Positions 1-64,000 of a stretch of DNA of 64,000 bases are shown one piece after another; the stretch's first letter is position 1, and every line of letters starts with the position of its first letter. Source of the DNA: Kosakonia sacchari. Lineage in GTDB: Bacteria > Pseudomonadota > Gammaproteobacteria > Enterobacterales > Enterobacteriaceae. Below the pieces are notes generated by a model. The model did no database searches, was not told the DNA's origin, and was given only the letters and a program-made list of their open reading frames with translations. The stretch spans positions 492,269 to 556,268 of the forward strand of contig FOAY01000001.1 of assembly GCA_900109485.1 (NCBI GenBank), given 5' to 3'. Both the position numbers and the translations under genes were made by a program.

Positions 1-78
1 CGGCGGATAAAACCGCTTGCACCAGGGGGGATAACGTTGCATCAGCAACGGCCCGCAGGGCGAGTCGAAAGACGAGTC

Positions 79-95
79 ATCCTCCCGGATGCACC
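79..95 (+). other. tRNA-Arg 3'-end remnant
   Basis: A 17-base stretch equals the 3' T-arm/acceptor end of the enterobacterial tRNA-Arg(ACG), including the terminal GCACC, but no cloverleaf precedes it: the upstream 60 bases cannot form D and anticodon arms. In E. coli the argQZYV tRNA cluster lies just upstream of yqaB, so the window probably starts just past that cluster. The fragment may be a duplicated tRNA tail or an old attachment-site scar. A small hairpin (GTTGC-atca-GCAAC, 35-48) lies upstream. Confidence 0.5.
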
Positions 96-263
96 GTCTC
101 TGCAAAATCTCCACTTCATGTTCTACAAACTCCACCTCTTCTGAAAAAACATATTCTGCGAACCTCCTTCCAGTAAAGGCATCTCAGCTTTCTCTTACCA
201 GCAGCGACAAAAAACGTTGTTTACGTTAAAGTAACTGTTTGTTATCCGCTTTGTGAGAACATG

Positions 264-830
264 ATGTACGAACGTTACGCTGGTCTGATTTTTGATATGG
301 ATGGCACCATCCTGGACACCGAGCCGACCCACCGTAAAGCCTGGCATGAAGTGCTGGGGCGTTACGGGATGCGTTTTGACGAGCAGTCCATGGTCGGGCT
401 AAACGGCTCACCGACCTGGCGTATCGCGCAGTTCATCATTGAAGCTAATCAGGGCGATCTCGATCCGCATGCGCTGGCGCAGGAGAAAACCGCAGCGGTT
501 AAAGCGATGCTGCTGGATTCAGTGCGCCCTTTGCCATTAATCGATGTTGTAAAAGAGTGGCACGGCCGTCGCCCCATGTCGGTGGGAACCGGCAGTGAAA
601 GCGCTATTGCGGAAGCGCTATTGGCGCACCTTGGTCTGCGTCACTATTTCAATGCGGTTGTCGCCGCCGATCATGTTAAAAATCACAAACCTGCGCCGGA
701 TACTTTCCTGCTTTGCGCCCAACAAATGGGCGTGGAACCGGCGCAATGCGTGGTATTTGAAGATGCAGATTTCGGTATCCAGGCGGCGCAGGCCGCTGGT
801 ATGGACGCAGTTGATGTACGCTTATTGTGA
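264..830 (+). CDS. yqaB: YqaB, HAD-family fructose-1-P/6-phosphogluconate phosphatase
   Basis: A 188-residue cytoplasmic haloacid dehalogenase phosphatase, nearly the same length and sequence as E. coli YqaB. HAD motif I is DMDGT near residue 11, motif II is the GTGSES region near residue 113, motif III is the lysine in HVKNHKPAP, and motif IV is VFEDADFG near residue 165. In E. coli the enzyme dephosphorylates fructose-1-phosphate and 6-phosphogluconate. Two ATGs lie in tandem (261, 264); the second gives MYERYAG, which matches the E. coli start. The stop overlaps the yqaA start, so the two genes are translationally coupled. Confidence 0.95.
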   Translation: MYERYAGLIFDMDGTILDTEPTHRKAWHEVLGRYGMRFDEQSMVGLNGSPTWRIAQFIIEANQGDLDPHALAQEKTAAVKAMLLDSVRPLPLIDVVKEWHGRRPMSVGTGSESAIAEALLAHLGLRHYFNAVVAADHVKNHKPAPDTFLLCAQQMGVEPAQCVVFEDADFGIQAAQAAGMDAVDVRLL

Positions 831-1255
831 GTGACAGCCTGTCGCTCCTGTCATTGTTTGCCAGTAGCTTCCTCAGCGCCACGCTGTTGCCCGGCAATTC
901 TGAGGTCGTGCTGATTGCGATGCTGCTCTCTGGTGTCAGTCAGCCCTGGCTACTCGTAGTAATAGCAACAATGGGCAATAGCCTTGGAGGGCTGACTAAC
1001 GTTATTCTTGGGCGTTTCTTTCCGCAGCGTAAAACATCGCGCTGGCAGGAAAAAGCGACTCACTGGCTCAGACGTTACGGCGCGGCAGCGCTGCTTCTGA
1101 GCTGGATGCCTGTTATAGGCGATGTGCTGTGTCTGCTGGCGGGCTGGATGCGCCTTTCATGGGGACCAGTGCTGTTTTTTTTATGCCTTGGCAAGGCGTT
1201 ACGCTATGTGGCGATAGCCCTGGTAACGCTACAGGGTATGACGTGGTGGCACTAA
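827..1255 (+). CDS. yqaA: YqaA, DedA-related inner-membrane protein
   Basis: A 142-residue membrane protein of the VTT/SNARE-associated (DedA-like) family, same length as E. coli YqaA. It has an N-terminal hydrophobic segment, a conserved LPGNSEVV loop near residue 21, the GNSLGG glycine stretch near residue 51, and two further C-terminal membrane segments. Translation begins at a GTG inside the yqaB stop codon. The physiological role is not established; DedA relatives act on membrane lipid or proton balance. It is followed 80 bp later by gshA on the same strand. Confidence 0.9.
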   Translation: MSDSLSLLSLFASSFLSATLLPGNSEVVLIAMLLSGVSQPWLLVVIATMGNSLGGLTNVILGRFFPQRKTSRWQEKATHWLRRYGAAALLLSWMPVIGDVLCLLAGWMRLSWGPVLFFLCLGKALRYVAIALVTLQGMTWWH

Positions 1256-1335
1256 TTGGACTGAGTGAGTGACCTTTAATCGTCAACCATTACAATTATG
1301 CTTAATAAAATGATTATTACAGGCGGGAGGTCAAC

Positions 1336-2880
1336 TTGATCCCGGACGTATCACAGGCGTTGTCCTGGCTGGAAAAACATCCTCAGGCAGTAAAGGGGAT
1401 CCAACGCGGTCTTGAACGTGAGACGCTGCGCGTAAACGCAGATGGCTCGCTGGCGACCACCGGTCATGCGGCGACGCTCGGCTCTGCCTTAACTCATCAG
1501 TGGATCACTACTGATTTTGCGGAAGCGCTTCTGGAGTTTATTACGCCGGTCGATGGCGATATCGACCATATGTTGACGATCATGCGCGATATTCATCGCT
1601 ACACCGCGCGCCAGATTGGCGACGAGCGGATGTGGCCGCTGAGTATGCCGTGCTATATCAAAGACGGCCAGCAGATTGAGCTGGCGCAGTACGGCACCTC
1701 CAACATTGGTCGCCTGAAAACGCTCTATCGCGAAGGGTTGAAAAACCGCTATGGCGCGCTGATGCAAACCATTTCCGGCGTGCATTACAACTTCTCGTTG
1801 CCGATGGCATTCTGGGAAGCGAAAAGCGGCGGTACCGATAAAGAAACGGTATCCGACGGCTATTTCCGCCTGATCCGTAACTATTACCGTTTTGGCTGGG
1901 TGATCCCGTATCTGTTTGGTGCGTCTCCGGCGATCTGCCCGTCGTTCCTGCAAGGGAAACCGACCACGCTGCCGTTTGAGAAAACGCCGAACGGTATGTA
2001 TTACCTGCCGTATGCCACATCGCTGCGCTTAAGCGATCTGGGCTATACCAATAAATCGCAGAACAACCTGGGCATCACCTTTAATAATCTGCACGATTAT
2101 GTGGTGGCGCTGAAGCGGGCGATAAAAACGCCTTCGGAAGAGTACGCTAAAATTGGTCTGAAGAAAGACGATAAGTATCTGCAAATCAATACCAATATTT
2201 TGCAGATCGAGAATGAGCTGTATGCGCCGATTCGCCCGAAACGCGTGACCCGCAGAGGTGAAACGCCGTCGGATGCGCTGCTGCGCGGCGGCATTGAATA
2301 TATTGAAGTGCGCTCGCTGGACATCAACCCCTTCACGGCGATTGGCGTTGACGAGCAGCAGATTCGCTTCCTCGATCTGTTTATGGTCTGGTGCGTGCTG
2401 GCCGATGCGCCGGAGATGAGCAGCGACGAACTGCTGTGTACGCGTACAAACTGGAATCGCGTGATTCTGGAAGGGCGTAAACCGGGCCTGACGCTGGGCA
2501 TTGGCTGTGAAACCGCGCAATTCCCGCTGGCGAAGGTCGGCAAAGATCTGTTCCGGGATTTGAAACGAGTGGCGCAGACGCTCGATGGCGTGTACGGTGG
2601 CAACGAATACGAGCAGGTGTGTGAACAACTGGTCGCCAGCTTCGACGATCCGGATCTCACTTTCTCGGCGCGCATCCTGCGTTCGATGATCGATAACGGC
2701 ATTGGCGGCACCGGCAAAGCGCTGGGCGATCAGTATCGTTCACAGCTTCGCGAAGAGCCGCTGGAAATCCTGCATGAGGAAGATTTTATCGCCGAGTGCA
2801 AAGCATCGCTGGCGCGTCAGGCAGAGATTGAAGCCGGGGATACCGAGTCATTTGAAGCGTTGCTCGCGCGTCACGCCTGA
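1336..2880 (+). CDS. gshA: Glutamate-cysteine ligase GshA
   Basis: A 514-residue enzyme (E. coli 518) that joins glutamate and cysteine with ATP, the first and feedback-regulated step of glutathione synthesis in the cytoplasm. It follows E. coli GshA from end to end, including [12 protein letters not shown] near residue 20, the HYNFSLP region near 150 and [14 protein letters not shown] near 323. The start is a rare TTG after a good GGGAGG Shine-Dalgarno, as in E. coli, where the TTG keeps expression low. The stop lies 9 bases from the MicA terminator on the opposite strand, so the two transcripts converge. Confidence 0.97.
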
Positions 2881-2888
2881 CAGAAAAG

Positions 2889-2962
2889 AAAAAGGCCACA
2901 TTGCTGTGGCCAAAATTTCATCTCTGAAAGTCAGGGATGATGATAACAAATGCGCGTCTTTC
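2889..2962 (-). ncRNA. micA: MicA small RNA
   Basis: The minus strand between gshA and luxS reproduces E. coli MicA. The 5' end GAAAGACGCGCATTTG is the seed that pairs with ompA and phoP mRNAs. An internal hairpin around CATCCCTGA/TCAGAGATG follows, then a GGCCAC...GTGGCC terminator stem with a T-run at 2889-2893. MicA is a sigma-E-driven, Hfq-dependent repressor of outer-membrane protein synthesis. Its 5' region faces the divergent luxS leader, as in E. coli. The loop of the terminator and one internal loop differ from E. coli, but both stems are preserved. Confidence 0.93.
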
Positions 2963-3033
2963 ATATACTCAGACTCGCATGAAAAAGAAGAGTTCATTTT
3001 TATTTAAAAAAAATCACTGTCGGAGGTGACTAA

Positions 3034-3549
3034 ATGCCATTGTTGGATAGCTTCACTGTCGATCATACCCGTATGGAAGCCCCTGCTGTCCGTGTAGCCA
3101 AGACCATGGACACGCCGCATGGCGATACCATCACCGTATTCGACCTGCGTTTCTGCGTGCCTAACAAAGAAGTCATGCCGGAAAAAGGGATCCACACGCT
3201 TGAGCATCTGTTTGCGGGTTTCATGCGTAACCACCTCAACGGCAACGGCGTTGAGATCATCGATATTTCGCCGATGGGTTGTCGCACGGGCTTCTACATG
3301 AGCCTGATTGGTACGCCGGATGAGCAGCGTGTTGCGGATGCGTGGAAAGCGGCGATGGCCGATGTGCTGAAGGTGAAAGAACAGAGCCAGATCCCGGAAC
3401 TGAACGTCTACCAGTGCGGCACCTATACCATGCACTCGCTGGAAGAAGCGCAGGAAATCGCCCGTCACATTCTCGACCGCGATGTCCGCGTTAACAGCAA
3501 CGAAGAGCTGGCCCTGCCGAAAGAAAAATTGCAGGAACTGCACATCTAG
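3034..3549 (+). CDS. luxS: S-ribosylhomocysteine lyase LuxS
   Basis: A 171-residue metalloenzyme that splits S-ribosylhomocysteine into homocysteine and DPD, the AI-2 precursor. It serves the activated methyl cycle and quorum signalling. The metal-binding HTLEHLFAG motif (HxxEH, near residue 54) and the C-terminal zinc-cysteine segment [10 protein letters not shown] (near 126) are both present, and the length equals that of E. coli LuxS. A strong GGAGGTG ribosome site sits 5 bases before the ATG. A hairpin terminator follows directly. Confidence 0.98.
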
Positions 3550-3564
3550 TGCTGTCATTGTAGC

Positions 3565-3595
3565 GCCCGGTAGCTCGCTTACCGGGCCTGCTTTC
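3565..3595 (+). terminator. luxS Rho-independent terminator
   Basis: A perfect 8-bp stem GCCCGGTA/TACCGGGC (3565-3572 with 3580-3587) with a 7-base loop lies 15 bases after the luxS stop and is followed by a short T/C-rich tail. It separates luxS from the AraC-type gene downstream. Confidence 0.75.
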
Positions 3596-3616
3596 TCGCC
3601 ACCCAGCGGCAACCCG

Positions 3617-4387
3617 ATGACCACCACCTTAACCTTCTCCTTTACGCACCGTCCTCTGCATCCCTTCGCCCATGATTATCAGCACGGCGACAGCGAACCG
3701 TGGCATCAGCACGATTGCGCGCAGCTATTGCATAGCCTGAGCGGCGTGGTGCGCGTGGATACCGCTGCCGGGTGCTGGGTGGTTCCGCCGGGTCGCGGCG
3801 TGTGGTTACCCGCCGGAACAGAGCATGCTATCCGCATTACCGGCAGCGTTGCAGCCCGCACGCTGTTTATCGATCCGCTGGCCCGCGCCGATCTGCCTGC
3901 GTCCTGCCAAATCGTGCAGATCACGCCGCTGCTGCGTGAACTCATCGTCGCTGCGTTCGATCTGGCCCCGGAGTATGCGCCCGGCAGCCGTGATGAACGC
4001 ATCTATGAACTGATTCTGGATGAAATCCGCGCCATGCCGGTGCTGCCGTTTCACCTGCCGGAGCCGCAAAGCGCAGCGTTGCGCCAGCTATGCGAACAGA
4101 TCCGCGCCGAACCGGGAGTAAGCTGGAGCAGCGCGCAGTCCGCCAGCCTGACGAACATGAGCGAGCGCACGCTGAACCGGCATTTTCAGCAGCAAACAGG
4201 GCTAAGTTATGGCGAATGGGTGCGACGCGCCCGTTTATTGGCGGCGCTGCTGCGTCTGGCGCAAGGGCAATCGGTACTGCGTGTGGCGCTGGATCTGGGA
4301 TACGGCAGCCACAGCGCCTTTACGGCGATGTTTCGCCGGGTGATGGGCGTCTCACCCAGCGACTACTTCCGCGAACCTTCCCTTTAG
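3617..4387 (+). CDS. AraC-family regulator with cupin N-terminus
   Basis: A 256-residue protein with an N-terminal cupin-like sensor: WHQHDCAQLLHSLSGV near residue 33 and a VPPGRGVWLPAGTEH fold signature near 58. The C-terminal AraC helix-turn-helix pair spans about residues 160-255 (MSERTLNRHFQQQTG...YGEWVRRARLLAALLRL...DLGYGSHSAFTAMFRRVMGVSP). The start at 3617 drops non-homologous upstream residues. The ribosome site is weak. It converges with the isopropylmalate-synthase-like gene and overlaps its end by 4 bp. The ligand is unknown. It may act on that neighbour or on EmrRAB, but only position supports this. Confidence 0.85.
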   Translation: MTTTLTFSFTHRPLHPFAHDYQHGDSEPWHQHDCAQLLHSLSGVVRVDTAAGCWVVPPGRGVWLPAGTEHAIRITGSVAARTLFIDPLARADLPASCQIVQITPLLRELIVAAFDLAPEYAPGSRDERIYELILDEIRAMPVLPFHLPEPQSAALRQLCEQIRAEPGVSWSSAQSASLTNMSERTLNRHFQQQTGLSYGEWVRRARLLAALLRLAQGQSVLRVALDLGYGSHSAFTAMFRRVMGVSPSDYFREPSL

Positions 4388-6033
4388 CCCACCGCGTTCA
4401 GCAACGCCTGTAATGAGGCGCGTGCGACATCATTATCAATCCCCACGCCCCAGCGGCTGCTGCCATCCTGGTACAGGCAGCGAATATACGCCACCGAGCG
4501 GCTGTCGCTGCGCGCGCCAAGCGTATGCTCGTGGTAATCCTTGATGACAAACGGTGTGCCCAGCCACGGAGTGATGGCATTGGCCGCCGCCGAAAGCAGG
4601 CCATTGCCGCTGCCGGTCAGCTCGCGCGTTTTACCTTCCCGCATGACCGTCGCCGTCAGGCGTAACTGACCATCCTGCTGGCTGTCGCTGCGATAGCGTT
4701 GCAGCGACAGCGGCGGCGAAGGTATAAGACCGTAGCGGTTGCGGAACAGTTGCCACAGCGCATTTTGCGTCATCTCTTTGCCGTGTTTATCCGTCTCCTG
4801 CTGCACATGCTGGCTAAAATCCTGTTGCAGGGCGCGTGGTAGTTTCAGGCCATGGTTTTGTTCAATTAGCCAGGCGCTACCGCTTTTCCCGGACTGGCTG
4901 TTTACACGGATCACCGCTTCATAACTACAGCCAATATCCTGCGGATCGACCGGCAGGTAGGGCATCTCCCAGCGGCTACCGGCTTTACGGGCATCGAACC
5001 CTTTTTTGATCGCATCCTGGTGCGAGCCGGAAAACGCGGTATAGGCCAGGCTGCCAGCCCACGGATGACGCGGGTGTACCGGCAGTTGGTTACAGCTTTC
5101 CACCACTTCCACTACGCGCTGCATATCGCTGAAATCGAGCTGCGGGCTGATCCCCAGGCTGTAGAGATTCATCGCCAGCGTTACCAGGCAGACATTACCG
5201 GTGCGCTCACCGTTACCAAACAGGCAGCCTTCAACGCGATCGGCTCCGGCCATCACCGCCAGCTCTGCGCAGGCAACGCCGGTGCCGCGATCGTTATGCG
5301 GATGCACGCTGATGCACACGTCGCTACGGCGGCTGAAGTGGCGGCAGAAATATTCAATCTGATCGGCATAAACATTCGGCGTACTGACTTCAACGGTCGC
5401 CGGCAGGTTAATGATCATCGGGCGTTCGGCGCACGGTTGCCAGACATCGGCCACCGCTTCGCAAATCTCCAGCGCGAAGTCGGCTTCGGTAAAGCAAAAC
5501 GTCTCCGGCGAATACTCATACTGCCAGCGCGTTTGCGGATTCTCTTCGCACAGCTGGCGAATCAGTTGCGTGGAGCGCGTCGCCAGCTCAACAATCTGCG
5601 CTTTCTCCATGCCAAATACCAGGCGGCGAAACAGCGGCGCCGTGGCGTTGTACAAATGAATTGTCGCCTGTCTGGCGCCGTGCAGCGAAGCAAAGGTGCG
5701 GTGAATTAAATCTTCCCGCGCCTGGGTTAACACCTGAATCGTCACATCGTCGGGAATGCGCTGCTCTTCAATCAACTGGCGAACAAAGTTGAAATCCGTT
5801 TGCGAGGCCGAAGGGAAAGCCACCTCAATCTCTTTAAAGCCGCACGCCAGCAGCAGGTCCCAGAATTGCAGTTTGCGTGCGCTGTCCATCGGTTCTGCCA
5901 GCGCCTGGTTGCCGTCGCGCAGGTCGGTCGAAAGCCAGCGCGGCGCATGGCTAATGCGCTGTTCCGGCCAGCGGCGATCGGGCAGGGCGAAAGGGATGAA
6001 CGGGGAATATTTTTCTGCGGGATTTTTAAGCAT
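4384..6033 (-). CDS. 2-isopropylmalate synthase, type-2 LeuA paralogue
   Basis: A 549-residue member of the DRE-TIM metallolyase family. The TIM barrel carries the catalytic LRDGNQAL near residue 40, metal ligands HPHNDRGTG near residue 245 and GNGERTGN near 275. The C-terminal 150 residues form a LeuA allosteric domain, including HTLGARSDSRSVAY. Architecture and length fit the actinobacterial/yeast-type enzyme, not the 523-residue LeuA of the enterobacterial leuABCD operon, so this is probably an additional alpha-isopropylmalate (or related 2-alkylmalate) synthase. An AGGAG site 8 bases before the ATG at 6033 sets the start. It lies 105 bp downstream of emrB on the same strand. Substrate range is not readable. 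Confidence 0.82.
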   Translation of the reverse strand: MLKNPAEKYSPFIPFALPDRRWPEQRISHAPRWLSTDLRDGNQALAEPMDSARKLQFWDLLLACGFKEIEVAFPSASQTDFNFVRQLIEEQRIPDDVTIQVLTQAREDLIHRTFASLHGARQATIHLYNATAPLFRRLVFGMEKAQIVELATRSTQLIRQLCEENPQTRWQYEYSPETFCFTEADFALEICEAVADVWQPCAERPMIINLPATVEVSTPNVYADQIEYFCRHFSRRSDVCISVHPHNDRGTGVACAELAVMAGADRVEGCLFGNGERTGNVCLVTLAMNLYSLGISPQLDFSDMQRVVEVVESCNQLPVHPRHPWAGSLAYTAFSGSHQDAIKKGFDARKAGSRWEMPYLPVDPQDIGCSYEAVIRVNSQSGKSGSAWLIEQNHGLKLPRALQQDFSQHVQQETDKHGKEMTQNALWQLFRNRYGLIPSPPLSLQRYRSDSQQDGQLRLTATVMREGKTRELTGSGNGLLSAAANAITPWLGTPFVIKDYHEHTLGARSDSRSVAYIRCLYQDGSSRWGVGIDNDVARASLQALLNAVG

Positions 6034-6138
6034 GTGATGCGCTCCTGTTGTCTTTTCACCATCGTGAAGCGATTTCAGGAGCGCTGCTTTATCGGAACTG
6101 ACAACCACTGTCGCGTTCTGGACAAGGCGCGGCAAAAA

Positions 6139-7674
6139 TCAGTGCGCGCCGCCTCCGCCGCCACCGGCGCCGAAAGGGGGTTTGGCAAACCACACCAGAC
6201 TGAGCAGGATCAGGAATATGCCCGCCGAGAACCAGAAAATCTCATTGGCGGAAATGATCAGCCCCTGATTAGTGATCTCCTGCGCTATCCAGCCGGACGC
6301 CTGCTGTTGCGACATCCCCATGCCTTGCAGTTGGTTATACATCTCCTGCGCGTTGGGGTTGTACGGATTGACCGACTCGGTAAGCTGAGCGTGGTGCAGC
6401 GATTCCCGGTTAGTCCACAGCGTGGTGGTGATCGATGTCCCAATCGAACCGGCCAGCGTACGAGTAAAGTTCGACAGGCTGGATGCCGCCGCCAGTCGCT
6501 CAGGCGACAGCCCGGAAAGCGTAATGGTGGTGAGTGGCATAAAGAAACAGGCCACGGCAAAACCCTGAATAAACTGCGGCCACGCGGAAGCGCCAAAGTC
6601 CATTCCCGGTTCGAAGGTATACGCACGCCAGTAGAAGCAAACCGCATACATAATAAAGCTGAAGGTCACCAGACGGCGCATATCCAGCTTATGGGCGAAG
6701 CGGCCAATAATCGGCGACAGCAGTACCGGGATCACCCCGACAGGCGCGGAGGCCAGGCCCGCCCACGTTGCCGTATAGCCATAGACTTCCTGCAATAGCT
6801 GCGGCAGCAAAACAATCGCGCCGAAATAGAGCATATAGGCGAGGCTGATGCAGAGGCAGCCGATGGTAAAGTTGCGCGACTTAAACAGCGACAGATCGAC
6901 TATCGGATTTTCATCGGTCAACTCCCAGACCACCAGGAAGCTGATCGACACCACGGCGACAATCGTCAGCACGATGATCTCCGTCGAGTTAAACCAATCC
7001 AGCTCTTTGCCCTGGTCGAGCATCACCTGCAAACTGCCGATACCGATAATCAGCAGCGCCAGACCAATACCGTCAATGCGTCGCTGTTCGGTTCGCGTCT
7101 CGCGGCCGCGCAGGCTTTGCAGCGTCAGCACCACCACCAGCGCGCCGATCGGCACGTTGATAAAGAAGATCCAGCCCCAGTGGTAGTTATCGCTGATATA
7201 ACCGCCGAGGATCGGCCCGCAAATCGGCGCGACGATCACCGTCATTGACCACAGCGCCAGCGCGATGGAGCGTTTGGCGGGCGGGTAGTTGCTCAGCAAC
7301 AAACTCTGGGAGAGCGGGATCAACGGCCCGGCGACAATCCCCTGGATCACGCGAAAGAAGATCAGCATCGTCAGGCTGCTGGAGACGCCGCACGCCCATG
7401 AGGCGATAGCGAAGGCCACCGTTGACCAGAGGAACAGCTTTACTTCCCCGACGCGCTTTGCCAGCCAGCCGGTGATCGGAATCGAGATGGCATTCGCTAC
7501 CCCAAAAGAGGTGATCACCCATGTCCCCTGGCTCAGCGACGAGCCAAGGTTGCCAGCGATCGTGGGAATCGCCACGTTAGCGATGGTGGAGTCCAGCACC
7601 TGCATGAAGGTCGCAAGCGACAGCGCAATGGTCATAATGACCAGCTGCGCGCCTTCCAGCGGTTTCTGTTGCAT
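6139..7674 (-). CDS. emrB: EmrB, DHA2-family multidrug proton antiporter
   Basis: A 511-residue, 14-helix major-facilitator protein, almost identical to E. coli EmrB. Diagnostic stretches are MQVLDSTIANVAIPT in helix 1 and the motif C-type GPILGGYISDNYHW near residue 160. The C-terminus is the odd glycine-rich GAGGGGGGAH tail that E. coli also has. It forms a tripartite pump with EmrA and TolC for hydrophobic uncouplers. The ATG at 7674 follows GAGGTG at a proper distance; a GTG nine bases upstream lies inside that ribosome site and is less likely. It starts 15 bp after emrA. Confidence 0.96.
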   Translation of the reverse strand: MQQKPLEGAQLVIMTIALSLATFMQVLDSTIANVAIPTIAGNLGSSLSQGTWVITSFGVANAISIPITGWLAKRVGEVKLFLWSTVAFAIASWACGVSSSLTMLIFFRVIQGIVAGPLIPLSQSLLLSNYPPAKRSIALALWSMTVIVAPICGPILGGYISDNYHWGWIFFINVPIGALVVVLTLQSLRGRETRTEQRRIDGIGLALLIIGIGSLQVMLDQGKELDWFNSTEIIVLTIVAVVSISFLVVWELTDENPIVDLSLFKSRNFTIGCLCISLAYMLYFGAIVLLPQLLQEVYGYTATWAGLASAPVGVIPVLLSPIIGRFAHKLDMRRLVTFSFIMYAVCFYWRAYTFEPGMDFGASAWPQFIQGFAVACFFMPLTTITLSGLSPERLAAASSLSNFTRTLAGSIGTSITTTLWTNRESLHHAQLTESVNPYNPNAQEMYNQLQGMGMSQQQASGWIAQEITNQGLIISANEIFWFSAGIFLILLSLVWFAKPPFGAGGGGGGAH

Positions 7675-7689
7675 TGCACTCACCTCAGA

Positions 7690-8862
7690 TTAACCGGCGT
7701 TGGCTTTCACGATGTTTTCGATCAGCGTGTTGACCGGCTCAAGGCTAATCTCCCGGGCGTTGCTTTCATACGCCGGGCTGCTACGCACCTGGCTTGCCAG
7801 TACCTGACCTTCACGATCGGCGGTATCGACCTTCACCAGCGTAGAGAGGCCAATACGCAGCGGATGATCGGCAAGTTGTTTGGCGTCCAGCTCAATACGA
7901 ACCGGCAGGCGCTGAACCACTTTGATCCAGTTACCGGTCGCGTTTTGCGCAGGCAACAGTGAGAACGCGCTGCCGGTGCCCATATCGAGGCCGACCACTT
8001 TCCCGTTGTAGGTCACTTCATCGCCATAGATGTCGCTGACCACGGTTGCCGTCTGGCCAATACGCATATGCGCAAGCTGTGTCTCTTTGAAGTTCGCGTC
8101 CACCCACAAATTGGTGGCCGGAACGACGGCCATTAATGCGGTGGTTGGGCTGATTTGTGCGCCAGGCTGTACCGCGCGACGCGAAACGTAGCCGGTGATG
8201 GGGCTGACGATCTTCGTACGTTGCAGCGCCAGCCAGCTATTGCGGACTTCCGTCGCGGCTTGCTTAACGGCTGGCTGATCTTCCAGCGGCGTATCAAGCA
8301 CGATCGCCTGATTGGCGTTGTATTGCTGAATGGCCACGTCCAGATCGGCCTGGGCGCTGGTTACGGCATCACGGGCGTGTTGCAGCTCTTCGCGGCCGAT
8401 CAAATTGGCAGTACCGAGTGGAACACGACGGTTTAAATCGCTCTGCGCCTGGGCGAGGGCGGTTTTTTTCACGTCGATGCTCGCCAGCAACTGCTTGCTG
8501 TTGATCATCGACTGGCGGGTTTGACGAACGCTGCTTGCCAGTGCCGTCTGCGCTTTTTCAAACGCCTGCTGCGCATCGGTGGCATCCAGCGTAACCAGCA
8601 CATCTCCCTGTTTTACAAAATCGGTATTGTCAGCCCAGACTTTTGTCACGCTGCCGGATACCTGCGCCATGATTTGCACCTGGTTACCTGCTACATAAGC
8701 GTCATCGGTTTCTTCATAATGACGCAGTACCAAAAACCAATAAATCCCATATGCCACGGCAATAACAACAAAGAGCAAGGTCAGCATCAGAAGGGCGCCT
8801 TTACGTTTGCCTTTCTTTTTGACCGGTTGCTGCGGGGTTTGACTCTCCGCATTTGCGCTCAT
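7690..8862 (-). CDS. emrA: EmrA, periplasmic adaptor of the Emr pump
   Basis: A 390-residue membrane-fusion protein. A short basic cytoplasmic tail (VKKKGKRKG) precedes one membrane segment near residues 25-45. Then come the lipoyl half-motif ETDDAYVAGN, a long alpha-hairpin coiled coil (about 95-200) and the second lipoyl/beta-barrel half with GYVSRRAVQPGAQISP near residue 230. It links EmrB to TolC. The start at 8862 matches E. coli MSANAE and has a GGAG site. It forms one operon with emrB and follows emrR across a hairpin-bearing gap. Confidence 0.96.
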   Translation of the reverse strand: MSANAESQTPQQPVKKKGKRKGALLMLTLLFVVIAVAYGIYWFLVLRHYEETDDAYVAGNQVQIMAQVSGSVTKVWADNTDFVKQGDVLVTLDATDAQQAFEKAQTALASSVRQTRQSMINSKQLLASIDVKKTALAQAQSDLNRRVPLGTANLIGREELQHARDAVTSAQADLDVAIQQYNANQAIVLDTPLEDQPAVKQAATEVRNSWLALQRTKIVSPITGYVSRRAVQPGAQISPTTALMAVVPATNLWVDANFKETQLAHMRIGQTATVVSDIYGDEVTYNGKVVGLDMGTGSAFSLLPAQNATGNWIKVVQRLPVRIELDAKQLADHPLRIGLSTLVKVDTADREGQVLASQVRSSPAYESNAREISLEPVNTLIENIVKANAG

Positions 8863-8918
8863 GCTTTTCTCCACGATCTTATTTTTTGATGTCGGCACAG
8901 CCGACCTTCCGTTAGAAA

Positions 8919-8937
8919 GGCCAGCATCAGGCTGGCC
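8919..8937 (-). terminator. Hairpin between emrR and emrA (possible attenuator)
   Basis: A perfect 7-bp stem GGCCAGC/GCTGGCC with a 5-base loop is followed on the minus strand by TTTCT. It lies 42 bases after the emrR stop and 57 bases before emrA. It could lower read-through from the repressor gene into the pump genes, or it could stabilise the emrR transcript 3' end. Confidence 0.5.
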
Positions 8938-8978
8938 CTTATATTCTTATATCCTGGATATTCGAGCGGCTTGTCGCG

Positions 8979-9509
8979 TTAGCGCAGCGCCTCAAGAATG
9001 ACGCCGTCTTCGTCCATCTGGTCGAGACGCGTAAGTAACTTGCGTGTGATCTGCTCAAGCTGGTCTTTCTCCGCTTCGCTCAGGGAAGACCACAGTTGAT
9101 GCAGACAGTTGTGCTGCGGGGGCAGAACCTGACGCAGGAATTCATGACCTTTATCGGTCAGTTGCAGATGCAGGCAGCGGCGATCGTTATCGCTTTCGCG
9201 ACGCTCGATCCAGCCGCGTTTTTCCAGTTCATCGGCAATACGTGTGGCATTGGTACGTGAAGAACCCAGCGCGCTGCTCAATTCAGACGGCTGAATGCTG
9301 TGGTTTTCCTGCGACTCCAGCGTGATCAATGCCATAAACAACGTCTCGTTAATACCCTGCGCTTTCAGCATTTTGTTGCGGTTTTCCAGCAGCTTACCCT
9401 GCATGTGCATGCAAAGACGGGTGAGCAAAATCTCCTGAAACGGAAAATCCTCATAGCGGCTGGCGCGAAACTTAAGCATTTGCTCTATGGGCGTAAACGA
9501 ACTATCCAT
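8979..9509 (-). CDS. emrR: EmrR (MprA), MarR-family repressor
   Basis: A 176-residue winged-helix repressor, same length as E. coli EmrR. The recognition region is [32 protein letters not shown] (about 77-108), followed by the wing [12 protein letters not shown]. Family knowledge: it represses emrRAB and is released by salicylate, uncouplers and some antibiotics. The gene heads the emrRAB operon; 90 bp of AT-rich DNA upstream (9510-9599) must hold its promoter and operator. The downstream gene on the strand is emrA. Confidence 0.96.
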
Positions 9510-9599
9510 TTGTGTATGACCTCATTAATTGCAGTCGATATAGTAACGACAGTGACAAATAAAGTAAATGTATTATTGCTGCTAATAAATTTGCCTCAT

Positions 9600-9935
9600 C
9601 TATGCATCCGTCAGCAGTTTCCATGCGATTCCGTACGCAAGCGCGCTCAGTAGCGTGGGGAGAATAATGCTGCGTGTTTTCCAGAAACTCAGGCCCAGTA
9701 CCGCGAAGCCAATCAGCGTTGGCAACAGGCGGCGGCCGTCATGAATAATTTCTGGTACGCATGACACCACCAGCAATGAACAAATAGAGGCGATGCCGAT
9801 GGTGTCCAACAGGATGCCAGCGACCCCGCGTTTTGTCGGATTTGGTCGCCCGACACGAACGCGCAGGGGAAGATAGCGAAATAAAAAATTAACGCAGCCC
9901 ACCAGCAGACCGAGCAATAAAATTTCATGCCTCAT
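9600..9935 (-). CDS. ygaH: YgaH, small subunit of the L-valine exporter
   Basis: A 111-residue AzlD-family membrane protein with about four hydrophobic segments and the conserved [19 protein letters not shown] loop near residue 20. With YgaZ it exports L-valine and other branched-chain amino acids. The start at 9935 overlaps the end of ygaZ by 11 bp and gives the same length as E. coli YgaH; a GTG three codons upstream is possible. Translational coupling to ygaZ is likely. Confidence 0.92.
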
Positions 9936-10671
9936 CGGGAACACCCTGATAAAACGCCTGCACCAGCGCGGCGACGCAGCCAGAACCGATCCCGGCGAGG
10001 ATCGCCGCAGGGATAGAGAACAGCGTTAAACCGGCCAGCGCGCCAAGCAGCGCGGCGGTGACGCTCGGCGTCTGGCGACGCTGGAACGATGCCAGCAGGA
10101 AGCTCATAAACAGGGCGGGCAACATAAAACCTAACGCCGATTCCACCGCCGGATATCCCTCCAGCAGGCCGCTGCCGGAAAATGCGCCCAGCACCGTCCC
10201 CGCAACCCAGGAGAGCCACGAGAATAACGCGATGCCGATCATCCAGTTTTCGCTCCAGCGACGGTTATCGCGCACCAGTTTAGCGGTTGCGGCGGCAAAC
10301 ACTTCGTCCGTCAGGCCAAAGGCCCAGATCGCGGTTTTCGGATTTTTAAGCGGTTGCAGAATACGGCTGCGTAACGACGGGCCATACAGCACGTGGCGAA
10401 CATCCATTGCCATGACGGTCAGCGCGGCAACCCATAAGGTGCTGCCCGCAGCAAGCAGGGTGGTAATCACAAACTGGCTGGCGCCTGCGTAGATAATGCA
10501 GGAGAAGAAGAGGCTTTCGAGAGGAGAAAAACCGAGTTTGCTGGCATTCATACCAAAGGCAAATGCAACGGGGATGTAGCTTAAAACGATGGGAAGACTG
10601 TCTTTGATGCCTTCCTGTAGCGTGGCTACTCTCACTGGCTCGGCGTCTGGAGGTATTGCTAAACTATCCAT
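9925..10671 (-). CDS. ygaZ: YgaZ, large subunit of the L-valine exporter
   Basis: A 248-residue AzlC-family inner-membrane protein. Conserved stretches are [15 protein letters not shown] near residue 29, [13 protein letters not shown] near 58, [16 protein letters not shown] near 88 and [15 protein letters not shown] near 118. It works with YgaH in valine efflux. The N-terminal 15 residues are the least conserved part, as in other species. It reads into ygaH by overlap. The promoter lies in the 122-bp gap towards ygaY, which is on the same strand. Confidence 0.94.
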
Positions 10672-10793
10672 AGTGTTTGTTATATATCACCCACGTTAAT
10701 ATAACCGGGATAAACAAGTCCTATAACCTTAACAGACTGAGGGACTCGTTAACACCCGGTTTTTAGTGGAATGATGTAAATGTGAGCGCTTGC

Positions 10794-11978
10794 TTACCTC
10801 GCCACTTGCTGGCGGTGAAACCCTCGCCACCAGACCAGCAGATTCAACAGCGCCAGCGTACTGCCCGCCGCGCAGACGCCCGTCCAGCCCGCATGCTGCC
10901 AGGCGGAGGCCGAGATCAACGAACCTGCCGCGCCGCCAATAAAGTAGCTGGTCATATAACCGGCGGTCAGGCGGTTACGCGCATCCGGTTTGATGCGGTA
11001 AATCACCGTCTGGTTGGTGATATGCACGCTCTGCACGGTGAGATCGAGCACAATAATGCCAACAATCAGCGCGATAACCGAGCTGTGGCCGAGCCAAATG
11101 GCCAGCCATGAAAGCAGCAGCAATAGCAGACCGCCCGTGGTGGTGAGATGCGATTTACCGCGATCCGCCAGACCGCCAGCCTGACGCGCGCCTAATGCGC
11201 CCGCCGCACCAACCAGGCCGAATAAACCGATGACCGCTTCGGAGAAGTTGAACGGCGGTGAGGCCAGCAGGAATGCCATCGACGTCCAGAGAATACTGAA
11301 GTTGGCGAAACTCAGACAGCCGAGCAGGGCGCGAGTGCGCAGCACTTTATCACCGGCGAACAGCGTAAAAACAGAGCCGAGCAGTTGCGGATAATTGAGG
11401 TGCGTTTCCTGTTTGAGCTTCGGCAGACCGCGCCACAGCGCCAGCGCCATCAGCACCATCAGCACGCTGGCGACCCAATACACCGTGCGCCAGCCGCCGA
11501 GACTGGCGAGCAATCCGGCAACGGTGCGCGCCAGTAAAATCCCCAGCAGCAGCCCGCTCATGATGGTACCGACCACTTTGCCACGTTTATCCGGCGTGGC
11601 TAATGTTGCGGCCAGCGGCACGAGGATCTGTGCGACGACGGAAAATAGCCCGGTCAGCGCGGTGCCGAGGATCATGAAGCTCAGCGACGAACTGCTGGCG
11701 GTAATCAACATGCCGCCCGCCGACAGCAGCGTCATCACCACAATGAGTGTGCGCCGCTCAAACATATCGCCGAGCGGCACCAGAAACAGCAGGCCAGCGG
11801 CATAGCCAAGCTGGGCGGCGGTGACAATAAAGCCCGCCTGATTAGGCGACAGCGAAAAGGCATGAGCGATGGTGTCGAGCAGCGGTTGTGCATAGTAATT
11901 GCTGGCGACCGCAAGGCCGGTGGCGACGGACATCAGCGCAATCAGCGCCGGGCTAAGACCGTGGTTTGCTTGTGTCAT
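10794..11978 (-). CDS. ygaY: YgaY-type MFS transporter (intact)
   Basis: A 394-residue major-facilitator transporter with about 12 hydrophobic segments. The DHA1-type signature PLGDMFERRTL sits in the loop after helix 2 near residue 67, and LATPDKRGKVVG near residue 127. It sits between proX and ygaZ, exactly where E. coli K-12 has the disrupted ygaX/ygaY reading frame; here it is full length. Substrate unknown; relatives are annotated as drug or arabinose-type efflux. The ribosome site is weak and a 12-residue shift in the start cannot be excluded. Confidence 0.85.
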   Translation of the reverse strand: MTQANHGLSPALIALMSVATGLAVASNYYAQPLLDTIAHAFSLSPNQAGFIVTAAQLGYAAGLLFLVPLGDMFERRTLIVVMTLLSAGGMLITASSSSLSFMILGTALTGLFSVVAQILVPLAATLATPDKRGKVVGTIMSGLLLGILLARTVAGLLASLGGWRTVYWVASVLMVLMALALWRGLPKLKQETHLNYPQLLGSVFTLFAGDKVLRTRALLGCLSFANFSILWTSMAFLLASPPFNFSEAVIGLFGLVGAAGALGARQAGGLADRGKSHLTTTGGLLLLLLSWLAIWLGHSSVIALIVGIIVLDLTVQSVHITNQTVIYRIKPDARNRLTAGYMTSYFIGGAAGSLISASAWQHAGWTGVCAAGSTLALLNLLVWWRGFHRQQVAR

Positions 11979-12083
11979 AGGAATGCGTAGTCAGGTAAGG
12001 TTTTTTCAGCAACCTATCATAGTCAATTGCTTGAGAGGGCGTGTTGTTATCTGTGCAGTTATCGGGGGAAAAGCCGATGGCGC

Positions 12084-12590
12084 CTTTGATTGCCGGATGG
12101 CGGCACAGCCTTATCCGGCCTACGAGCTGTGCCCGGATTTGCACCTCAGGCGGCATACGGCGCTTTGATTGCCGGATGGCGGCACAACCTTATCCGGCCT
12201 ACGGGTGGTGCCCGGATTTGCACCTCTGGCGGCATACGGCGCTTTGATTGCCGGATGGCGGCACAGCCTTATCCGGCCTACGAGCTGTGCCCGGATTTGC
12301 ACCTCAGGCGGCATACGGCGCTTTGATTGCCGGATGGCGGCACAACCTTATCCGGCCTACGGGTGGTGCCCGGATTTGCACCTCTGGCGGCATACGGCGC
12401 TTTGATTGCCGGATGGCGGCACAGCCTTATCCGGCCTACGGGCTGTGCCCGGATTTGCACCTCAGGCGGCATACGGCGCTTTGATTGCCGGATGGCGGCA
12501 CAGCCTTATCCGGCCTACGGGTGGTGCCCGGATTTGCACCTCTGGCGGTATATGGCGCGTAGGCCGGATAAGCGAAAGCGCCATCCGGCA
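12084..12590. repeat. REP-derived 79-bp tandem array (BIME)
   Basis: Six head-to-tail copies of a 79-bp unit begin (at GCCGGATGG) at 12092, 12171, 12250, 12329, 12408 and 12487. A closing REP follows in opposite orientation near 12560-12592 (GTAGGCCGGATAAGC...GCCATCCGGC). Each unit has an inverted REP pair, GCCGGATGGCGGC and TTATCCGGCCTAC. Units alternate between two variants (GAGCTGTGCC with CTCAGG; GGGTGGTGCC with CTCTGG), so the true period is 158 bp. It fills the space between proX and ygaY, both of which are transcribed leftwards. REP/BIME arrays bind DNA gyrase or IHF and protect mRNA ends in E. coli. Confidence 0.93.
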
Positions 12591-12619
12591 TAAACCGAAT
12601 GGCGCTTTATCAGGAGGGA

Positions 12620-13615
12620 TTACTTCTGCGCGGCCAGCGCGTCTTTTACCCAGCCGTCAAACTGCTGCTGGTGGGCTTTGATCCAGCCGTCAACATGACC
12701 CTGAATATCCGCTTCAGAGGCTTTGCCTTCATGCATCATCGCGTTCTGCGCATTGATGTCGGCGATAGGCAACTTCATCACCGAGAACAATTTCGCCGCT
12801 GCCGGGTTTTTCTCCGCCCAGGCTTTGTTGGCGACAATGTGCATGGTATTCACCGGGAAGCCATAGTTCATGCCGTTCGGCAGTTTGGTGTCGATATCTT
12901 TCTGCTTGCCCGGCAGGGAAGAGAACGGTACCTGCAACCAGACCACATCTTTACCCGGCTTCAGCACATCGCTCACCCAGTACGGCGTCCAGGTGTAATA
13001 GAGCACCGGTTTACCCTCTTTGAAGCGGGTAATGGTGTCCGCCATCATCGCCGCATAGTTGCCCTGATTATGCACCACGGTGTTGCTCAGGCCGTAAGCG
13101 TCGATCTGGTGATTGATTACTGCTTCACAGCCCCAGCCTGGCGTGCAGCCGGTCAGATCGGCTTTGCCGTCGCCATTGGTGTCGAACAGTTTGGCGATTT
13201 TCGGATCTTTAAGCTGATCGATGCTTTTAATGTGGTACTGCTCGGCGGTTTTCTTATCGATCAGGTAACCCTGCGCCGCGCCGGTGACAAACACCCCGGA
13301 ACGATAGAATTTGCTGTCACCGCCCGCAGCGGCATACATGTCGTCGTGCAGCGGCTGCCAGTTAACGGCGGTAAAGGTGACGTCGCCAGCGGCAAGAGAG
13401 GTGTAACCGACGTTGTAATCCACTTCGCTCGGTTTATTCACCGTATAACCGAGTTTTTCCAGCCCGCGGCTGACCAGCAGCGTCTGGAAGGTTTCTTCAG
13501 AAATGGTGCTCTGGAAGGGCTGTACGGTGATGCCTTTGCCAGGCAGGTCTGCAGCAAATGTGCCGGTAGAGACAAGGGTGGCAAACGCTGTGGCAAAAAG
13601 TACGCTATGTCGCAT
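12620..13615 (-). CDS. proX: ProX, glycine betaine/proline betaine-binding protein
   Basis: A 331-residue periplasmic binding protein with a Sec signal peptide ending [10 protein letters not shown] near residue 22. Conserved parts include [11 protein letters not shown] near residue 97, [13 protein letters not shown] near residue 153 and the aromatic ligand region [11 protein letters not shown] near 210; the paired cysteines of the CTPGWGC segment are kept. It delivers compatible solutes to ProVW under osmotic stress. It is the last gene of proVWX and is followed by the REP array, which probably forms the 3' end of the mRNA. Confidence 0.97.
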
Positions 13616-13649
13616 CGTTGTTCCTTATTGTTCAGGTGGGACGTGCTAA

Positions 13650-13668
13650 CCCGGCGCCGGGCGCCGGG
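13650..13668 (-). other. GC-rich hairpin between proW and proX
   Basis: An 8-bp perfect stem CCCGGCGC/GCGCCGGG with a 3-base loop fills most of the 61-bp gap between proW and proX. There is no T-run, so it is more likely an RNA-stability or processing element that sets different ProX and ProW levels than a terminator. Confidence 0.5.
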
Positions 13669-13676
13669 AAACAGGT

Positions 13677-14741
13677 CTATTTTGCGAATGGACGGGTCAG
13701 CAGACCCAGCGGGCCGGTTTGATACCAGCGACGATTTCCACGGCTGCGGGAATCGCGGCCGACAGCCTGCGTCAGGCGGTCGAGGATGATGGCGAGGATT
13801 ACGATCCCAACGCCGCCGACGGTCGCCAGCCCCATATCGAGGCGGCCAATACCGCGCAGTACCATCTGGCCAAGCCCGCCAACGGCGATCATCGAGGCGA
13901 TCACTACCATGGAGAGGGCAAGCATCAGCGTCTGGTTAATTCCCGCCATAATGGTAGGCATGGCCAGTGGTAACTGTACTTTGAACAACATCTGACGCGG
14001 GCTGGCGCCAAATGAGCGTGAAGCTTCAATCAAATCCGCCGGAACCTGGTTAATACCGAGGATGGTCAGACGCACCACCGGCGGCAGGGCGAAGATAATC
14101 GTCACCACCACGCCCGGCACGTTGCCGATACCAAACAGCATGACAATCGGTACCAGGTAAACAAACGCCGGCGTGGTCTGCATGGCATCCAGCAGCGGGC
14201 GAATGATTTTCGACGCCCGTGGGCTACGCGCCAGCCAGATCCCCAGCGGCAAACCGATCGCCACGCAGAACAGCAGCGCGGTCAGCACCAGCGCCAGCGT
14301 GACCATCGCCTGCGACCAGGCGCCAATCGCGCCAATGGCAATCAGCGATACCAGCGTGGCAATCCCCATTCCGGCGCTACTCATCTGCCAGGCGATCAGC
14401 GAGAACACGATAATCGCGACCGGCGCGGGCATCCCCAGCAGCAGTTGCTGGAAAGTGCTGAGGATATAGTCGATAGGGATGCGGATCCCCTGGAATACCG
14501 GGCGGAAGTGCATCACTACCCAGTCGATCCCGTGCGTCACCCAGCTATCCAGCGGGATCAGCGTTTTATGGAACGGATCCATAATGTTGAAATGTTCCGG
14601 CGCGGGTGCAGGCGCGCTGTGCAGCCAGTCGGCGCCGCTGCCGTCGGCAGGTGCGGCAGAACCGCCGCCCCAGGCATCTGCGGACTGCGCCGCGCTATCG
14701 GTTGCTGGCGCGCTATCCCACGGGTTATTTTGATCAGCCAT
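13677..14741 (-). CDS. proW: ProW, betaine ABC transporter permease
   Basis: A 354-residue inner-membrane permease. An unusually long Ala/Ser/Gly-rich hydrophilic N-terminus (about residues 1-65) precedes six to seven membrane segments, as in E. coli ProW. The permease-ATPase coupling loop is [30 protein letters not shown] near residue 240. Its start overlaps the proV end by 8 bp, indicating coupled translation. It pairs with ProV and ProX. Confidence 0.96.
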
Positions 14742-15936
14742 TGTTTGCCCCCTCGCGATCTAAAGCCTGCAGCAGCATCCGTTTCGAGATGATGCCCACG
14801 TATTGCTGTTCTTCACCGACGACCGGCACGGCGCAGGGCGCCTGTCCGACATGGGAGAGCAACTCGCTGAGCGGCGTTTCCGCCTCCACCGCAAGCGGGG
14901 AGTCAATTAACGCCGCCTCGATCCCCGCGTTCTGGCTGAGCGCCGCCTTCAGGGAGTCGATGGAGACAATGCCGACAAATTTATTGCCGCGTTCAATCAC
15001 ATAACCGTATTCACGGTCTTCATCCTGCAACAATTTCAGCGCCGAGCGCGGGCCAAAACCTGGTGTTTTACGGATCAAACCCACCGGCGTTCGACGCGCA
15101 ATATCTTTCGCGCTAAACACCTGGCTAATATCCACGCCGCGGAAGAAGGTGCGCACATAATCATTGGCCGGATTATTCAATATTTCATCCGGCGTACCGA
15201 CCTGTACCACTTCGCCATTTTGCATAATGGCAATCCGGTCGCCAATACGCATGGCTTCATCCAGATCGTGGGAAATAAATACGATGGTGCGCTGATGTTT
15301 CGCTTGCAGTTTTACCAACTCATCCTGCATTTCCGTACGAATTAATGGATCGAGCGCCGAGAAGGCTTCATCCATTAATAGAATGTCCGGATTAATGGCT
15401 AATGCGCGCGCCAGACCAACACGCTGGCGCATACCGCCGGAGAGTTCATCCGGATACGCGTGCGCATAATTTTCCAGCCCGACCTGACGCAGGGCGTCGA
15501 GCGCTTTTTCCTGTCGCGCCTGCGGAGCAATTCCCGCTAATTCCATACCAAATGCGGTATTATCCAGCACCGTCATATGGGGCATTAACGCAAACGACTG
15601 GAAGACCATCGCAATCTTTTTCCTGCGCACCTCGCGTAACTCGGCGTCTGATATTCTGGCGATATCCACGCCATCAATCAGCACCTGTCCGCGGGTGGGT
15701 TCAATCAGGCGATTGAGAAGGCGTACCATAGTGGATTTACCCGATCCGGATAACCCCATGATGACAAATATCTCGCCTTCTTCAATGGCCAGACTGGCGT
15801 CTTTAACGCCAAGCGACAGACCCGTTTTTTCCAGAATCGTTTCTTTTGAAAGTCCTTTCTCAATATATTTGAAAGCCCGCTGCGGATGCTCGCCAAATAT
15901 TTTATAAAGATTCTTCACTTCTAATTTAATTGCCAT
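14734..15936 (-). CDS. proV: ProV, betaine ABC transporter ATPase
   Basis: A 400-residue ATPase, identical in length to E. coli ProV. Walker A is GLSGSGKST near residue 61, the signature is [15 protein letters not shown] near 165 and Walker B is [12 protein letters not shown] near 186. Two CBS domains (about 280-395), thought to sense ionic strength, end with [18 protein letters not shown]. Residues 20-50 are the insertion typical of the OpuA/ProV family. It is the first gene of proVWX. The start of the coding region is also the downstream regulatory element bound by H-NS in E. coli. Confidence 0.97.
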
Positions 15937-16001
15937 GCAATAAAAGAGTTCCTGTTATTTATTGTCGATATAATACCTGATGAGAATAATTGACTGGCTA
16001 T

Positions 16002-16029
16002 ACCCTAACATACTCAGAATCTGAGACAA
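16002..16029 (-). promoter_or_regulatory. proU P2 osmotic promoter
   Basis: On the minus strand TTGTCT (16024-16029), a 16-base spacer and TAGGGT (16002-16007) correspond to the sigma-70 P2 promoter of E. coli proU (-35 TTGCCT, -10 TAGGGT, 16-bp spacer). The spacer CAGATTCTGAGTATGT is also the E. coli one. The poor -10 is characteristic of this osmotically controlled, H-NS-silenced promoter. The rest of the 386-bp gap to nrdF holds no gene that I can see. Confidence 0.8.
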
Positions 16030-16292
16030 CCCTCAATTGCCGGGCCTGCGGAATTTGACGTTTGCAGAATCGTCTCTATTTCCCATGAGATAAGGGCTGA
16101 CGGCGGATGATAATTTTTTCGTATTCATCGCGAAATCGCACCTGAAATGGCGTGCTTCAGGTGAAAATGACAAGGACATTACAGTGTAGTGCCTGTTTGA
16201 TTATTATGCCGAAGAAATACGCAGATATTCGCGTAATAGCAATAACCTTTTTCGCAGGCGGGTTTTTAAAAAAGAATATTGGCGGGAATATT

Positions 16293-16313
16293 CCTCTCCC
16301 GGAAAGGGAGAGG
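16293..16313 (-). terminator. Hairpin after nrdF
   Basis: A perfect 8-bp stem CCTCTCCC/GGGAGAGG with a 5-base loop lies 10 bases downstream of the nrdF stop on the minus strand. The trailing sequence is AT-rich (GAATATTCC) without a real T-run, so it may end the nrd transcript or only protect its 3' end. Confidence 0.5.
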
Positions 16314-16322
16314 CGCGGGCGG

Positions 16323-19412
<3,090 letters not shown>

Positions 19413-19440
<28 letters not shown>

Positions 19441-19823
19441 AATTCGCTCACTCCTTTACGCACATTGTCGATGTCCTGCTGCGTACCCATCAGCTCAAAA
19501 CGGTAGAGATACGGTACGCCGCATTTCTGCGACACCACATCGCCTGCGCGACCGTACGCTTCGCCAAAATTCCGGTTACCGGAGGCGATCACGCCGCGAA
19601 TTAACGACCGGTTATGCGGATCGTTTAAAAAGCGGATCACCTGGCGGGGAACTGCGCCTGCCGTTCCGCCGCCGCCATAACTGGGCACCACAAGGATATA
19701 AGGTTCGTCTACCTGGATGCGCTCCCGCTCATTGAGCGGAATGCGTACCGCCGGCAGCCCAAGACGCGTAATAAAGCGCTGCGTATTTTCGGAGCTGCTG
19801 GAGAAGTAGACGAGGGTACTCAT
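19413..19823 (-). CDS. nrdI: NrdI, flavodoxin-like maturase of NrdF
   Basis: A 136-residue flavodoxin-fold protein. The FMN phosphate loop is [12 protein letters not shown] near residue 6 and the flavin-contacting loops are [22 protein letters not shown] (about 48-69) and [19 protein letters not shown]. In E. coli NrdI supplies the oxidant that assembles the Mn-tyrosyl radical in NrdF under iron limitation. It overlaps nrdH by 4 bp and nrdE by 28 bp. Confidence 0.95.
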
Positions 19824-20065
19824 GCGCTGGCCACGTTGGGGGCGCTGTGCAGGCGGTTGATCATATCCGGGCGAAAGCCGGACCAGCGCGTTTCCCCGGC
19901 GACAACCACCGGTAACTGACGAAAGCCCATCGCGCGAAGCTCATCGGCTGCTTCGGGCACATGGTCAACGTTCACCATTTCGAACGCCAGGCCACGGCTT
20001 TCCATGGCACGTTTCGTGGCGTGGCACTGAACACAATCATTTCGAGTGTAAATGGTAATGCGCAT
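19820..20065 (-). CDS. nrdH: NrdH glutaredoxin-like electron donor
   Basis: An 81-residue thioredoxin-fold protein with the CVQC redox motif near residue 11 and the conserved [22 protein letters not shown] region near residue 48. It reduces NrdE and is itself reduced by thioredoxin reductase. It is the first gene of nrdHIEF. The ATG is preceded by a gap that contains the NrdR boxes. Confidence 0.95.
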
Positions 20066-20140
20066 AATTCGTGTTTCCGTTTAAAATGGAAGAACGGCGC
20101 GAAGGTTCGCGTCAGTTAGTGTGTGTACTACTGAGAAGAA

Positions 20141-20186
20141 TACTAGATGTAGTTATTGAAAGATGCAACCACACAATATATAGGAA
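20141..20186 (-). promoter_or_regulatory. Tandem NrdR boxes upstream of nrdHIEF
   Basis: Two 16-bp segments resembling the NrdR box (ACACWATATWTWGTGT) lie at 20141-20156 (TACTAGATGTAGTTAT, read as ATAACTACATCTAGTA) and 20171-20186 (ACACAATATATAGGAA). Their 30-bp centre spacing is about three helical turns, typical of NrdR sites. They are 76 and 106 bp from the nrdH start. NrdR represses all three reductase operons in E. coli. Confidence 0.65.
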
Positions 20187-20282
20187 ATTATCATAGGCTT
20201 TGCCCAAAGGATGGACACAATGGGTAAGGGTGATTTGTACACATTTTACACAGGGATACAGCGATGCGAGGGCAAATAAAAA

Positions 20283-20309
20283 CCCCTGCGCGGGCTAGCC
20301 GGGCAGGGG
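20283..20309 (-). terminator. ygaM terminator
   Basis: On the minus strand a CCCCTGC/GCAGGGG stem with a GC-rich inner part is followed by a TTTTTATTT run. It begins about 20 bases after the ygaM stop. On the plus strand the same stem is followed by TTTT, so it may act in both directions. Confidence 0.8.
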
Positions 20310-20329
20310 GTTTTGCGAAAAGAGCGGGT

Positions 20330-20656
20330 TTAGCGACGCAAACTGAGTAGCGCGCCGATGAAAATACCGATGGCGGCGGCAGCACCCACGCTGCACCAGG
20401 GTTTGTCTTTCACAAAGGTATCTGCGCAACTCACGACGTCGCTCGCAGCTTGTTGCACACGGTTGCGGCCATGCAGACGTGCGCGGGTCTCTTTTAACAG
20501 CGCCTGCGCTTTACGACGCGCGCTTTCCGCTTCGTCTTTGGCGTCGCTGCCCCATGATTTAAGCACCTCTTCGAGACTATCGGCTAATTGGCTGACATCG
20601 TTGTTGATATCCTCGACGCCTTCATCAACATCACGGCGATTCGGTCTGTTAAACAT
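20330..20656 (-). CDS. ygaM: YgaM, ElaB/YqjD-family ribosome-tethering protein
   Basis: A 108-residue DUF883 protein. A hydrophilic, probably coiled-coil body with conserved DSLEEVLKSWGSDAKDEAE near residue 27 precedes one C-terminal membrane anchor, AAAAIGIFIGALLSLRR. ElaB, YqjD and YgaM are stationary-phase inner-membrane proteins; YqjD and ElaB bind ribosomes. The start at 20656 follows GGGAGGATC and matches E. coli MFNRPNR; upstream in-frame residues are not conserved. It is transcribed divergently from ygaC. Confidence 0.93.
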   Translation of the reverse strand: MFNRPNRRDVDEGVEDINNDVSQLADSLEEVLKSWGSDAKDEAESARRKAQALLKETRARLHGRNRVQQAASDVVSCADTFVKDKPWCSVGAAAAIGIFIGALLSLRR

Positions 20657-20818
20657 AGGATCCTCCCTCGTTTTTGATGTGAATTTTAGTTTAGACCATA
20701 ATTTTTCAGGCCTTGCGGCAATCACTTCTTTCACGCCCGTTTGTGGAATTTTCTGAATCACGGTCAATGCTGAGTCATGTAAGGTGGCGAGGCTGTAAAG
20801 AGATGACGAGGAAAATCT

Positions 20819-21163
20819 ATGTACTTAAGACCCGATGAAGTGGCACGCGTTCTGGAAAACGTGGGATTTACAATGGATGTGGCGACGCCAAAAACCTATG
20901 GTTATCGTCGCGGTGAAAATTATGTTTATGTGAATCGCGAAGCGCGAATGGGCCGTACGGCGCTGGTGATCCACCCCACGCTGAAAGAACGCAGTTCGTC
21001 GCTCGCGGAACCCGCCTCGGACATCAAGTTGTGCGATCACTACCAGAATTTCCCGCTCTATTTTGGCGGCGATTCCCAGGAGCATTACGGCATTCCGCAC
21101 GGATTCAGTTCGCGCGTGGCGCTGGAACGTTTTCTGAAAGGATTATTTGGCGAACAGCACTAA
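20819..21163 (+). CDS. ygaC: YgaC, DUF2002 protein
   Basis: A 114-residue soluble protein matching E. coli YgaC along its whole length ([17 protein letters not shown] at the start, then [27 protein letters not shown] split over residues 26-54). Fur regulates ygaC in E. coli; function is unknown. An AGGAAAA site precedes the ATG. No membrane segment or enzyme motif is visible. It converges with alaE. Confidence 0.92.
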
Positions 21164-21193
21164 ACGATGGCAGGCATTGCCTGCCATCCGCTA

Positions 21194-21643
21194 TCAGGCT
21201 TTGGCCTGGTGGTAACTGCTCACCCGGAACAGACGGCGGCAGTAATCGAGGAAGTAGCCATAAACGGCACCCATCATCATCGACAGCACGATATTGGAAC
21301 TGACCGCAGCAACAATCTGATGCCAGTCCGCACCTACCGACCAGAGGATCGCCACGTAAACCGGCGACTGGAAGGTGACATAGGCCAGCACGTCCGCCAG
21401 ATTTTTCATCCAGCCTGAAGGGCTAATACGGCGTGCATAACGCATAAAAGCATCGCGGTACAAACCATAAGGCCAGGCAATAATAATGTTCACCGGGATG
21501 GCGACCAGGCGCGATGAAAGTGACTGTTCGAAGCTCATTCCGGAGAGAAATATTTCAATCAGCATGTTCACTACCGAACAATAGACAACCATCGCAAAGG
21601 TGTCTGCTGCGGCGTGACGCAGGCGAGACTGCGAAGAGAACAT
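21194..21643 (-). CDS. alaE: AlaE, L-alanine exporter
   Basis: A 149-residue inner-membrane protein with four predicted membrane segments, same length as E. coli AlaE (YgaW). Conserved parts are [24 protein letters not shown] (about 13-36) with the helix-1 aspartate, and [20 protein letters not shown]-like sequence near residue 47-65. Its AlaE-type glycine-rich helix [13 protein letters not shown] lies near the C-terminus. A GGAGCAGCACC leader supplies the ribosome site. It removes excess alanine. Confidence 0.94.
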
Positions 21644-22091
21644 GGTGCTGCTCCTTGAGAATCAACGAAAAGGCGAATGAACGAGTCTTTTAGCGTTTTG
21701 AAGTGGCTGAATTAATGCGGATAGAGTATCCATCTGGTTTGAAACTAACAACTAGCTATAAATTTTTATTTTATTTTCTTTGTTGGATAAAGTGCTCTGT
21801 GTTTGCGCGTTTTCTGCCCATTTCATTATTTTAACTGGAGTGGTTGTTAAATTTATTCAATATCAAAAGCTTATGGATGGTGTGAGAAAAAATGCAGCAC
21901 TTTGAGGGGGAAATACACGGCGCGTTTTAGCGTACTCTGCTTCCGTATTGCGGATAAAATAACCAACAGCATTTTTTATGCTGATAAAGGTGTTTTTGTG
22001 GAGTTTAGTTCTGATATGAAGTGTGATTATTTATGCTTATATTTTGCATAAATGATAGCCAGAGCGGCGGGGGACGCCCACCGCTGAGGGA
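21644..22091. other. Gene-free AT-rich gap downstream of the DUF2158 gene
   Basis: This 448-bp gap contains no reading frame I can support. It holds the alaE promoter region and a small hairpin CAGCAT-ttttt-ATGCTG near 21968-21984. A GC-rich stem AGCGGcGGG/CCCaCCGCT at 22063-22085 follows the DUF2158 stop and is likely its 3' end. In E. coli K-12 stpA lies next to alaE; no stpA-like sequence is present here. Confidence 0.6.
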
Positions 22092-22271
22092 TTAGCAGAC
22101 GCCGAAATCGCCGTCTTCTTTATACGGCGAGACATCTTCCGCTTTCAGCGTAATTTTGTCTGCCGTCTCGTCGTGGACGGGAACCGCAACGATTTGATCC
22201 TGATGAACTTCAAGCACTTTAAGTTTTGGCCCGCCAACGCGCGGTTGCACAATATCGCCGACAGAAAACAT
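22092..22271 (-). CDS. YodC/DUF2158-family small protein
   Basis: A 59-residue protein with the DUF2158 pattern FSVGDIVQPRVGGPKLKVLEV, the same SH3-like start as E. coli YodC (VKEGGPRM). The second half is acidic and ends in a lone cysteine. An AGGAGG site 6 bases before the ATG at 22271 decides the start. Function unknown. It stands alone on the minus strand, with yqaE diverging 176 bp away. Confidence 0.8.
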   Translation of the reverse strand: MFSVGDIVQPRVGGPKLKVLEVHQDQIVAVPVHDETADKITLKAEDVSPYKEDGDFGVC

Positions 22272-22447
22272 ACCTTCCTCCTTTCTCATTTGTTGTGTCT
22301 CTAACCTTAGCCTGGAGGCTGTAGGGGGTACAGCGTAAAAGAGGGTAAAAGCGCGTGGTGGAAGTGGCGGTACAGTGCAGAGTGTCTACTCTTAAAGAGA
22401 AAGTCTTTTATTTCAATTACCTGAAATTTTTCTGCACGGGAGGCAAC

Positions 22448-22606
22448 ATGGGTTTCTGGCGCATTGTCCTGACGATTATTCTTCCGCCGCTCGGCGTGCT
22501 GCTTGGCAAAGGCTTTGGCTGGGCATTTATTATCAATATCCTGCTCACCCTGCTGGGCTACGTTCCCGGCCTGATTCACGCTTTCTGGGTGCAGACCCGC
22601 GATTAA
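22448..22606 (+). CDS. yqaE: YqaE, Pmp3-family small membrane protein
   Basis: A 52-residue, two-helix membrane protein differing from E. coli YqaE at only a few positions (MGFWRIV...LPPLGVLLGKGFGW...PGLIHAFWVQTRD). The Pmp3/UPF0057 family is stress-linked in enterobacteria and affects membrane potential in yeast. An AGGAGC-like GGGAGG site precedes the ATG. Upstream in-frame residues are not homologous. A terminator follows directly. Confidence 0.95.
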   Translation: MGFWRIVLTIILPPLGVLLGKGFGWAFIINILLTLLGYVPGLIHAFWVQTRD

Positions 22607-22614
22607 TGTGTAGC

Positions 22615-22641
22615 GGCGCGATAACCAGTATCGCGCCTTTT
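22615..22641 (+). terminator. yqaE Rho-independent terminator
   Basis: A perfect 9-bp stem GGCGCGATA/TATCGCGCC with a 5-base loop is followed by TTTT, 8 bases after the yqaE stop. It also faces the convergent chemoreceptor gene. Confidence 0.88.
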
Positions 22642-22649
22642 CGACGTTA

Positions 22650-24311
22650 TCAGAACGTTTCCCAGTTGCTGTCCCCGGAAGTTGCCGTCGGCGTGGCCGG
22701 GCGCAGCGCTGTCGGTTTTGGCGTACCGGATTTTTTGCTCAGCAGCGCGCTGTGCCCCTTCACGCGGAACACCGCCACTGCCTGACGCAACTGCTCGGCC
22801 TGCTCTTCCAGCGCCGCAGATGCCGCAGCGGATTCCTGCACCAGCGAGGCGTTCTGCTGCGTAACGCTGTCCATCTGCGATACCGCAAGGCTGACCTGCT
22901 CAATCCCTTTGCTCTGCTCATCGGAAGCGGAAGCGATTTCACCCATAATGTCGGTTACGCGCGTCACCGCGTTGACAATCTCCTTCATGGTATCGCCCGC
23001 TTCGGCAACCAGCGTGGTGCCAGAATTTACGCGGTTCACCGAGTTTTCAATCAGCGTCTTAATCTCTTTTGCCGCCTGTGCGCTGCGGCTTGCCAGCGTA
23101 CGCACCTCACCGGCCACCACGGCAAAGCCGCGTCCCTGTTCGCCTGCGCGGGCGGCTTCCACCGCAGCGTTCAGCGCCAGAATATTGGTCTGGAAGGCGA
23201 TACTGTCAATCACACTGGTGATATGCGCGATTTGCTGGGAGCTGTCGGAGATCTCGCTCATGGTACGCACCACATTGCTGACCACTTCACCGCCGCGAGC
23301 CGCCGTATCGGAGGCATTTTTCGCCAGCAGCGATGCCTGGCGGGCGTTATCGGTGTTTTGCTTCACGGTAGCGGTGAGTTGTTCCATGCTGGCCGCAGTC
23401 TCTTCCAGCGAAGCCGCCTGCTGCTCGGTGCGGGAGGAGAGATCGTTGTTGCCGGTGGAGATCTCGCTGGCGCCGGTGTAGATCGAATCAGAACTGTTAC
23501 GCACCGCGCTGACGGTTTGCACCAGCGCTGATTGCATCTCATGCAGTCCGGTTGCCAGTTGGCTCATCTCGTTGCGGCCTTCGGCGGCGATCGATTGTGT
23601 CAGATCGCCCCCGGCAATGGCGCGAATATGCCCCATAATGCTGTGCAGCGGTCGCAGCAGCAGATGTTGCAGACCCAGCCAGATCATGACCATTACCGCA
23701 ATCACCACCAGCAAAATGACGCCCAGCGTCCACTGCATACTGGTGAAGCTGTTCTGGTTTTGCTGTGCCGCCGCTTGCAGGAAGGTGTTGTTTTCTGCCC
23801 GCCACTTCGTATAGCTGGCGTCCATATCATCCTGCGCCTGTTGCGCATCCAGGTTGCCGTAAGCCTCGTAATTATTGGCCCGCAGGAAGGTGATCGACTG
23901 CTGCAAAACGTCATGCATTTTGCTGATGTTCTGCGAAACTTCGTCGGCTAATGCGCTGTCCTGGCCCGCCACGCGCGGCGTATTTTTGTAGTTATTAAAA
24001 TAACCTTCGGCTTTGCCGAGCGAGTCGGTTGCGGTGGTGAGGAGCTTATCGATGCTGGCAAGGGAGGCCGGATCGCGTTGGTTTTTCAAAAAGCGAATCG
24101 CCACGCGAGTAACAGTGACGCGCGTTTTGATCAGCGTGTTAACGCTGTCGCCTAAGTTTTCTTGCTGCGCGTTAAGAACTCCGGTGTTCTGGAAGTTCAG
24201 CCTGTCATTATTGACCGCAGAGTAGAAAAGTCCCCCGGTGACCAACTGGAGAAGACAAAATACCGAAAGAGCAATAATGATGCCGGTAATAACCCGTATA
24301 TTTTTGAGCAT
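22650..24311 (-). CDS. Tsr-like methyl-accepting chemotaxis protein
   Basis: A 553-residue chemoreceptor. A membrane helix (about 8-30) is followed by a four-helix-bundle periplasmic domain, a second helix (about 190-212), a HAMP domain and a methylation/signalling tail with the hairpin-tip [37 protein letters not shown] region. The C-terminus is NWETF, the CheR/CheB tether. Near residue 63 the pattern [12 protein letters not shown] keeps the three arginines that in E. coli Tsr bind serine (R64, R69, R73). So an amino acid, probably serine, is the likely attractant. The second of two close ATGs has the better ribosome spacing. It converges with yqaE. Confidence 0.9.
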
Positions 24312-24443
24312 GGCCATAGTCCGTGAGAGAGTCGGGATTGCTCTGTTAATATCGGCCTGGCCAAAGGTAACTTTATAATCGCTTTTTAAACGCTTAAATA
24401 AGACTTAAATAAGTGCCCGGCATATCACATGCCGGGAAGTGCG

Positions 24444-25868
24444 TTACAGCTTGTTGCGGTGTTTTTTTACTGCCAGCGCAATGCGCGGCTCCAGCAATTT
24501 CGCCACGGCGGCGAATACCGGCACCACCACCGAGTTGCCAAACTGGCGGTAAGCCTGCGTGTCGGAAACCGGGATGCGAAACGGCTGTTCGCCGACTTTT
24601 TCAAAACCCATCAGACGCGCGCATTCACGCGGCGTCAGGCGGCGCGGACGGCGCGCCTGGTTCTCTGCATTGCCGAAATCAGCTTCACCCAGCGCTTTAT
24701 CCCAGCCGCGATCGACAAGGATCTCTGAACCGTCTTTGTGATAGCGCGCCGACAGCGTGCGGGCCACGCTTGCGGCATGGGTAGGATCCACCAGCCCGAA
24801 ACCGAAGCCATTCCCTTTTGCCGCATGTTTTTGCGCATAGCGATAGAGATACTCCCAGAGCTTTGGTGACAGCACATATTTGCTGTCGACCGTCGGGTCG
24901 AGCAGTTGGCCGAAGGTCGGGCGCTGCGTGGGGTAGAAGCGGTCGATATCGCGCAGGGTAAAGCCTTCACTGAGCTGTAAATCGCGGCGAAAACCGACCA
25001 GCACAATGCGTTCGCGGTGCTGCGGTAAAAAGTGGCGGCCATCAATGATTTTCGGATCGTCTTTGCCGGAAGCATCGGCATCGGCCACGTCATAGCCCAG
25101 TTCATCCAGCGTATTCATGATCACGCTGAAGGTTTTGCCTTTGTCGTGGCTTTTAAGGTTTTTGACGTTCTCCAGCACGAAGATCGCCGGACGGCGGGCT
25201 TTGATAATGCGCGCAACGTCGAAAAACAGCGTTCCCTGCGCTTCGCACTCAAAACCGTGGGCGCGACCAAGAGCATTCTTTTTACTTACCCCGGCGAGGC
25301 TAAAAGGCTGGCAGGGAAAGCCCGCCAGCAGCACGTCGTGCTCGGGGATCTGCTGTTTGATATGGGCGTAAGCCTGGGCTTCAGAGATGGCAGGATTGCC
25401 GCTCAGCGTCACTTCGCGGATGTCCTGATTAAAGGTGTGCGTGGACTTATCGTTGTACCAGTTGGCTTTATAGGTGCGCACCGCGTTTTTGTTCCATTCG
25501 CTGGTGAACACGCACTGCCCGCCGATAGCTTCAAACCCGCTGCGAATACCGCCAATACCGGCAAAGAGATCGATAAAACGGAAACGATAGTTGGGGTGAT
25601 GAGCGGGGGGCGAGGGGAGCAGCGCACGCAGTTGCGCCTCTTCGGCGGCGGTCAGCGTTTTTACGCTGCCTTTACCGTTTATCCAACGGTTGAGCGATTC
25701 ACGGCTCCATTCCGCTTTGCCCGCCTTTTTCAACTGCTCGGCCACATACTTTTGTCCGTAGATTTCAAGCACCTGATCGAGTAATGCCCGGTCGCGTTCC
25801 TGCTGTCGCTGTTGTTCAGTCTCTGCCTGCGCCAGCAGTTCCTGCGCAAGTGAATCAAATTCCGCCAT
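24444..25868 (-). CDS. dcm: Dcm-type DNA (cytosine-5)-methyltransferase
   Basis: A 474-residue C5-methyltransferase, close to E. coli Dcm (472), which methylates the inner C of CCWGG. Motif I is [17 protein letters not shown] near residue 96, the catalytic loop is [16 protein letters not shown] near 185, the ENV motif is [15 protein letters not shown] near 232 and [11 protein letters not shown] near 280. The C-terminal motifs include [12 protein letters not shown] and [12 protein letters not shown]. The N-terminal ~85 residues are a Dcm-like helical extension, here less conserved. The start at 25868 has AAGGAG. No vsr mismatch endonuclease lies next to it, unlike E. coli, and no restriction gene is visible. 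Confidence 0.88.
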
Positions 25869-25939
25869 GGCGTCTCCTTGGATTGACGCTCTGAAATATA
25901 TCACTCATTTGACCCAGAGGAGAAACGCCAGGCAAGCCG

Positions 25940-26118
25940 TTATTGGCGGATAAACGCAACCGGTACGCTTTCCGTCAACCACACACTGTTATCGGCCTGA
26001 TAGAAAACAAAGCCTTGCGCGTGCATCCGTTCTGCTTCAACGGTGAGCACCACCGGTTTGCCGTGCGCTGACCGACAGCGGTTGCTGTCGCCTCATCGGC
26101 AGATAAATGCACATATTT
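25940..26118 (-). pseudogene. kptA: kptA (RNA 2'-phosphotransferase) 3' remnant, frameshifted
   Basis: Directly after the ygaP stop, the minus strand encodes KYVHLSADEATATAVGQR and then, after a one-base loss near 26065, GKPVVLTVEAERMHAQGF and FYQADNSVWLTESVP up to a TAA at 25940-25942. In two frames this equals the C-terminal third of KptA/Tpt1. The N-terminal two thirds, with the catalytic R-H-R-R residues, are missing. No start codon or ribosome site serves it. It is a degraded fragment left at a deletion junction that abuts ygaP. Confidence 0.72.
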
Positions 26119-26643
26119 TCACGCTTTGTTCCATGGCATTTTCGCCAGCAGCAGCGCCATGCCGCACCAGCCGCTGATTCCGGCGAACAGTAAGCCTGCG
26201 CCGACGAAACCGGAGAGCAGGAAAAAGCCCGGATGCGCCGCGTAACCGAGTATCACGCCGAGCAGGATCAGGCTGCCCGCCACCATTTGCACCTGCTGCA
26301 TCAGCGGACGCGGCTGGCGTTTATCTTCCACCGTCGGCAGGTGCGCCTGCTTCCAGCCACTTAGCCCGCCTTCGAGAATGGCCACCGGCACTTGCCCTGC
26401 GGCACGTACCAGCGCATCGGCATTTTCCTGCGTACGTCTGCCGGACTGGCAATGAAAAATCACCGTTTGTGTGGGCGAGTCGGTGGCAATCGGCGCACCG
26501 TTCAGCAATGCTTCCAGCGGCAGTGAGACGGCACCGGGCAGGTGCTCGCGGCGAAATTCATCAGGCTGGCGAATATCGATAAGCAGTGCGCCTGCCGCTT
26601 GCTGTGCGTGGGCGTCAGCCGCAGAGATCCGGGTATAAGACAT
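26119..26643 (-). CDS. ygaP: YgaP, membrane-anchored rhodanese
   Basis: A 174-residue sulfurtransferase. The N-terminal rhodanese domain (about 1-108) has the active-site cysteine C65 in IFHCQSGRRT. Two C-terminal membrane helices (about 118-138, 143-165) follow, with IRQPDEFRREHLPGAVSLP at the front. It matches E. coli YgaP in length and fold. It starts 2 bp after ygaV, so the two form an operon, with YgaV as the redox-sensing repressor. Confidence 0.94.
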   Translation of the reverse strand: MSYTRISAADAHAQQAAGALLIDIRQPDEFRREHLPGAVSLPLEALLNGAPIATDSPTQTVIFHCQSGRRTQENADALVRAAGQVPVAILEGGLSGWKQAHLPTVEDKRQPRPLMQQVQMVAGSLILLGVILGYAAHPGFFLLSGFVGAGLLFAGISGWCGMALLLAKMPWNKA

Positions 26644-26645
26644 AG

Positions 26646-26957
26646 TTACTCCTGTGGGCAGTACAGCCCCTTGAGTGTGCTGATAATTTTGCCAACCGCT
26701 TCATCTTTAATGAAGTAGTTGATCCGCTGCGCCTGGCGCAGGCTTTCAACCAGACCTTCCTCTTTCATCCGCGCCAGATGTTGCGACGTCGCTGAAGGGC
26801 TAAGGCCAGTAATGGCGCTCAGTTCACCCGCAGAGGTGCCCGGCGCGTCGCACAGCATGCAGAGGATCAGCAGCCGGTGCGGGTTGCTCATCGCTTTCAG
26901 CAAGCCGGATGCCTGCTCTGCCTGTTTCTGAAGTAACGGAATATCGGGTTTGGTCAT
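26646..26957 (-). CDS. ygaV: YgaV, ArsR-family redox-sensing repressor
   Basis: A 103-residue ArsR/SmtB winged-helix regulator. The recognition region is ELSAITGLSPSATSQHLARMKEEGLVESLR (about 46-75). Cysteines are at the conserved positions LILCMLCDAPG and the C-terminal GLYCPQE; E. coli YgaV/TbpR uses such cysteines to sense sulfide/oxidation and controls ygaVP and anti-oxidative genes. An AT-rich inverted-repeat-like leader (TTTAGTTTTTTCTAAATTTAGATAAA near 26965-26992, split) upstream is the probable operator. Confidence 0.93.
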   Translation of the reverse strand: MTKPDIPLLQKQAEQASGLLKAMSNPHRLLILCMLCDAPGTSAGELSAITGLSPSATSQHLARMKEEGLVESLRQAQRINYFIKDEAVGKIISTLKGLYCPQE

Positions 26958-27108
26958 GGTTGTTTAGTTTTTTCTAAATTTAGATAAATCTAAAATAAAG
27001 AGCGGAAGAATTCAAGCACTGAATAAATCCTTAACACTTTTGGTTTGAATTCTCCTCAACACCTTCGTTTACTGAGGGCAGTGTGTGGCCATGTTTCCGG
27101 AGAAGAAT

Positions 27109-28371
27109 GTGAAGGTTTTGAAATATGCGCTCTGCGCTGTCAGCGTCTGGGTTAATGGCGCGAGCGCCTGGAGTAATGTCTTGCCCGTCGGGCCTGCGGC
27201 AGGCGATCAATCGCTTTCACCTTTCTACATCTGGGACGGATCTTTGCCTGCGAACCCCGGCATGATGCTGCGCGAAGAGCCGCTGCCCGCACAGCCGGAA
27301 ATCACCGCAGCCAGCAAAGCGCAACGCATTCTGTATACCTCGCGCGATAAACGCTGGAACGCCGGAATTGTGCCGGTCAGCGGCGCGCTTTGGTTCCCGA
27401 AAGGCAATCCACCGGCCGGAGGCTGGCCGGTTCTCGCCTGGGCGCACGGTACGCTGGGCGTTGCCGATAGCTGTGCGCCGTCGTGGACTAACCCGACAGC
27501 GCGGGATGCGCACTATATTAACCAGTGGCTCCAGCAGGGCTTTGCGGTTGTCGCCACCGATTATCAGGGGCTTGGCGGGCCGGGGCCTCATCCGTATATG
27601 AACTGGGAAGCGGAAGGACGTTCGATACTCGACAGCGTACGCGCGGCGCGACAGGCGTATCCGCAGCAGCTCGCGAATAACCTGGTGATCAGCGGCCAGT
27701 CGCAGGGATCGGGCGCGTCGCTTGGCGCCAGCCTGATTGCGCCGGATTACGCCCCGGAATTGAAACTGCGCGCCACCCTTGCCACGGGCGTGGTGGCCAC
27801 GTTTCCGGATGGGCCGGTGAAACCCGGCAATGCGCGTCCGGGCAACCGCGATCCGTCACGCTTTACGATGTTACGATTGATTGGCGGCTCGCTGCCGGAT
27901 GGCGCGCCGCCCGCTGAGAAATGGGTAACAGAAAAGGGGGCGAAGCTGCTGGCATTGGCGAAAACCGCCTGTATGAGCGAGCTGGGCCGCTATGAGCGCC
28001 GCGAAAAACTCGACGGTAGCGCGGCATTTATCGGTGGTTCCGCGCAGGTTACTCATGCGCTGCTGCCGGTAACCGATATGCCGGTCAAAGCCTTCCCGGC
28101 ACCGCTGTTTGCCGCCACGGGTCTCGCCGATCACACCTTATCGCCGCACCATCAATACGCCGCAGTGGCCGCGCTGTGCGCAGGCGGCAATGCGGTGGAG
28201 TGGAAAACCTATCCCGGCATTACTCATAACGGCACCGTCAACGTCGCTTTCGCCGATGAACTGAAGTTTGTCCGCGGCGTGATGGAAAACGCCCCGCAGC
28301 CCAATAGCTGCGGTTCGTTGCAGCCGCCTGGCAAATTACAGCAGCCCACGAAGGGCGTGGCGTTTAATTAG
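27109..28371 (+). CDS. Secreted LIP-family lipase/esterase
   Basis: A 420-residue alpha/beta hydrolase of the secretory lipase (LIP, PF03583-type) family. A Sec signal peptide (KVLKYALCAVSVWVNGASA-W) is followed by an oxyanion region WAHGTLG, the nucleophile elbow GQSQG, the acid in ATGLADHTLSP and the histidine in GITHNGTVN. The GTG at 27109 has GGAG six bases upstream and yields the cleanest signal peptide; an ATG at 27091 is an alternative. LIP lipases are best known from Candida and actinobacteria. Substrate unknown. A terminal Cys (NSCGSL) may pair with an upstream Cys (ADSCAPS). Confidence 0.82.
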   Translation: MKVLKYALCAVSVWVNGASAWSNVLPVGPAAGDQSLSPFYIWDGSLPANPGMMLREEPLPAQPEITAASKAQRILYTSRDKRWNAGIVPVSGALWFPKGNPPAGGWPVLAWAHGTLGVADSCAPSWTNPTARDAHYINQWLQQGFAVVATDYQGLGGPGPHPYMNWEAEGRSILDSVRAARQAYPQQLANNLVISGQSQGSGASLGASLIAPDYAPELKLRATLATGVVATFPDGPVKPGNARPGNRDPSRFTMLRLIGGSLPDGAPPAEKWVTEKGAKLLALAKTACMSELGRYERREKLDGSAAFIGGSAQVTHALLPVTDMPVKAFPAPLFAATGLADHTLSPHHQYAAVAALCAGGNAVEWKTYPGITHNGTVNVAFADELKFVRGVMENAPQPNSCGSLQPPGKLQQPTKGVAFN

Positions 28372-28412
28372 TCGCACAAGGTTATGAGCGTGATAGCTTC
28401 TCCCATGTGAGT

Positions 28413-28445
28413 GTACATAGTACCTCTTTCTGGTGTACTATGTAC
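28413..28445. promoter_or_regulatory. Palindromic operator of the toxin-antitoxin remnant
   Basis: Two perfectly complementary 11-bp arms, GTACATAGTAC (28413-28423) and GTACTATGTAC (28435-28445), lie 21 bp before the toxin remnant. Each arm is itself nearly palindromic. This is the layout expected for autoregulation by the XRE-type antitoxin downstream. Confidence 0.72.
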
Positions 28446-28465
28446 CTGAACAGGGAGGTGTGCTA

Positions 28466-28545
28466 TTGGATCATGCACTGGAGTTTATTGAGACGTCGAG
28501 GTTTACCCGGCAGATAAAGCAAAATTACTGAAAGGTGAGGTGTGA
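28466..28545 (+). pseudogene. RelE/HigB-type toxin, internally deleted
   Basis: After GGGAGGTG a TTG start reads LDHALEFIETSRFTRQI, the conserved front of RelE/HigB toxins paired with NadS-type antitoxins. The frame then breaks within 21 codons. In another frame the DNA reads ADKAKLLKGEV before a stop at 28543, resembling the toxin C-terminus (DKxKxLK). About 80 central residues, which include the catalytic basic patch, have been lost, so no active toxin can be made. Confidence 0.65.
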
Positions 28546-28546
28546 C

Positions 28547-28831
28547 ATGCATTTTTTTGACGAGCTAAAAACCTCTCTGGAAGAGGCTGTAGACATCAAA
28601 AATGGGGTTAAAGCGCCGGCAAATGTCACCCGCTATGAAATCGCTGATGTAAAAGCGATTAGAGAGCAACTCAACGTTTCACAAAGTGAGATGGCGAAAG
28701 CGCTGGGAACCAGCGTTGATACCATTAAAAGTTGGGAATCCAAACGGCGTAACCCGACAGGCCTGGCAGCCAAGGTACTGGCAACAATTCAGGCAAATCC
28801 CGATTTCTTTCGTGAACTTGCCGCCCATTAA
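28547..28831 (+). CDS. NadS/HigA-like XRE antitoxin (orphan)
   Basis: A 94-residue DNA-binding protein with an N-terminal FFDELKTSLEEAVDIKNG dimer/toxin-contact part and a lambda-repressor-type HTH (IREQLNVSQSEMAKALGTSVDTIKSWESKRRNPTG, about 42-77). Fold and position match type II antitoxins in which the toxin gene is first. GAGG lies 8 bases before the ATG. With the toxin deleted it survives as an orphan, probably still repressing its own promoter through the upstream palindrome. A terminator follows. Confidence 0.85.
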   Translation: MHFFDELKTSLEEAVDIKNGVKAPANVTRYEIADVKAIREQLNVSQSEMAKALGTSVDTIKSWESKRRNPTGLAAKVLATIQANPDFFRELAAH

Positions 28832-28836
28832 ACAAC

Positions 28837-28856
28837 AGCCCCATCGGGGCTTTTGT
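28837..28856 (+). terminator. Terminator after the orphan antitoxin
   Basis: A 6-bp stem AGCCCC/GGGGCT with a 3-base loop is followed by TTTGTT, five bases after the antitoxin stop. It separates this unit from the convergent scr operon. Confidence 0.8.
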
Positions 28857-28895
28857 TCTGTTACCGGGCCAACTATCTGAATTCCGGGCCGCTAT

Positions 28896-29906
28896 TTACT
28901 GTGCATGACGCCAGCGCAGTGTCGCGGGCAGTACGCGCTGCGGCATTGCCGGTTCGTTGCCCTCAATCATTTGGGTGATTATCTCGAAGCAATCCTGCGC
29001 CAGACGCGGCACGTTCTGCTCGACGGTGTCGATGTGCAACGACAGCGAATCATACAGGTAATGGTCGTCAAAGCTGGCGATATGGATTTCGCTCTCCAGC
29101 AAGTGATGCTGGCTCATATAGCGCAGCACCCCTTCAAGCAGTCCGCAGGCGGCGGTAAACAGCGCCTTCGGCGGGCGGCCCAGCCTGGCGCACAGCGCGG
29201 CGAACATCTCGTAACCGCTGCTCGGGTGATAGTTACCGTGAATAATCCACTCCGGGCGCGGCGTTACGCCCGCACGCTCCAGCCCCTGCATAAATCCGGC
29301 GAGCCGATCTTTGGTGGGAGAAAGCCGTGGCTGGCCGCCAAGAAAATAGATTTCATCGGGGTTTGCCCGCGCCAGGCGTTCGACTAAATCCGCCGTCGGC
29401 GTCAGCGAATCGGTGATCACCAGCGGCAACCGGGTGTCATTGATGTGGCGGTCAAACAGCACCACCGGCAACTGCTCGCTGAGCTTCACGTAGTCGCTGT
29501 CGCTCTGCATGCTGGAAGCGACAATCAGGCCATCCACCTGGCGCGCGACCAGGTTATTGACCACCACGGTCTCCTGGCTGGCATTTTCGTCGGTACAAGC
29601 GATCAGCAGTTGCAGGCCGGCTTCGCGGCAGAGGTTTTCCAGCTCATGGGAAAAAACGGCAAAACCGTAGTTGGTGATTTCCGGCACCACCAGCCCCAGC
29701 GTGTGGCTGCGGTTTTCGCGCAGCAGACGGGCATAAATGCTCGGCTGGTAATGATGCTGTTGGGCGATCGCCAGCACGCGTTCGCGCGTCTCCTGCGCCA
29801 CGCGCAGCTCTTTGCCGCGGCCGTTAAGCACCAGGCTGGCAGTGGCTTTCGACACCCCCGCCAGCGCAGCGATATCACTGATGGTAACGCGTTTTGTTTT
29901 TCGCAC
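28896..29906 (-). CDS. scrR: ScrR, LacI-family sucrose repressor
   Basis: A 336-residue regulator. The DNA-binding head is [24 protein letters not shown], including the [11 protein letters not shown] hinge side (about 6-37). A periplasmic-binding-like sensor domain follows (about 65-330). It is very close to Klebsiella/pUR400 ScrR. The only fitting start is a GTG at 29906 (MRKTKRVTI); the ribosome site is poor. Fructose or fructose-1-P is the known inducer. It follows scrB by 29 bp and should bind the three CTAAACCGGTTTAG sites upstream of scrY and scrK. Confidence 0.94.
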
Positions 29907-29935
29907 GGTTTTGCATCGTTTAAGGAAACAAGCAC

Positions 29936-31345
29936 TTATTCTACCATGCAAGAACGTAACGACCAGTAGTGGGCCTGTACTTCTGCGCCTCCGCGCAGGG
30001 TTAATTGCGCCGGATGCGTCGGGAAGTAGCGGTTGCTCATCACCCCTTCGCCCGCGTTGATAAAGATCTCCACGCTTGAGCGATCGCAAAGGATCTGCAA
30101 CTTCTGCGCGCTACCGCGCCAATAACGGTACAGCCACTCGCCGGTTTGCAGGCTGCGGCGGGCCAGACGCAGTTCGTCGGCGCGCCACTCAAGAATGAGC
30201 GTATCGGCGAAATTCAGCGTTAATCCGCCCGCGCTTTCCAGCACCAGCTCAAGTTGCTCTGCCTCCAGCGCTGGCATTGCTTCTGCTGTACCGCGATAGC
30301 GCTGTTCTTCACCGCGCAGCGCCTGTAGTTCAGCCACCGGCTGTTGATACAGCTTACCGTTATGTTCAGTCAGTTCCCGCAGGCAGGTCATCTGGTGGAT
30401 CCAGCCATTCGCCACGGTTGGCTGCAACATCTCTTCGCCATCCGGTACGCCCATCCAGCCGACCAGCAGGCGGCGGCCATCATCGGCGAGGGTGGTTTGC
30501 GGGGCGTAAAACTCAAACCCGGCATCCAGTTCGGCATACTCGCCGTGCTGATACTGCGCGCTGGCGTAATCCAGTGTGCCGCTGAGATACGCGCTTGGGT
30601 AGGTATTGAGGTAGCGTTTCTCCTCGCGCGCCACACCTTGCGGGCAGCAGATCAGGAAGGTGCGCTCGCCAAGGGTGAACATGTCGGGGCACTCCCACAT
30701 ATAGCCCGCATCGCCCAGCCCGTTCAGGCCGCTACCGGCGATTTCACCGAGGTTTTGCCAGTTCCACAAATTCTCTGAGCGCAGCAGCAGCACCTTGCCC
30801 TGCAACTGTAAATCCTGCGCGCCCAGCACCATGTACCACTGCCCGTCGTGCCGCCACACTTTCGGGTCGCGCACATGGCCGGTGTAGCCGTGCGGCAAAG
30901 GAATGGCCGGGCCGAGTTTGTCGAAACCGCCGTCGCTGTTTTGTACCGCCAGGCATTGCCACGCGGTGCGGGAACCGTCGTCAAACTTCACGTTGCCGGT
31001 GTAGCACAGCGTCAGCACGCCATTGTTATCAATGGCGCTGCCAGAGTAGCACCCGTTGCGGTCATACTCTTCGTCGGGCATCAGCGCGATGGGTTCATGC
31101 TGCCAGTGGACTAAATCCGCCGAACTCCAGTGCGCCCAGCATTTGTGCAGGTGCTGACAACCCAGCGCATTCCACTGGTAGAACAGATGATAACGCCCGG
31201 CGAACTGGATAAAACCGTTCGGATCGTTAAGCAGCCCGGTCACCGGCGCAAGGTGCCAGGCGGGGTAGTGCGGGTCGGCCAGCGCTTTCGGCTGGCCTTT
31301 CATTACTGCCTGCAACATGGCAGGCAGCAGGGGGGTTGAAGCCAT
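29936..31345 (-). CDS. scrB: ScrB, sucrose-6-phosphate hydrolase
   Basis: A 469-residue GH32 invertase that cleaves sucrose-6-phosphate to glucose-6-P and fructose in the cytoplasm. The nucleophile is in [15 protein letters not shown] near residue 41, the stabilising aspartate in GHVRDPKVW near residue 160, and the acid/base in MWECPDMF near residue 216. The C-terminal beta-sandwich includes [10 protein letters not shown]. The start codon overlaps the scrA stop (TAATG), so the two genes are coupled. Confidence 0.96.
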
Positions 31346-32715
31346 TATTCGGAGTCCGTTTTGTATTTCAGCAGGTAAGAGATAACAAACGCGGCGCTAA
31401 ATGCAATCACCATTCCGATAACATAGTTGAGCAGCGAGCTGGCCTGTACAATCGCCATCCCAGGGATGCCCGTCAGGCCGACTGCCGTCATATACACATG
31501 CACCGAAACCACCCATGCGCCGCCTGCCGCGCCGCCGATAAGCGCGGCGATAAAGGGTTTTACAAAGCGCAGATTGATACCGAAAATCGCCGCCTCGGTA
31601 ATGCCGAGTAGCGCCGAGAACGCCGAAGGCAGGGTAATGGCTTTGATCTTCGCATCTTTCGTTTTAAACCACACCGCCAGACAGGCACCGCCCTGCGCGA
31701 CGTTAGCCATCGCCCAGATCGGCAGCAGGAAGTTGACGCCGATCGACGGATTGCCCAGCAGCCCGGCTTCAATCGCGTGAAAACTGTGATGCACGCCGGT
31801 AATCACAATCACTGAATAGAACCCGCCGAACAGCATGCCGGCCAGCCAGCCTGCATGGCTAATCAAGGTGCTGAGAACAAAAGAGATGCCGTCGCCGAGT
31901 GCGCGACCCGCCGGGCCGATAACCAGCATGGCGATAAAACCAGAGATAATCACCGTCAGGAACGGCGTCAGGATCAGATCCAGCGCATCCGGGATCACCC
32001 GGCGCAGTTGCTTCTCCAGCAGGCTCATAAACCACACAGCCAGCAGCACCGGGAAAACGGTTCCCTGGTAGCCGATCATCGCCACTTCGATACCGAAAAA
32101 GTTCATGGTATGGAAGCCCGCCGCCACGCCCCAGGCGTTGGTCAGCGCCGGGTGCGTCAGAATGCCGCCGAGCGTCGCGCCAAGATAAGGGTTGCCACCA
32201 AACTCGCGGGCGGCGGTAAAGCCAATCAGGATCGGCAGGATGATAAATGCCGCTGAACTGAACATGTCGAGCATGATGTACAGGGCGTTGTCCGGGTTCA
32301 CCCAGCCGTAGGTTTTCACCATTCCCAGCAGCCCCATCAGCAAGCCGGAGGCGACAATCGCCGGGATAATCGGCACGAAAATGTTCGACAGCAGGCGGGC
32401 AATGCGCTGGAACGGATTGAGCTTGCGCGCGGCAATATCGGCGGCTTCTGACTTGCTCGATTCGTTGATCCCGGCCTCGGCGATAAACGCGGCGTAGACT
32501 TTATTCACCACGCCGGTACCGAAAATAATCTGCAACTGCCCGGCGTTACGAAAACAGCCTTTCACACCGTCAATTTTGCCGATCGCTGCGGTATCGGCTT
32601 TCGCGTCTTCCACCAGCACTAAGCGCAGGCGCGTGGCGCAGTGCGCGGCGCTGGCGATGTTATCCTTACCGCCCAGCAGCGGCAGCAGCGCGCGGGCAAT
32701 TTGTGCAAAATCCAT
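31345..32715 (-). CDS. scrA: ScrA, sucrose PTS permease IIBC
   Basis: A 456-residue enzyme IIBC of the glucose/sucrose PTS superfamily. The IIB domain (about 1-85) has the phosphocysteine in SAAHCATRLRLV near residue 26. The IIC domain (about 105-456) has about ten hydrophobic segments and the signature GITEAAIFGINLRFVKPF near residue 372. It takes up sucrose as sucrose-6-P, using IIA(Glc) for phosphate. It lies between scrY (76-bp gap) and scrB (overlap). Confidence 0.96.
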   Translation of the reverse strand: MDFAQIARALLPLLGGKDNIASAAHCATRLRLVLVEDAKADTAAIGKIDGVKGCFRNAGQLQIIFGTGVVNKVYAAFIAEAGINESSKSEAADIAARKLNPFQRIARLLSNIFVPIIPAIVASGLLMGLLGMVKTYGWVNPDNALYIMLDMFSSAAFIILPILIGFTAAREFGGNPYLGATLGGILTHPALTNAWGVAAGFHTMNFFGIEVAMIGYQGTVFPVLLAVWFMSLLEKQLRRVIPDALDLILTPFLTVIISGFIAMLVIGPAGRALGDGISFVLSTLISHAGWLAGMLFGGFYSVIVITGVHHSFHAIEAGLLGNPSIGVNFLLPIWAMANVAQGGACLAVWFKTKDAKIKAITLPSAFSALLGITEAAIFGINLRFVKPFIAALIGGAAGGAWVVSVHVYMTAVGLTGIPGMAIVQASSLLNYVIGMVIAFSAAFVISYLLKYKTDSE

Positions 32716-32791
32716 AGCAACCTCTGTGTTCTCGTTATTGTGGTGTTAACCCGGTTGAGACGACCCCCGCACCCCGCAGGGGCCGAACTCA

Positions 32792-34321
<1,530 letters not shown>

Positions 34322-34357
34322 CTAAGGAAGAGCTATCATCACAGGATTGTTTTTTTG

Positions 34358-34371
34358 CTAAACCGGTTTAG
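34358..34371. promoter_or_regulatory. ScrR operator 1 (scrY proximal)
   Basis: A perfect 14-bp palindrome CTAAACCGGTTTAG, the LacI/GalR-type half-site arrangement with a central CG, lies 46 bp upstream of the scrY start. A matching copy is 60 bp further away; the spacing is close to six helical turns, which permits looping by ScrR. Confidence 0.9.
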
Positions 34372-34417
34372 GTGATGAATCATACGCAAGGCTAATTTCT
34401 TCACGCAATCAAATTTG

Positions 34418-34431
34418 CTAAACCGGTTTAG
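34418..34431. promoter_or_regulatory. ScrR operator 2 (scrK-scrY gap)
   Basis: A second identical 14-bp palindrome CTAAACCGGTTTAG, 44 bp downstream of the scrK stop and 106 bp from scrY. It probably works with the first copy to repress scrY. Confidence 0.9.
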
Positions 34432-34474
34432 TGATTGTGAGACGGCTCGCAAAACGAAGCGGCACTCAGGTGGG

Positions 34475-35392
34475 TTATTCCTCCAGTTGATGACGATAGG
34501 GCAAGGCGGTCATCGCGCCTTTCGCCGTGGTGGCGAGCGCCCCGCAGCGCTGCGCGGTGGCAAGACGTGCGCCAAGTTGCGCCTGGTTATCCGGTAGCCC
34601 GTGCTGCGCCAGTTCCCACAGCAACCCGGCAACAAACGCATCTCCCGCACCAGTGGTATCGACGCTGACAACCGGCTGCGTTGACCAGGCGCTGAGCGCG
34701 CCGCGCAGGCAGGCTTTGACGCCCGCTTTACCCTGCGTCACCAGCAACAGCGGGATGGCGAAACGTTCGGCCAATTGCTGCATGCTGGCGTCGATATCCG
34801 CCTGGCCGCTAAAAAAGGCCAGCTCTTCTTCCGAGAGTTTCACCACGTCGGCCAGCGTGAAGGCCTGGCTCAGCGCATCATGTAACTGCTCTGGATCGGC
34901 CCACAAATCGTGGCGGATATTCGGGTCGAAGCTGACAAATCCCCCGGCATCACGGATGCGCGTCATCGCCGTAAACGTGGTGCTGCGCGACGGTTCAGCA
35001 GAGAGCGCAATCGAGCAGCAGTGTAGCCATTCGCCGCGCTGAAAGGGCGGTAAGTCATCTACCGCGAGAAACAGATCGGCGCTCGGTCGAACCATAAAGG
35101 TAAATGAGCGCTCACCCACTTCATCGAGCGCGACCACCACCGTGGAGGTGCGCTGCGCCGGGTCGGTGGACATAAACGCGGTATTCACCTGTTCGGCGTC
35201 GAGGGTTTGACGCATAAAGCGGCCAAAAGGATCGTCACCGACGCGGCCGATAAAACCGCTGTTTCCCTGCAAACGCGCAATGCCGACCGCCACATTCGCG
35301 GGTGCGCCGCCGGGGCACTGCAACAAGCGCCCCGCGCCTTCCGGCAGTAAATCCACCACGGCATCGCCCAGACACCAGACTCGTGCTGACAT
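34475..35392 (-). CDS. scrK: ScrK, ATP-dependent fructokinase
   Basis: A 305-residue PfkB/ribokinase-family sugar kinase that phosphorylates the fructose released by ScrB. Signature 1 is the GGAPANVAVGIARLQGNSGFIGRVG segment (about 28-52) and signature 2 is DTTGAGDAFVAGLLWEL near residue 245 with the catalytic aspartate in GAGD. Length and sequence fit Klebsiella ScrK (307). It has its own ScrR operator 38 bp upstream and leads the regulon on this strand. Confidence 0.96.
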   Translation of the reverse strand: MSARVWCLGDAVVDLLPEGAGRLLQCPGGAPANVAVGIARLQGNSGFIGRVGDDPFGRFMRQTLDAEQVNTAFMSTDPAQRTSTVVVALDEVGERSFTFMVRPSADLFLAVDDLPPFQRGEWLHCCSIALSAEPSRSTTFTAMTRIRDAGGFVSFDPNIRHDLWADPEQLHDALSQAFTLADVVKLSEEELAFFSGQADIDASMQQLAERFAIPLLLVTQGKAGVKACLRGALSAWSTQPVVSVDTTGAGDAFVAGLLWELAQHGLPDNQAQLGARLATAQRCGALATTAKGAMTALPYRHQLEE

Positions 35393-35429
35393 AACTCTCT
35401 CCCGCTTTAAAATAATCGATAAAACTTAA

Positions 35430-35443
35430 CTAAACCGGTTTAG
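35430..35443. promoter_or_regulatory. ScrR operator 3 (scrK)
   Basis: A third identical CTAAACCGGTTTAG palindrome, 38 bp upstream of the scrK start and 77 bp from the divergent HAD gene. It gives scrK its own sucrose-responsive control. Confidence 0.9.
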
Positions 35444-35519
35444 CAAATCAACTGCATCGTTAAGTTGTCATCTTTTTTTGCTAAGGTGCAGGGCGGGTTT
35501 CCTTACTCTGGACGCGACA

Positions 35520-36191
35520 ATGCCGCAACCGCTGTACGTTTTCGATCTCGATAACACCTTGATTTCCGGTGACAGTAGTACGCTGTGGAGCCGCTACCTG
35601 GTGCGCGAAGGGTTTGCCGATGGTGTGGACTATTTGCGCCATGAAGAGCGGATGATGCAGGATTACGCGCGCGGCGAAATGAATCTGCACGAGTATGTGG
35701 CGCTGATCATGTCGCCGCTGCGCGATTTCCCGGTGGCGCGGGTGGAGCGCATGGTGGCGCTGTGTGTGGAAACGGAGATTGTGCCGCGCATCTACCCGCA
35801 GGCGTGGGCGTTAATCAGGGAATTGCAGGCCAGCAACCAGCCGATGCTGATTATCTCTGCGTCGGTCAGTTTACTGGTGAAGGCGATTGCGCCGGTGCTG
35901 GGCATTGCGCACGCGATTGGCGTAGAAGTGAAAACCGATAACGGGCGCTACACGGGGGTCATTGACGGGACGCCGAGCTATCAGCAGGGCAAAATCACCT
36001 GCCTCGAAAACTTCCTTGTTCATCACCCGCAACATCGTGGAGCGGTGACGTTTTATACCGACTCGATTAACGATTTGCCGCTTTGTGAGTACGCCAACCA
36101 CGTGTTTATGGTGAATCCCTGCCCGCAGCTGGCGGCGCAAGGAGAACTGCGCCGCTGGCCGCAACTTAACTGGCAGCTTACTCCGGTTTAA
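35520..36191 (+). CDS. HAD-IB phosphatase (SerB/PSP-like)
   Basis: A 223-residue haloacid dehalogenase of the HAD-IB/PSPase-like group. Motif I is VFDLDNTLISGDS near residue 8 (two catalytic aspartates). Motif II is IISASVSLLV near residue 107, the lysine is in QQGKITCLENF near 153, and motif III/IV is YTDSINDLPLCEYA near residue 180. An IB cap helix domain lies at 30-95. It is convergent with the phosphonate permease genes and overlaps the last of them by 14 bp. The substrate cannot be read; a phosphomonoester tied to the neighbouring transporters is an inference. Confidence 0.85.
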   Translation: MPQPLYVFDLDNTLISGDSSTLWSRYLVREGFADGVDYLRHEERMMQDYARGEMNLHEYVALIMSPLRDFPVARVERMVALCVETEIVPRIYPQAWALIRELQASNQPMLIISASVSLLVKAIAPVLGIAHAIGVEVKTDNGRYTGVIDGTPSYQQGKITCLENFLVHHPQHRGAVTFYTDSINDLPLCEYANHVFMVNPCPQLAAQGELRRWPQLNWQLTPV

Positions 36192-37059
36192 ACAGCGGCA
36201 CCGCTTTACCGATGATATAGCGTCGGCGCAGCCAGGCCGATGCCATATCCATCAGCATGACCACCGCGACCAGAATCACCGTGATAAACATCACCACGTC
36301 CCAGTTCCACAGCCGCATGTTTTCGGCATAAATCAGGCCGATACCGCCCGCGCCAACAAACCCCAGCACCGCCGCCGAACGGGTGTTGGACTCGATCTGA
36401 TAGAGGCTCAACGCGAGGAAGGTCGGGAATGACTGGGTAAAGGTGCTGAAACGGTGCTTTTGCAGGCCGCTCGCACCGACGGCAGTCATACCGCGCCCCG
36501 GCGAGCGATCCACCGCTTCATGGCTTTCCGCATACAGACGGCCAAGCAGGCCGGTATCCTGCATGATGATTGCCAGTACCCCGGCCAGCGGCCCGAGGCC
36601 AACGGCGCGCACAAAAATCAGCCCCCAGATCGCCATATCGATGCCGCGCAAAATATCGAACAGACGGCGCATACAAAACGCCACCGCGCCGAGAAACCCG
36701 CCGCGCATGATGTTGCGTGCGGCAAGGAAGGAGAGCAGCAGCGCCAGCATAGTGGCGGTGAGCGTACCGGCAAAAACAATCGCCAGCGTGATGCCAATCT
36801 GCGAGAAGTAGTAGCCAAACGGCCAGTTGAGGAAATCGTGCCAGACAAACATGCGCAGCAGATAGCGGCCAATCTGCTGCATGCCGTTAAGCGCCTGATC
36901 GAGCGGAATGCCGAACTGCATAAAAAACCACAGGTAGTAGAGCGCAGCGGCCAGCGCAATCAGGCCGAGACGGCGCAGATAGCGCCCCTGCGCTTTGAAC
37001 AAATCACTGTGCAGTTTACGGCTTAAGGTCACATTCGGTACGGCTTGCCAGCTTGTCAT
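36178..37059 (-). CDS. PhnE-type phosphonate ABC permease (second)
   Basis: A 293-residue inner-membrane permease with six or so hydrophobic segments and a basic cytoplasmic N-terminus. The coupling loop is EAVDRSPGRGMTAVGASGLQKHRFSTF near residue 180, followed by LYQIESNTRSAAVLGFVGAGGIGLI, the PhnE family signature. A GGAGGGG ribosome site precedes the ATG, which overlaps the stop of the other permease gene (ATGA). Paired PhnE-like permeases occur in many phosphonate or phosphite importers. The 14-bp overlap with the HAD gene leaves no room for a terminator. Confidence 0.88.
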   Translation of the reverse strand: MTSWQAVPNVTLSRKLHSDLFKAQGRYLRRLGLIALAAALYYLWFFMQFGIPLDQALNGMQQIGRYLLRMFVWHDFLNWPFGYYFSQIGITLAIVFAGTLTATMLALLLSFLAARNIMRGGFLGAVAFCMRRLFDILRGIDMAIWGLIFVRAVGLGPLAGVLAIIMQDTGLLGRLYAESHEAVDRSPGRGMTAVGASGLQKHRFSTFTQSFPTFLALSLYQIESNTRSAAVLGFVGAGGIGLIYAENMRLWNWDVVMFITVILVAVVMLMDMASAWLRRRYIIGKAVPLFKPE

Positions 37060-37928
37060 TTTTTCCCCTCCAGCACCCACTGGCGCAAACGGCCAGAGAG
37101 GGTATCGAGCGCCGAAACCACAATGATGATCAGCAGCAGCGTAATGCTGACCTGATCGTAGCGGTCGAGTTTGATATTGGTCATCAGCTCCTGGCCGATG
37201 CCGCCTGCGCCAACCAGACCGAGAATGGTGGAGGAGCGGAAGTTAATCTCCAGGCGCATAAAGCCGTAGGAGAGAAAAATCGGTTTGACCTGCGGCCACA
37301 GCGCGAAGCGGATGCGTTGCAGATGCGTGGCGCCGCAGGCGGCCAGCCCGCGTACCGGGCGATCCTGCGTGCTTTCCACCGCTTCATAAAACAGTTTGGT
37401 CAGGCTGCCGACGGTATGCAGCGCCAGCGCGAGGAAACCGGGAATCGCGCCAATACCAAATGCCATCACGAAAATGACCGCCCACGCCAGCTCCGGCATG
37501 GTGCGCAAAAACGCCACCAGCGCGCGAATGGCAAAGCGTAGCGGCGGCGGTGACCAGGTGTTGCCCGCCGCCAGAAAAGCCAGCACGCCAGCGATGACAA
37601 AAGAGAATAGCGTTGAGGCCAGCGCCAGTTGCAGGGTTTCCCAAATCAGCGGTAACTGAATCGGCAGGCGATAACCCCAATACGCCAGCGAGCCTTTGGT
37701 GTGGCTGTCGGCAAAAAGCACAGACCAGTGCAGCGTCGGCACGGTTTCCAGCATGTAATCGAGGAAGTTGGGCAGCGAGTGCCAGATGGTAAAAATATTA
37801 AATTCGGCGGCGTTCCCGGCGGCAAGCCAGAGCGCCAGCAGCAGTAACGACCCGGCCACCGTGTCGCGCTTCTGGCGCGCTCTGACCTGCTGGTAATAGT
37901 GCTCAAACTGCGTATTCGACGTGTTCAT
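37056..37928 (-). CDS. PhnE-type phosphonate ABC permease (first)
   Basis: A 290-residue PhnE-family permease, a distant paralogue of its neighbour. The motif EAVESTQDRPVRGLAACGATHLQRIRF near residue 170 is the ATPase-coupling loop. It is followed by LRLEINFRSSTILGLVGAGGIGQEL. The ATG at 37928 is preferred over an upstream TTG. A terminator-like hairpin separates it from the binding-protein gene. With PhnC and PhnD homologues it makes a heterodimeric-permease importer. Confidence 0.88.
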   Translation of the reverse strand: MNTSNTQFEHYYQQVRARQKRDTVAGSLLLLALWLAAGNAAEFNIFTIWHSLPNFLDYMLETVPTLHWSVLFADSHTKGSLAYWGYRLPIQLPLIWETLQLALASTLFSFVIAGVLAFLAAGNTWSPPPLRFAIRALVAFLRTMPELAWAVIFVMAFGIGAIPGFLALALHTVGSLTKLFYEAVESTQDRPVRGLAACGATHLQRIRFALWPQVKPIFLSYGFMRLEINFRSSTILGLVGAGGIGQELMTNIKLDRYDQVSITLLLIIIVVSALDTLSGRLRQWVLEGKK

Positions 37929-37963
37929 GCGTTGCAATCGCGTCCTGTATGACAATCGAATAA

Positions 37964-37989
37964 AAGCCCCTGGTTCGACGCAGGGGCTT
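37964..37989 (-). terminator. Intra-operon terminator/attenuator after phnD-like gene
   Basis: On the minus strand a 9-bp stem AAGCCCCTG/CAGGGGCTT with an 8-base loop is followed by TTATTC. It sits in the gap between the binding-protein gene and the first permease. It fits partial termination giving more binding protein than permease, or an mRNA 3' end. Confidence 0.78.
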
Positions 37990-38006
37990 ATTTCATGGCG
38001 TGCCGA

Positions 38007-38948
38007 TTAGCGTGCAGTCACCAGCTCGCGTTTCATCTCAATAATCTGTTTGAAATCATCCACGCTGCCCGGGCCGATATGCTGTGTACCGCCCATCGCT
38101 TTCACGAAGCAGGCGTGATTATCGGTATCCAGTTTCTTCACGGCGGTAATGACTTTGGCTTTGAAATCCGCCGGCAGGCTGTTGCTCACCAGGATCGGGC
38201 CGTTCGGGATCAGCGTCGATTCCCAGATGATGCGGATCTCTTTCATCAAATTCGGGTGATCCATACGGATCAGGCGGTTAAAGGCGCCGGTGCTGTAACC
38301 AGTATTGTAATCGCCCACCATTGACGTCCAGGTGACCGCGCCCGCGAACTGGCCGTTCAGCACGCCGAGAATGTCCTGCTCATGACCGCCAGAGAAGGTG
38401 ACGCTGGAGAAGTAGTTGTTGTATTTGTTGTCGGCATTGCCGCCGAACTTCTGTTTGAACGCGTAGTTCGGGATCAGGTAGCCGGAGGTGGAATCCGGGT
38501 CCGCAAAGCCGAACGCTTTGCCTTTCAGATCTTCCAGCTTTTTGTACGGGCTGTCGGCTTTCACGATCACCACGGAGTGGTAACCGCGCGATTGATCTTT
38601 ATCGTCAACGGCGATACCCACGATATCGACCGCTTTCGGGTTGTTGATATACACCGAGGCGTAAGAGGAAGGCGACATGCTCAGTACCACGTCAACTTTC
38701 CCGCCCAGCAGCCCCTGGATCACGCCGGAGTAGTCAGAGGAGTTGCGCAGTTTGGTATCGACGTTCAGCTCTTTATCGAGAAACTCTTTCACACACTGGT
38801 TATCGCCGATTTGCTGAGTCGCGTTCTGCCCGCCCAGAATCCCCAGATTCAATTCCTTCGGCTGCTCAGCGGCAGAAGCCTGCCATGCCAACAGAAGAGC
38901 TGTCATCAATGCAGATAAACGTAATGCACCAGAAATAGTGTTTTTCAT
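38007..38948 (-). CDS. PhnD-like phosphonate/phosphite-binding protein
   Basis: A 313-residue periplasmic binding protein. A signal peptide ends WQASA-AEQPKEL near residue 26. PhnD-family features include DYSGVIQGLLGGKVDVVLSM near residue 75, the GYHSVVIVKADSP segment near 125 and FGFADPDSTSGYLIPNY near residue 147. The last is the typical S/T-S-G loop that holds the phosphonate oxygens. Two paired cysteines (NQCVKEF; NHACFVK) may form a disulfide. The second of two ATGs has the better ribosome spacing. The ligand could be a phosphonate, phosphite or hypophosphite. Confidence 0.88.
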   Translation of the reverse strand: MKNTISGALRLSALMTALLLAWQASAAEQPKELNLGILGGQNATQQIGDNQCVKEFLDKELNVDTKLRNSSDYSGVIQGLLGGKVDVVLSMSPSSYASVYINNPKAVDIVGIAVDDKDQSRGYHSVVIVKADSPYKKLEDLKGKAFGFADPDSTSGYLIPNYAFKQKFGGNADNKYNNYFSSVTFSGGHEQDILGVLNGQFAGAVTWTSMVGDYNTGYSTGAFNRLIRMDHPNLMKEIRIIWESTLIPNGPILVSNSLPADFKAKVITAVKKLDTDNHACFVKAMGGTQHIGPGSVDDFKQIIEMKRELVTAR

Positions 38949-38983
38949 TGTCATTGCCTGTGTTGTCTCATTGGAAGGAATAA

Positions 38984-39829
38984 TTAATGCAATTGGCTGA
39001 TTTCATCGCCGTACAGCACCTGCAGAACATCCTGTGTCAGCCGGGAAGGGTGGTCATCGAAAATAATGCGTCCCTGCGCCACGCCGATAACCCGCGTGCA
39101 GTACTCTTTCACCAGCTCAACAGAGTGCAGGTTGACCATTACGCTGATGCCCTGCTGGCTCACTTCGCGCAGCACGTCCATGATGCGCTGGGTATTTTTC
39201 GGGTCCAGCGAAGCGACAGGTTCGTCCGCCAGTAATAACGAGGGGTTCTGGATCAGCGCCCGGCAAATCGCCACGCGCTGCATCTGCCCGCCGGAGAGCG
39301 TCTCTGCGCGCTGTAACGCATGCGGCAGCATGTTCAGCCATTCGAGCAGGGCGATGGCTTTCGCGCGGTCTTCATCGGTGAAAACTTTAAACAGCGATTT
39401 TAGCGTTGAGGTCTGGCTCAGACGGCCAAGCAGCACGTTGGTGAGCACATCCAGGCGCGGAACGAGGCAAAAGTCCTGGAAAATCATGCCGCACTGGCTG
39501 CGCCACTGATTGAGCGCACGGCCTTTCAGACGCGAGACATCACGCGGCTCGCCCTCATCATCGGAGAAACTTAAGATCTCGCCCGCGCTGGCGCTGTGCG
39601 TGCCATTCAGTACATGTAATAGCGTTGATTTACCCGCGCCGGAGCGGCCAATCACGCCGACCATCTCGCCGCTGTGCAGATCGAAACTGATATCGTCCAG
39701 CACGGTCTGGTGCTGGTTATACGATTTGCGCAAGTTCCTGACGCTCAACACCTTTTGTTTCGGCACGGTGTTTAATTGATGCAGAGGCGAATAGGGGTGT
39801 TCAGAAAGTTCTGCCAACGCGCTGTTCAT
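38984..39829 (-). CDS. PhnC-type phosphonate ABC ATPase
   Basis: A 281-residue ATPase with Walker [10 protein letters not shown] near residue 61, the signature [15 protein letters not shown] near 165, Walker [14 protein letters not shown] near 185 and the H-loop [23 protein letters not shown]. PhnC-family traits are the SVELAxxxxxRVIG-type end and the [24 protein letters not shown]-loop region (about 117-139). Its ATG has a GGAAG site. It is the first gene of the phnCDEE-like unit, with a Pho box 50 bp upstream. Confidence 0.9.
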
Positions 39830-39879
39830 AAGTCTTCCGGTTTTTGTCATTCAACTGGCGACCATTAACGGCACAACAG

Positions 39880-39897
39880 ATGATCGTTTTATGACGA
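39880..39897 (-). promoter_or_regulatory. Pho box upstream of the phnCDEE-like operon
   Basis: On the minus strand TCGTCATAAAACGATCAT matches 14 of 18 positions of the PhoB box CTGTCATAWAWCTGTCAY, with the two TCAT half-sites correctly 11 bp apart. It lies 50 bp before the phnC-like start, a normal activator position. It implies induction under phosphate starvation. The rest of the 445-bp divergent gap (39830-40274) shows no gene. Confidence 0.7.
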
Positions 39898-40274
39898 ACA
39901 GGCGAACAAATAATGAACGCGAAGGTTTCGCTTAGGGTTAGGGCGGTGAGCGCAGGCTGAGTTTGCAGTAATCGGACAGCACAAGCGATGCATCCTGCCG
40001 GGAAAGATAAACAGAATAAACAACGGAAACAGGCGCTTTTTGCGATATTTCGCCCGACATCGTTTGGCTATTTTTCTGCACGGGAAAGCGGCCAGAGCAT
40101 GATATTAAGCGGATATTTACCGTTTCTCTGCCTGCTATTTTCCGCGCGGAAACAGCATATATTTAAATCACGCCACCGTCACAAAAGTCAGAAAAAACAA
40201 GCAACTTTATTGCATCGGTTGGTGCACGGTCTATATGTTAATTTTGTGTTTCAAAAACAATACCAGGGGGTTGT

Positions 40275-41363
40275 ATGGAAGGGAAGATTGCAACGCTGGC
40301 CGCCGTTCTGGCCACCATATTTGCTGGTTCTGCGCTGGCGGCGGTGCCTGCGGGCTATCCGGCGGAGTATCAGAAAATCGTCGATGCCGGGACGAAAGAG
40401 GGCAAAGTCGTTATCTATTCGACAACGGATACCAAAGCCGCAGGCCCGCTGATTAAAGGCTTTGAGGAGCAATATCCGGGAATTAAAGTCGAATATAACG
40501 ATATGAACAGCACCGAGCTGTATAACCGCTATCTCAGCGAGCAGGCCTCCGGCAGCGGCAGCGGCGATGTGGTCTGGAGTTCATCAATGGATACCGCGCT
40601 GAAGCTGGCGACGGATTATGCCGCCGAATATGCTTCCCCGGAAAAAGAGAAATTACCCAAGTGGGCGGTGTGGCAGCAAAAAGCTTATGGCACCACCTAT
40701 GAACCGGTGGTGTTTATTTATAATAAACGGCTGATTCCCGCTGGCGATGTTCCCGATTCCCACAGCGCGCTGGCGAAATTAATCGCCGCGCAGAGCGACA
40801 AATTCAAAAATAAAGTCACCACCTACGATATTGAAAAGTCCGGCCTCGGTTTTATGCTCGCCGTTCAGGACAAGAAAAGCGACAAAGATTATTTCGCGCA
40901 TCTGGGTGATATCGCCAAAGGCGGTCTGACGGTGCAATCCTCCACCGGCACCATGATGGAGCGCGTCTCGTCGGGTGAAAACCTGATTGGTTACAACATT
41001 CTTGGCTCGTACGCTGAAGCGCGCATCAAAGGGGATAAATCGCTCGGTATCTCTTACCCGAAAGATTATGTGCTGGTGCTGTCGCGCGTGTCGTTTATCA
41101 GTGCGGAAGCGGAACACAGCAACGCGGCGAAACTGTGGTTTGACTATGTGCTGTCGGAAAAAGGGCAGAGCATTCTCGCCAACCAGGCGGATATTCCTTC
41201 TCTGCGCCAGGATATTGAAGGCAAAAACGATATTGATGGTATGACCAAACTGCTGGGGCAGGCGCTGAAGCCGATCCCGGTAGATGAATCATTGCTGGAA
41301 TATCTGGAGCCGAAAAAACGTCTGGAATTTATTAAACAGTGGCGCGAAGCCGCCGCCAAATAA
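40275..41363 (+). CDS. AfuA/FbpA-like ABC substrate-binding protein
   Basis: A 362-residue periplasmic binding protein of the iron(III)/sugar-phosphate (cluster D) family. A signal peptide ends SALA-AVPAGYPAEY near residue 23. The fold signature VVIYSTTDTKAAGPLIKGFEEQYPGIKVEYNDMNST starts near residue 43 (split). A strong GGGGG ribosome site precedes the ATG. AfuA of enterohaemorrhagic E. coli binds hexose phosphates although annotated as ferric-binding. The conserved double tyrosine of true ferric-binding proteins is not obvious. The ligand therefore stays open between iron and phosphorylated sugar. Confidence 0.82.
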   Translation: MEGKIATLAAVLATIFAGSALAAVPAGYPAEYQKIVDAGTKEGKVVIYSTTDTKAAGPLIKGFEEQYPGIKVEYNDMNSTELYNRYLSEQASGSGSGDVVWSSSMDTALKLATDYAAEYASPEKEKLPKWAVWQQKAYGTTYEPVVFIYNKRLIPAGDVPDSHSALAKLIAAQSDKFKNKVTTYDIEKSGLGFMLAVQDKKSDKDYFAHLGDIAKGGLTVQSSTGTMMERVSSGENLIGYNILGSYAEARIKGDKSLGISYPKDYVLVLSRVSFISAEAEHSNAAKLWFDYVLSEKGQSILANQADIPSLRQDIEGKNDIDGMTKLLGQALKPIPVDESLLEYLEPKKRLEFIKQWREAAAK

Positions 41364-41436
41364 CCTCCATCACCGTTGTGCGTCGCTGCGATGCACAACG
41401 TTTTGCTTTGCGTAGCAGAGCGTAAAGGGATGATTT

Positions 41437-43206
41437 ATGAATATCGTGCGCAGAAAATGGCAGGGGTTGCCGCGTGGCGTAACCGTATTAATTACCGCAC
41501 TGGTTATTTATATCCCGCTGTTATTTATTGTGGTGCAGAGCTTCCTCTCTGCACCCTTTTTCGCCCGCAGCAAAGAGTTCAGCCTTGAATCCTTTGCCTT
41601 TATTTTTACCGATCCTGATTTTTATCTGGCGCTGAAATCCGGCTTCATTCTGGCTTTCGGGCTGGTGATTATTGCGATTCCACTCGGCGGCATTCTCGCC
41701 TTTTTGATGGTGCGCACTGATTTGCCGGGCCGCCGGTTTATCGAGCCGTTGATTCTGGTGCCGATTTTTGTCTCGCCGATGGTGCTCGGTTTTGGCTATG
41801 TGGTCGCCGCCGGGCCGGTGGGCTTTTTCTCGCGCTGGGCGGAGGAACTCATCGGTTTTGTGCCGTGGAACATCTACTCGATGTTCAGCATTGTGGTGAT
41901 TGCCGGTTTAACCCATGTGCCGCACGCTTATCTCTATATTTCGTCGGCATTGCGCAGCGTCGGCTCGGATGTCGAGGAGGCGGCGCGCACCGTTGGCGCA
42001 TCGCCGCTTCAGGTGATGACCGCCGTCAGCCTGCCGATGGTTCGCCCCTCGATTCTGTATGCCTGCGTGCTGCTCTTTTTCCTCGGTCTGGAAGTGTTCG
42101 GCCTGATGCTGGTGCTTGGCGATCCCGAAGGCAACATGGTGCTGGCAACGTATCTGTATAAGTTGACCAACAAACTGGGTACGCCATCGTATCACCTGAT
42201 GGCGGCGGTGGCGGTGGTGCTGATTTGCATCACTATTCCGCTGGTGATGTTGCAGCGCAGGTTGATGCGCACCGCCAGCCGTTTCGTCACCATGAAAGGC
42301 AAAGCCTCGCAGGCGCGCGCGCTGCCGCTCGGCAAATGGCGCTGGGTGGCGGGAATGGTGGTGGTGGCGTGGCTTACCGTGACCATTGGCGTGCCATTGA
42401 TCGGCGTAGTGCTGCGGGCGTTTATTGCCAACTGGGGCGTCGGCGTGTCGTTGTGGGATGAGTTGTCGCTCGATACCTTCCGTAGTATCTGGCAGCAGCC
42501 GAACCTGTTGCGCGCCATCGTCAACTCGATGGCCATTGGCGTGATTGGCGGCGCGCTGGCGGTGGTCTGCTATCTGTTCGTCGGCATTGCGATGCACCGC
42601 AAGCAGGATAACGTCACGCGCTTTCTCGACTATAGCGTGCTGGTGCCGCGCGCCGTGCCTGGGCTGCTGGCCGGTCTGGCGTTCTTATGGGTGTTCCTTT
42701 TCCTGCCGATGTGGCTGGATCAGTCGCTGAAAAACGGCTGGCTCTCCGGGCTGCCGGTGGCGCAGTGGCTGCGCGACAATCTGATCGTCTGGCTGCGTTC
42801 ATTGCGCACCACCATCTTCAGCGTCTGGCTGGCCTATACCGTGGTGTGGATGGCCTACGGTCTGCGCTTGATCTCCTCCACGCTGTTGCAGGTTGGGCCG
42901 GAGCTGGAAGAGGCGGCGCGCAGTACCGGCGCGTCGCGCGGGCAGGTAACCCGTCACGTTACAGTGCCGCTGTCGCGCTACGGTTTGATCGGCTCCTGGC
43001 TGCTGATGTTCCTGATTTTTGAGCGTGAATACTCAACCGGCGTTTACCTGCTTTCTCCGGGAACGGAAACCATCGGCTCGATGCTGGTGTCGCTGTGGGC
43101 GGCAGGCGCGATTGATATCGTCGCTGCCCTGTCGTTTATCAATATTCTGCTGGTGGTCATCGGTCTTGGCGTGGCCCTGCGCTTTGGAGTGAAATTACAT
43201 GATTGA
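41437..43206 (+). CDS. AfuB/FbpB-like fused ABC permease
   Basis: A 589-residue inner-membrane protein made of two tandem permease halves with about twelve hydrophobic segments. Each half has an EAA coupling loop: DVEEAARTVGASPLQVMTAVSLPMVRPS near residue 180 and ELEEAARSTGASRGQVTRHVTVPLSRYG near residue 488. This fused design is typical of FbpB/SfuB/AfuB. It is 73 bp after the binding-protein gene and overlaps the ATPase gene by 8 bp, forming one operon. Confidence 0.88.
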   Translation: MNIVRRKWQGLPRGVTVLITALVIYIPLLFIVVQSFLSAPFFARSKEFSLESFAFIFTDPDFYLALKSGFILAFGLVIIAIPLGGILAFLMVRTDLPGRRFIEPLILVPIFVSPMVLGFGYVVAAGPVGFFSRWAEELIGFVPWNIYSMFSIVVIAGLTHVPHAYLYISSALRSVGSDVEEAARTVGASPLQVMTAVSLPMVRPSILYACVLLFFLGLEVFGLMLVLGDPEGNMVLATYLYKLTNKLGTPSYHLMAAVAVVLICITIPLVMLQRRLMRTASRFVTMKGKASQARALPLGKWRWVAGMVVVAWLTVTIGVPLIGVVLRAFIANWGVGVSLWDELSLDTFRSIWQQPNLLRAIVNSMAIGVIGGALAVVCYLFVGIAMHRKQDNVTRFLDYSVLVPRAVPGLLAGLAFLWVFLFLPMWLDQSLKNGWLSGLPVAQWLRDNLIVWLRSLRTTIFSVWLAYTVVWMAYGLRLISSTLLQVGPELEEAARSTGASRGQVTRHVTVPLSRYGLIGSWLLMFLIFEREYSTGVYLLSPGTETIGSMLVSLWAAGAIDIVAALSFINILLVVIGLGVALRFGVKLHD

Positions 43207-44281
43207 GCTGGCTGTAGATAATCTGCATCTGACCTATGGCGACAATCCGGTACTGAAAGGCGTCTCCATGCAACTGAACCGGGGCGAAGTCGTTTCACTG
43301 CTTGGCCCTTCCGGCAGCGGTAAAACCACGCTGCTGCGCGCCGTCGCCGGGCTGGAAAAACCGAGTCAGGGGCGCATCACCATTGGCAGCAATGTGGTGT
43401 ATGACGGCAATCCGCGCAGTGAAGTGCCTGCCGAGGAGCGCAATCTGGGGCTGGTGTTCCAGTCCTACGCCTTGTGGCCGCATAAAACGGTATTCGAGAA
43501 TGTGGCTTATCCGCTGAAACTGCGCAAAGTGGCGTCGGCGGAGATCGCCCAGCGGGTGCAAACGGTGCTGGATCAACTCGGGCTGGGAACGCTTGGCAAA
43601 CGCCATCCGCATCAACTCTCCGGCGGCCAGCAGCAGCGCGTGGCGATTGGCCGGGCGCTGGTCTATAACCCGCCGGTCATTTTGCTGGATGAGCCGCTGT
43701 CAAACCTCGACGCCAAGCTGCGTGAAGAGGCGCGGGTATTCCTGCGCGAGCTGATCGTCAAACTCGGTTTATCGGCGCTGATGGTGACGCACGATCAGAA
43801 TGAAGCGATGGCGATTTCTGACCGCATCCTGCTGCTGAACAATGGCGTTATCGAACAGCAGGGCACACCGCAAGAGATGTACAGCACGCCCTCGACGCTG
43901 TTTACCGCTGAATTTATGGGCAGCAATAACCGCCTGCATGGCAACGTTACCGAGGTGGTGAACGGCAAGGCGCGTATTGAAGGCGCGCGCTGGGCGCTGT
44001 GGGGCGTGGCTGGGCCTGGTGTCGAGGTGGGCCAACCGGCGACGGCAGTGATCCGCGTGGAAAGCCTGCGGTTAAGCGATCAACCGCAGGACAACTCGAT
44101 GGAACTGCCGATGCTTACCAGCATGTACCTTGGCGACCGCTGGGAATATCTGTTCCGCACGCAGGGGGATGATTTTGTGCTGCGCGTTTACGGTACTCAG
44201 CCGCGCAGCGAGCAGAATTACCGCCTGGTGCTGCCCGCCGAACAGCTATGGATCTTCCCGAAAAGCGGTTCACCAGGGTAA
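43199..44281 (+). CDS. AfuC/FbpC-like ABC ATPase
   Basis: A 360-residue ATPase of the cluster with AfuC, FbpC and PotA. Walker A is GPSGSGKTT near residue 38, the signature is LSGGQQQRVAIGRAL near 138, Walker B is VILLDEPLSNLDAKL near residue 160, and the H-loop is VTHDQNEAMAISDRI. A C-terminal TOBE regulatory domain spans about 280-355. It overlaps afuB-like by 8 bp. Its tail runs 12 bp into the convergent nrsF-like gene. Confidence 0.9.
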   Translation: MIELAVDNLHLTYGDNPVLKGVSMQLNRGEVVSLLGPSGSGKTTLLRAVAGLEKPSQGRITIGSNVVYDGNPRSEVPAEERNLGLVFQSYALWPHKTVFENVAYPLKLRKVASAEIAQRVQTVLDQLGLGTLGKRHPHQLSGGQQQRVAIGRALVYNPPVILLDEPLSNLDAKLREEARVFLRELIVKLGLSALMVTHDQNEAMAISDRILLLNNGVIEQQGTPQEMYSTPSTLFTAEFMGSNNRLHGNVTEVVNGKARIEGARWALWGVAGPGVEVGQPATAVIRVESLRLSDQPQDNSMELPMLTSMYLGDRWEYLFRTQGDDFVLRVYGTQPRSEQNYRLVLPAEQLWIFPKSGSPG

Positions 44282-44908
44282 TGCCACCCAGCGGTAACCC
44301 AGCGCAATGGTGCCAGCGATAATGGTGAAAATGGCGGCGAAATGCATTAACAGATCCGGCGCGCTGATGTGCGCCGGATGGCAAAACGCCAGCAGCGTCA
44401 GCGCCATACAGGCCACGCCCGCGCCCGCCACTGCCAGGCTCCGTGCCGGGAACAGCGATCGGGTGCGGTGCAGATAACCAATCACAATCGCCATCATCGG
44501 CGCGCTGACCACCAGCATAAACAGATAGCAATTCGGCCCTTCAACGCTAGCGGCAGGCGCCAGCGAGTAGTGCAGATGCAGATTCCTCAGCGTGCTGGCG
44601 AACCAGAGGCTAAACAGCGGCGCAAACCACTTCCAGCTAAGCGGCTGCTGCCCGGCAATGCTCAGCAAAAAAGCATTACGAATCGCCAGCGTTCCGGCGA
44701 CAAAGGTCAACAGCAACTGCACGATAACCCACGCCGCGTCGCTCTGCGACCAGTCGGTCAGGGTTCTGTTCAGCAATAAGCTGGCGGCAATACCGCACGG
44801 TAACGCCGTCGCCAGCCAGCCCATCACGCGCCAGCCGGGTTGCCAGGGGCGTTTTACCGGCGCGATGGAGCGGCTTAACTTCTCAATTAACAGGTCATGA
44901 TCGGCCAT
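44270..44908 (-). CDS. nrsF: NrsF-family (DUF1109) membrane anti-sigma factor
   Basis: A 212-residue inner-membrane protein with a short cytoplasmic N-terminus and six hydrophobic segments. Cysteines are at 38, 127 (GPNCYLF), 167 and 176 (AFCHPAH). In Bradyrhizobium OsrA and its Caulobacter relative NrsF, two cysteines at nearly the same spacing sense oxidants. The gene overlaps the end of the ECF sigma gene by 14 bp, the usual arrangement of a sigma/anti-sigma pair. Its predicted role is to hold the sigma factor inactive at the membrane until oxidised. Confidence 0.85.
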   Translation of the reverse strand: MADHDLLIEKLSRSIAPVKRPWQPGWRVMGWLATALPCGIAASLLLNRTLTDWSQSDAAWVIVQLLLTFVAGTLAIRNAFLLSIAGQQPLSWKWFAPLFSLWFASTLRNLHLHYSLAPAASVEGPNCYLFMLVVSAPMMAIVIGYLHRTRSLFPARSLAVAGAGVACMALTLLAFCHPAHISAPDLLMHFAAIFTIIAGTIALGYRWVALPW

Positions 44909-45446
44909 GATGTGCTCCCAACCGACGAAGATTATTCAGGGCGCGATGCAGCAATGACTTCACGGCGGAGACCGTCAGGTTATTGCGCGTCGCGGTTTCC
45001 GCAAGGCTCATCTCCCGCAGATGAACATGCTCGATCACTTGCCGCTGGCGGTCCGGTAGCTGATTCAGCAGCGCCGACAGCTCTTCCGGCGCCTGCGACG
45101 GCTCGCTGCTGGCAATCAGCAGTGAATCGTCCTCGCTTTCCACTTCCCGCTGCCAGTGGCGACCGCGCTTGCGCAGCGCATCGACGGTGCGGGCATGAGC
45201 AATCGCCATCAGCCACGGCAGGAAAGGGGCGCCGGGATCGTAGGTATGACGTACCCGGTGCACGGTAAGCAGCACATCCTGAATGACATCATCCACCAGC
45301 ACCTCGTCGGCAATCTGCCTGCGGGCAAGCGTGCGGATCACCGGCACCAGCGCTTTCAGCAGCCGCGTGTAAGCCTGCTGGTCGCCTGCCTGCGCAAGCG
45401 CCATCAGGCGTGGCCATTCGTCACGCGCGGCTTCACTTTTTTGCAT
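44895..45446 (-). CDS. ECF sigma factor partnered with NrsF
   Basis: A 183-residue sigma-70 ECF factor. Region 2 (about 28-98) includes DDVIQDVLLTVHRVRHTYDPGAPFLPWLMAIAHARTVDALRKRGRH (split across 51-97). Region 4 (about 125-175) has LNQLPDRQRQVIEHVHLREMSLAETA and SVSAVKSLLHRALNNLRRL-type HTH. No region 3 and no C-terminal extension are present. It starts 10 bp after the dsbD-like gene and overlaps nrsF, so it is the third cistron of a redox operon. Autoregulation of the whole unit is likely. Confidence 0.9.
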   Translation of the reverse strand: MQKSEAARDEWPRLMALAQAGDQQAYTRLLKALVPVIRTLARRQIADEVLVDDVIQDVLLTVHRVRHTYDPGAPFLPWLMAIAHARTVDALRKRGRHWQREVESEDDSLLIASSEPSQAPEELSALLNQLPDRQRQVIEHVHLREMSLAETATRNNLTVSAVKSLLHRALNNLRRLGAHHGRS

Positions 45447-45455
45447 AATCCGCCT

Positions 45456-46691
45456 TTAGGTTTTTTTCCCGCTCGCCTGATTCAGCGCATTCACCACGAT
45501 CGAGGGTGTCAGCACTTGCGGCAGGATCTTCGGCGCGCTGCCGTCCGCCGGGTAGACCACATAGAGCGGCAGGCTGCCCTGGCCCAGGTCGTTAAGCGCG
45601 TCATCAATATCCGCATTAAATTTCGTGGAGTCGGCCACCATATAGAGCGTACCGGTCTGCGCCAGCGCGGTTTTCACTGCCTGAGTGGAGAGCGACGTGC
45701 GCTCATTCACCTGGCAGGTAATGCACCACGAGGCGGTGAAATTGACAAAGATGGCTTTGCCATGCCCGCGATTCTCCGCCACCGTTTGCGGTGACCATTT
45801 CACCTCGGCAACTTGCGCTGCGGGCAGCGCGCTACCGCTTTTCACCACCGATGGCAGCGGCACAATCGCGGCAAGCAGCAACACCGCCGTGGTGGCAAAC
45901 AACACTTTATGCCCGCGTCCGGCAAAGCGGCGCTGTTGCGCCATACCGTACAGCCAGGCGGCAAAACTCGCCACCACAGATGCGGCAAGAATCGCCGCCA
46001 GCGCGGTCGTCCCCGCCTGCTGCGCCAGCACCCACACCAGCCAGCCGAAAGCGCCGAACATCGGAAACGCCAGCCCGCGTTTGAGCGTATTCATCCACGC
46101 GCCGGGGCGCGGCAGCCATTTGCCGAGCGACGGAAACAGCGAAATCAGGCTGAACGGCGCGGCAAACCCGAGCGCCAGCGCGAAAAATACCGCCAGCGCA
46201 ACGGCGGGCGGCTGCACTAACGCATAACCAATCGCGCCCGCCATAAACGGCGCGGCGCAAGGCGTCGCGACAATGATCGCCAGTGCGCCGGTCAGCGCCG
46301 CGCGGATAAATGCGCCGCGTTCAACCTCGATCTCTCCGGCGCGTTGCAGGCTGAGGCCCACCTCAAATACGCCGAGCAAATTCAGCGCCGCGCCGAGGAT
46401 CACCAGCGCCAGAAAGGCGATCACCAGCGGTGACTGGAGCTGAAAACCCCAGCCGACCGCCGTGCCGCCCGCGCGTAATGCCAGCAAAACTCCGGCCAGT
46501 ATCATCATCGTCACCACGGTGCCGAGCAGAAAACCGAAACCTTCCTGACGGGTTTGCGCCGGGCCTCCGGTGTGACGAATTAGGCCCAGCGCTTTCAGCG
46601 AGATTATCGGAAACACGCAGGGCATAAAGTTGAGAATAATGCCGCCTGCGAAGGCGGCGAGCATAGCGGTCAACATAGCGATTCTCTGCAA
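45456..46691 (-). CDS. DsbD-like thiol:disulfide carrier without alpha domain
   Basis: A 411-residue inner-membrane protein. Eight hydrophobic segments hold the DsbD beta-domain cysteines in NFMPCVFPI near residue 25 and ATPCAAPFM near residue 152. A periplasmic thioredoxin-like gamma domain (about 300-405) has the CxxC site SWCITCQVNE. The N-terminal alpha domain of full DsbD is missing, so the reducing power must go to another acceptor, perhaps the peroxiredoxin encoded 19 bp upstream. Cytoplasmic thioredoxin would be the donor. Confidence 0.88.
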   Translation of the reverse strand: MQRIAMLTAMLAAFAGGIILNFMPCVFPIISLKALGLIRHTGGPAQTRQEGFGFLLGTVVTMMILAGVLLALRAGGTAVGWGFQLQSPLVIAFLALVILGAALNLLGVFEVGLSLQRAGEIEVERGAFIRAALTGALAIIVATPCAAPFMAGAIGYALVQPPAVALAVFFALALGFAAPFSLISLFPSLGKWLPRPGAWMNTLKRGLAFPMFGAFGWLVWVLAQQAGTTALAAILAASVVASFAAWLYGMAQQRRFAGRGHKVLFATTAVLLLAAIVPLPSVVKSGSALPAAQVAEVKWSPQTVAENRGHGKAIFVNFTASWCITCQVNERTSLSTQAVKTALAQTGTLYMVADSTKFNADIDDALNDLGQGSLPLYVVYPADGSAPKILPQVLTPSIVVNALNQASGKKT

Positions 46692-46710
46692 GTCGGAGGG
46701 TTACAGCGCA

Positions 46711-47262
46711 TCAGGAATGCGCATTGGCGTACTGTTTCACCGCTTCCATTGTTTTCTGAATATGCGTTTCCGGATTTCTGTCAGTGTAGCTCAGCAGGAT
46801 CTTGCCATCCGGGGCGATGACAAACGAGGTGCGATCGGAAAGGGTTTTGCCGTTCATCTGCATCAGCGTCTCGTACTGGGCGGCCACTTTCGCGCCCGGA
46901 TCGGCGGTGACGGCGAATTTATCGCGGCACTCCAGCTTCGAGAACTCGTCCACCTGATCGGTATTTCCGGCGGTAACGCCAATTACCGTGGCGCCGAGCT
47001 TTTTGAAATCGTCAGTGGCTTCGGCAAAGTCATGCGCTTCAATGGTACAGCCTTTAGTGAACGCCGCCGGGAAGAAGTAAAGCACCACCGGCCCTTTTTT
47101 CAGCGCCTGCTGCAAGGAGAAGGTCAGCGGTTTCCCGCCCAGCGCACCTTGCAGTTGAAAATCCGGCGCTTGTGCTCCGGCGGGCAGGGCGGCGTGGGCA
47201 TTGGCGATGTTAAGCAGGGCAGCGGCAGTAAAGCTAAGCACGAGTTTTTTTATCGGGGTCAT
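46711..47262 (-). CDS. Periplasmic PrxQ/AhpC-TSA-family peroxiredoxin
   Basis: A 183-residue peroxiredoxin with a Sec signal peptide ending NAHA-ALPAGAQ near residue 24. The peroxidatic cysteine is in YFFPAAFTKGCTIEAHDF (C near residue 72, with the preceding T in TxxC). A second cysteine in KLECRDKF may be resolving; the PrxQ-type second cysteine five residues on is absent. The start at 47262 is set by GGAG. It is the first gene of the prx-dsbD-ecf-nrsF operon and should destroy peroxides in the periplasm. Confidence 0.87.
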   Translation of the reverse strand: MTPIKKLVLSFTAAALLNIANAHAALPAGAQAPDFQLQGALGGKPLTFSLQQALKKGPVVLYFFPAAFTKGCTIEAHDFAEATDDFKKLGATVIGVTAGNTDQVDEFSKLECRDKFAVTADPGAKVAAQYETLMQMNGKTLSDRTSFVIAPDGKILLSYTDRNPETHIQKTMEAVKQYANAHS

Positions 47263-47727
47263 GTTGCGCTCCATAAGTGTGAAGAACGTTAACGCTCATA
47301 GACAGTTCGTCGGTGCAGAGGGAAAAGTTTCGCCGGGCAGAAAATTTTCTCCATCCTGGTTGTGCCGCACCGGGCTTTCATTTATTCATCGGGTGTATTT
47401 CATGGCTGCTAAATATAAGTAAGGCATTTATGATGTGATAATTCCTAATCAATTAACCGGCAAAAAAGAAAAACGCTATGCTGTCAGTCATCCCGCTCGT
47501 TAAGGTGTTCCGCTTACGTTAAAATCCTTTTCTTGTACTGAAAATTACTTTTTTAAAAAAGTCATTTAATTCATTATGTTATCTATTAGGAATAATTAAC
47601 AGGGAAGCTATTCATTGCTTCAATTGAGAATAGTCTTAATGTGCGAAAAATAGGCTATAATTAAAATTGTTTCCTTTCAGAAACGCTGATTTCCTCTGGT
47701 TGTGTCGCGTCATTATGGTAAAAGTCA
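47263..47727. other. Divergent intergenic region
   Basis: 465 bp between the peroxiredoxin gene and the SgrR-type regulator. The left part is GC-rich and must hold the ECF/sigma-70 promoter for the redox operon. The right part (47400-47727) is AT-rich. I see no gene, no SgrS-like sRNA and no clear ECF-type -35/-10 pair. Confidence 0.6.
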
Positions 47728-49374
47728 ATGATTTTTAATTCCGCCGCCAAAAAAAGTAGTTTGCTGCGCCGATATAACCGTCTGCTTAATAAGTACAGCA
47801 CTTATCCTAACGAATTATCACTGGCGCAGATTGCTGAAACCCTGGCCTGCACGTCACGTTATGCGCGCTCACTGCTGAGTGAGATGCAGGAAGAGGGCTG
47901 GCTTGCCTGGAGTTCCCGGCCGGGACGTGGCGCGCTGGGTGTTTTGCAGTGCCGGATGACCACGGCGGCAATGGAAACCTTGATCGCCGGAGAGTATCCG
48001 GCGGCGGAGACGAAAAATACCCCTGCGACGGTTGAAACGCAGGCTTCTGAAGATGGTTACCGTTACGTCATCTCTTTTTATCGCCCGCTGCTGACGCCGG
48101 TTCCTTCAGTACATGTCGACAGGGCCGGACGTCATGTTTTGCAGATGGTGCACGATGGATTAATGCACCACCTGCCAGAACAGCGCGAGCCGGTTCCCGG
48201 GCTGGCGCATACGGTACGCGTCAGTGACGATGGTTTATGCTGGCGTTTTATGCTGCGGCGCGGGCTGGTGTGGCATAACGGCGAGCCGGTTGCTCCGGAA
48301 CAACTGTTAGCTGTGCTGCAACGCTATGTCGGCGGGCCGGGCCTGCCGCATGTGGTGTCGGCAACGCTGCGCGGTCATGTATTGACGCTGACGCTGCGCC
48401 AGCCGGATATCATGCTACCCTGGCGGCTGGCTAACCCGGTTTATGCTTTGCCGCACCCTGAGAATGGCGTGATAGGGCTGGGGCCGTTTCGCGTTAGTGA
48501 GCACAACAATACCCGGATGGTTCTCTCGCGCGCTGCCAACTGGTACGGCGAAACACCGCAGGCGGCGGAAGTGACATTCAATACGCCGCTGAACAGCCTG
48601 CCGCTGCCGTTCGAAGTTCATCTGGATACTCCCCGCTCGCTGCTGACGCCGGACGCCGTGACCTGCCAGCAGAGCGCCGATGCTTTTTACTATCTCTTCT
48701 TTAATATGCTGCGTGCCAGGTTGAGCCCGGAGCAGCAGAAGACGATCCGCGTTCTCGCGCGATCAATTAGCGCAGCCTTTATCGAGAATGAGAAAAATGC
48801 TGCCCCATTGCCGGAGTGGATGCGAGAAGAAGAGGAGAGCTACGTCGAAACGAAGCTCCCTGCCACTCTTAATCTGATCTATTTTCGTTCGCCGAAAATG
48901 ACGAGGCTGGTCGGTGCGCTGGAGAAGAGCCTGAGCTATCGCGGGTGTCGGCTCAACGTCACGCCGGTGAACGTCACCCACTGGCTGTTGCAGGATAATA
49001 TCTGGGAAGAGCAGGATATCTGCTTCGCGTTTATGCGCTTTGGCCACTACCCGGAGTTTTCAATGGAGGAGCGCTTTCGTCACAGCGTGATTTGGCGCTG
49101 GTTCTGGGGAACGGAACAGTGGCAGCGTGCAATCAGCACGCTGGATATGCTCAATGCCGGGTCTGCGGCGGCTTATCACCAGCGCATTCAGCGCCTGCTG
49201 CGTTTTATGATTCGCCGTAGCCTGATCGTGCCCCAGTTCCTGCAACGCTACCGGCTGATGGCGCCGCCCTCAATTCAGGGGATTCGCTGCTACTCACAGT
49301 GCTGGCCGGATTTTACTCGCCTGTGGACCGATGAGCCTGATACAGAGGAAGGTGTTGCCACAGACGCACCATGA
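47728..49374 (+). CDS. SgrR-family transcriptional regulator
   Basis: A 548-residue protein with the two-part SgrR architecture. An N-terminal winged helix (about 10-115, YSTYPNELSLAQIAETLACTSRYARSLLSEMQEEGWLAW split over 24-63) precedes a solute-binding-protein domain of the SBP_bac_5 type (about 155-480), with HNGEPVAPEQLLAVLQRYV near residue 190. No signal peptide, so it is cytoplasmic. It is a paralogue, not SgrR itself: leu/tbpA neighbours and SgrS are missing. The first methionine is kept; the ribosome site is weak. The ligand is probably a small sugar, phosphate or peptide. It stands next to the flagellar locus but no link is shown. Confidence 0.83.
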   Translation: MIFNSAAKKSSLLRRYNRLLNKYSTYPNELSLAQIAETLACTSRYARSLLSEMQEEGWLAWSSRPGRGALGVLQCRMTTAAMETLIAGEYPAAETKNTPATVETQASEDGYRYVISFYRPLLTPVPSVHVDRAGRHVLQMVHDGLMHHLPEQREPVPGLAHTVRVSDDGLCWRFMLRRGLVWHNGEPVAPEQLLAVLQRYVGGPGLPHVVSATLRGHVLTLTLRQPDIMLPWRLANPVYALPHPENGVIGLGPFRVSEHNNTRMVLSRAANWYGETPQAAEVTFNTPLNSLPLPFEVHLDTPRSLLTPDAVTCQQSADAFYYLFFNMLRARLSPEQQKTIRVLARSISAAFIENEKNAAPLPEWMREEEESYVETKLPATLNLIYFRSPKMTRLVGALEKSLSYRGCRLNVTPVNVTHWLLQDNIWEEQDICFAFMRFGHYPEFSMEERFRHSVIWRWFWGTEQWQRAISTLDMLNAGSAAAYHQRIQRLLRFMIRRSLIVPQFLQRYRLMAPPSIQGIRCYSQCWPDFTRLWTDEPDTEEGVATDAP

Positions 49375-50195
49375 TAGTGTTATATCTCGCTGATGTGCTT
49401 TCTTGTGGTTTTTAAAATCGGTTATTTGGCGGGAGATCGATGCGCAGCGATACTTTCCGCTACTGGTTTGGGTTTGTAATGTGCATTTTTGCTTTTATGT
49501 TGTATTAAAACAATGTGTTACGCTGTGTTGAACCGCCATAAGTTCGGCTGGACGGCAACGCATTCTGCACATAAAATACGGGCCACGTGTTCTGTTAATT
49601 ATTAAATTAACCAATCTTCACGTTCTGATAAATATATTCTATGACGAACAAATAGGTGCCTTAATGGCATCTTTTGGTGTTTGCATTTTTATATATCTCC
49701 TGTCATTTACTCCCTCTTTTGTAATTGAATAAATACCGCTATTTTTATTCGGCTTTATAATGATGTGTTTTTGTTTTCTATCATAACTTATTGATAGATA
49801 AAAAAATGCCACCAAATGGTGGCAAATCGAAAGAAGTGGTTTATATCGCATGATAAGAATGGATAATCGCAACTACTACTAAACTAATACGCGGGCGCGG
49901 TATCAGAATTTTCGCGACAGGGATATTTTCGCTATTTTTATGCTGCGCGTAAACATTATTTTTAAGCAACTTCTCTCTGCAAAGCGCGTTAAAAGGCACA
50001 GAATATCCCCTTATTTACCGTGCCTTTTTATTTAATGTTGCTCGATTATGCTGAATCAGAATTTTTAACCGGAAAAAAAGGATCAAAAAAAGCGGTTTTG
50101 CGCTTTAATGCGACCCGGTGTCGTAAGGTTATCAAACCGATTGAAACATCTGGAAACACTTTCCCGCTGTTTGTACCATCAATAGAGACAGCGCA
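49375..50195. other. Long AT-rich gap left of the flagellar locus
   Basis: 821 bp with no gene I can support. On the minus strand TGCCACC-atttt-like stem (49807-49824) followed by six T's (49801-49806) is a good terminator for leftward transcripts. A second stem AAAAGGCAC/GTGCCTTTT (49991-50029) has A/T tails on both sides and could stop either direction. The sequence is much richer in A and T than the neighbouring genes, which fits a boundary of acquired DNA. Confidence 0.65.
49801..49824 (-). terminator. Leftward terminator beyond flgN
   Basis: A perfect 7-bp stem TGCCACC/GGTGGCA with a 4-base loop is followed by TTTTTT on the minus strand. It is 372 bp downstream of the flgN stop and is the likely end of a leftward transcript from flgMN. 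Confidence 0.75.
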
Positions 50196-50636
50196 TCACA
50201 CCGAAATACGGTACATCGTGCCTGCATCCTGCTGGCCGCTGCCGCCGCTTGCGCCGTACATCGGTGAAGAGGCCACCTGGCTTACCAGCTTCTTCACGTC
50301 GCTCACCCGTTTCATGTGCATCTCCAGCAGCTGATAGCTCTGCTGGTTCTGCTCATTACACTTTTTCACTACGCGGGTAATACGCTCCCACAGAGCGGCA
50401 GGTTCGCGATGACGCATAAAGGGAGGCGCGATCCGCAACTGCGTCTCTTCCTGACGGCGTTGTTCATCATAAAAGTTGATCGCCGCTAACAGTCGGCTCT
50501 TGTTATCCGAGATCACCTGGAGCGAGACCGGATTGATTTGCGCCTGACTTAACTGGCGGTTCTCTTCGGCGAGCGTGCTGTCCAGTTCGTCCAGCCGCTT
50601 CACCATGTTGTGCAAAATAACGGTAAAATTTTCCAT
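50196..50636 (-). CDS. flgN: FlgN, chaperone for FlgK and FlgL
   Basis: A 146-residue helical cytoplasmic chaperone (E. coli 138). The body is amphipathic helices with NRQLSQAQINPVSLQVISDNKSRLLAAINFYDEQRR split over residues 26-61, the FlgN-family pattern. The tail is a poorly conserved glycine/serine-rich stretch ending MYRISV. It keeps the hook-filament junction proteins FlgK and FlgL soluble and delivers them to the export gate. It is 19 bp after flgM. Confidence 0.87.
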   Translation of the reverse strand: MENFTVILHNMVKRLDELDSTLAEENRQLSQAQINPVSLQVISDNKSRLLAAINFYDEQRRQEETQLRIAPPFMRHREPAALWERITRVVKKCNEQNQQSYQLLEMHMKRVSDVKKLVSQVASSPMYGASGGSGQQDAGTMYRISV

Positions 50637-50655
50637 CGTTACATCAGACTCTGTA

Positions 50656-50952
50656 TTAAGAGAAATTGAAGATGTCGCGCACCAGCGCGCTGGCGATTTT
50701 GTCGCTGTCGAGGGTCAGTTCACCGGCATCCATTTTGGCCTTGATCTCGGCAACGCGTGCGGTATCGATATCCCGGCTGGTATCCGATTTGAACTGTTGG
50801 GTCAGTTGGCTGAGTTTGACCTGGGTGCTGGATTCTCCGGCGGCGTCTTTACGCGCTTGAGAAGCCTGAGCGTTTTTGTCGCGTATCTCAGAATGAGATT
50901 GCATGCTGGTTGCCTGGACAGGCTTCGCCTGCCGGGTGCGTTCTATGTTCAT
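50656..50952 (-). CDS. flgM: FlgM, anti-sigma-28 factor
   Basis: A 98-residue small, hydrophilic, largely disordered protein (E. coli 97). The C-terminal FliA-binding half has the conserved DTARVAEIKAKMDAGELTLDSDKIASALVRDIFNF, split over residues 60-97. It holds FliA inactive until the hook is complete, then is exported. A strong sigma-28 promoter precedes it, giving feedback with the fliA gene on this locus. Confidence 0.92.
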   Translation of the reverse strand: MNIERTRQAKPVQATSMQSHSEIRDKNAQASQARKDAAGESSTQVKLSQLTQQFKSDTSRDIDTARVAEIKAKMDAGELTLDSDKIASALVRDIFNFS

Positions 50953-50994
50953 ACTGTTCCTGGTTTTAATGCGTTGCGTGGGCCTTTAATACAT

Positions 50995-51021
50995 AAGTCG
51001 GCACGCAGGCAATAAAACTGA
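50995..51021 (-). promoter_or_regulatory. Sigma-28 promoter of flgMN
   Basis: On the minus strand TCAGTTTT, an 11-base spacer and GCCGACTT match the FliA consensus TAAAGTTT-N11-GCCGATAA. It is 42 bp upstream of flgM and inside the flgA-flgM gap. Confidence 0.7.
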
Positions 51022-51023
51022 AA

Positions 51024-51716
51024 TCAATTGTCCATGTTCATACTTACCCTCTCGTCGCCAGTCACAACGGCAGTCACAATCTGCCCATTACGCATCTGTA
51101 CCCGGACGCGATCGTCCAGCCCGCCGTTATTCAGCGCTTTCCCCCTGGCGCGGATCATAAAACCCTCACCCGGCGCGGTGATATCCACTTCCTGGGTCGC
51201 CAGTACCGCCCAGCGGTGGCGCAACTGGTTGGCCGCCAGCGGTTGCCCTGGATGCAGCGTTCGCGTAGGGGTGGAGCCGATAATCTTTTCTGCGTCGAAC
51301 AGCAGACCGGCGGGTAAGTTGGCCAGTTCACCCTCCATCGGGCGAATATCCTGCGCAGTGATGACCTGACCGGCGGTGAGCGGGCGAGCAACGACCCAGT
51401 ATTTGCCGATGGCATTTACCTTTATCTGAATAAATTGCTGCTTATTCCCGCAGCGGGCCGCCACGCTGCGGTTTCCGGTCAGTCGCGCCGGATGTCCGAT
51501 AAGGCGCAAGTCCGGCTCAGGGCATAGCTTCGCGAGTCTCGTTTCGGGCGTCAAAATGGTGATATGAAACGTCGGCTGGTTTTGCCCTTCATTATTAGCA
51601 GCCAACAGACTGGCGATTCGGTTTTGCAGTTCGCTGGTCGCTGCCTGCGCCGGGGACAGAGATAACCCCCAGCACATTAATAAAGTGCATGAGAGTTTAC
51701 TTAATGAAATAGGCAT
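51024..51716 (-). CDS. flgA: FlgA, P-ring assembly chaperone
   Basis: A 230-residue periplasmic protein with a signal peptide (LLMCWGLSLSPAQA-ATSE, cut near residue 28). A C-terminal SAF/beta-clip domain includes LTAGQVITAQDIRPMEGELANLP near residue 120 and GRALNNGG-like RGKALNNGGLDDRVRV near 200. It helps FlgI form the P ring. The start at 51716 gives the best signal peptide; the ribosome site is weak. It is divergent from flgB across a 276-bp promoter region. Confidence 0.9.
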   Translation of the reverse strand: MPISLSKLSCTLLMCWGLSLSPAQAATSELQNRIASLLAANNEGQNQPTFHITILTPETRLAKLCPEPDLRLIGHPARLTGNRSVAARCGNKQQFIQIKVNAIGKYWVVARPLTAGQVITAQDIRPMEGELANLPAGLLFDAEKIIGSTPTRTLHPGQPLAANQLRHRWAVLATQEVDITAPGEGFMIRARGKALNNGGLDDRVRVQMRNGQIVTAVVTGDERVSMNMDN

Positions 51717-51992
51717 AACAAACACGGCCCTGGTGATAATATGAATAATGTCGGATATAGTTATTTGATTGTAATGGAGTCCGTCTTTTATTGCTGAGTA
51801 AAATGCTGACACTTTTGCTGGCTATTCCCGCTATTAATGTTGCCGCCTATATCTACGTTATCTTTTTGTCATCCTTCTTTTTTTGAAGTATCCAAATGCG
51901 CTTACTTCTGACGGGTTTTTAAAGTTTAGAATTATCTGCTTGTCTCTTAGACTATGCCCATAATCATTTCCCGAACGAGGGCGAGTCGTTTC

Positions 51993-52406
51993 ATGTTTGA
52001 CAAACTTGATAATGAATTACGTTTCCAGCAGCAGGCATTGAGTTTGATGTCCCGTCGGCAAGATATTCTGGCTTCTAATATTGCGAATGCCGATACGCCA
52101 GGATATCAGGCGCGAGATATTGATTTCTCTAAGCAATTGAAAAATGCGATGCGTCAGGAAACACAACATAATGGCCCATTGTCATTATCATTAACGTCCG
52201 GGAATCATATTCCTGGCGTCGCGCCGAAAATGGACGATCGGCAACTGCTCTACCGTATTCCTGACCAACCAAGTGCGGATGGTAATACGGTGGATATGGA
52301 TCGTGAACGCGTTAATTTTGCTGATAATAATGTGAAATATCAGTCGAGTTTAACCATTCTCAGCACTCAGATTAAAAATATGATGAGTGTCATTAATCAG
52401 GGTTAA
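51993..52406 (+). CDS. flgB: FlgB, proximal rod protein
   Basis: A 137-residue axial protein, same length as E. coli FlgB. The N-terminal rod motif [25 protein letters not shown] (about 22-46) has the ANxxTPGY signature. The C-terminal heptad helix includes [21 protein letters not shown]. The start at 51993 matches E. coli MFDKLD. It is the first gene of flgBCDEFGHIJ. The upstream region has TAAAGTTT at 51922-51929 but no matching -10, so class II FlhDC control is expected. Confidence 0.94.
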
Positions 52407-52414
52407 TCATTCTC

Positions 52415-52819
52415 ATGTCGCTGTTTAGTATTTTCGATATCTCTGGCTCAGCCATGTCCGCTCAGTCAAAAAGACTTAACGTAAGTGCCAGTAATATGGC
52501 GAATGCCGACAGTATAGCCGGGCCGGATGGTAAACCTTACCGCGCCAAACAGGTTGTATTTAATGTCGATAATGCTGTCGGTCAGAATATTGGCGGCGTA
52601 AAAGTTAGCGGTATTACCGAGTCTAACGATCCGGATCGTCTGGTGTATGAACCTGCGAATCCATTAGCGGATGACAAAGGTTACGTACATATGCCGAACG
52701 TCGATGTTGTCGGTGAAATGGTGAATACCATTTCGGCTTCCCGCAGTTATCAGGCGAACGTTGAAGTGATGAATTCGGCAAAAACGTTAATGCTGAAAAC
52801 GCTGACCTTAGGACAATAA
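52415..52819 (+). CDS. flgC: FlgC, proximal rod protein
   Basis: A 134-residue rod protein, identical length to E. coli FlgC. The rod motif is [17 protein letters not shown] near residue 18. The C-terminal helix is [32 protein letters not shown] (split over 103-134). It is 8 bp after flgB and 8 bp before flgD. Confidence 0.94.
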
Positions 52820-52827
52820 GGATTGTT

Positions 52828-53547
52828 ATGTCTGTTTCACCCGTAATGAATAACCAGAGCACGACGACCGCGACGACCGCGAAAACTCGTTCTACGTCTG
52901 AGTCGTCGGGCTCTGGCGGTGTCAGCACCAACTCCACCGCCAATGAGCTGCTGGATAACTTTATGACGTTGCTGGTCGCCCAGATGCAGAACCAGGATCC
53001 GACGTCGCCAATGGATAACAACCAGTTGACCTCGCAGTTGGCGCAGTTCAACACCGCCGCAGGCGTCGAGCAGCTCAACAGCACCATGGATAGCATGGGC
53101 GTGCTGGTTGCCGGTATGCAGCAGATGAACTCAGCGGACTGGGTTGGGCGCGACATCATGATCAAAGGCGATCCGGTGGTCTCCACCGCTGAAGGCGGCA
53201 ACCAGAAAATGGGCCTCAACCTTGGCAGCGATGCGGATGAAATCACCGTCACGCTGACCGACTCCGCCGGTAATGCGTACACCACCACGATGAAGGACGT
53301 GAAAGCGGGTGTTCATCAGTACACGCTGGACGATTTGGGCGATTTCCAGCCTGCCGATCCGCGCGCGCTGAGCGATACCACGTTCACCGTCTCTTACTCC
53401 GCGACGAATGCCGACGGAAATACACCTGAGGTTGAAGCGCTGAAGCCTGCAAAAGTGCAGAGCGTTGCGTTCACCGCCAGCGGTGCGGAACTGCAATTGG
53501 GTATCGATGGTACAGCCTCACTGAGCGATGTGTTCCTCATCGAATAA
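52828..53547 (+). CDS. flgD: FlgD, hook-capping/scaffold protein
   Basis: A 239-residue hook cap. The N-terminal part (about 1-95) has a Ser/Thr-rich export region and FMTLLVAQMQNQDPTSPMDNNQLTSQLAQFNTAAGVEQL (split over 47-85). The C-terminal fibronectin/tudor-like fold spans 100-225. It caps the growing hook and is shed on completion. Same order as in E. coli, close to its 231 residues. Confidence 0.93.
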   Translation: MSVSPVMNNQSTTTATTAKTRSTSESSGSGGVSTNSTANELLDNFMTLLVAQMQNQDPTSPMDNNQLTSQLAQFNTAAGVEQLNSTMDSMGVLVAGMQQMNSADWVGRDIMIKGDPVVSTAEGGNQKMGLNLGSDADEITVTLTDSAGNAYTTTMKDVKAGVHQYTLDDLGDFQPADPRALSDTTFTVSYSATNADGNTPEVEALKPAKVQSVAFTASGAELQLGIDGTASLSDVFLIE

Positions 53548-53593
53548 TTTTCACCTCTAGTTTTGTGCAATCACTGTACAGGGAATTTATCAA

Positions 53594-54796
53594 ATGGGTT
53601 TTTCTCAAGGTCTTAGTGGCCTGAATGCCGCTTCTCAGGCACTCGATGTTGTCGGTAACAACATTGCTAACTCCCAAACCGTAGGGTTTAAATCAGGCGC
53701 GATTGCGTTTGCAGACGTTTTTGCCGGCTCGCAGATCGGCATGGGCGTTCAGGTTGCCGGTGTCAACCAGAACTTCAGCGATGGTGTTCTGGGCGCAGGC
53801 AGCAGCCAACTGGATATGGGTATCCAGGGCAACGGTTTCTTCCGCATGGTCACCGAGGCGGGCAACGTGTTTTACAGCCGTAACGGTCAGTTTGAAACCG
53901 ACCAGAATGGTTATGTTGTTAATAGCCAGGGCATGCGTCTGACGGGCTATATGGCCACTGGCACCCCGCCTGCAATTCAGCAGGGTTCACCGGTCGGGCC
54001 GATTCAGATCCCTACCGGTCAGATGCCGGCTCGCGCCTCTGATGCTGGCTCGATCAGCGGTAACCTCGACTCCGGCAACGACGTTGTAACCACCACGCCG
54101 TTCGATCCGGAAGATGGCGACAGCTACACCTATTCCACCCAGGTTAACGCTTACGACAGCCTGGGCAACGAGCATGCCATTAACGTCTATTACGTTAAAA
54201 CCGCTGATAACAAGTGGACGGCTTACTCTGTTGACTCTACTGCACCGGGCGCGACGCCGGGCCAGGTTGATCTGGAATTCGATACCTCCGGCAAGCTGAT
54301 CACTAACCCGGCGGATTTGAACGTGCAGGGCGCGGCCTATAAGGGCGGCGATGCGCTGAATTTCGACATCGATCTCTCTGGTCTTACCCAGCAGGCTTCC
54401 GAAAACACCATGGACAGCCCAAGCACCACCGGTTACCCGCCGGGAATGATGAACGGCTACAACGTGGGTGATAACGGACAGATCGTTGCAACCTACAGCA
54501 ACGGTAAGAGCCAGTTGCTGGGCCAGGTCGTGCTCTCCAACTTCACCAACCCGGGCGGTCTCTCTTCTCAGGGTAACAACTGCTGGGCGGAAACGCCGGA
54601 GTCGGGCCAGCCGGTCATCGGTATCGCCGATACGGGCAACCTGGGTTCGCTGAACGGCAACATGCTGGAAGCCTCCAACGTGGATCTGAGCCAGGAGATG
54701 GTCAACCTGATCGTCTACCAGCGCAACTATCAGTCCAACTCTCAGACCATCAAAACCCAGTCTGACATCCTGCAAACGCTGGTTAACCTGGGCTAA
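53594..54796 (+). CDS. flgE: FlgE, flagellar hook protein
   Basis: A 400-residue hook subunit (E. coli 402). The N-terminal axial motif GLSGLNAASQALDVVGNNIANSQTVGFKSG begins near residue 6 (split). Two central beta domains form the outer surface. The C-terminal helix is MVNLIVYQRNYQSNSQTIKTQSDILQTLVNLG (split over 369-400). It polymerises into the curved universal joint. An AGGG(A)ATTT ribosome site precedes the ATG. Confidence 0.95.
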   Translation: MGFSQGLSGLNAASQALDVVGNNIANSQTVGFKSGAIAFADVFAGSQIGMGVQVAGVNQNFSDGVLGAGSSQLDMGIQGNGFFRMVTEAGNVFYSRNGQFETDQNGYVVNSQGMRLTGYMATGTPPAIQQGSPVGPIQIPTGQMPARASDAGSISGNLDSGNDVVTTTPFDPEDGDSYTYSTQVNAYDSLGNEHAINVYYVKTADNKWTAYSVDSTAPGATPGQVDLEFDTSGKLITNPADLNVQGAAYKGGDALNFDIDLSGLTQQASENTMDSPSTTGYPPGMMNGYNVGDNGQIVATYSNGKSQLLGQVVLSNFTNPGGLSSQGNNCWAETPESGQPVIGIADTGNLGSLNGNMLEASNVDLSQEMVNLIVYQRNYQSNSQTIKTQSDILQTLVNLG

Positions 54797-54808
54797 GGGT
54801 AACGTCTT

Positions 54809-55555
54809 ATGGATCGCGCGATATATACCGCGATGGGCGCCGCAAATGCGGCGCTTAATCGCCAGGCGGTAACCGCAAACAATATGGCCAACACCTCAAC
54901 CAACGGCTTTCGCGCCCAGATAGCGGCTTATCGCGCTATTCCGGTGCACGGCCCGTCGGTTGAAACCCGCACGATGGTGGCGGCCTCCACGCCGTGGAGC
55001 GATGACACCATGGGGGCCATTAATCCGACCGGGCGCGATCTGGATGTTGCGCTGCCGCAGAACGGCTGGCTGGCGGTACAACTGCCGGATGGCAGCGAAG
55101 GCTATACCAAAGACGGCAACATTGAAGTGGATGCCGAAGGCACGCTGCGGGTTCGCGGTATGCCGCTGATGGGCGATGGCGGCCCGGTAGCCGTGCCGCC
55201 GCAAGCCAAATTGACCATTGCGCCGGACGGCACGATCACCGCGCTGGGTGCGGGCGATGAACCGACTGCGGTTGCGCAGGTTGGGCGGCTGAAGATGGTG
55301 AATGCCTCTCCGGCGCTGCTGAAAAACGGCGATGACGGTCTGTTTCACGTTGCCGATCCGACTACCCCGGCGACGCTTCCCGCCGACGCGAATCTCAAAT
55401 TGATGCCCGGCATGCTGGAAGGCAGCAACGCCAGCCCGATGAAATCAATGGTGGAGATGATCGCAACGGCCCGTGGTTTTGACATGAACATGAAAGTCAT
55501 TACCACCGTGGATGACAACGAAAAAAGCGCCAACCAGCTATTGAGCGCCGGTTAA
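54809..55555 (+). CDS. flgF: FlgF, proximal rod protein
   Basis: A 248-residue rod protein. The axial motif is [28 protein letters not shown] (about 10-37) and the C-terminal helix is [20 protein letters not shown] near residue 215. The centre has the usual FlgF core with [26 protein letters not shown]. It lies 12 bp after flgE and 20 bp before flgG. Confidence 0.93.
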
Positions 55556-55575
55556 CCCCGGCGAGGAGAAAGAGA

Positions 55576-56358
55576 ATGATCCGTTCCCTGTGGATTGCAA
55601 AAACGGGCCTTGAAGCTCAGCAAACCAATATGGATGTAATTTCCAACAACCTGGCGAACGTCAGCACCAACGGCTTTAAACGCCAGCGCGCTGTGTTTGA
55701 AGATTTGATTTATCAGACATTGCGCCAGCCGGGAGCGCAGTCTTCCGAACAGACCACCATTCCTTCTGGTTTGCAGTTAGGGACCGGTGTCCGTCCGGTG
55801 GCGACCGAGCGTATTCACAGCCAGGGTAGCCTGACGCAGACCAACAACACCAAAGATGTGGCGATTGAAGGCAGCGGTTTCTTCCAGGTGCTGTTGCCGG
55901 ACGGTACTACCGCCTACACCCGCGATGGCTCGTTCCAGTTCGATCAGAATGGCCAGTTGGTGACCTCCAGCGGCTATCAGGTGCAGCCTGCAATTACCAT
56001 TCCGCAGGAAGCACAAAGCCTGACTATCGGCAGCGATGGCACGGTCAGCGTCACGGTCGCCGGGCAGACTGCGCCGCAGCAGGTAGGGCAGCTGACGCTG
56101 TCGTCATTTATCAATGATTCCGGCCTGGAAAGCATTGGCGAAAACTTATACCGCGAGACGCAATCCTCCGGCGCACCGAATGAATCGACCCCAGGTCTGA
56201 ACGGTGCCGGCACCCTGAAACAGGGCTACGTGGAAACCTCCAACGTTAACGTAGCGGAAGAGCTGGTCAACATGATCCAGACCCAGCGCGCTTACGAAAT
56301 CAACAGTAAAGCGGTTTCCACCTCTGATCAGATGCTGCAACGCCTGACTCAACTTTGA
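55576..56358 (+). CDS. flgG: FlgG, distal rod protein
   Basis: A 260-residue distal rod protein, identical length to E. coli FlgG. The axial motif is [27 protein letters not shown] (about 10-36). The FlgG-specific extension [29 protein letters not shown] (split over 47-75) straightens the distal rod. The C-terminal helix is [28 protein letters not shown]. It is 12 bp after flgF. Confidence 0.95.
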
Positions 56359-56363
56359 TCTTT

Positions 56364-56396
56364 AGCCGCGGGTTCACTCGCGGCTGCTTTTCTTTT
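56364..56396 (+). terminator. Hairpin with T-rich tail between flgG and flgH
   Basis: A perfect 7-bp stem AGCCGCG/CGCGGCT with an 8-base loop is followed by GCTTTTCTTTT. It lies just after flgG and before flgH, inside the operon. It could reduce expression of the ring genes relative to rod and hook genes. Confidence 0.7.
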
Positions 56397-56406
56397 AGTG
56401 ACTGAG

Positions 56407-57120
56407 ATGACTTATCACCTTTGCTCTCTGCCTGTGCTCCGTCGTCTGGCAACGACCCTCATTCTGCCGTTTGTGATCGCGGGCTGCGCGTATATCCCGC
56501 AAAAGCCGCTGGTGGATGGCGAAACCAGCGCGGCGCCCGCACCCGTTGCGGCGGCGGCGGTCAATGGCTCGATTTTCCAGTCGGGGCAGGCGATGAACTA
56601 TGGGTATCAACCGCTGTTTGAAGACCGCCGTCCGCGAAACATCGGCGACACGCTGACCATCGTGCTGCAAGAGAACGTCAGCGCCAGCAAGAGCTCTTCC
56701 GCCAATGCTTCGCGTGATGGCTCGACGGATGTCGGCGTTACGGCTGTGCCTGGCTTTATGTCCGGGCTGGTCGGGCGCGGGAAGGCGGACGCCTCGTTCA
56801 GCGGCAGCAACGATTTTGCCGGTAAAGGCGGCGCGGCGGCGAAAAATACCTTCAGCGGCACCATCACCGTCACGGTGAAACAGGTGCTGGAAAACGGCAA
56901 CCTGGCGGTGGTGGGCGAAAAACAGATCGCCATCAACCAGGGTACTGAATTTATACGTTTTTCCGGCATCGTGAACCCACGCACCATCAGCGGCAGCAAT
57001 ACGGTTGTTTCCACCCAGGTGGCTGATGCGCGCATTGAATATGTGGGCAATGGCTACATCAACGAAGCACAACAAATGGGCTGGTTGCAGCGGCTGTTCC
57101 TTAACCTTTCTCCGATGTAA
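56407..57120 (+). CDS. flgH: FlgH, L-ring lipoprotein
   Basis: A 237-residue outer-membrane ring protein with a lipobox (FVIAGC, Cys near residue 23) after a short basic leader. Conserved parts are [51 protein letters not shown] (split, about 54-104) and the C-terminal [26 protein letters not shown]. An in-frame GTG nine bases upstream is possible. It anchors the distal rod in the outer membrane. Confidence 0.93.
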
Positions 57121-57123
57121 TTG

Positions 57124-58233
57124 ATGATGAAAACTGCTTTTTTAACCTGCTTTATGGCGCTGCTTTGCCTGCTGTTGCCGGCAACAGCCAGCGCAGAACG
57201 TATCCGCGATTTGACGACGGTAGAAGGCGTTCGCAGTAACTCACTGATGGGCTACGGCCTGGTGGTTGGGCTGGACGGTACCGGCGACCAGACCATGCAA
57301 ACGCCTTTCACCACGCAAAGCCTGAACAACATGCTGTCGCAACTGGGCATTACGGTGCCCGCAGGCGTCAACATGCAGTTGAAAAACGTGGCGGCGGTGA
57401 TGGTGACTGCCGAATTGCCGCCTTTTGCCCAGCCAGGCGCGAAAATTGACGTCGTGGTTTCCTCGATGGGTAACGCGAAAAGCCTGCGCGGCGGCACGCT
57501 GCTGATGACGCCGCTAAAAGGGGCCGACAGCCAGATTTACGCGCTGGCGCAGGGAAACCTGCTGGTCTCCGGCGCGGGTGCGCAGGCAGGCGGCAGCCGG
57601 GTGCAGGTCAATCAGCTTAACGGCGCCCGCATCAGCGGCGGCGCGACGGTAGAGCGTAGCGTCCCGTCAGGTTTTGCCGGGCAGAACACGTTGATGCTGC
57701 AACTGAATAATGAAGATTTTACCGTCGCGCAGCAGATCAGCGACGCCATCAACCGACGCTACCCTGGCAGCGCCAGCGCGCAGGATTCCCGTACGGTGAG
57801 CCTGCGAGCACCGTCAGACAGCGCGTCACGCGTGCGTTTTCTTGCCGAAGTGCAGGACATTCCACTGCGTGTTGATGCGGGCGATGCGCGGATCATTATC
57901 AACTCTCGTACCGGTTCGGTGGTGATCAACGGTCGCGTGGCGCTGGATTCCTGTGCCGTTGCGCAGGGCGATCTGGCGGTCGAAGTGAACCGAACCAATC
58001 AGGTCAACCAGCCGAACACGCCGCTGGCGGGCGGACAAACCGTGGTGACGCCGAATACGCAGTTGTCGGTGCGTGAGCAAAATGGCTCCCTGCAACGGGT
58101 TAACACCAGCACCGATCTGAACAATGTGGTCAGAGCGCTGAACAGTCTGGGCGCGACGCCAAACGATTTGATGGCGATTCTGCAATCGATGAAAGCCGCA
58201 GGCTGCTTGCGGGCGCGTCTGGAGATCAACTAA
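57124..58233 (+). CDS. flgI: FlgI, P-ring protein
   Basis: A 369-residue periplasmic ring protein. A signal peptide ends [11 protein letters not shown] near residue 22. Conserved cores are [38 protein letters not shown] (split over 35-72), [20 protein letters not shown] near residue 117 and [17 protein letters not shown] near residue 275. Several tandem start codons (TTG, ATG, ATG) stand at 57121-57129. It is translated right after flgH and its stop overlaps flgJ. Confidence 0.94.
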
Positions 58234-59198
58234 TGAATAGCGCAAGCGTCTCGCAGGGGGCGGCATTTGATGCGCGTTCGCTTGATAAGCTGAAACTGGC
58301 GGTCAGGGATGACTCGCCAGACGGGCTTAAAGCGGCGGCGAAACAGATGGAAGGGCTGTTTGTGCAGATGATGCTGAAAAGCATGCGCCAGGCCTCGTTC
58401 AAAGATGGCCTGTTCAACACCCAGCAGTCTGAGATGTTCACCTCGATGTACGATCAACAGGTGGCGCAGAACATCGCTGATAAAGGGCGAATGGGCTTTG
58501 CGGATCTGATGGTCCAGCAGATGACCGGTAAAGCCGCGAGTGCGGGCAACGTGACGACAACGCAGGAAGTGCCGCTGAGTATCAGCCCGGCGCAAATGCT
58601 TGTCGCGCCGCTGCATTCTGGGCTACCAGCGGTGAACGCCGACGTGGAAAATACGCCAGAACCGGAAGCAGAGGTGCAGCCTAAAACGGCGGCCGTTTCC
58701 GGGGAAGGGTTTATTTCACGCCTGATGGCGCCAGCGATGAAAGTGGCGCGGATGAGCGGGATCCCACATCAGTTGATTATTGCGCAGGCCGCGCTGGAAT
58801 CGGGCTGGGGACGCCGGGAAATTATGACCAATGACGGTAAACCCAGCCATAACCTGTTTGGTGTCAAAGCGACAAGTAACTGGGAGGGGGAAACCACGGA
58901 AATTACCACTACAGAATATGAGAATGGCGTCGCGCAAAAAGTAAAAGCGAAATTTAAAGTTTATGACTCTTATGCTGACGCGCTGGCCGATTATACATCG
59001 TTAATAAGTAGTAATCCGCGTTATAGAAATGTTGTTAATTCAGATTCTCCGGAAATAGCCGCGAAAGCACTGCAATCCGCAGGTTACGCGACCGATCCGG
59101 CGTATGCGAAAAAACTCATTAATATTGTTCAGCAGGTCAGACAGCATGTGAATCAGGCGGTAGATGCGTGGTCGTCAGATTTTTCTTCATTATTTTAA
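58233..59198 (+). CDS. flgJ: FlgJ, rod-cap peptidoglycan hydrolase
   Basis: A 321-residue bifunctional protein. The N-terminal rod-cap part (about 1-110) has KQMEGLFVQMMLKSMRQASFKDGLF (split over 30-54). A Pro/Glu-rich linker (about 125-160) follows. The C-terminal glucosaminidase (about 165-320) has HQLIIAQAALESGWGRREI near residue 180, with the catalytic glutamate in ALESGWG, and HNLFGVKA-type SHNLFGVKATSNWEG. The start codon overlaps the flgI stop. The C-terminal third of the DNA is AT-rich compared with the front. Confidence 0.92.
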   Translation: MNSASVSQGAAFDARSLDKLKLAVRDDSPDGLKAAAKQMEGLFVQMMLKSMRQASFKDGLFNTQQSEMFTSMYDQQVAQNIADKGRMGFADLMVQQMTGKAASAGNVTTTQEVPLSISPAQMLVAPLHSGLPAVNADVENTPEPEAEVQPKTAAVSGEGFISRLMAPAMKVARMSGIPHQLIIAQAALESGWGRREIMTNDGKPSHNLFGVKATSNWEGETTEITTTEYENGVAQKVKAKFKVYDSYADALADYTSLISSNPRYRNVVNSDSPEIAAKALQSAGYATDPAYAKKLINIVQQVRQHVNQAVDAWSSDFSSLF

Positions 59199-59207
59199 GC
59201 CACGGGC

Positions 59208-59234
59208 TTTAGTGAATTCTTAGCGGGCCGATTA
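59208..59234 (+). promoter_or_regulatory. Sigma-28 promoter of flgKL
   Basis: TTTAGTGA, an 11-base spacer and GCCGATTA match the FliA promoter consensus TAAAGTTT-N11-GCCGATAA. It lies just after flgJ and 65 bp before flgK, which has its own class III promoter in Salmonella too. Confidence 0.75.
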
Positions 59235-59298
59235 AATATATAGAGCCTATTTTTACCGGAGATAATGGATCTCCTCTTCCGATCATGGTCGATAATTT

Positions 59299-60939
59299 AT
59301 GAATTTATTCAATCTTGCCCAAAGTGGGCTGAGTGCTGCGCAAAACGCATTGAATGTCGTCGGTAATAACCTGAGCAATGCGACGACATCAGGCTATAGC
59401 CGACAGAATATTATTCTGGGAGAAGCGGGTGGTAAATCCACAAATTACGGCTTCTTCGGCTACGGCGTCAAAACAGGCGACGTGCAGCGCGCCTATGATG
59501 GTTTTATTAGCAATCAGGTACGCGGCGCATCCACCCAATATATGTCATTAACGGGTCGTTACGAACAAGTTAGCCAAATTGATAATATGTTGGGCGACAG
59601 TACCAATAATATTTCAACCAGCATGGATGGTCTGTTTGAAGCCATGGAAGCCGTGAGTAAAGATCCGGTTGATCCTGCGGCACGTCAGGGCGTACTGGCG
59701 CAATTTAATGCCATTGCTAACCAATATCGTTCAAACAGCTCAACATTAAACGGTCTTGAGAAAAGTACGAATACACAAATTGATCAGACCGTGACGGATA
59801 TTAATGCCTATACCAAACAACTCGCCGAACTGAATCAGCAGATTGAGAAGATTCATGGGCAGACCGGTGGTATGCCATCCGATTTACTCGATCAGCGCGA
59901 CCAGTTATTAAACCAGCTGAGCCAGAATATCGGTATTAAGGTCAGCGAGAATAAAGAGACCGGTACTGTCGATGTTTCGATGGGGAACGGGATGGCGCTG
60001 GTCAGCGGCGGTAAGTCGTACCAGTTGCAGGCCAGCACTTCCGCAGAAAACCCGGCGCAGACGGTGGTTTCCTATGTCGATGCCTCCGGCAATGCGCTGG
60101 CGCTGGATGAAAATGCGACCTCCGGCAAGCTGGGCGGGCTGTTTAAATTCCGTAATGAAGATCTGGTTTCCGCGCGCGATCAGCTAAACCAGCTGGCGCT
60201 GCAAATGGCGAACAAGTTCAACGAAGTGAACGGTAACGGTTACGATCTGAACGGCAACGCGGGCGGCGACATTTTCTCCATCGGCAACCCGCAGGCGGTA
60301 GGCAATACCGACAATGCGGGCAGCGGCTCGCTGGATGTCTCTTTTACCGATATCACGGCAGTGGAATCGCAAGATTACCAACTGGTCTATAACGGGCCGG
60401 GCAGCACCGACTGGACGGTAACCACCCGTGACGGGCGCACCATCACGCCGACCATTGGCGGCAATGGCGAACTTGAATTCGAGGGTATTTCCATTATGCC
60501 AGGCGGTACGCCGCAGCCGGGCGACAGCTTTACGCTTAACCCGACCGATGGTGCCGCCGACCGCATCGCCGTTGCCATTACCGATGGCGATGAAATTGCG
60601 GCCTCTTCTTCAGCGGATCCGACAGAGGAAAGTAACAACGAAAACATCCTCGCGTTAATCGGTATTAAAGATGAAAAAGTGGTAGGCGAGATGACGCTGT
60701 CGGGCGCGTATGCCAGCCTGGTCAGCTCCGTCGGTTCATCGGTGAGCGCGCTGAAGGGCGACATTACCACCTCCGCCAAAGTCTACGATCAGTGGTCGCT
60801 GCAGCAGCAGTCGGTCTCCGGCGTCGATATGAATGAAGAGTACGTCAATATGCAGATGTTCTCTCAGTACTACCAGGCGAATGCGCAGGTATTACAAACA
60901 GCGACCACCATTTTCGACACCATTTTAAGTATCCGTTAA
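59299..60939 (+). CDS. flgK: FlgK, hook-filament junction protein 1
   Basis: A 546-residue axial protein (E. coli 547). The N-terminal helix is NLAQSGLSAAQNALNVVGNNLSNATTSGYSRQN (split over 5-37). The coiled-coil D1 region has EQVSQIDNMLGDSTNNIS and INAYTKQLAELNQQIEKI. The C-terminal helix is VNMQMFSQYYQANAQVLQTATTIFDTILSIR (split over 516-546). It is the first junction protein and a client of FlgN. Confidence 0.93.
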   Translation: MNLFNLAQSGLSAAQNALNVVGNNLSNATTSGYSRQNIILGEAGGKSTNYGFFGYGVKTGDVQRAYDGFISNQVRGASTQYMSLTGRYEQVSQIDNMLGDSTNNISTSMDGLFEAMEAVSKDPVDPAARQGVLAQFNAIANQYRSNSSTLNGLEKSTNTQIDQTVTDINAYTKQLAELNQQIEKIHGQTGGMPSDLLDQRDQLLNQLSQNIGIKVSENKETGTVDVSMGNGMALVSGGKSYQLQASTSAENPAQTVVSYVDASGNALALDENATSGKLGGLFKFRNEDLVSARDQLNQLALQMANKFNEVNGNGYDLNGNAGGDIFSIGNPQAVGNTDNAGSGSLDVSFTDITAVESQDYQLVYNGPGSTDWTVTTRDGRTITPTIGGNGELEFEGISIMPGGTPQPGDSFTLNPTDGAADRIAVAITDGDEIAASSSADPTEESNNENILALIGIKDEKVVGEMTLSGAYASLVSSVGSSVSALKGDITTSAKVYDQWSLQQQSVSGVDMNEEYVNMQMFSQYYQANAQVLQTATTIFDTILSIR

Positions 60940-60987
60940 GCCTGCGGCCAGCCTGGCTGGCCCACGCTATCCACTCTACAGGGATAA

Positions 60988-61914
60988 ATGATGCGTCTTA
61001 GCACACAGTTTATGTTTCAGAGCCGGATTGACAGCCTGTCGAAGGCGATGACCGGTTATAACGATCTCTCCAGCCGCTTGTCTGCCGGGCAAACGCTGCT
61101 GACGCCGTCTGACGATCCGACCGGCGCTTCACAGGCGGTAACGCTGCAAAGCGCGCTGTCGAGAATGAGCCAGTTCGATATGGCGCGCACCTACGCGCAG
61201 GACGCGCTGGGCCAGGAAGATAACACTCTCGGCTCGATTGCCAATCTGCTGTCTGAAGATCTGAGCGAAAAAATCGTCGCCGCAGGTAATGGCGCTTATT
61301 CTGATGAAGATCGTCAGGCGCTGGCGACGGAATTGCAGGGGATCCGCGACAACTTACTGGATCTGGCGAACACCAAAAACAGCGATGGCCGCTATATCTT
61401 CGGCGGTTACAAAACCGGTTCCGCGCCTTTCCAGGATGATGGCACTTACGTTGGCGGCGACACGGCGATGACGCAAGTGGTTTCTGACAGCACCGAAATG
61501 CAGGTCGGTCATACCGGCAGCGATGTCTTTATGAGCGGTACGGCGGACGATCTGTTTGCCTCGCTGGATGCGGCCATTTCAGCGTTGCAGCAGCCGGTGA
61601 CTAACGATGCCGATCGTCAGGCATTGCAGGATACGCTGGACAGCACCAACCGCAGCATCAAGAGCAACATCGATAACCTCGGTAAAGTGCGCGCCGTCGT
61701 CGGCACCAACTTACAGCAACTGGAAACGCTCGGTTTCAGCGCGGATGCGCTGGGGATTGACACCCAAAGTCATCTGCAAGAGACATTAGGTTCCGACTGG
61801 GATTCGATGATCACGCTGCTGTCACAGTCAAAAATGTCTGAGTTCGCGCTGAATTCATCGATGACAGTTTTTCAGTCGATGCAACAACTGAATATCTTCA
61901 ACATCGTTGGTTAA
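60988..61914 (+). CDS. flgL: FlgL, hook-filament junction protein 2
   Basis: A 308-residue flagellin-like junction protein (E. coli 317). The N-terminal pattern is MRLSTQFMFQSRIDSLSKAM, with LSAGQTLLTPSDDPTGASQAV near residue 32 (flagellin-type). The C-terminal end is the helix SKMSEFALNSSMTVFQSMQQLNIFNIVG (split). It couples FlgK to the filament. An ACAGGGATAA leader supplies the ribosome site. It is 48 bp after flgK. Confidence 0.92.
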   Translation: MMRLSTQFMFQSRIDSLSKAMTGYNDLSSRLSAGQTLLTPSDDPTGASQAVTLQSALSRMSQFDMARTYAQDALGQEDNTLGSIANLLSEDLSEKIVAAGNGAYSDEDRQALATELQGIRDNLLDLANTKNSDGRYIFGGYKTGSAPFQDDGTYVGGDTAMTQVVSDSTEMQVGHTGSDVFMSGTADDLFASLDAAISALQQPVTNDADRQALQDTLDSTNRSIKSNIDNLGKVRAVVGTNLQQLETLGFSADALGIDTQSHLQETLGSDWDSMITLLSQSKMSEFALNSSMTVFQSMQQLNIFNIVG

Positions 61915-62025
61915 CCCTCGCGGTACTTTTTTTATCGTTTATCGGCAGGAGCGAAATTAAAACCACACGGAAAAAATATCGTTAAAAGATATTTTGTGGC
62001 GCTCCTTTACTTCAAAGGTCTCTCT

Positions 62026-63687
62026 ATGTTTAAAGAGTTAAAAATTTCAACCGGGATCAGCATTGTTCTCGGTGTTATTGTTGTCTGTATTATTTTTGTT
62101 TCATCTTATGGAATGAGTAATGCACTGACTGCGGCGGATAATTTCGATGCCACTGTCGCGGCGAATAAAAAAATTGATACGCTTAATGACGCATTAATCA
62201 GCGTCAACAGTAGCGTTTCCCGTGTGAATGCCATGATGCTGGCCGTCATGCTTCATCAGGAAATAAAACAAGAAGATATCACTGAGATCAGTGCCACGCT
62301 GGCTAATGCACAAAAAAAGGTGAACACCTTCGTCACCACGCCTTTCGATGATGAAACCGAGAAAAAAATCGGCCATGGTATTCAGCAGGGCTTTGAAGCA
62401 GTTATTGCTACTACGCTGAATAAAAAGGAATTTATCACCAATCCAGGCAACTATCACGGTAACCTGTTGGCGGAATCCAATCAACGTATTGCCTTGCAGG
62501 ATCGCGTTTCTGAATACGTAGATTACTCGAATCGCCTGCTCAAGCAGTACGGTGAAACCTCGCACGGGCACATTCAGAAAATGATTATTTTCACGGTCGT
62601 CGCGCTGGTTGTGGCTCTGCTGTGTGCCTTCCTTTCCCGCCAGTGGCTTAAGAGAACGCTGTTCCGCCGTCTGGAGCAGGTGAAACAGTCTTTCCAGTCG
62701 ATTGCTACCGGAAACCTGAGCGAAACGATTGATATTGGTGCAAAAAATGAAATTGGCGAGATGCTGATTGAAGTCGAAAAGATGCGCCTGTCGCTGACAG
62801 ATACCGTCTACGGTATTCGTAACGGCGTGAAGCATATTTATGGTAATGCGCAGGAAATCGCCAACAGCAACAACGATCTCTCTTCACGTACCGAAGAGCA
62901 GGCTTCCGCGCTGCAACAAACCGCGGCCAGCATGGAAGAGCTGAAAATCACCGTGCGTCAGAACGCCGACAACGCCCACAGCGCGAAACAACTGGCGGAA
63001 AGTGCCAGCAGCAGCGCGCAAAGCGGCGGTGAAGTGATGGGCAATCTTGAGCGCATCATGGAAGAAATTACGGTTAACTCCCGTCAAATTGCCGACATCA
63101 ACAGCGTTATTGACAGCATTGCTAACCAGACCAACATCCTGGCGCTTAACGCGGCAGTGGAAGCGGCCCGCGCCGGGGAACAGGGCCGTGGCTTTGCCGT
63201 GGTTGCTGGTGAAGTGCGTAACCTGGCAAAACGCAGTGCCGATGCTGCCAAAGAGATCCGTCAGCTGATCAACACCTGCGTGGCGAATATGAATACCGGT
63301 TCGCAGGAAGTGCAACTGGCCGGTACATCAATGCAGGAGATCGTGAAGTCTGTTATACAGGTGACTGATATTATGGCGGAAATCGCTTCTGCTTCTGAAG
63401 AGCAAAGCACCGGCATCAACCAGATTGCCCAGGCGGTCAACGAAATGGATCTCGTCACGCAGCAGAACGCCACGATGGTTGAGCAGGCGGCAGGCACGGC
63501 CACGAATGTCGAACAGCATGCCCGTAATCTCGATCAGATTGTCGCGGAGTTTACGGTGAATGAGCATCATGTTTCGGCTGTAGCACGTGAGCGAAATAAG
63601 GTTGAAATTCCCCGCGTGGTTAATTCTCCGGTTATTCGTGAATTCACACCTGCGCAAAAAACAGAAGGTGAATGGGAAACCTTTTAA
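62026..63687 (+). CDS. Methyl-accepting chemotaxis protein in the flagellar locus
   Basis: A 553-residue chemoreceptor. A first membrane helix (about 9-30), a short four-helix ligand domain (about 33-180), a second helix (about 190-210), HAMP, then the cytoplasmic hairpin with [36 protein letters not shown]-like tip (split over 370-405). The C-terminus EWETF is a CheR/CheB tether. The ligand domain lacks the triple-arginine pocket of Tsr and Tar, so its ligand is unknown. ATG 62026 has AAAGG upstream. A hairpin with inner AAAATATC/GATATTTT and outer CCACA/TGTGG arms (about 61962-61998) lies before it. Confidence 0.9.
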   Translation: MFKELKISTGISIVLGVIVVCIIFVSSYGMSNALTAADNFDATVAANKKIDTLNDALISVNSSVSRVNAMMLAVMLHQEIKQEDITEISATLANAQKKVNTFVTTPFDDETEKKIGHGIQQGFEAVIATTLNKKEFITNPGNYHGNLLAESNQRIALQDRVSEYVDYSNRLLKQYGETSHGHIQKMIIFTVVALVVALLCAFLSRQWLKRTLFRRLEQVKQSFQSIATGNLSETIDIGAKNEIGEMLIEVEKMRLSLTDTVYGIRNGVKHIYGNAQEIANSNNDLSSRTEEQASALQQTAASMEELKITVRQNADNAHSAKQLAESASSSAQSGGEVMGNLERIMEEITVNSRQIADINSVIDSIANQTNILALNAAVEAARAGEQGRGFAVVAGEVRNLAKRSADAAKEIRQLINTCVANMNTGSQEVQLAGTSMQEIVKSVIQVTDIMAEIASASEEQSTGINQIAQAVNEMDLVTQQNATMVEQAAGTATNVEQHARNLDQIVAEFTVNEHHVSAVARERNKVEIPRVVNSPVIREFTPAQKTEGEWETF

Positions 63688-63814
63688 TTTCAGTTGTGCC
63701 GCCTCAGCGTAAATAAGGGGTATGTTTCACTTTCCGTTCGCTTATCGGGCTATTTGATTTGGCGATTATTAATAATAATTTAAATATATTAATAGCACTT
63801 CGGGAATGGTTATA

Positions 63815-64000
63815 GTGAATGGGATTTATAGCTCTGACGGCACAATTCAGAAAGAACAACTATGGCCTAAATATGGTTATTTAGTCCGCTACGAAGCACT
63901 GAAATTACAATCCAAATTATCATCAAGCGTTGATATTGACGATTTAATTCAGGCAGGCGCCATTGCGCTTCTGGATGCAGTAGAACAGTTTGACCCGACG
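63815..64000 (+). CDS. fliA: FliA, sigma-28 factor (truncated by window end)
   Basis: The first 62 codons of a FliA-type sigma factor. The reading frame gives NGIYSSDGTIQKEQLWPKYGYLVRYEAL and SSSVDIDDLIQAGAIALLDAVEQFDP, with the sigma region 2.1-2.2 pattern of E. coli FliA (LWQRYVPLVRHEALRLQ; ELDDLLQAGGIGLLNAVE). The GTG start matches E. coli fliA; an ATG three codons upstream is possible. It follows the chemoreceptor directly, unlike the E. coli layout. The C-terminal rest lies outside the window. Confidence 0.9.
   Translation, partial: MNGIYSSDGTIQKEQLWPKYGYLVRYEALKLQSKLSSSVDIDDLIQAGAIALLDAVEQFDPT

Follow-up and report, generated by a model that had tools for sequence, protein, structure and literature searches.

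Enterobacterial leucine synthesis is usually described with one feedback-inhibited 2-isopropylmalate synthase (IPMS) encoded in an attenuated operon, and the type-2 IPMS of Mycobacterium tuberculosis is a housekeeping enzyme. Several systems described in the literature, for which we draw on the accessible sections of the papers cited, resemble parts of the locus analyzed here. Leptospira interrogans has a second IPMS, LeuA2, which is devoid of the leucine domain and is encoded by the gene most induced by superoxide (PMC12345160). NimR (YeaM) of Escherichia coli is an AraC-type, single-target regulator of nimR/nimT (PMC8249747). Leucine-insensitive IPMS variants include A555V of Mycobacterium abscessus, where mutants with lost feedback resist norvaline (PMC11057210), and R529H and G532D of Corynebacterium glutamicum (PMC12907686). 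In the leucine engineering of Klebsiella oxytoca, a foreign insensitive type-2 leuA was brought in, and the accessible part of that report mentions the native leuA only in connection with the leuABCD operon (PMC12907686).

The locus compared here with these systems is a pair of genes, araC and leuA2, located between luxS and emrB in a 64,000-nucleotide stretch of the genome of the plant-associated bacterium Kosakonia sacchari (hereafter, the window). The LeuA2 protein is similar to M. tuberculosis LeuA (1sr9/3fig) and to the yeast-type family TIGR00970 in its three-domain architecture and catalytic residues; unlike the M. tuberculosis enzyme, it is a second copy beside a type-1 LeuA, has three leucine-pocket alanines changed and has an AraC partner. 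As in Leptospira, a feedback-controlled IPMS would be accompanied by a second enzyme under separate regulation, but the Leptospira LeuA2 is without the regulatory domain, whereas the Kosakonia enzyme keeps this domain with changed pocket residues. The AraC protein of the module resembles NimR in family, in its similar size and in its apparent dedication to an adjacent gene; its target, however, would be a biosynthetic enzyme rather than an exporter, and the two genes are convergent. The changes in the M. abscessus variant and, judging by position, those in the C. glutamicum variants map in or near the leucine regulatory site, as in LeuA2, but those variants were obtained by selection or engineering and their effect is known, whereas the LeuA2 substitutions are natural and may affect the response to leucine. 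We saw no description of the araC-leuA2 pair in listings of the open-access literature. The features of the locus, in window coordinates, are the following.

3034-3549, forward strand: luxS, the left flank of the module, from the ORF list; this flank is conserved in luxS-emrB loci
3617 (ATG) to 4387 (stop), forward strand: AraC-family regulator, 256 aa, an ORF with a cupin-type N-terminal domain and a C-terminal AraC helix-turn-helix
6033 (ATG) to 4384 (stop), reverse strand: leuA2, type-2 IPMS, 549 aa, with catalytic, linker and LeuA_dimer domains
6042-6046, reverse strand: leuA2 ribosome-binding site AGGAG, read from the sequence, inside the hairpin
6039-6084, reverse strand: inverted repeat GCGCTCCTG...CAGGAGCGC, predicted to pair across the leuA2 ribosome-binding site in read-through RNA
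6061-6066, reverse strand: -10-like CACGAT, putative promoter element, aligned with CAGGAT/CAGACT of other module loci
6093-6125, reverse strand: direct repeat TTGTC-N16-TTGTC with a 21-bp period, candidate AraC operator, from upstream alignments and spacing counts
6139-7683, reverse strand: emrB, the right flank, in the same orientation as leuA2

The ORFs, the sequence and the family models bear out the first-pass annotation of this region, namely, an AraC gene and a 549-residue type-2 LeuA gene with overlapping 3' ends between luxS and emrB: the two genes are convergent, and their stop codons overlap by 4 bases (4384-4387). In E. coli, luxS adjoins emrB, and a distant blastn search with window positions 3550-6140 against an E. 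coli collection produced no match. The GC content is 62.5% in araC, 58.6% in leuA2, 58.4% in emrB and 55.5% in the window; we considered a recent foreign origin of the pair, for which the contrast between the two genes and the window is not decisive.

LeuA2 scores above the NCBIfam cut-offs of PRK03739 (839.8 vs 455 bits) and leuA_yeast TIGR00970 (776.5 vs 697.4 bits), and below those of the listed type-1 IPMS, homocitrate synthase and citramalate synthase models (87.3 vs 462.9 bits for nifV_homocitr and 64.5 vs 450 bits for citramal_synth). Its Pfam domains are HMGL-like, IPMS_D2 and LeuA_dimer, and the presence of the last one (residues 420-548, E 3.5e-20) sets it apart from the Leptospira type of enzyme that is missing the regulatory domain. 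Among solved structures, M. tuberculosis LeuA is the closest relative, and the nearest named locus, with 97% identity, comes from Kosakonia arachidis. The residues R80, D81, H167, S216, E218, T254, H285, H287 and N321 (M. tuberculosis numbers) are all present in the window LeuA2 and in the aligned module sequences. For most of these, we take the roles in metal and 2-oxoacid binding to be those usual for the family. The roles of the others follow the accessible sections of PMC10464499 and PMC2704214. The checked 2-oxoacid and metal residues are invariant among the module sequences and the same as in type-2 enzymes that are not linked to araC. The genome encodes, elsewhere, a separate type-1 leuA of 523 aa, with leuB and leuC directly beside it, so that the absence of a separate leuA, which the first-pass annotation named as a refutation of its reading, does not apply; by our naming of the ORFs, the genome also encodes a NifV-like enzyme and an HMG-CoA-lyase-like enzyme. 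In genome G789 (rated 100% complete, 20 contigs), the gene of the LeuA2 clade (L130) is the only HMGL-family match, and leuB and leuC score above the cut-off, suggesting that this clade member serves as the IPMS. Together with the invariant residues, this counts against the idea, put forward in the earlier annotation, that the enzyme makes a different 2-alkylmalate; the product of LeuA2 would be 2-isopropylmalate, made from acetyl-CoA and 2-ketoisovalerate.

Type-2 LeuA was detected in 82 of the 392 genomes of the same family (hand count), at 65% identity or more in 75 of these and at 48-58% in 7, one of which has its match in fragments in a genome that is 49% complete. In 74 of the 75 genomes (the exception is G377), the same search yielded at least one further match, counted irrespective of its type. 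In the loci fetched for part of these 75 genomes, some of which, coming from two collections, may represent the same organism, the AraC gene is the convergent neighbour in 69 of the 69 cases with LeuA2 of at least 65% identity (locus L002, the same place as L005, was removed beforehand), and the AraC protein is 62-100% identical to that of the window. The same AraC gene was found beside LeuA2 of at most 61% identity in none of 41 loci (E 1e-5; some are on short contigs). Further loci that fit the pairing are L129, L159-L162 and the own-genus copies L198 and L199. Among the six own-genus genomes in the sample, LeuA2 is present in G000, G334 and G390 and absent from G072, G193 and G268. In the phylum sample, 106 of the 299 genomes gave a type-2 LeuA match with E of at most 1e-100, which we take to be mostly the housekeeping enzyme of its hosts.

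The module occupies the luxS-emrB site in many loci and other places elsewhere. Seven loci (six titled Pantoea and one Enterobacter cancerogenus) share a pqqB-like gene in the flanks, and six of these also have pqqC- or pqqE-like genes (ORFs named by us); two copies reside on plasmids, in Chimaeribacter and in Pantoea piersonii. Among the listed clusters of flanking ORFs (at least 110 aa, 49 loci), there was no third gene that accompanies the pair from one context to the next. The pairwise protein distances of AraC and LeuA2 are correlated with r = 0.94 over 61 loci, as would be the case under co-inheritance, but shared species history would also give such a correlation. Damaged copies of the module exist as well: L022 contains one internal stop, the G096 copy is split, and the L075 match extends only to residue 458. 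Across these contexts, araC-leuA2 holds as a two-gene module.

In a tree of 56 LeuA proteins, the 26 module proteins, L158 and L130 lie on one side of a branch with 100/100 support, apart from the 28 others. L158 is encoded on a plasmid of Moraxella osloensis and is convergent with an AraC gene, whereas in G789, the source of L130, the AraC gene is divergent. Both are long branches in the LeuA tree, L130 was flagged in the first AraC tree too, and their exact places are unsure. The AraC tree of 35 rows yields the same grouping (100/100), with L130 and L158 probably misplaced inside; the earlier tree of 43 rows, spoiled by the long outlier L115, did not resolve it. On plasmids of Rhizobium and Shinella (L156, L157) and in genomes G014, G016 and G162 (L200, L201, L205), more distant type-2 leuA genes are preceded by an AraC-family gene in divergent orientation. 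These divergent pairs were considered as members and rejected: the AraC tree places them apart from the module clade, and they do not have the full pocket signature. Such a pairing of regulator and enzyme seems to have had more than one origin.

The first-pass view of the pair as inserted between luxS and emrB stands in so far as several genomic places contain the pair as a module; at this very site, however, a relative without the pair bears a deletion scar. In that own-genus genome (G072), the 206 bases between the luxS and emrB matches retain sequence that matches window 3547-3683, with the 5' end of araC, and window 5943-5996, an early segment of leuA2, ahead of emrB (6128 on), which implies that part of the patchiness of the module reflects loss. 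The luxS-emrB interval in G193 is a clean 53 bases. Two loci from Kosakonia sp. S29 and Phytobacter (L046, positions 1274-5595, and L047) contain about 5 kb of extra cargo between emrB and leuA2: an RNA-ligase-domain gene (PF09414), then a gene with HD and AAA_33 domains, one for a 701-aa protein with FKBP-type domains and a small lipoprotein-like gene. At three own-genus sites without the module (L207, L208 and L210, in G268, G334 and G390), luxS is followed by a lipoprotein-like gene and a second exported-protein-like gene, which by eye resemble the L046 cargo. The luxS-emrB interval looks like a variable-cargo site.

The reading that we favour, with only slightly more confidence than doubt, is that araC-leuA2 is a self-contained, dispensable two-gene regulon in which an AraC-induced second IPMS feeds leucine synthesis outside leuABCD control. 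Under this scheme, the AraC protein would bind two half-sites with 21-bp spacing just upstream of a leuA2 promoter that has no good -35 box, and would turn on this promoter when its ligand is present. LeuA2 would then condense acetyl-CoA with 2-ketoisovalerate, and the housekeeping LeuCD and LeuB would carry the resulting 2-isopropylmalate on to leucine. Because leuA2 is located outside the leuABCD operon and has a remodelled leucine pocket, it could support flux through the leucine pathway in situations where the normal LeuA is switched off or inactivated.

The control region of leuA2 contributes to this reading. TG(T/G)C half-sites exactly 21 bp apart precede leuA2 in 62 of the 66 distinct module upstream regions (the other 4 are without such a pair by the pattern used), compared to at most 5 regions for any other spacing tried, from 6 to 60, and to a mean of 0.4 and a maximum of 3 in shuffles. 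The aligned half-site is approximately TTGTC(C/A)-N-TTTTGCG, and the half-sites are followed, at a nearly constant distance, by a -10-like CAGGAT/CAGACT, probably the leuA2 promoter, with no evident -35 box. The 21-bp repeat has the anatomy of an AraC-type operator, with two direct half-sites about two helical turns apart, and is a good candidate for one; it marks where something may bind rather than that the effect is activation. In the window's genome, the strict operator pattern occurs 4 times versus once for the reversed control. Apart from the leuA2 site, one adjoins a NimR-like AraC gene, one lies between the genes of an FtrA-like regulator and a hydrolase, and one precedes tgt (all by our ORF naming); none of the four adjoins the leuABC genes. 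Most simply, AraC would be a dedicated regulator with a single target. Autoregulation of araC through the same site is not supported, as none of the listed regions upstream of araC contains two TGTC words. The 21-bp TGTC pair was not found in the Moraxella locus (L158). An AraC paralogue in the same genome (L117, contig C20, about 174865-175666; 34% identity), which we take to be NimR from the nimR-nimT arrangement, has an upstream region with the same 21-bp-period TGTC repeat, so that the DNA recognised by the two regulators may be similar.

Around the leuA2 start, a stretch of 121 nt folds with -43.1 kcal/mol (z -4.04; 0 of 200 shuffles as stable), and the hairpin arms, GCGCTCCTG and CAGGAGCGC, cover the ribosome-binding site. 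Among the 42 loci with an adjacent emrB, an emrB terminator was found in 0 of the 19 with a strong hairpin, that is, a paired ribosome-binding site and a 70-nt fold of -22 kcal/mol or lower, and in 19 of the 23 others (Fisher p 2e-8; this is no true probability, since the threshold was set with the data in view, and the loci are relatives and may in some cases come from one genome present in both collections). Under the labels assigned by the script, 22 loci are paired without a terminator, 11 paired with one, 8 open with one and 1 open without. Inspection of the hairpin by eye reveals one compensatory change, C-G to T-A (in L009, L012 and L015), and broken pairs in L018, L039, L040 and L043, so the covariation appears weak. 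A riboswitch was rejected as the first choice for this hairpin, which is confined to one group of related loci and stands where the emrB terminator is missing. Because RNA from the putative promoter would start downstream of the 5' arm, we read the hairpin as a probable guard against emrAB read-through and not as a sensor.

The leucine-site residues of M. tuberculosis LeuA listed in the accessible sections of PMC2704214 include A558, A565 and A567, in place of which the window LeuA2 has T504, S511 and S513. Removal of identical proteins and of those shorter than 500 aa reduced 144 rows to 131 (62 module, 4 other AraC-linked and 65 unlinked). The positions of A565 and A567 (511 and 513) are S/S in 62 of the 62 module rows, which, these rows being relatives, one ancestral change could explain, and A in 60 and 65, respectively, of the 65 unlinked rows. 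At the A558 position, module rows have T (56), S (5) or A (1), and unlinked rows have A (57) or S (8). In an enlarged set, S occupies 511 and 513 in 64 of 64 module rows, and the 68 unlinked rows have A in 61 and S in 3 at position 511, and A in 67 at position 513. The A536 position is uninformative: S, as in S481 of the window LeuA2, is found in the module but also in 47 of the 65 unlinked rows. The residues corresponding to A558/A565/A567 are T/S/S in L130, S/S/A in L158, A/S/A in L157 and A/A/A in L156. By our cut-offs, 10 positions separate module from unlinked enzymes, and 5 of these fall in the regulatory domain, a weak excess (about p 0.06, hand binomial). The changed pocket alanines, along with the position of leuA2 away from the leuABC cluster and with an operator-like repeat of its own, make the suggestion in the first-pass annotation that the enzyme may bypass leucine feedback a plausible one; perhaps, feedback by leucine is altered in module LeuA2 enzymes.

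Leucine sensitivity might also survive, given that LeuA2 keeps the regulatory domain and most of the leucine-site residues (G531, G533, L535, Y554 and also Y410). We therefore weigh as a possible, if rather improbable, alternative that LeuA2 is an ordinary, still leucine-inhibited IPMS, with AraC sensing leucine shortage or a pathway intermediate, so that the pair is a redundant, spare leuA regulon. This alternative gains from G789, whose apparently sole IPMS has the T/S/S pocket: such a pocket can belong to a housekeeping enzyme and need not mean lost regulation. The G789 enzyme further differs in having S for T254. It gains, too, from the own-genus relative that deleted the pair and from the others that are without it. 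The fixation of S at positions 511 and 513 in all 62 module rows argues in the opposite direction, and the invariant catalytic residues and the conserved operator-like repeat speak for a use of its own.

The AraC protein scores above the Pfam cut-offs of PF12833, PF00165, PF02311 and PF07883, that is, a helix-turn-helix and a cupin-type N-terminal domain. In 65 of the 65 module rows, it keeps H30, H32, C34, Q36, H70, C97 and C159 (HxHxCxQ plus three more residues), and C34 occurs in 0 of the 11 compared AraC rows without LeuA2 beside them. This conservation makes metal or thiol sensing by the regulator possible. From here, one could propose that AraC senses oxidative or metal stress and that LeuA2 takes over from a damaged or demetallated LeuA1, or serves to release CoA. 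We consider this unlikely: HxH is common in AraC-type cupin domains, the kept residues other than C34 also occur in many of the compared rows, and no stress gene was seen travelling with the pair. There is a precedent, however, in the Leptospira LeuA2, for which a role of this kind has been proposed (accessible sections of PMC12345160).

A further reading, which we find distinctly doubtful, is an inducible target-bypass module, whereby the regulator would recognise a leucine antimetabolite or an inhibitor of leucine synthesis from plants or soil and induce a feedback-escaped second IPMS, the leucine output of which would out-compete the poison; this would be the natural counterpart of the norvaline-resistant IPMS mutants of M. 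abscessus. Finally, production by LeuA2 of another 2-alkylmalate, or of 2-isopropylmalate that is exported as such, is very unlikely: group-specific changes at residue 72 and at residue 180 (which is only three positions away from E177 and presumably close to the active site), emrAB upstream at the luxS-emrB site and a LysE-type exporter gene beside the module on the Chimaeribacter plasmid would be compatible with it, but the checked 2-oxoacid and metal residues are those of unlinked type-2 IPMS, the scores against the citramalate and homocitrate synthase models are below the cut-offs, and emrAB is not kept beside the module elsewhere.

Under the favoured reading as a two-gene regulon, araC-leuA2 resembles a switch by which the cell could circumvent normal leucine control. 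Feedback escape can be tested directly through the fixed pocket changes, and a closely related second IPMS, of type 2, in 75 of 392 genomes of the family would change the reading of leucine mutants of Klebsiella, Enterobacter, Kosakonia and Pantoea.
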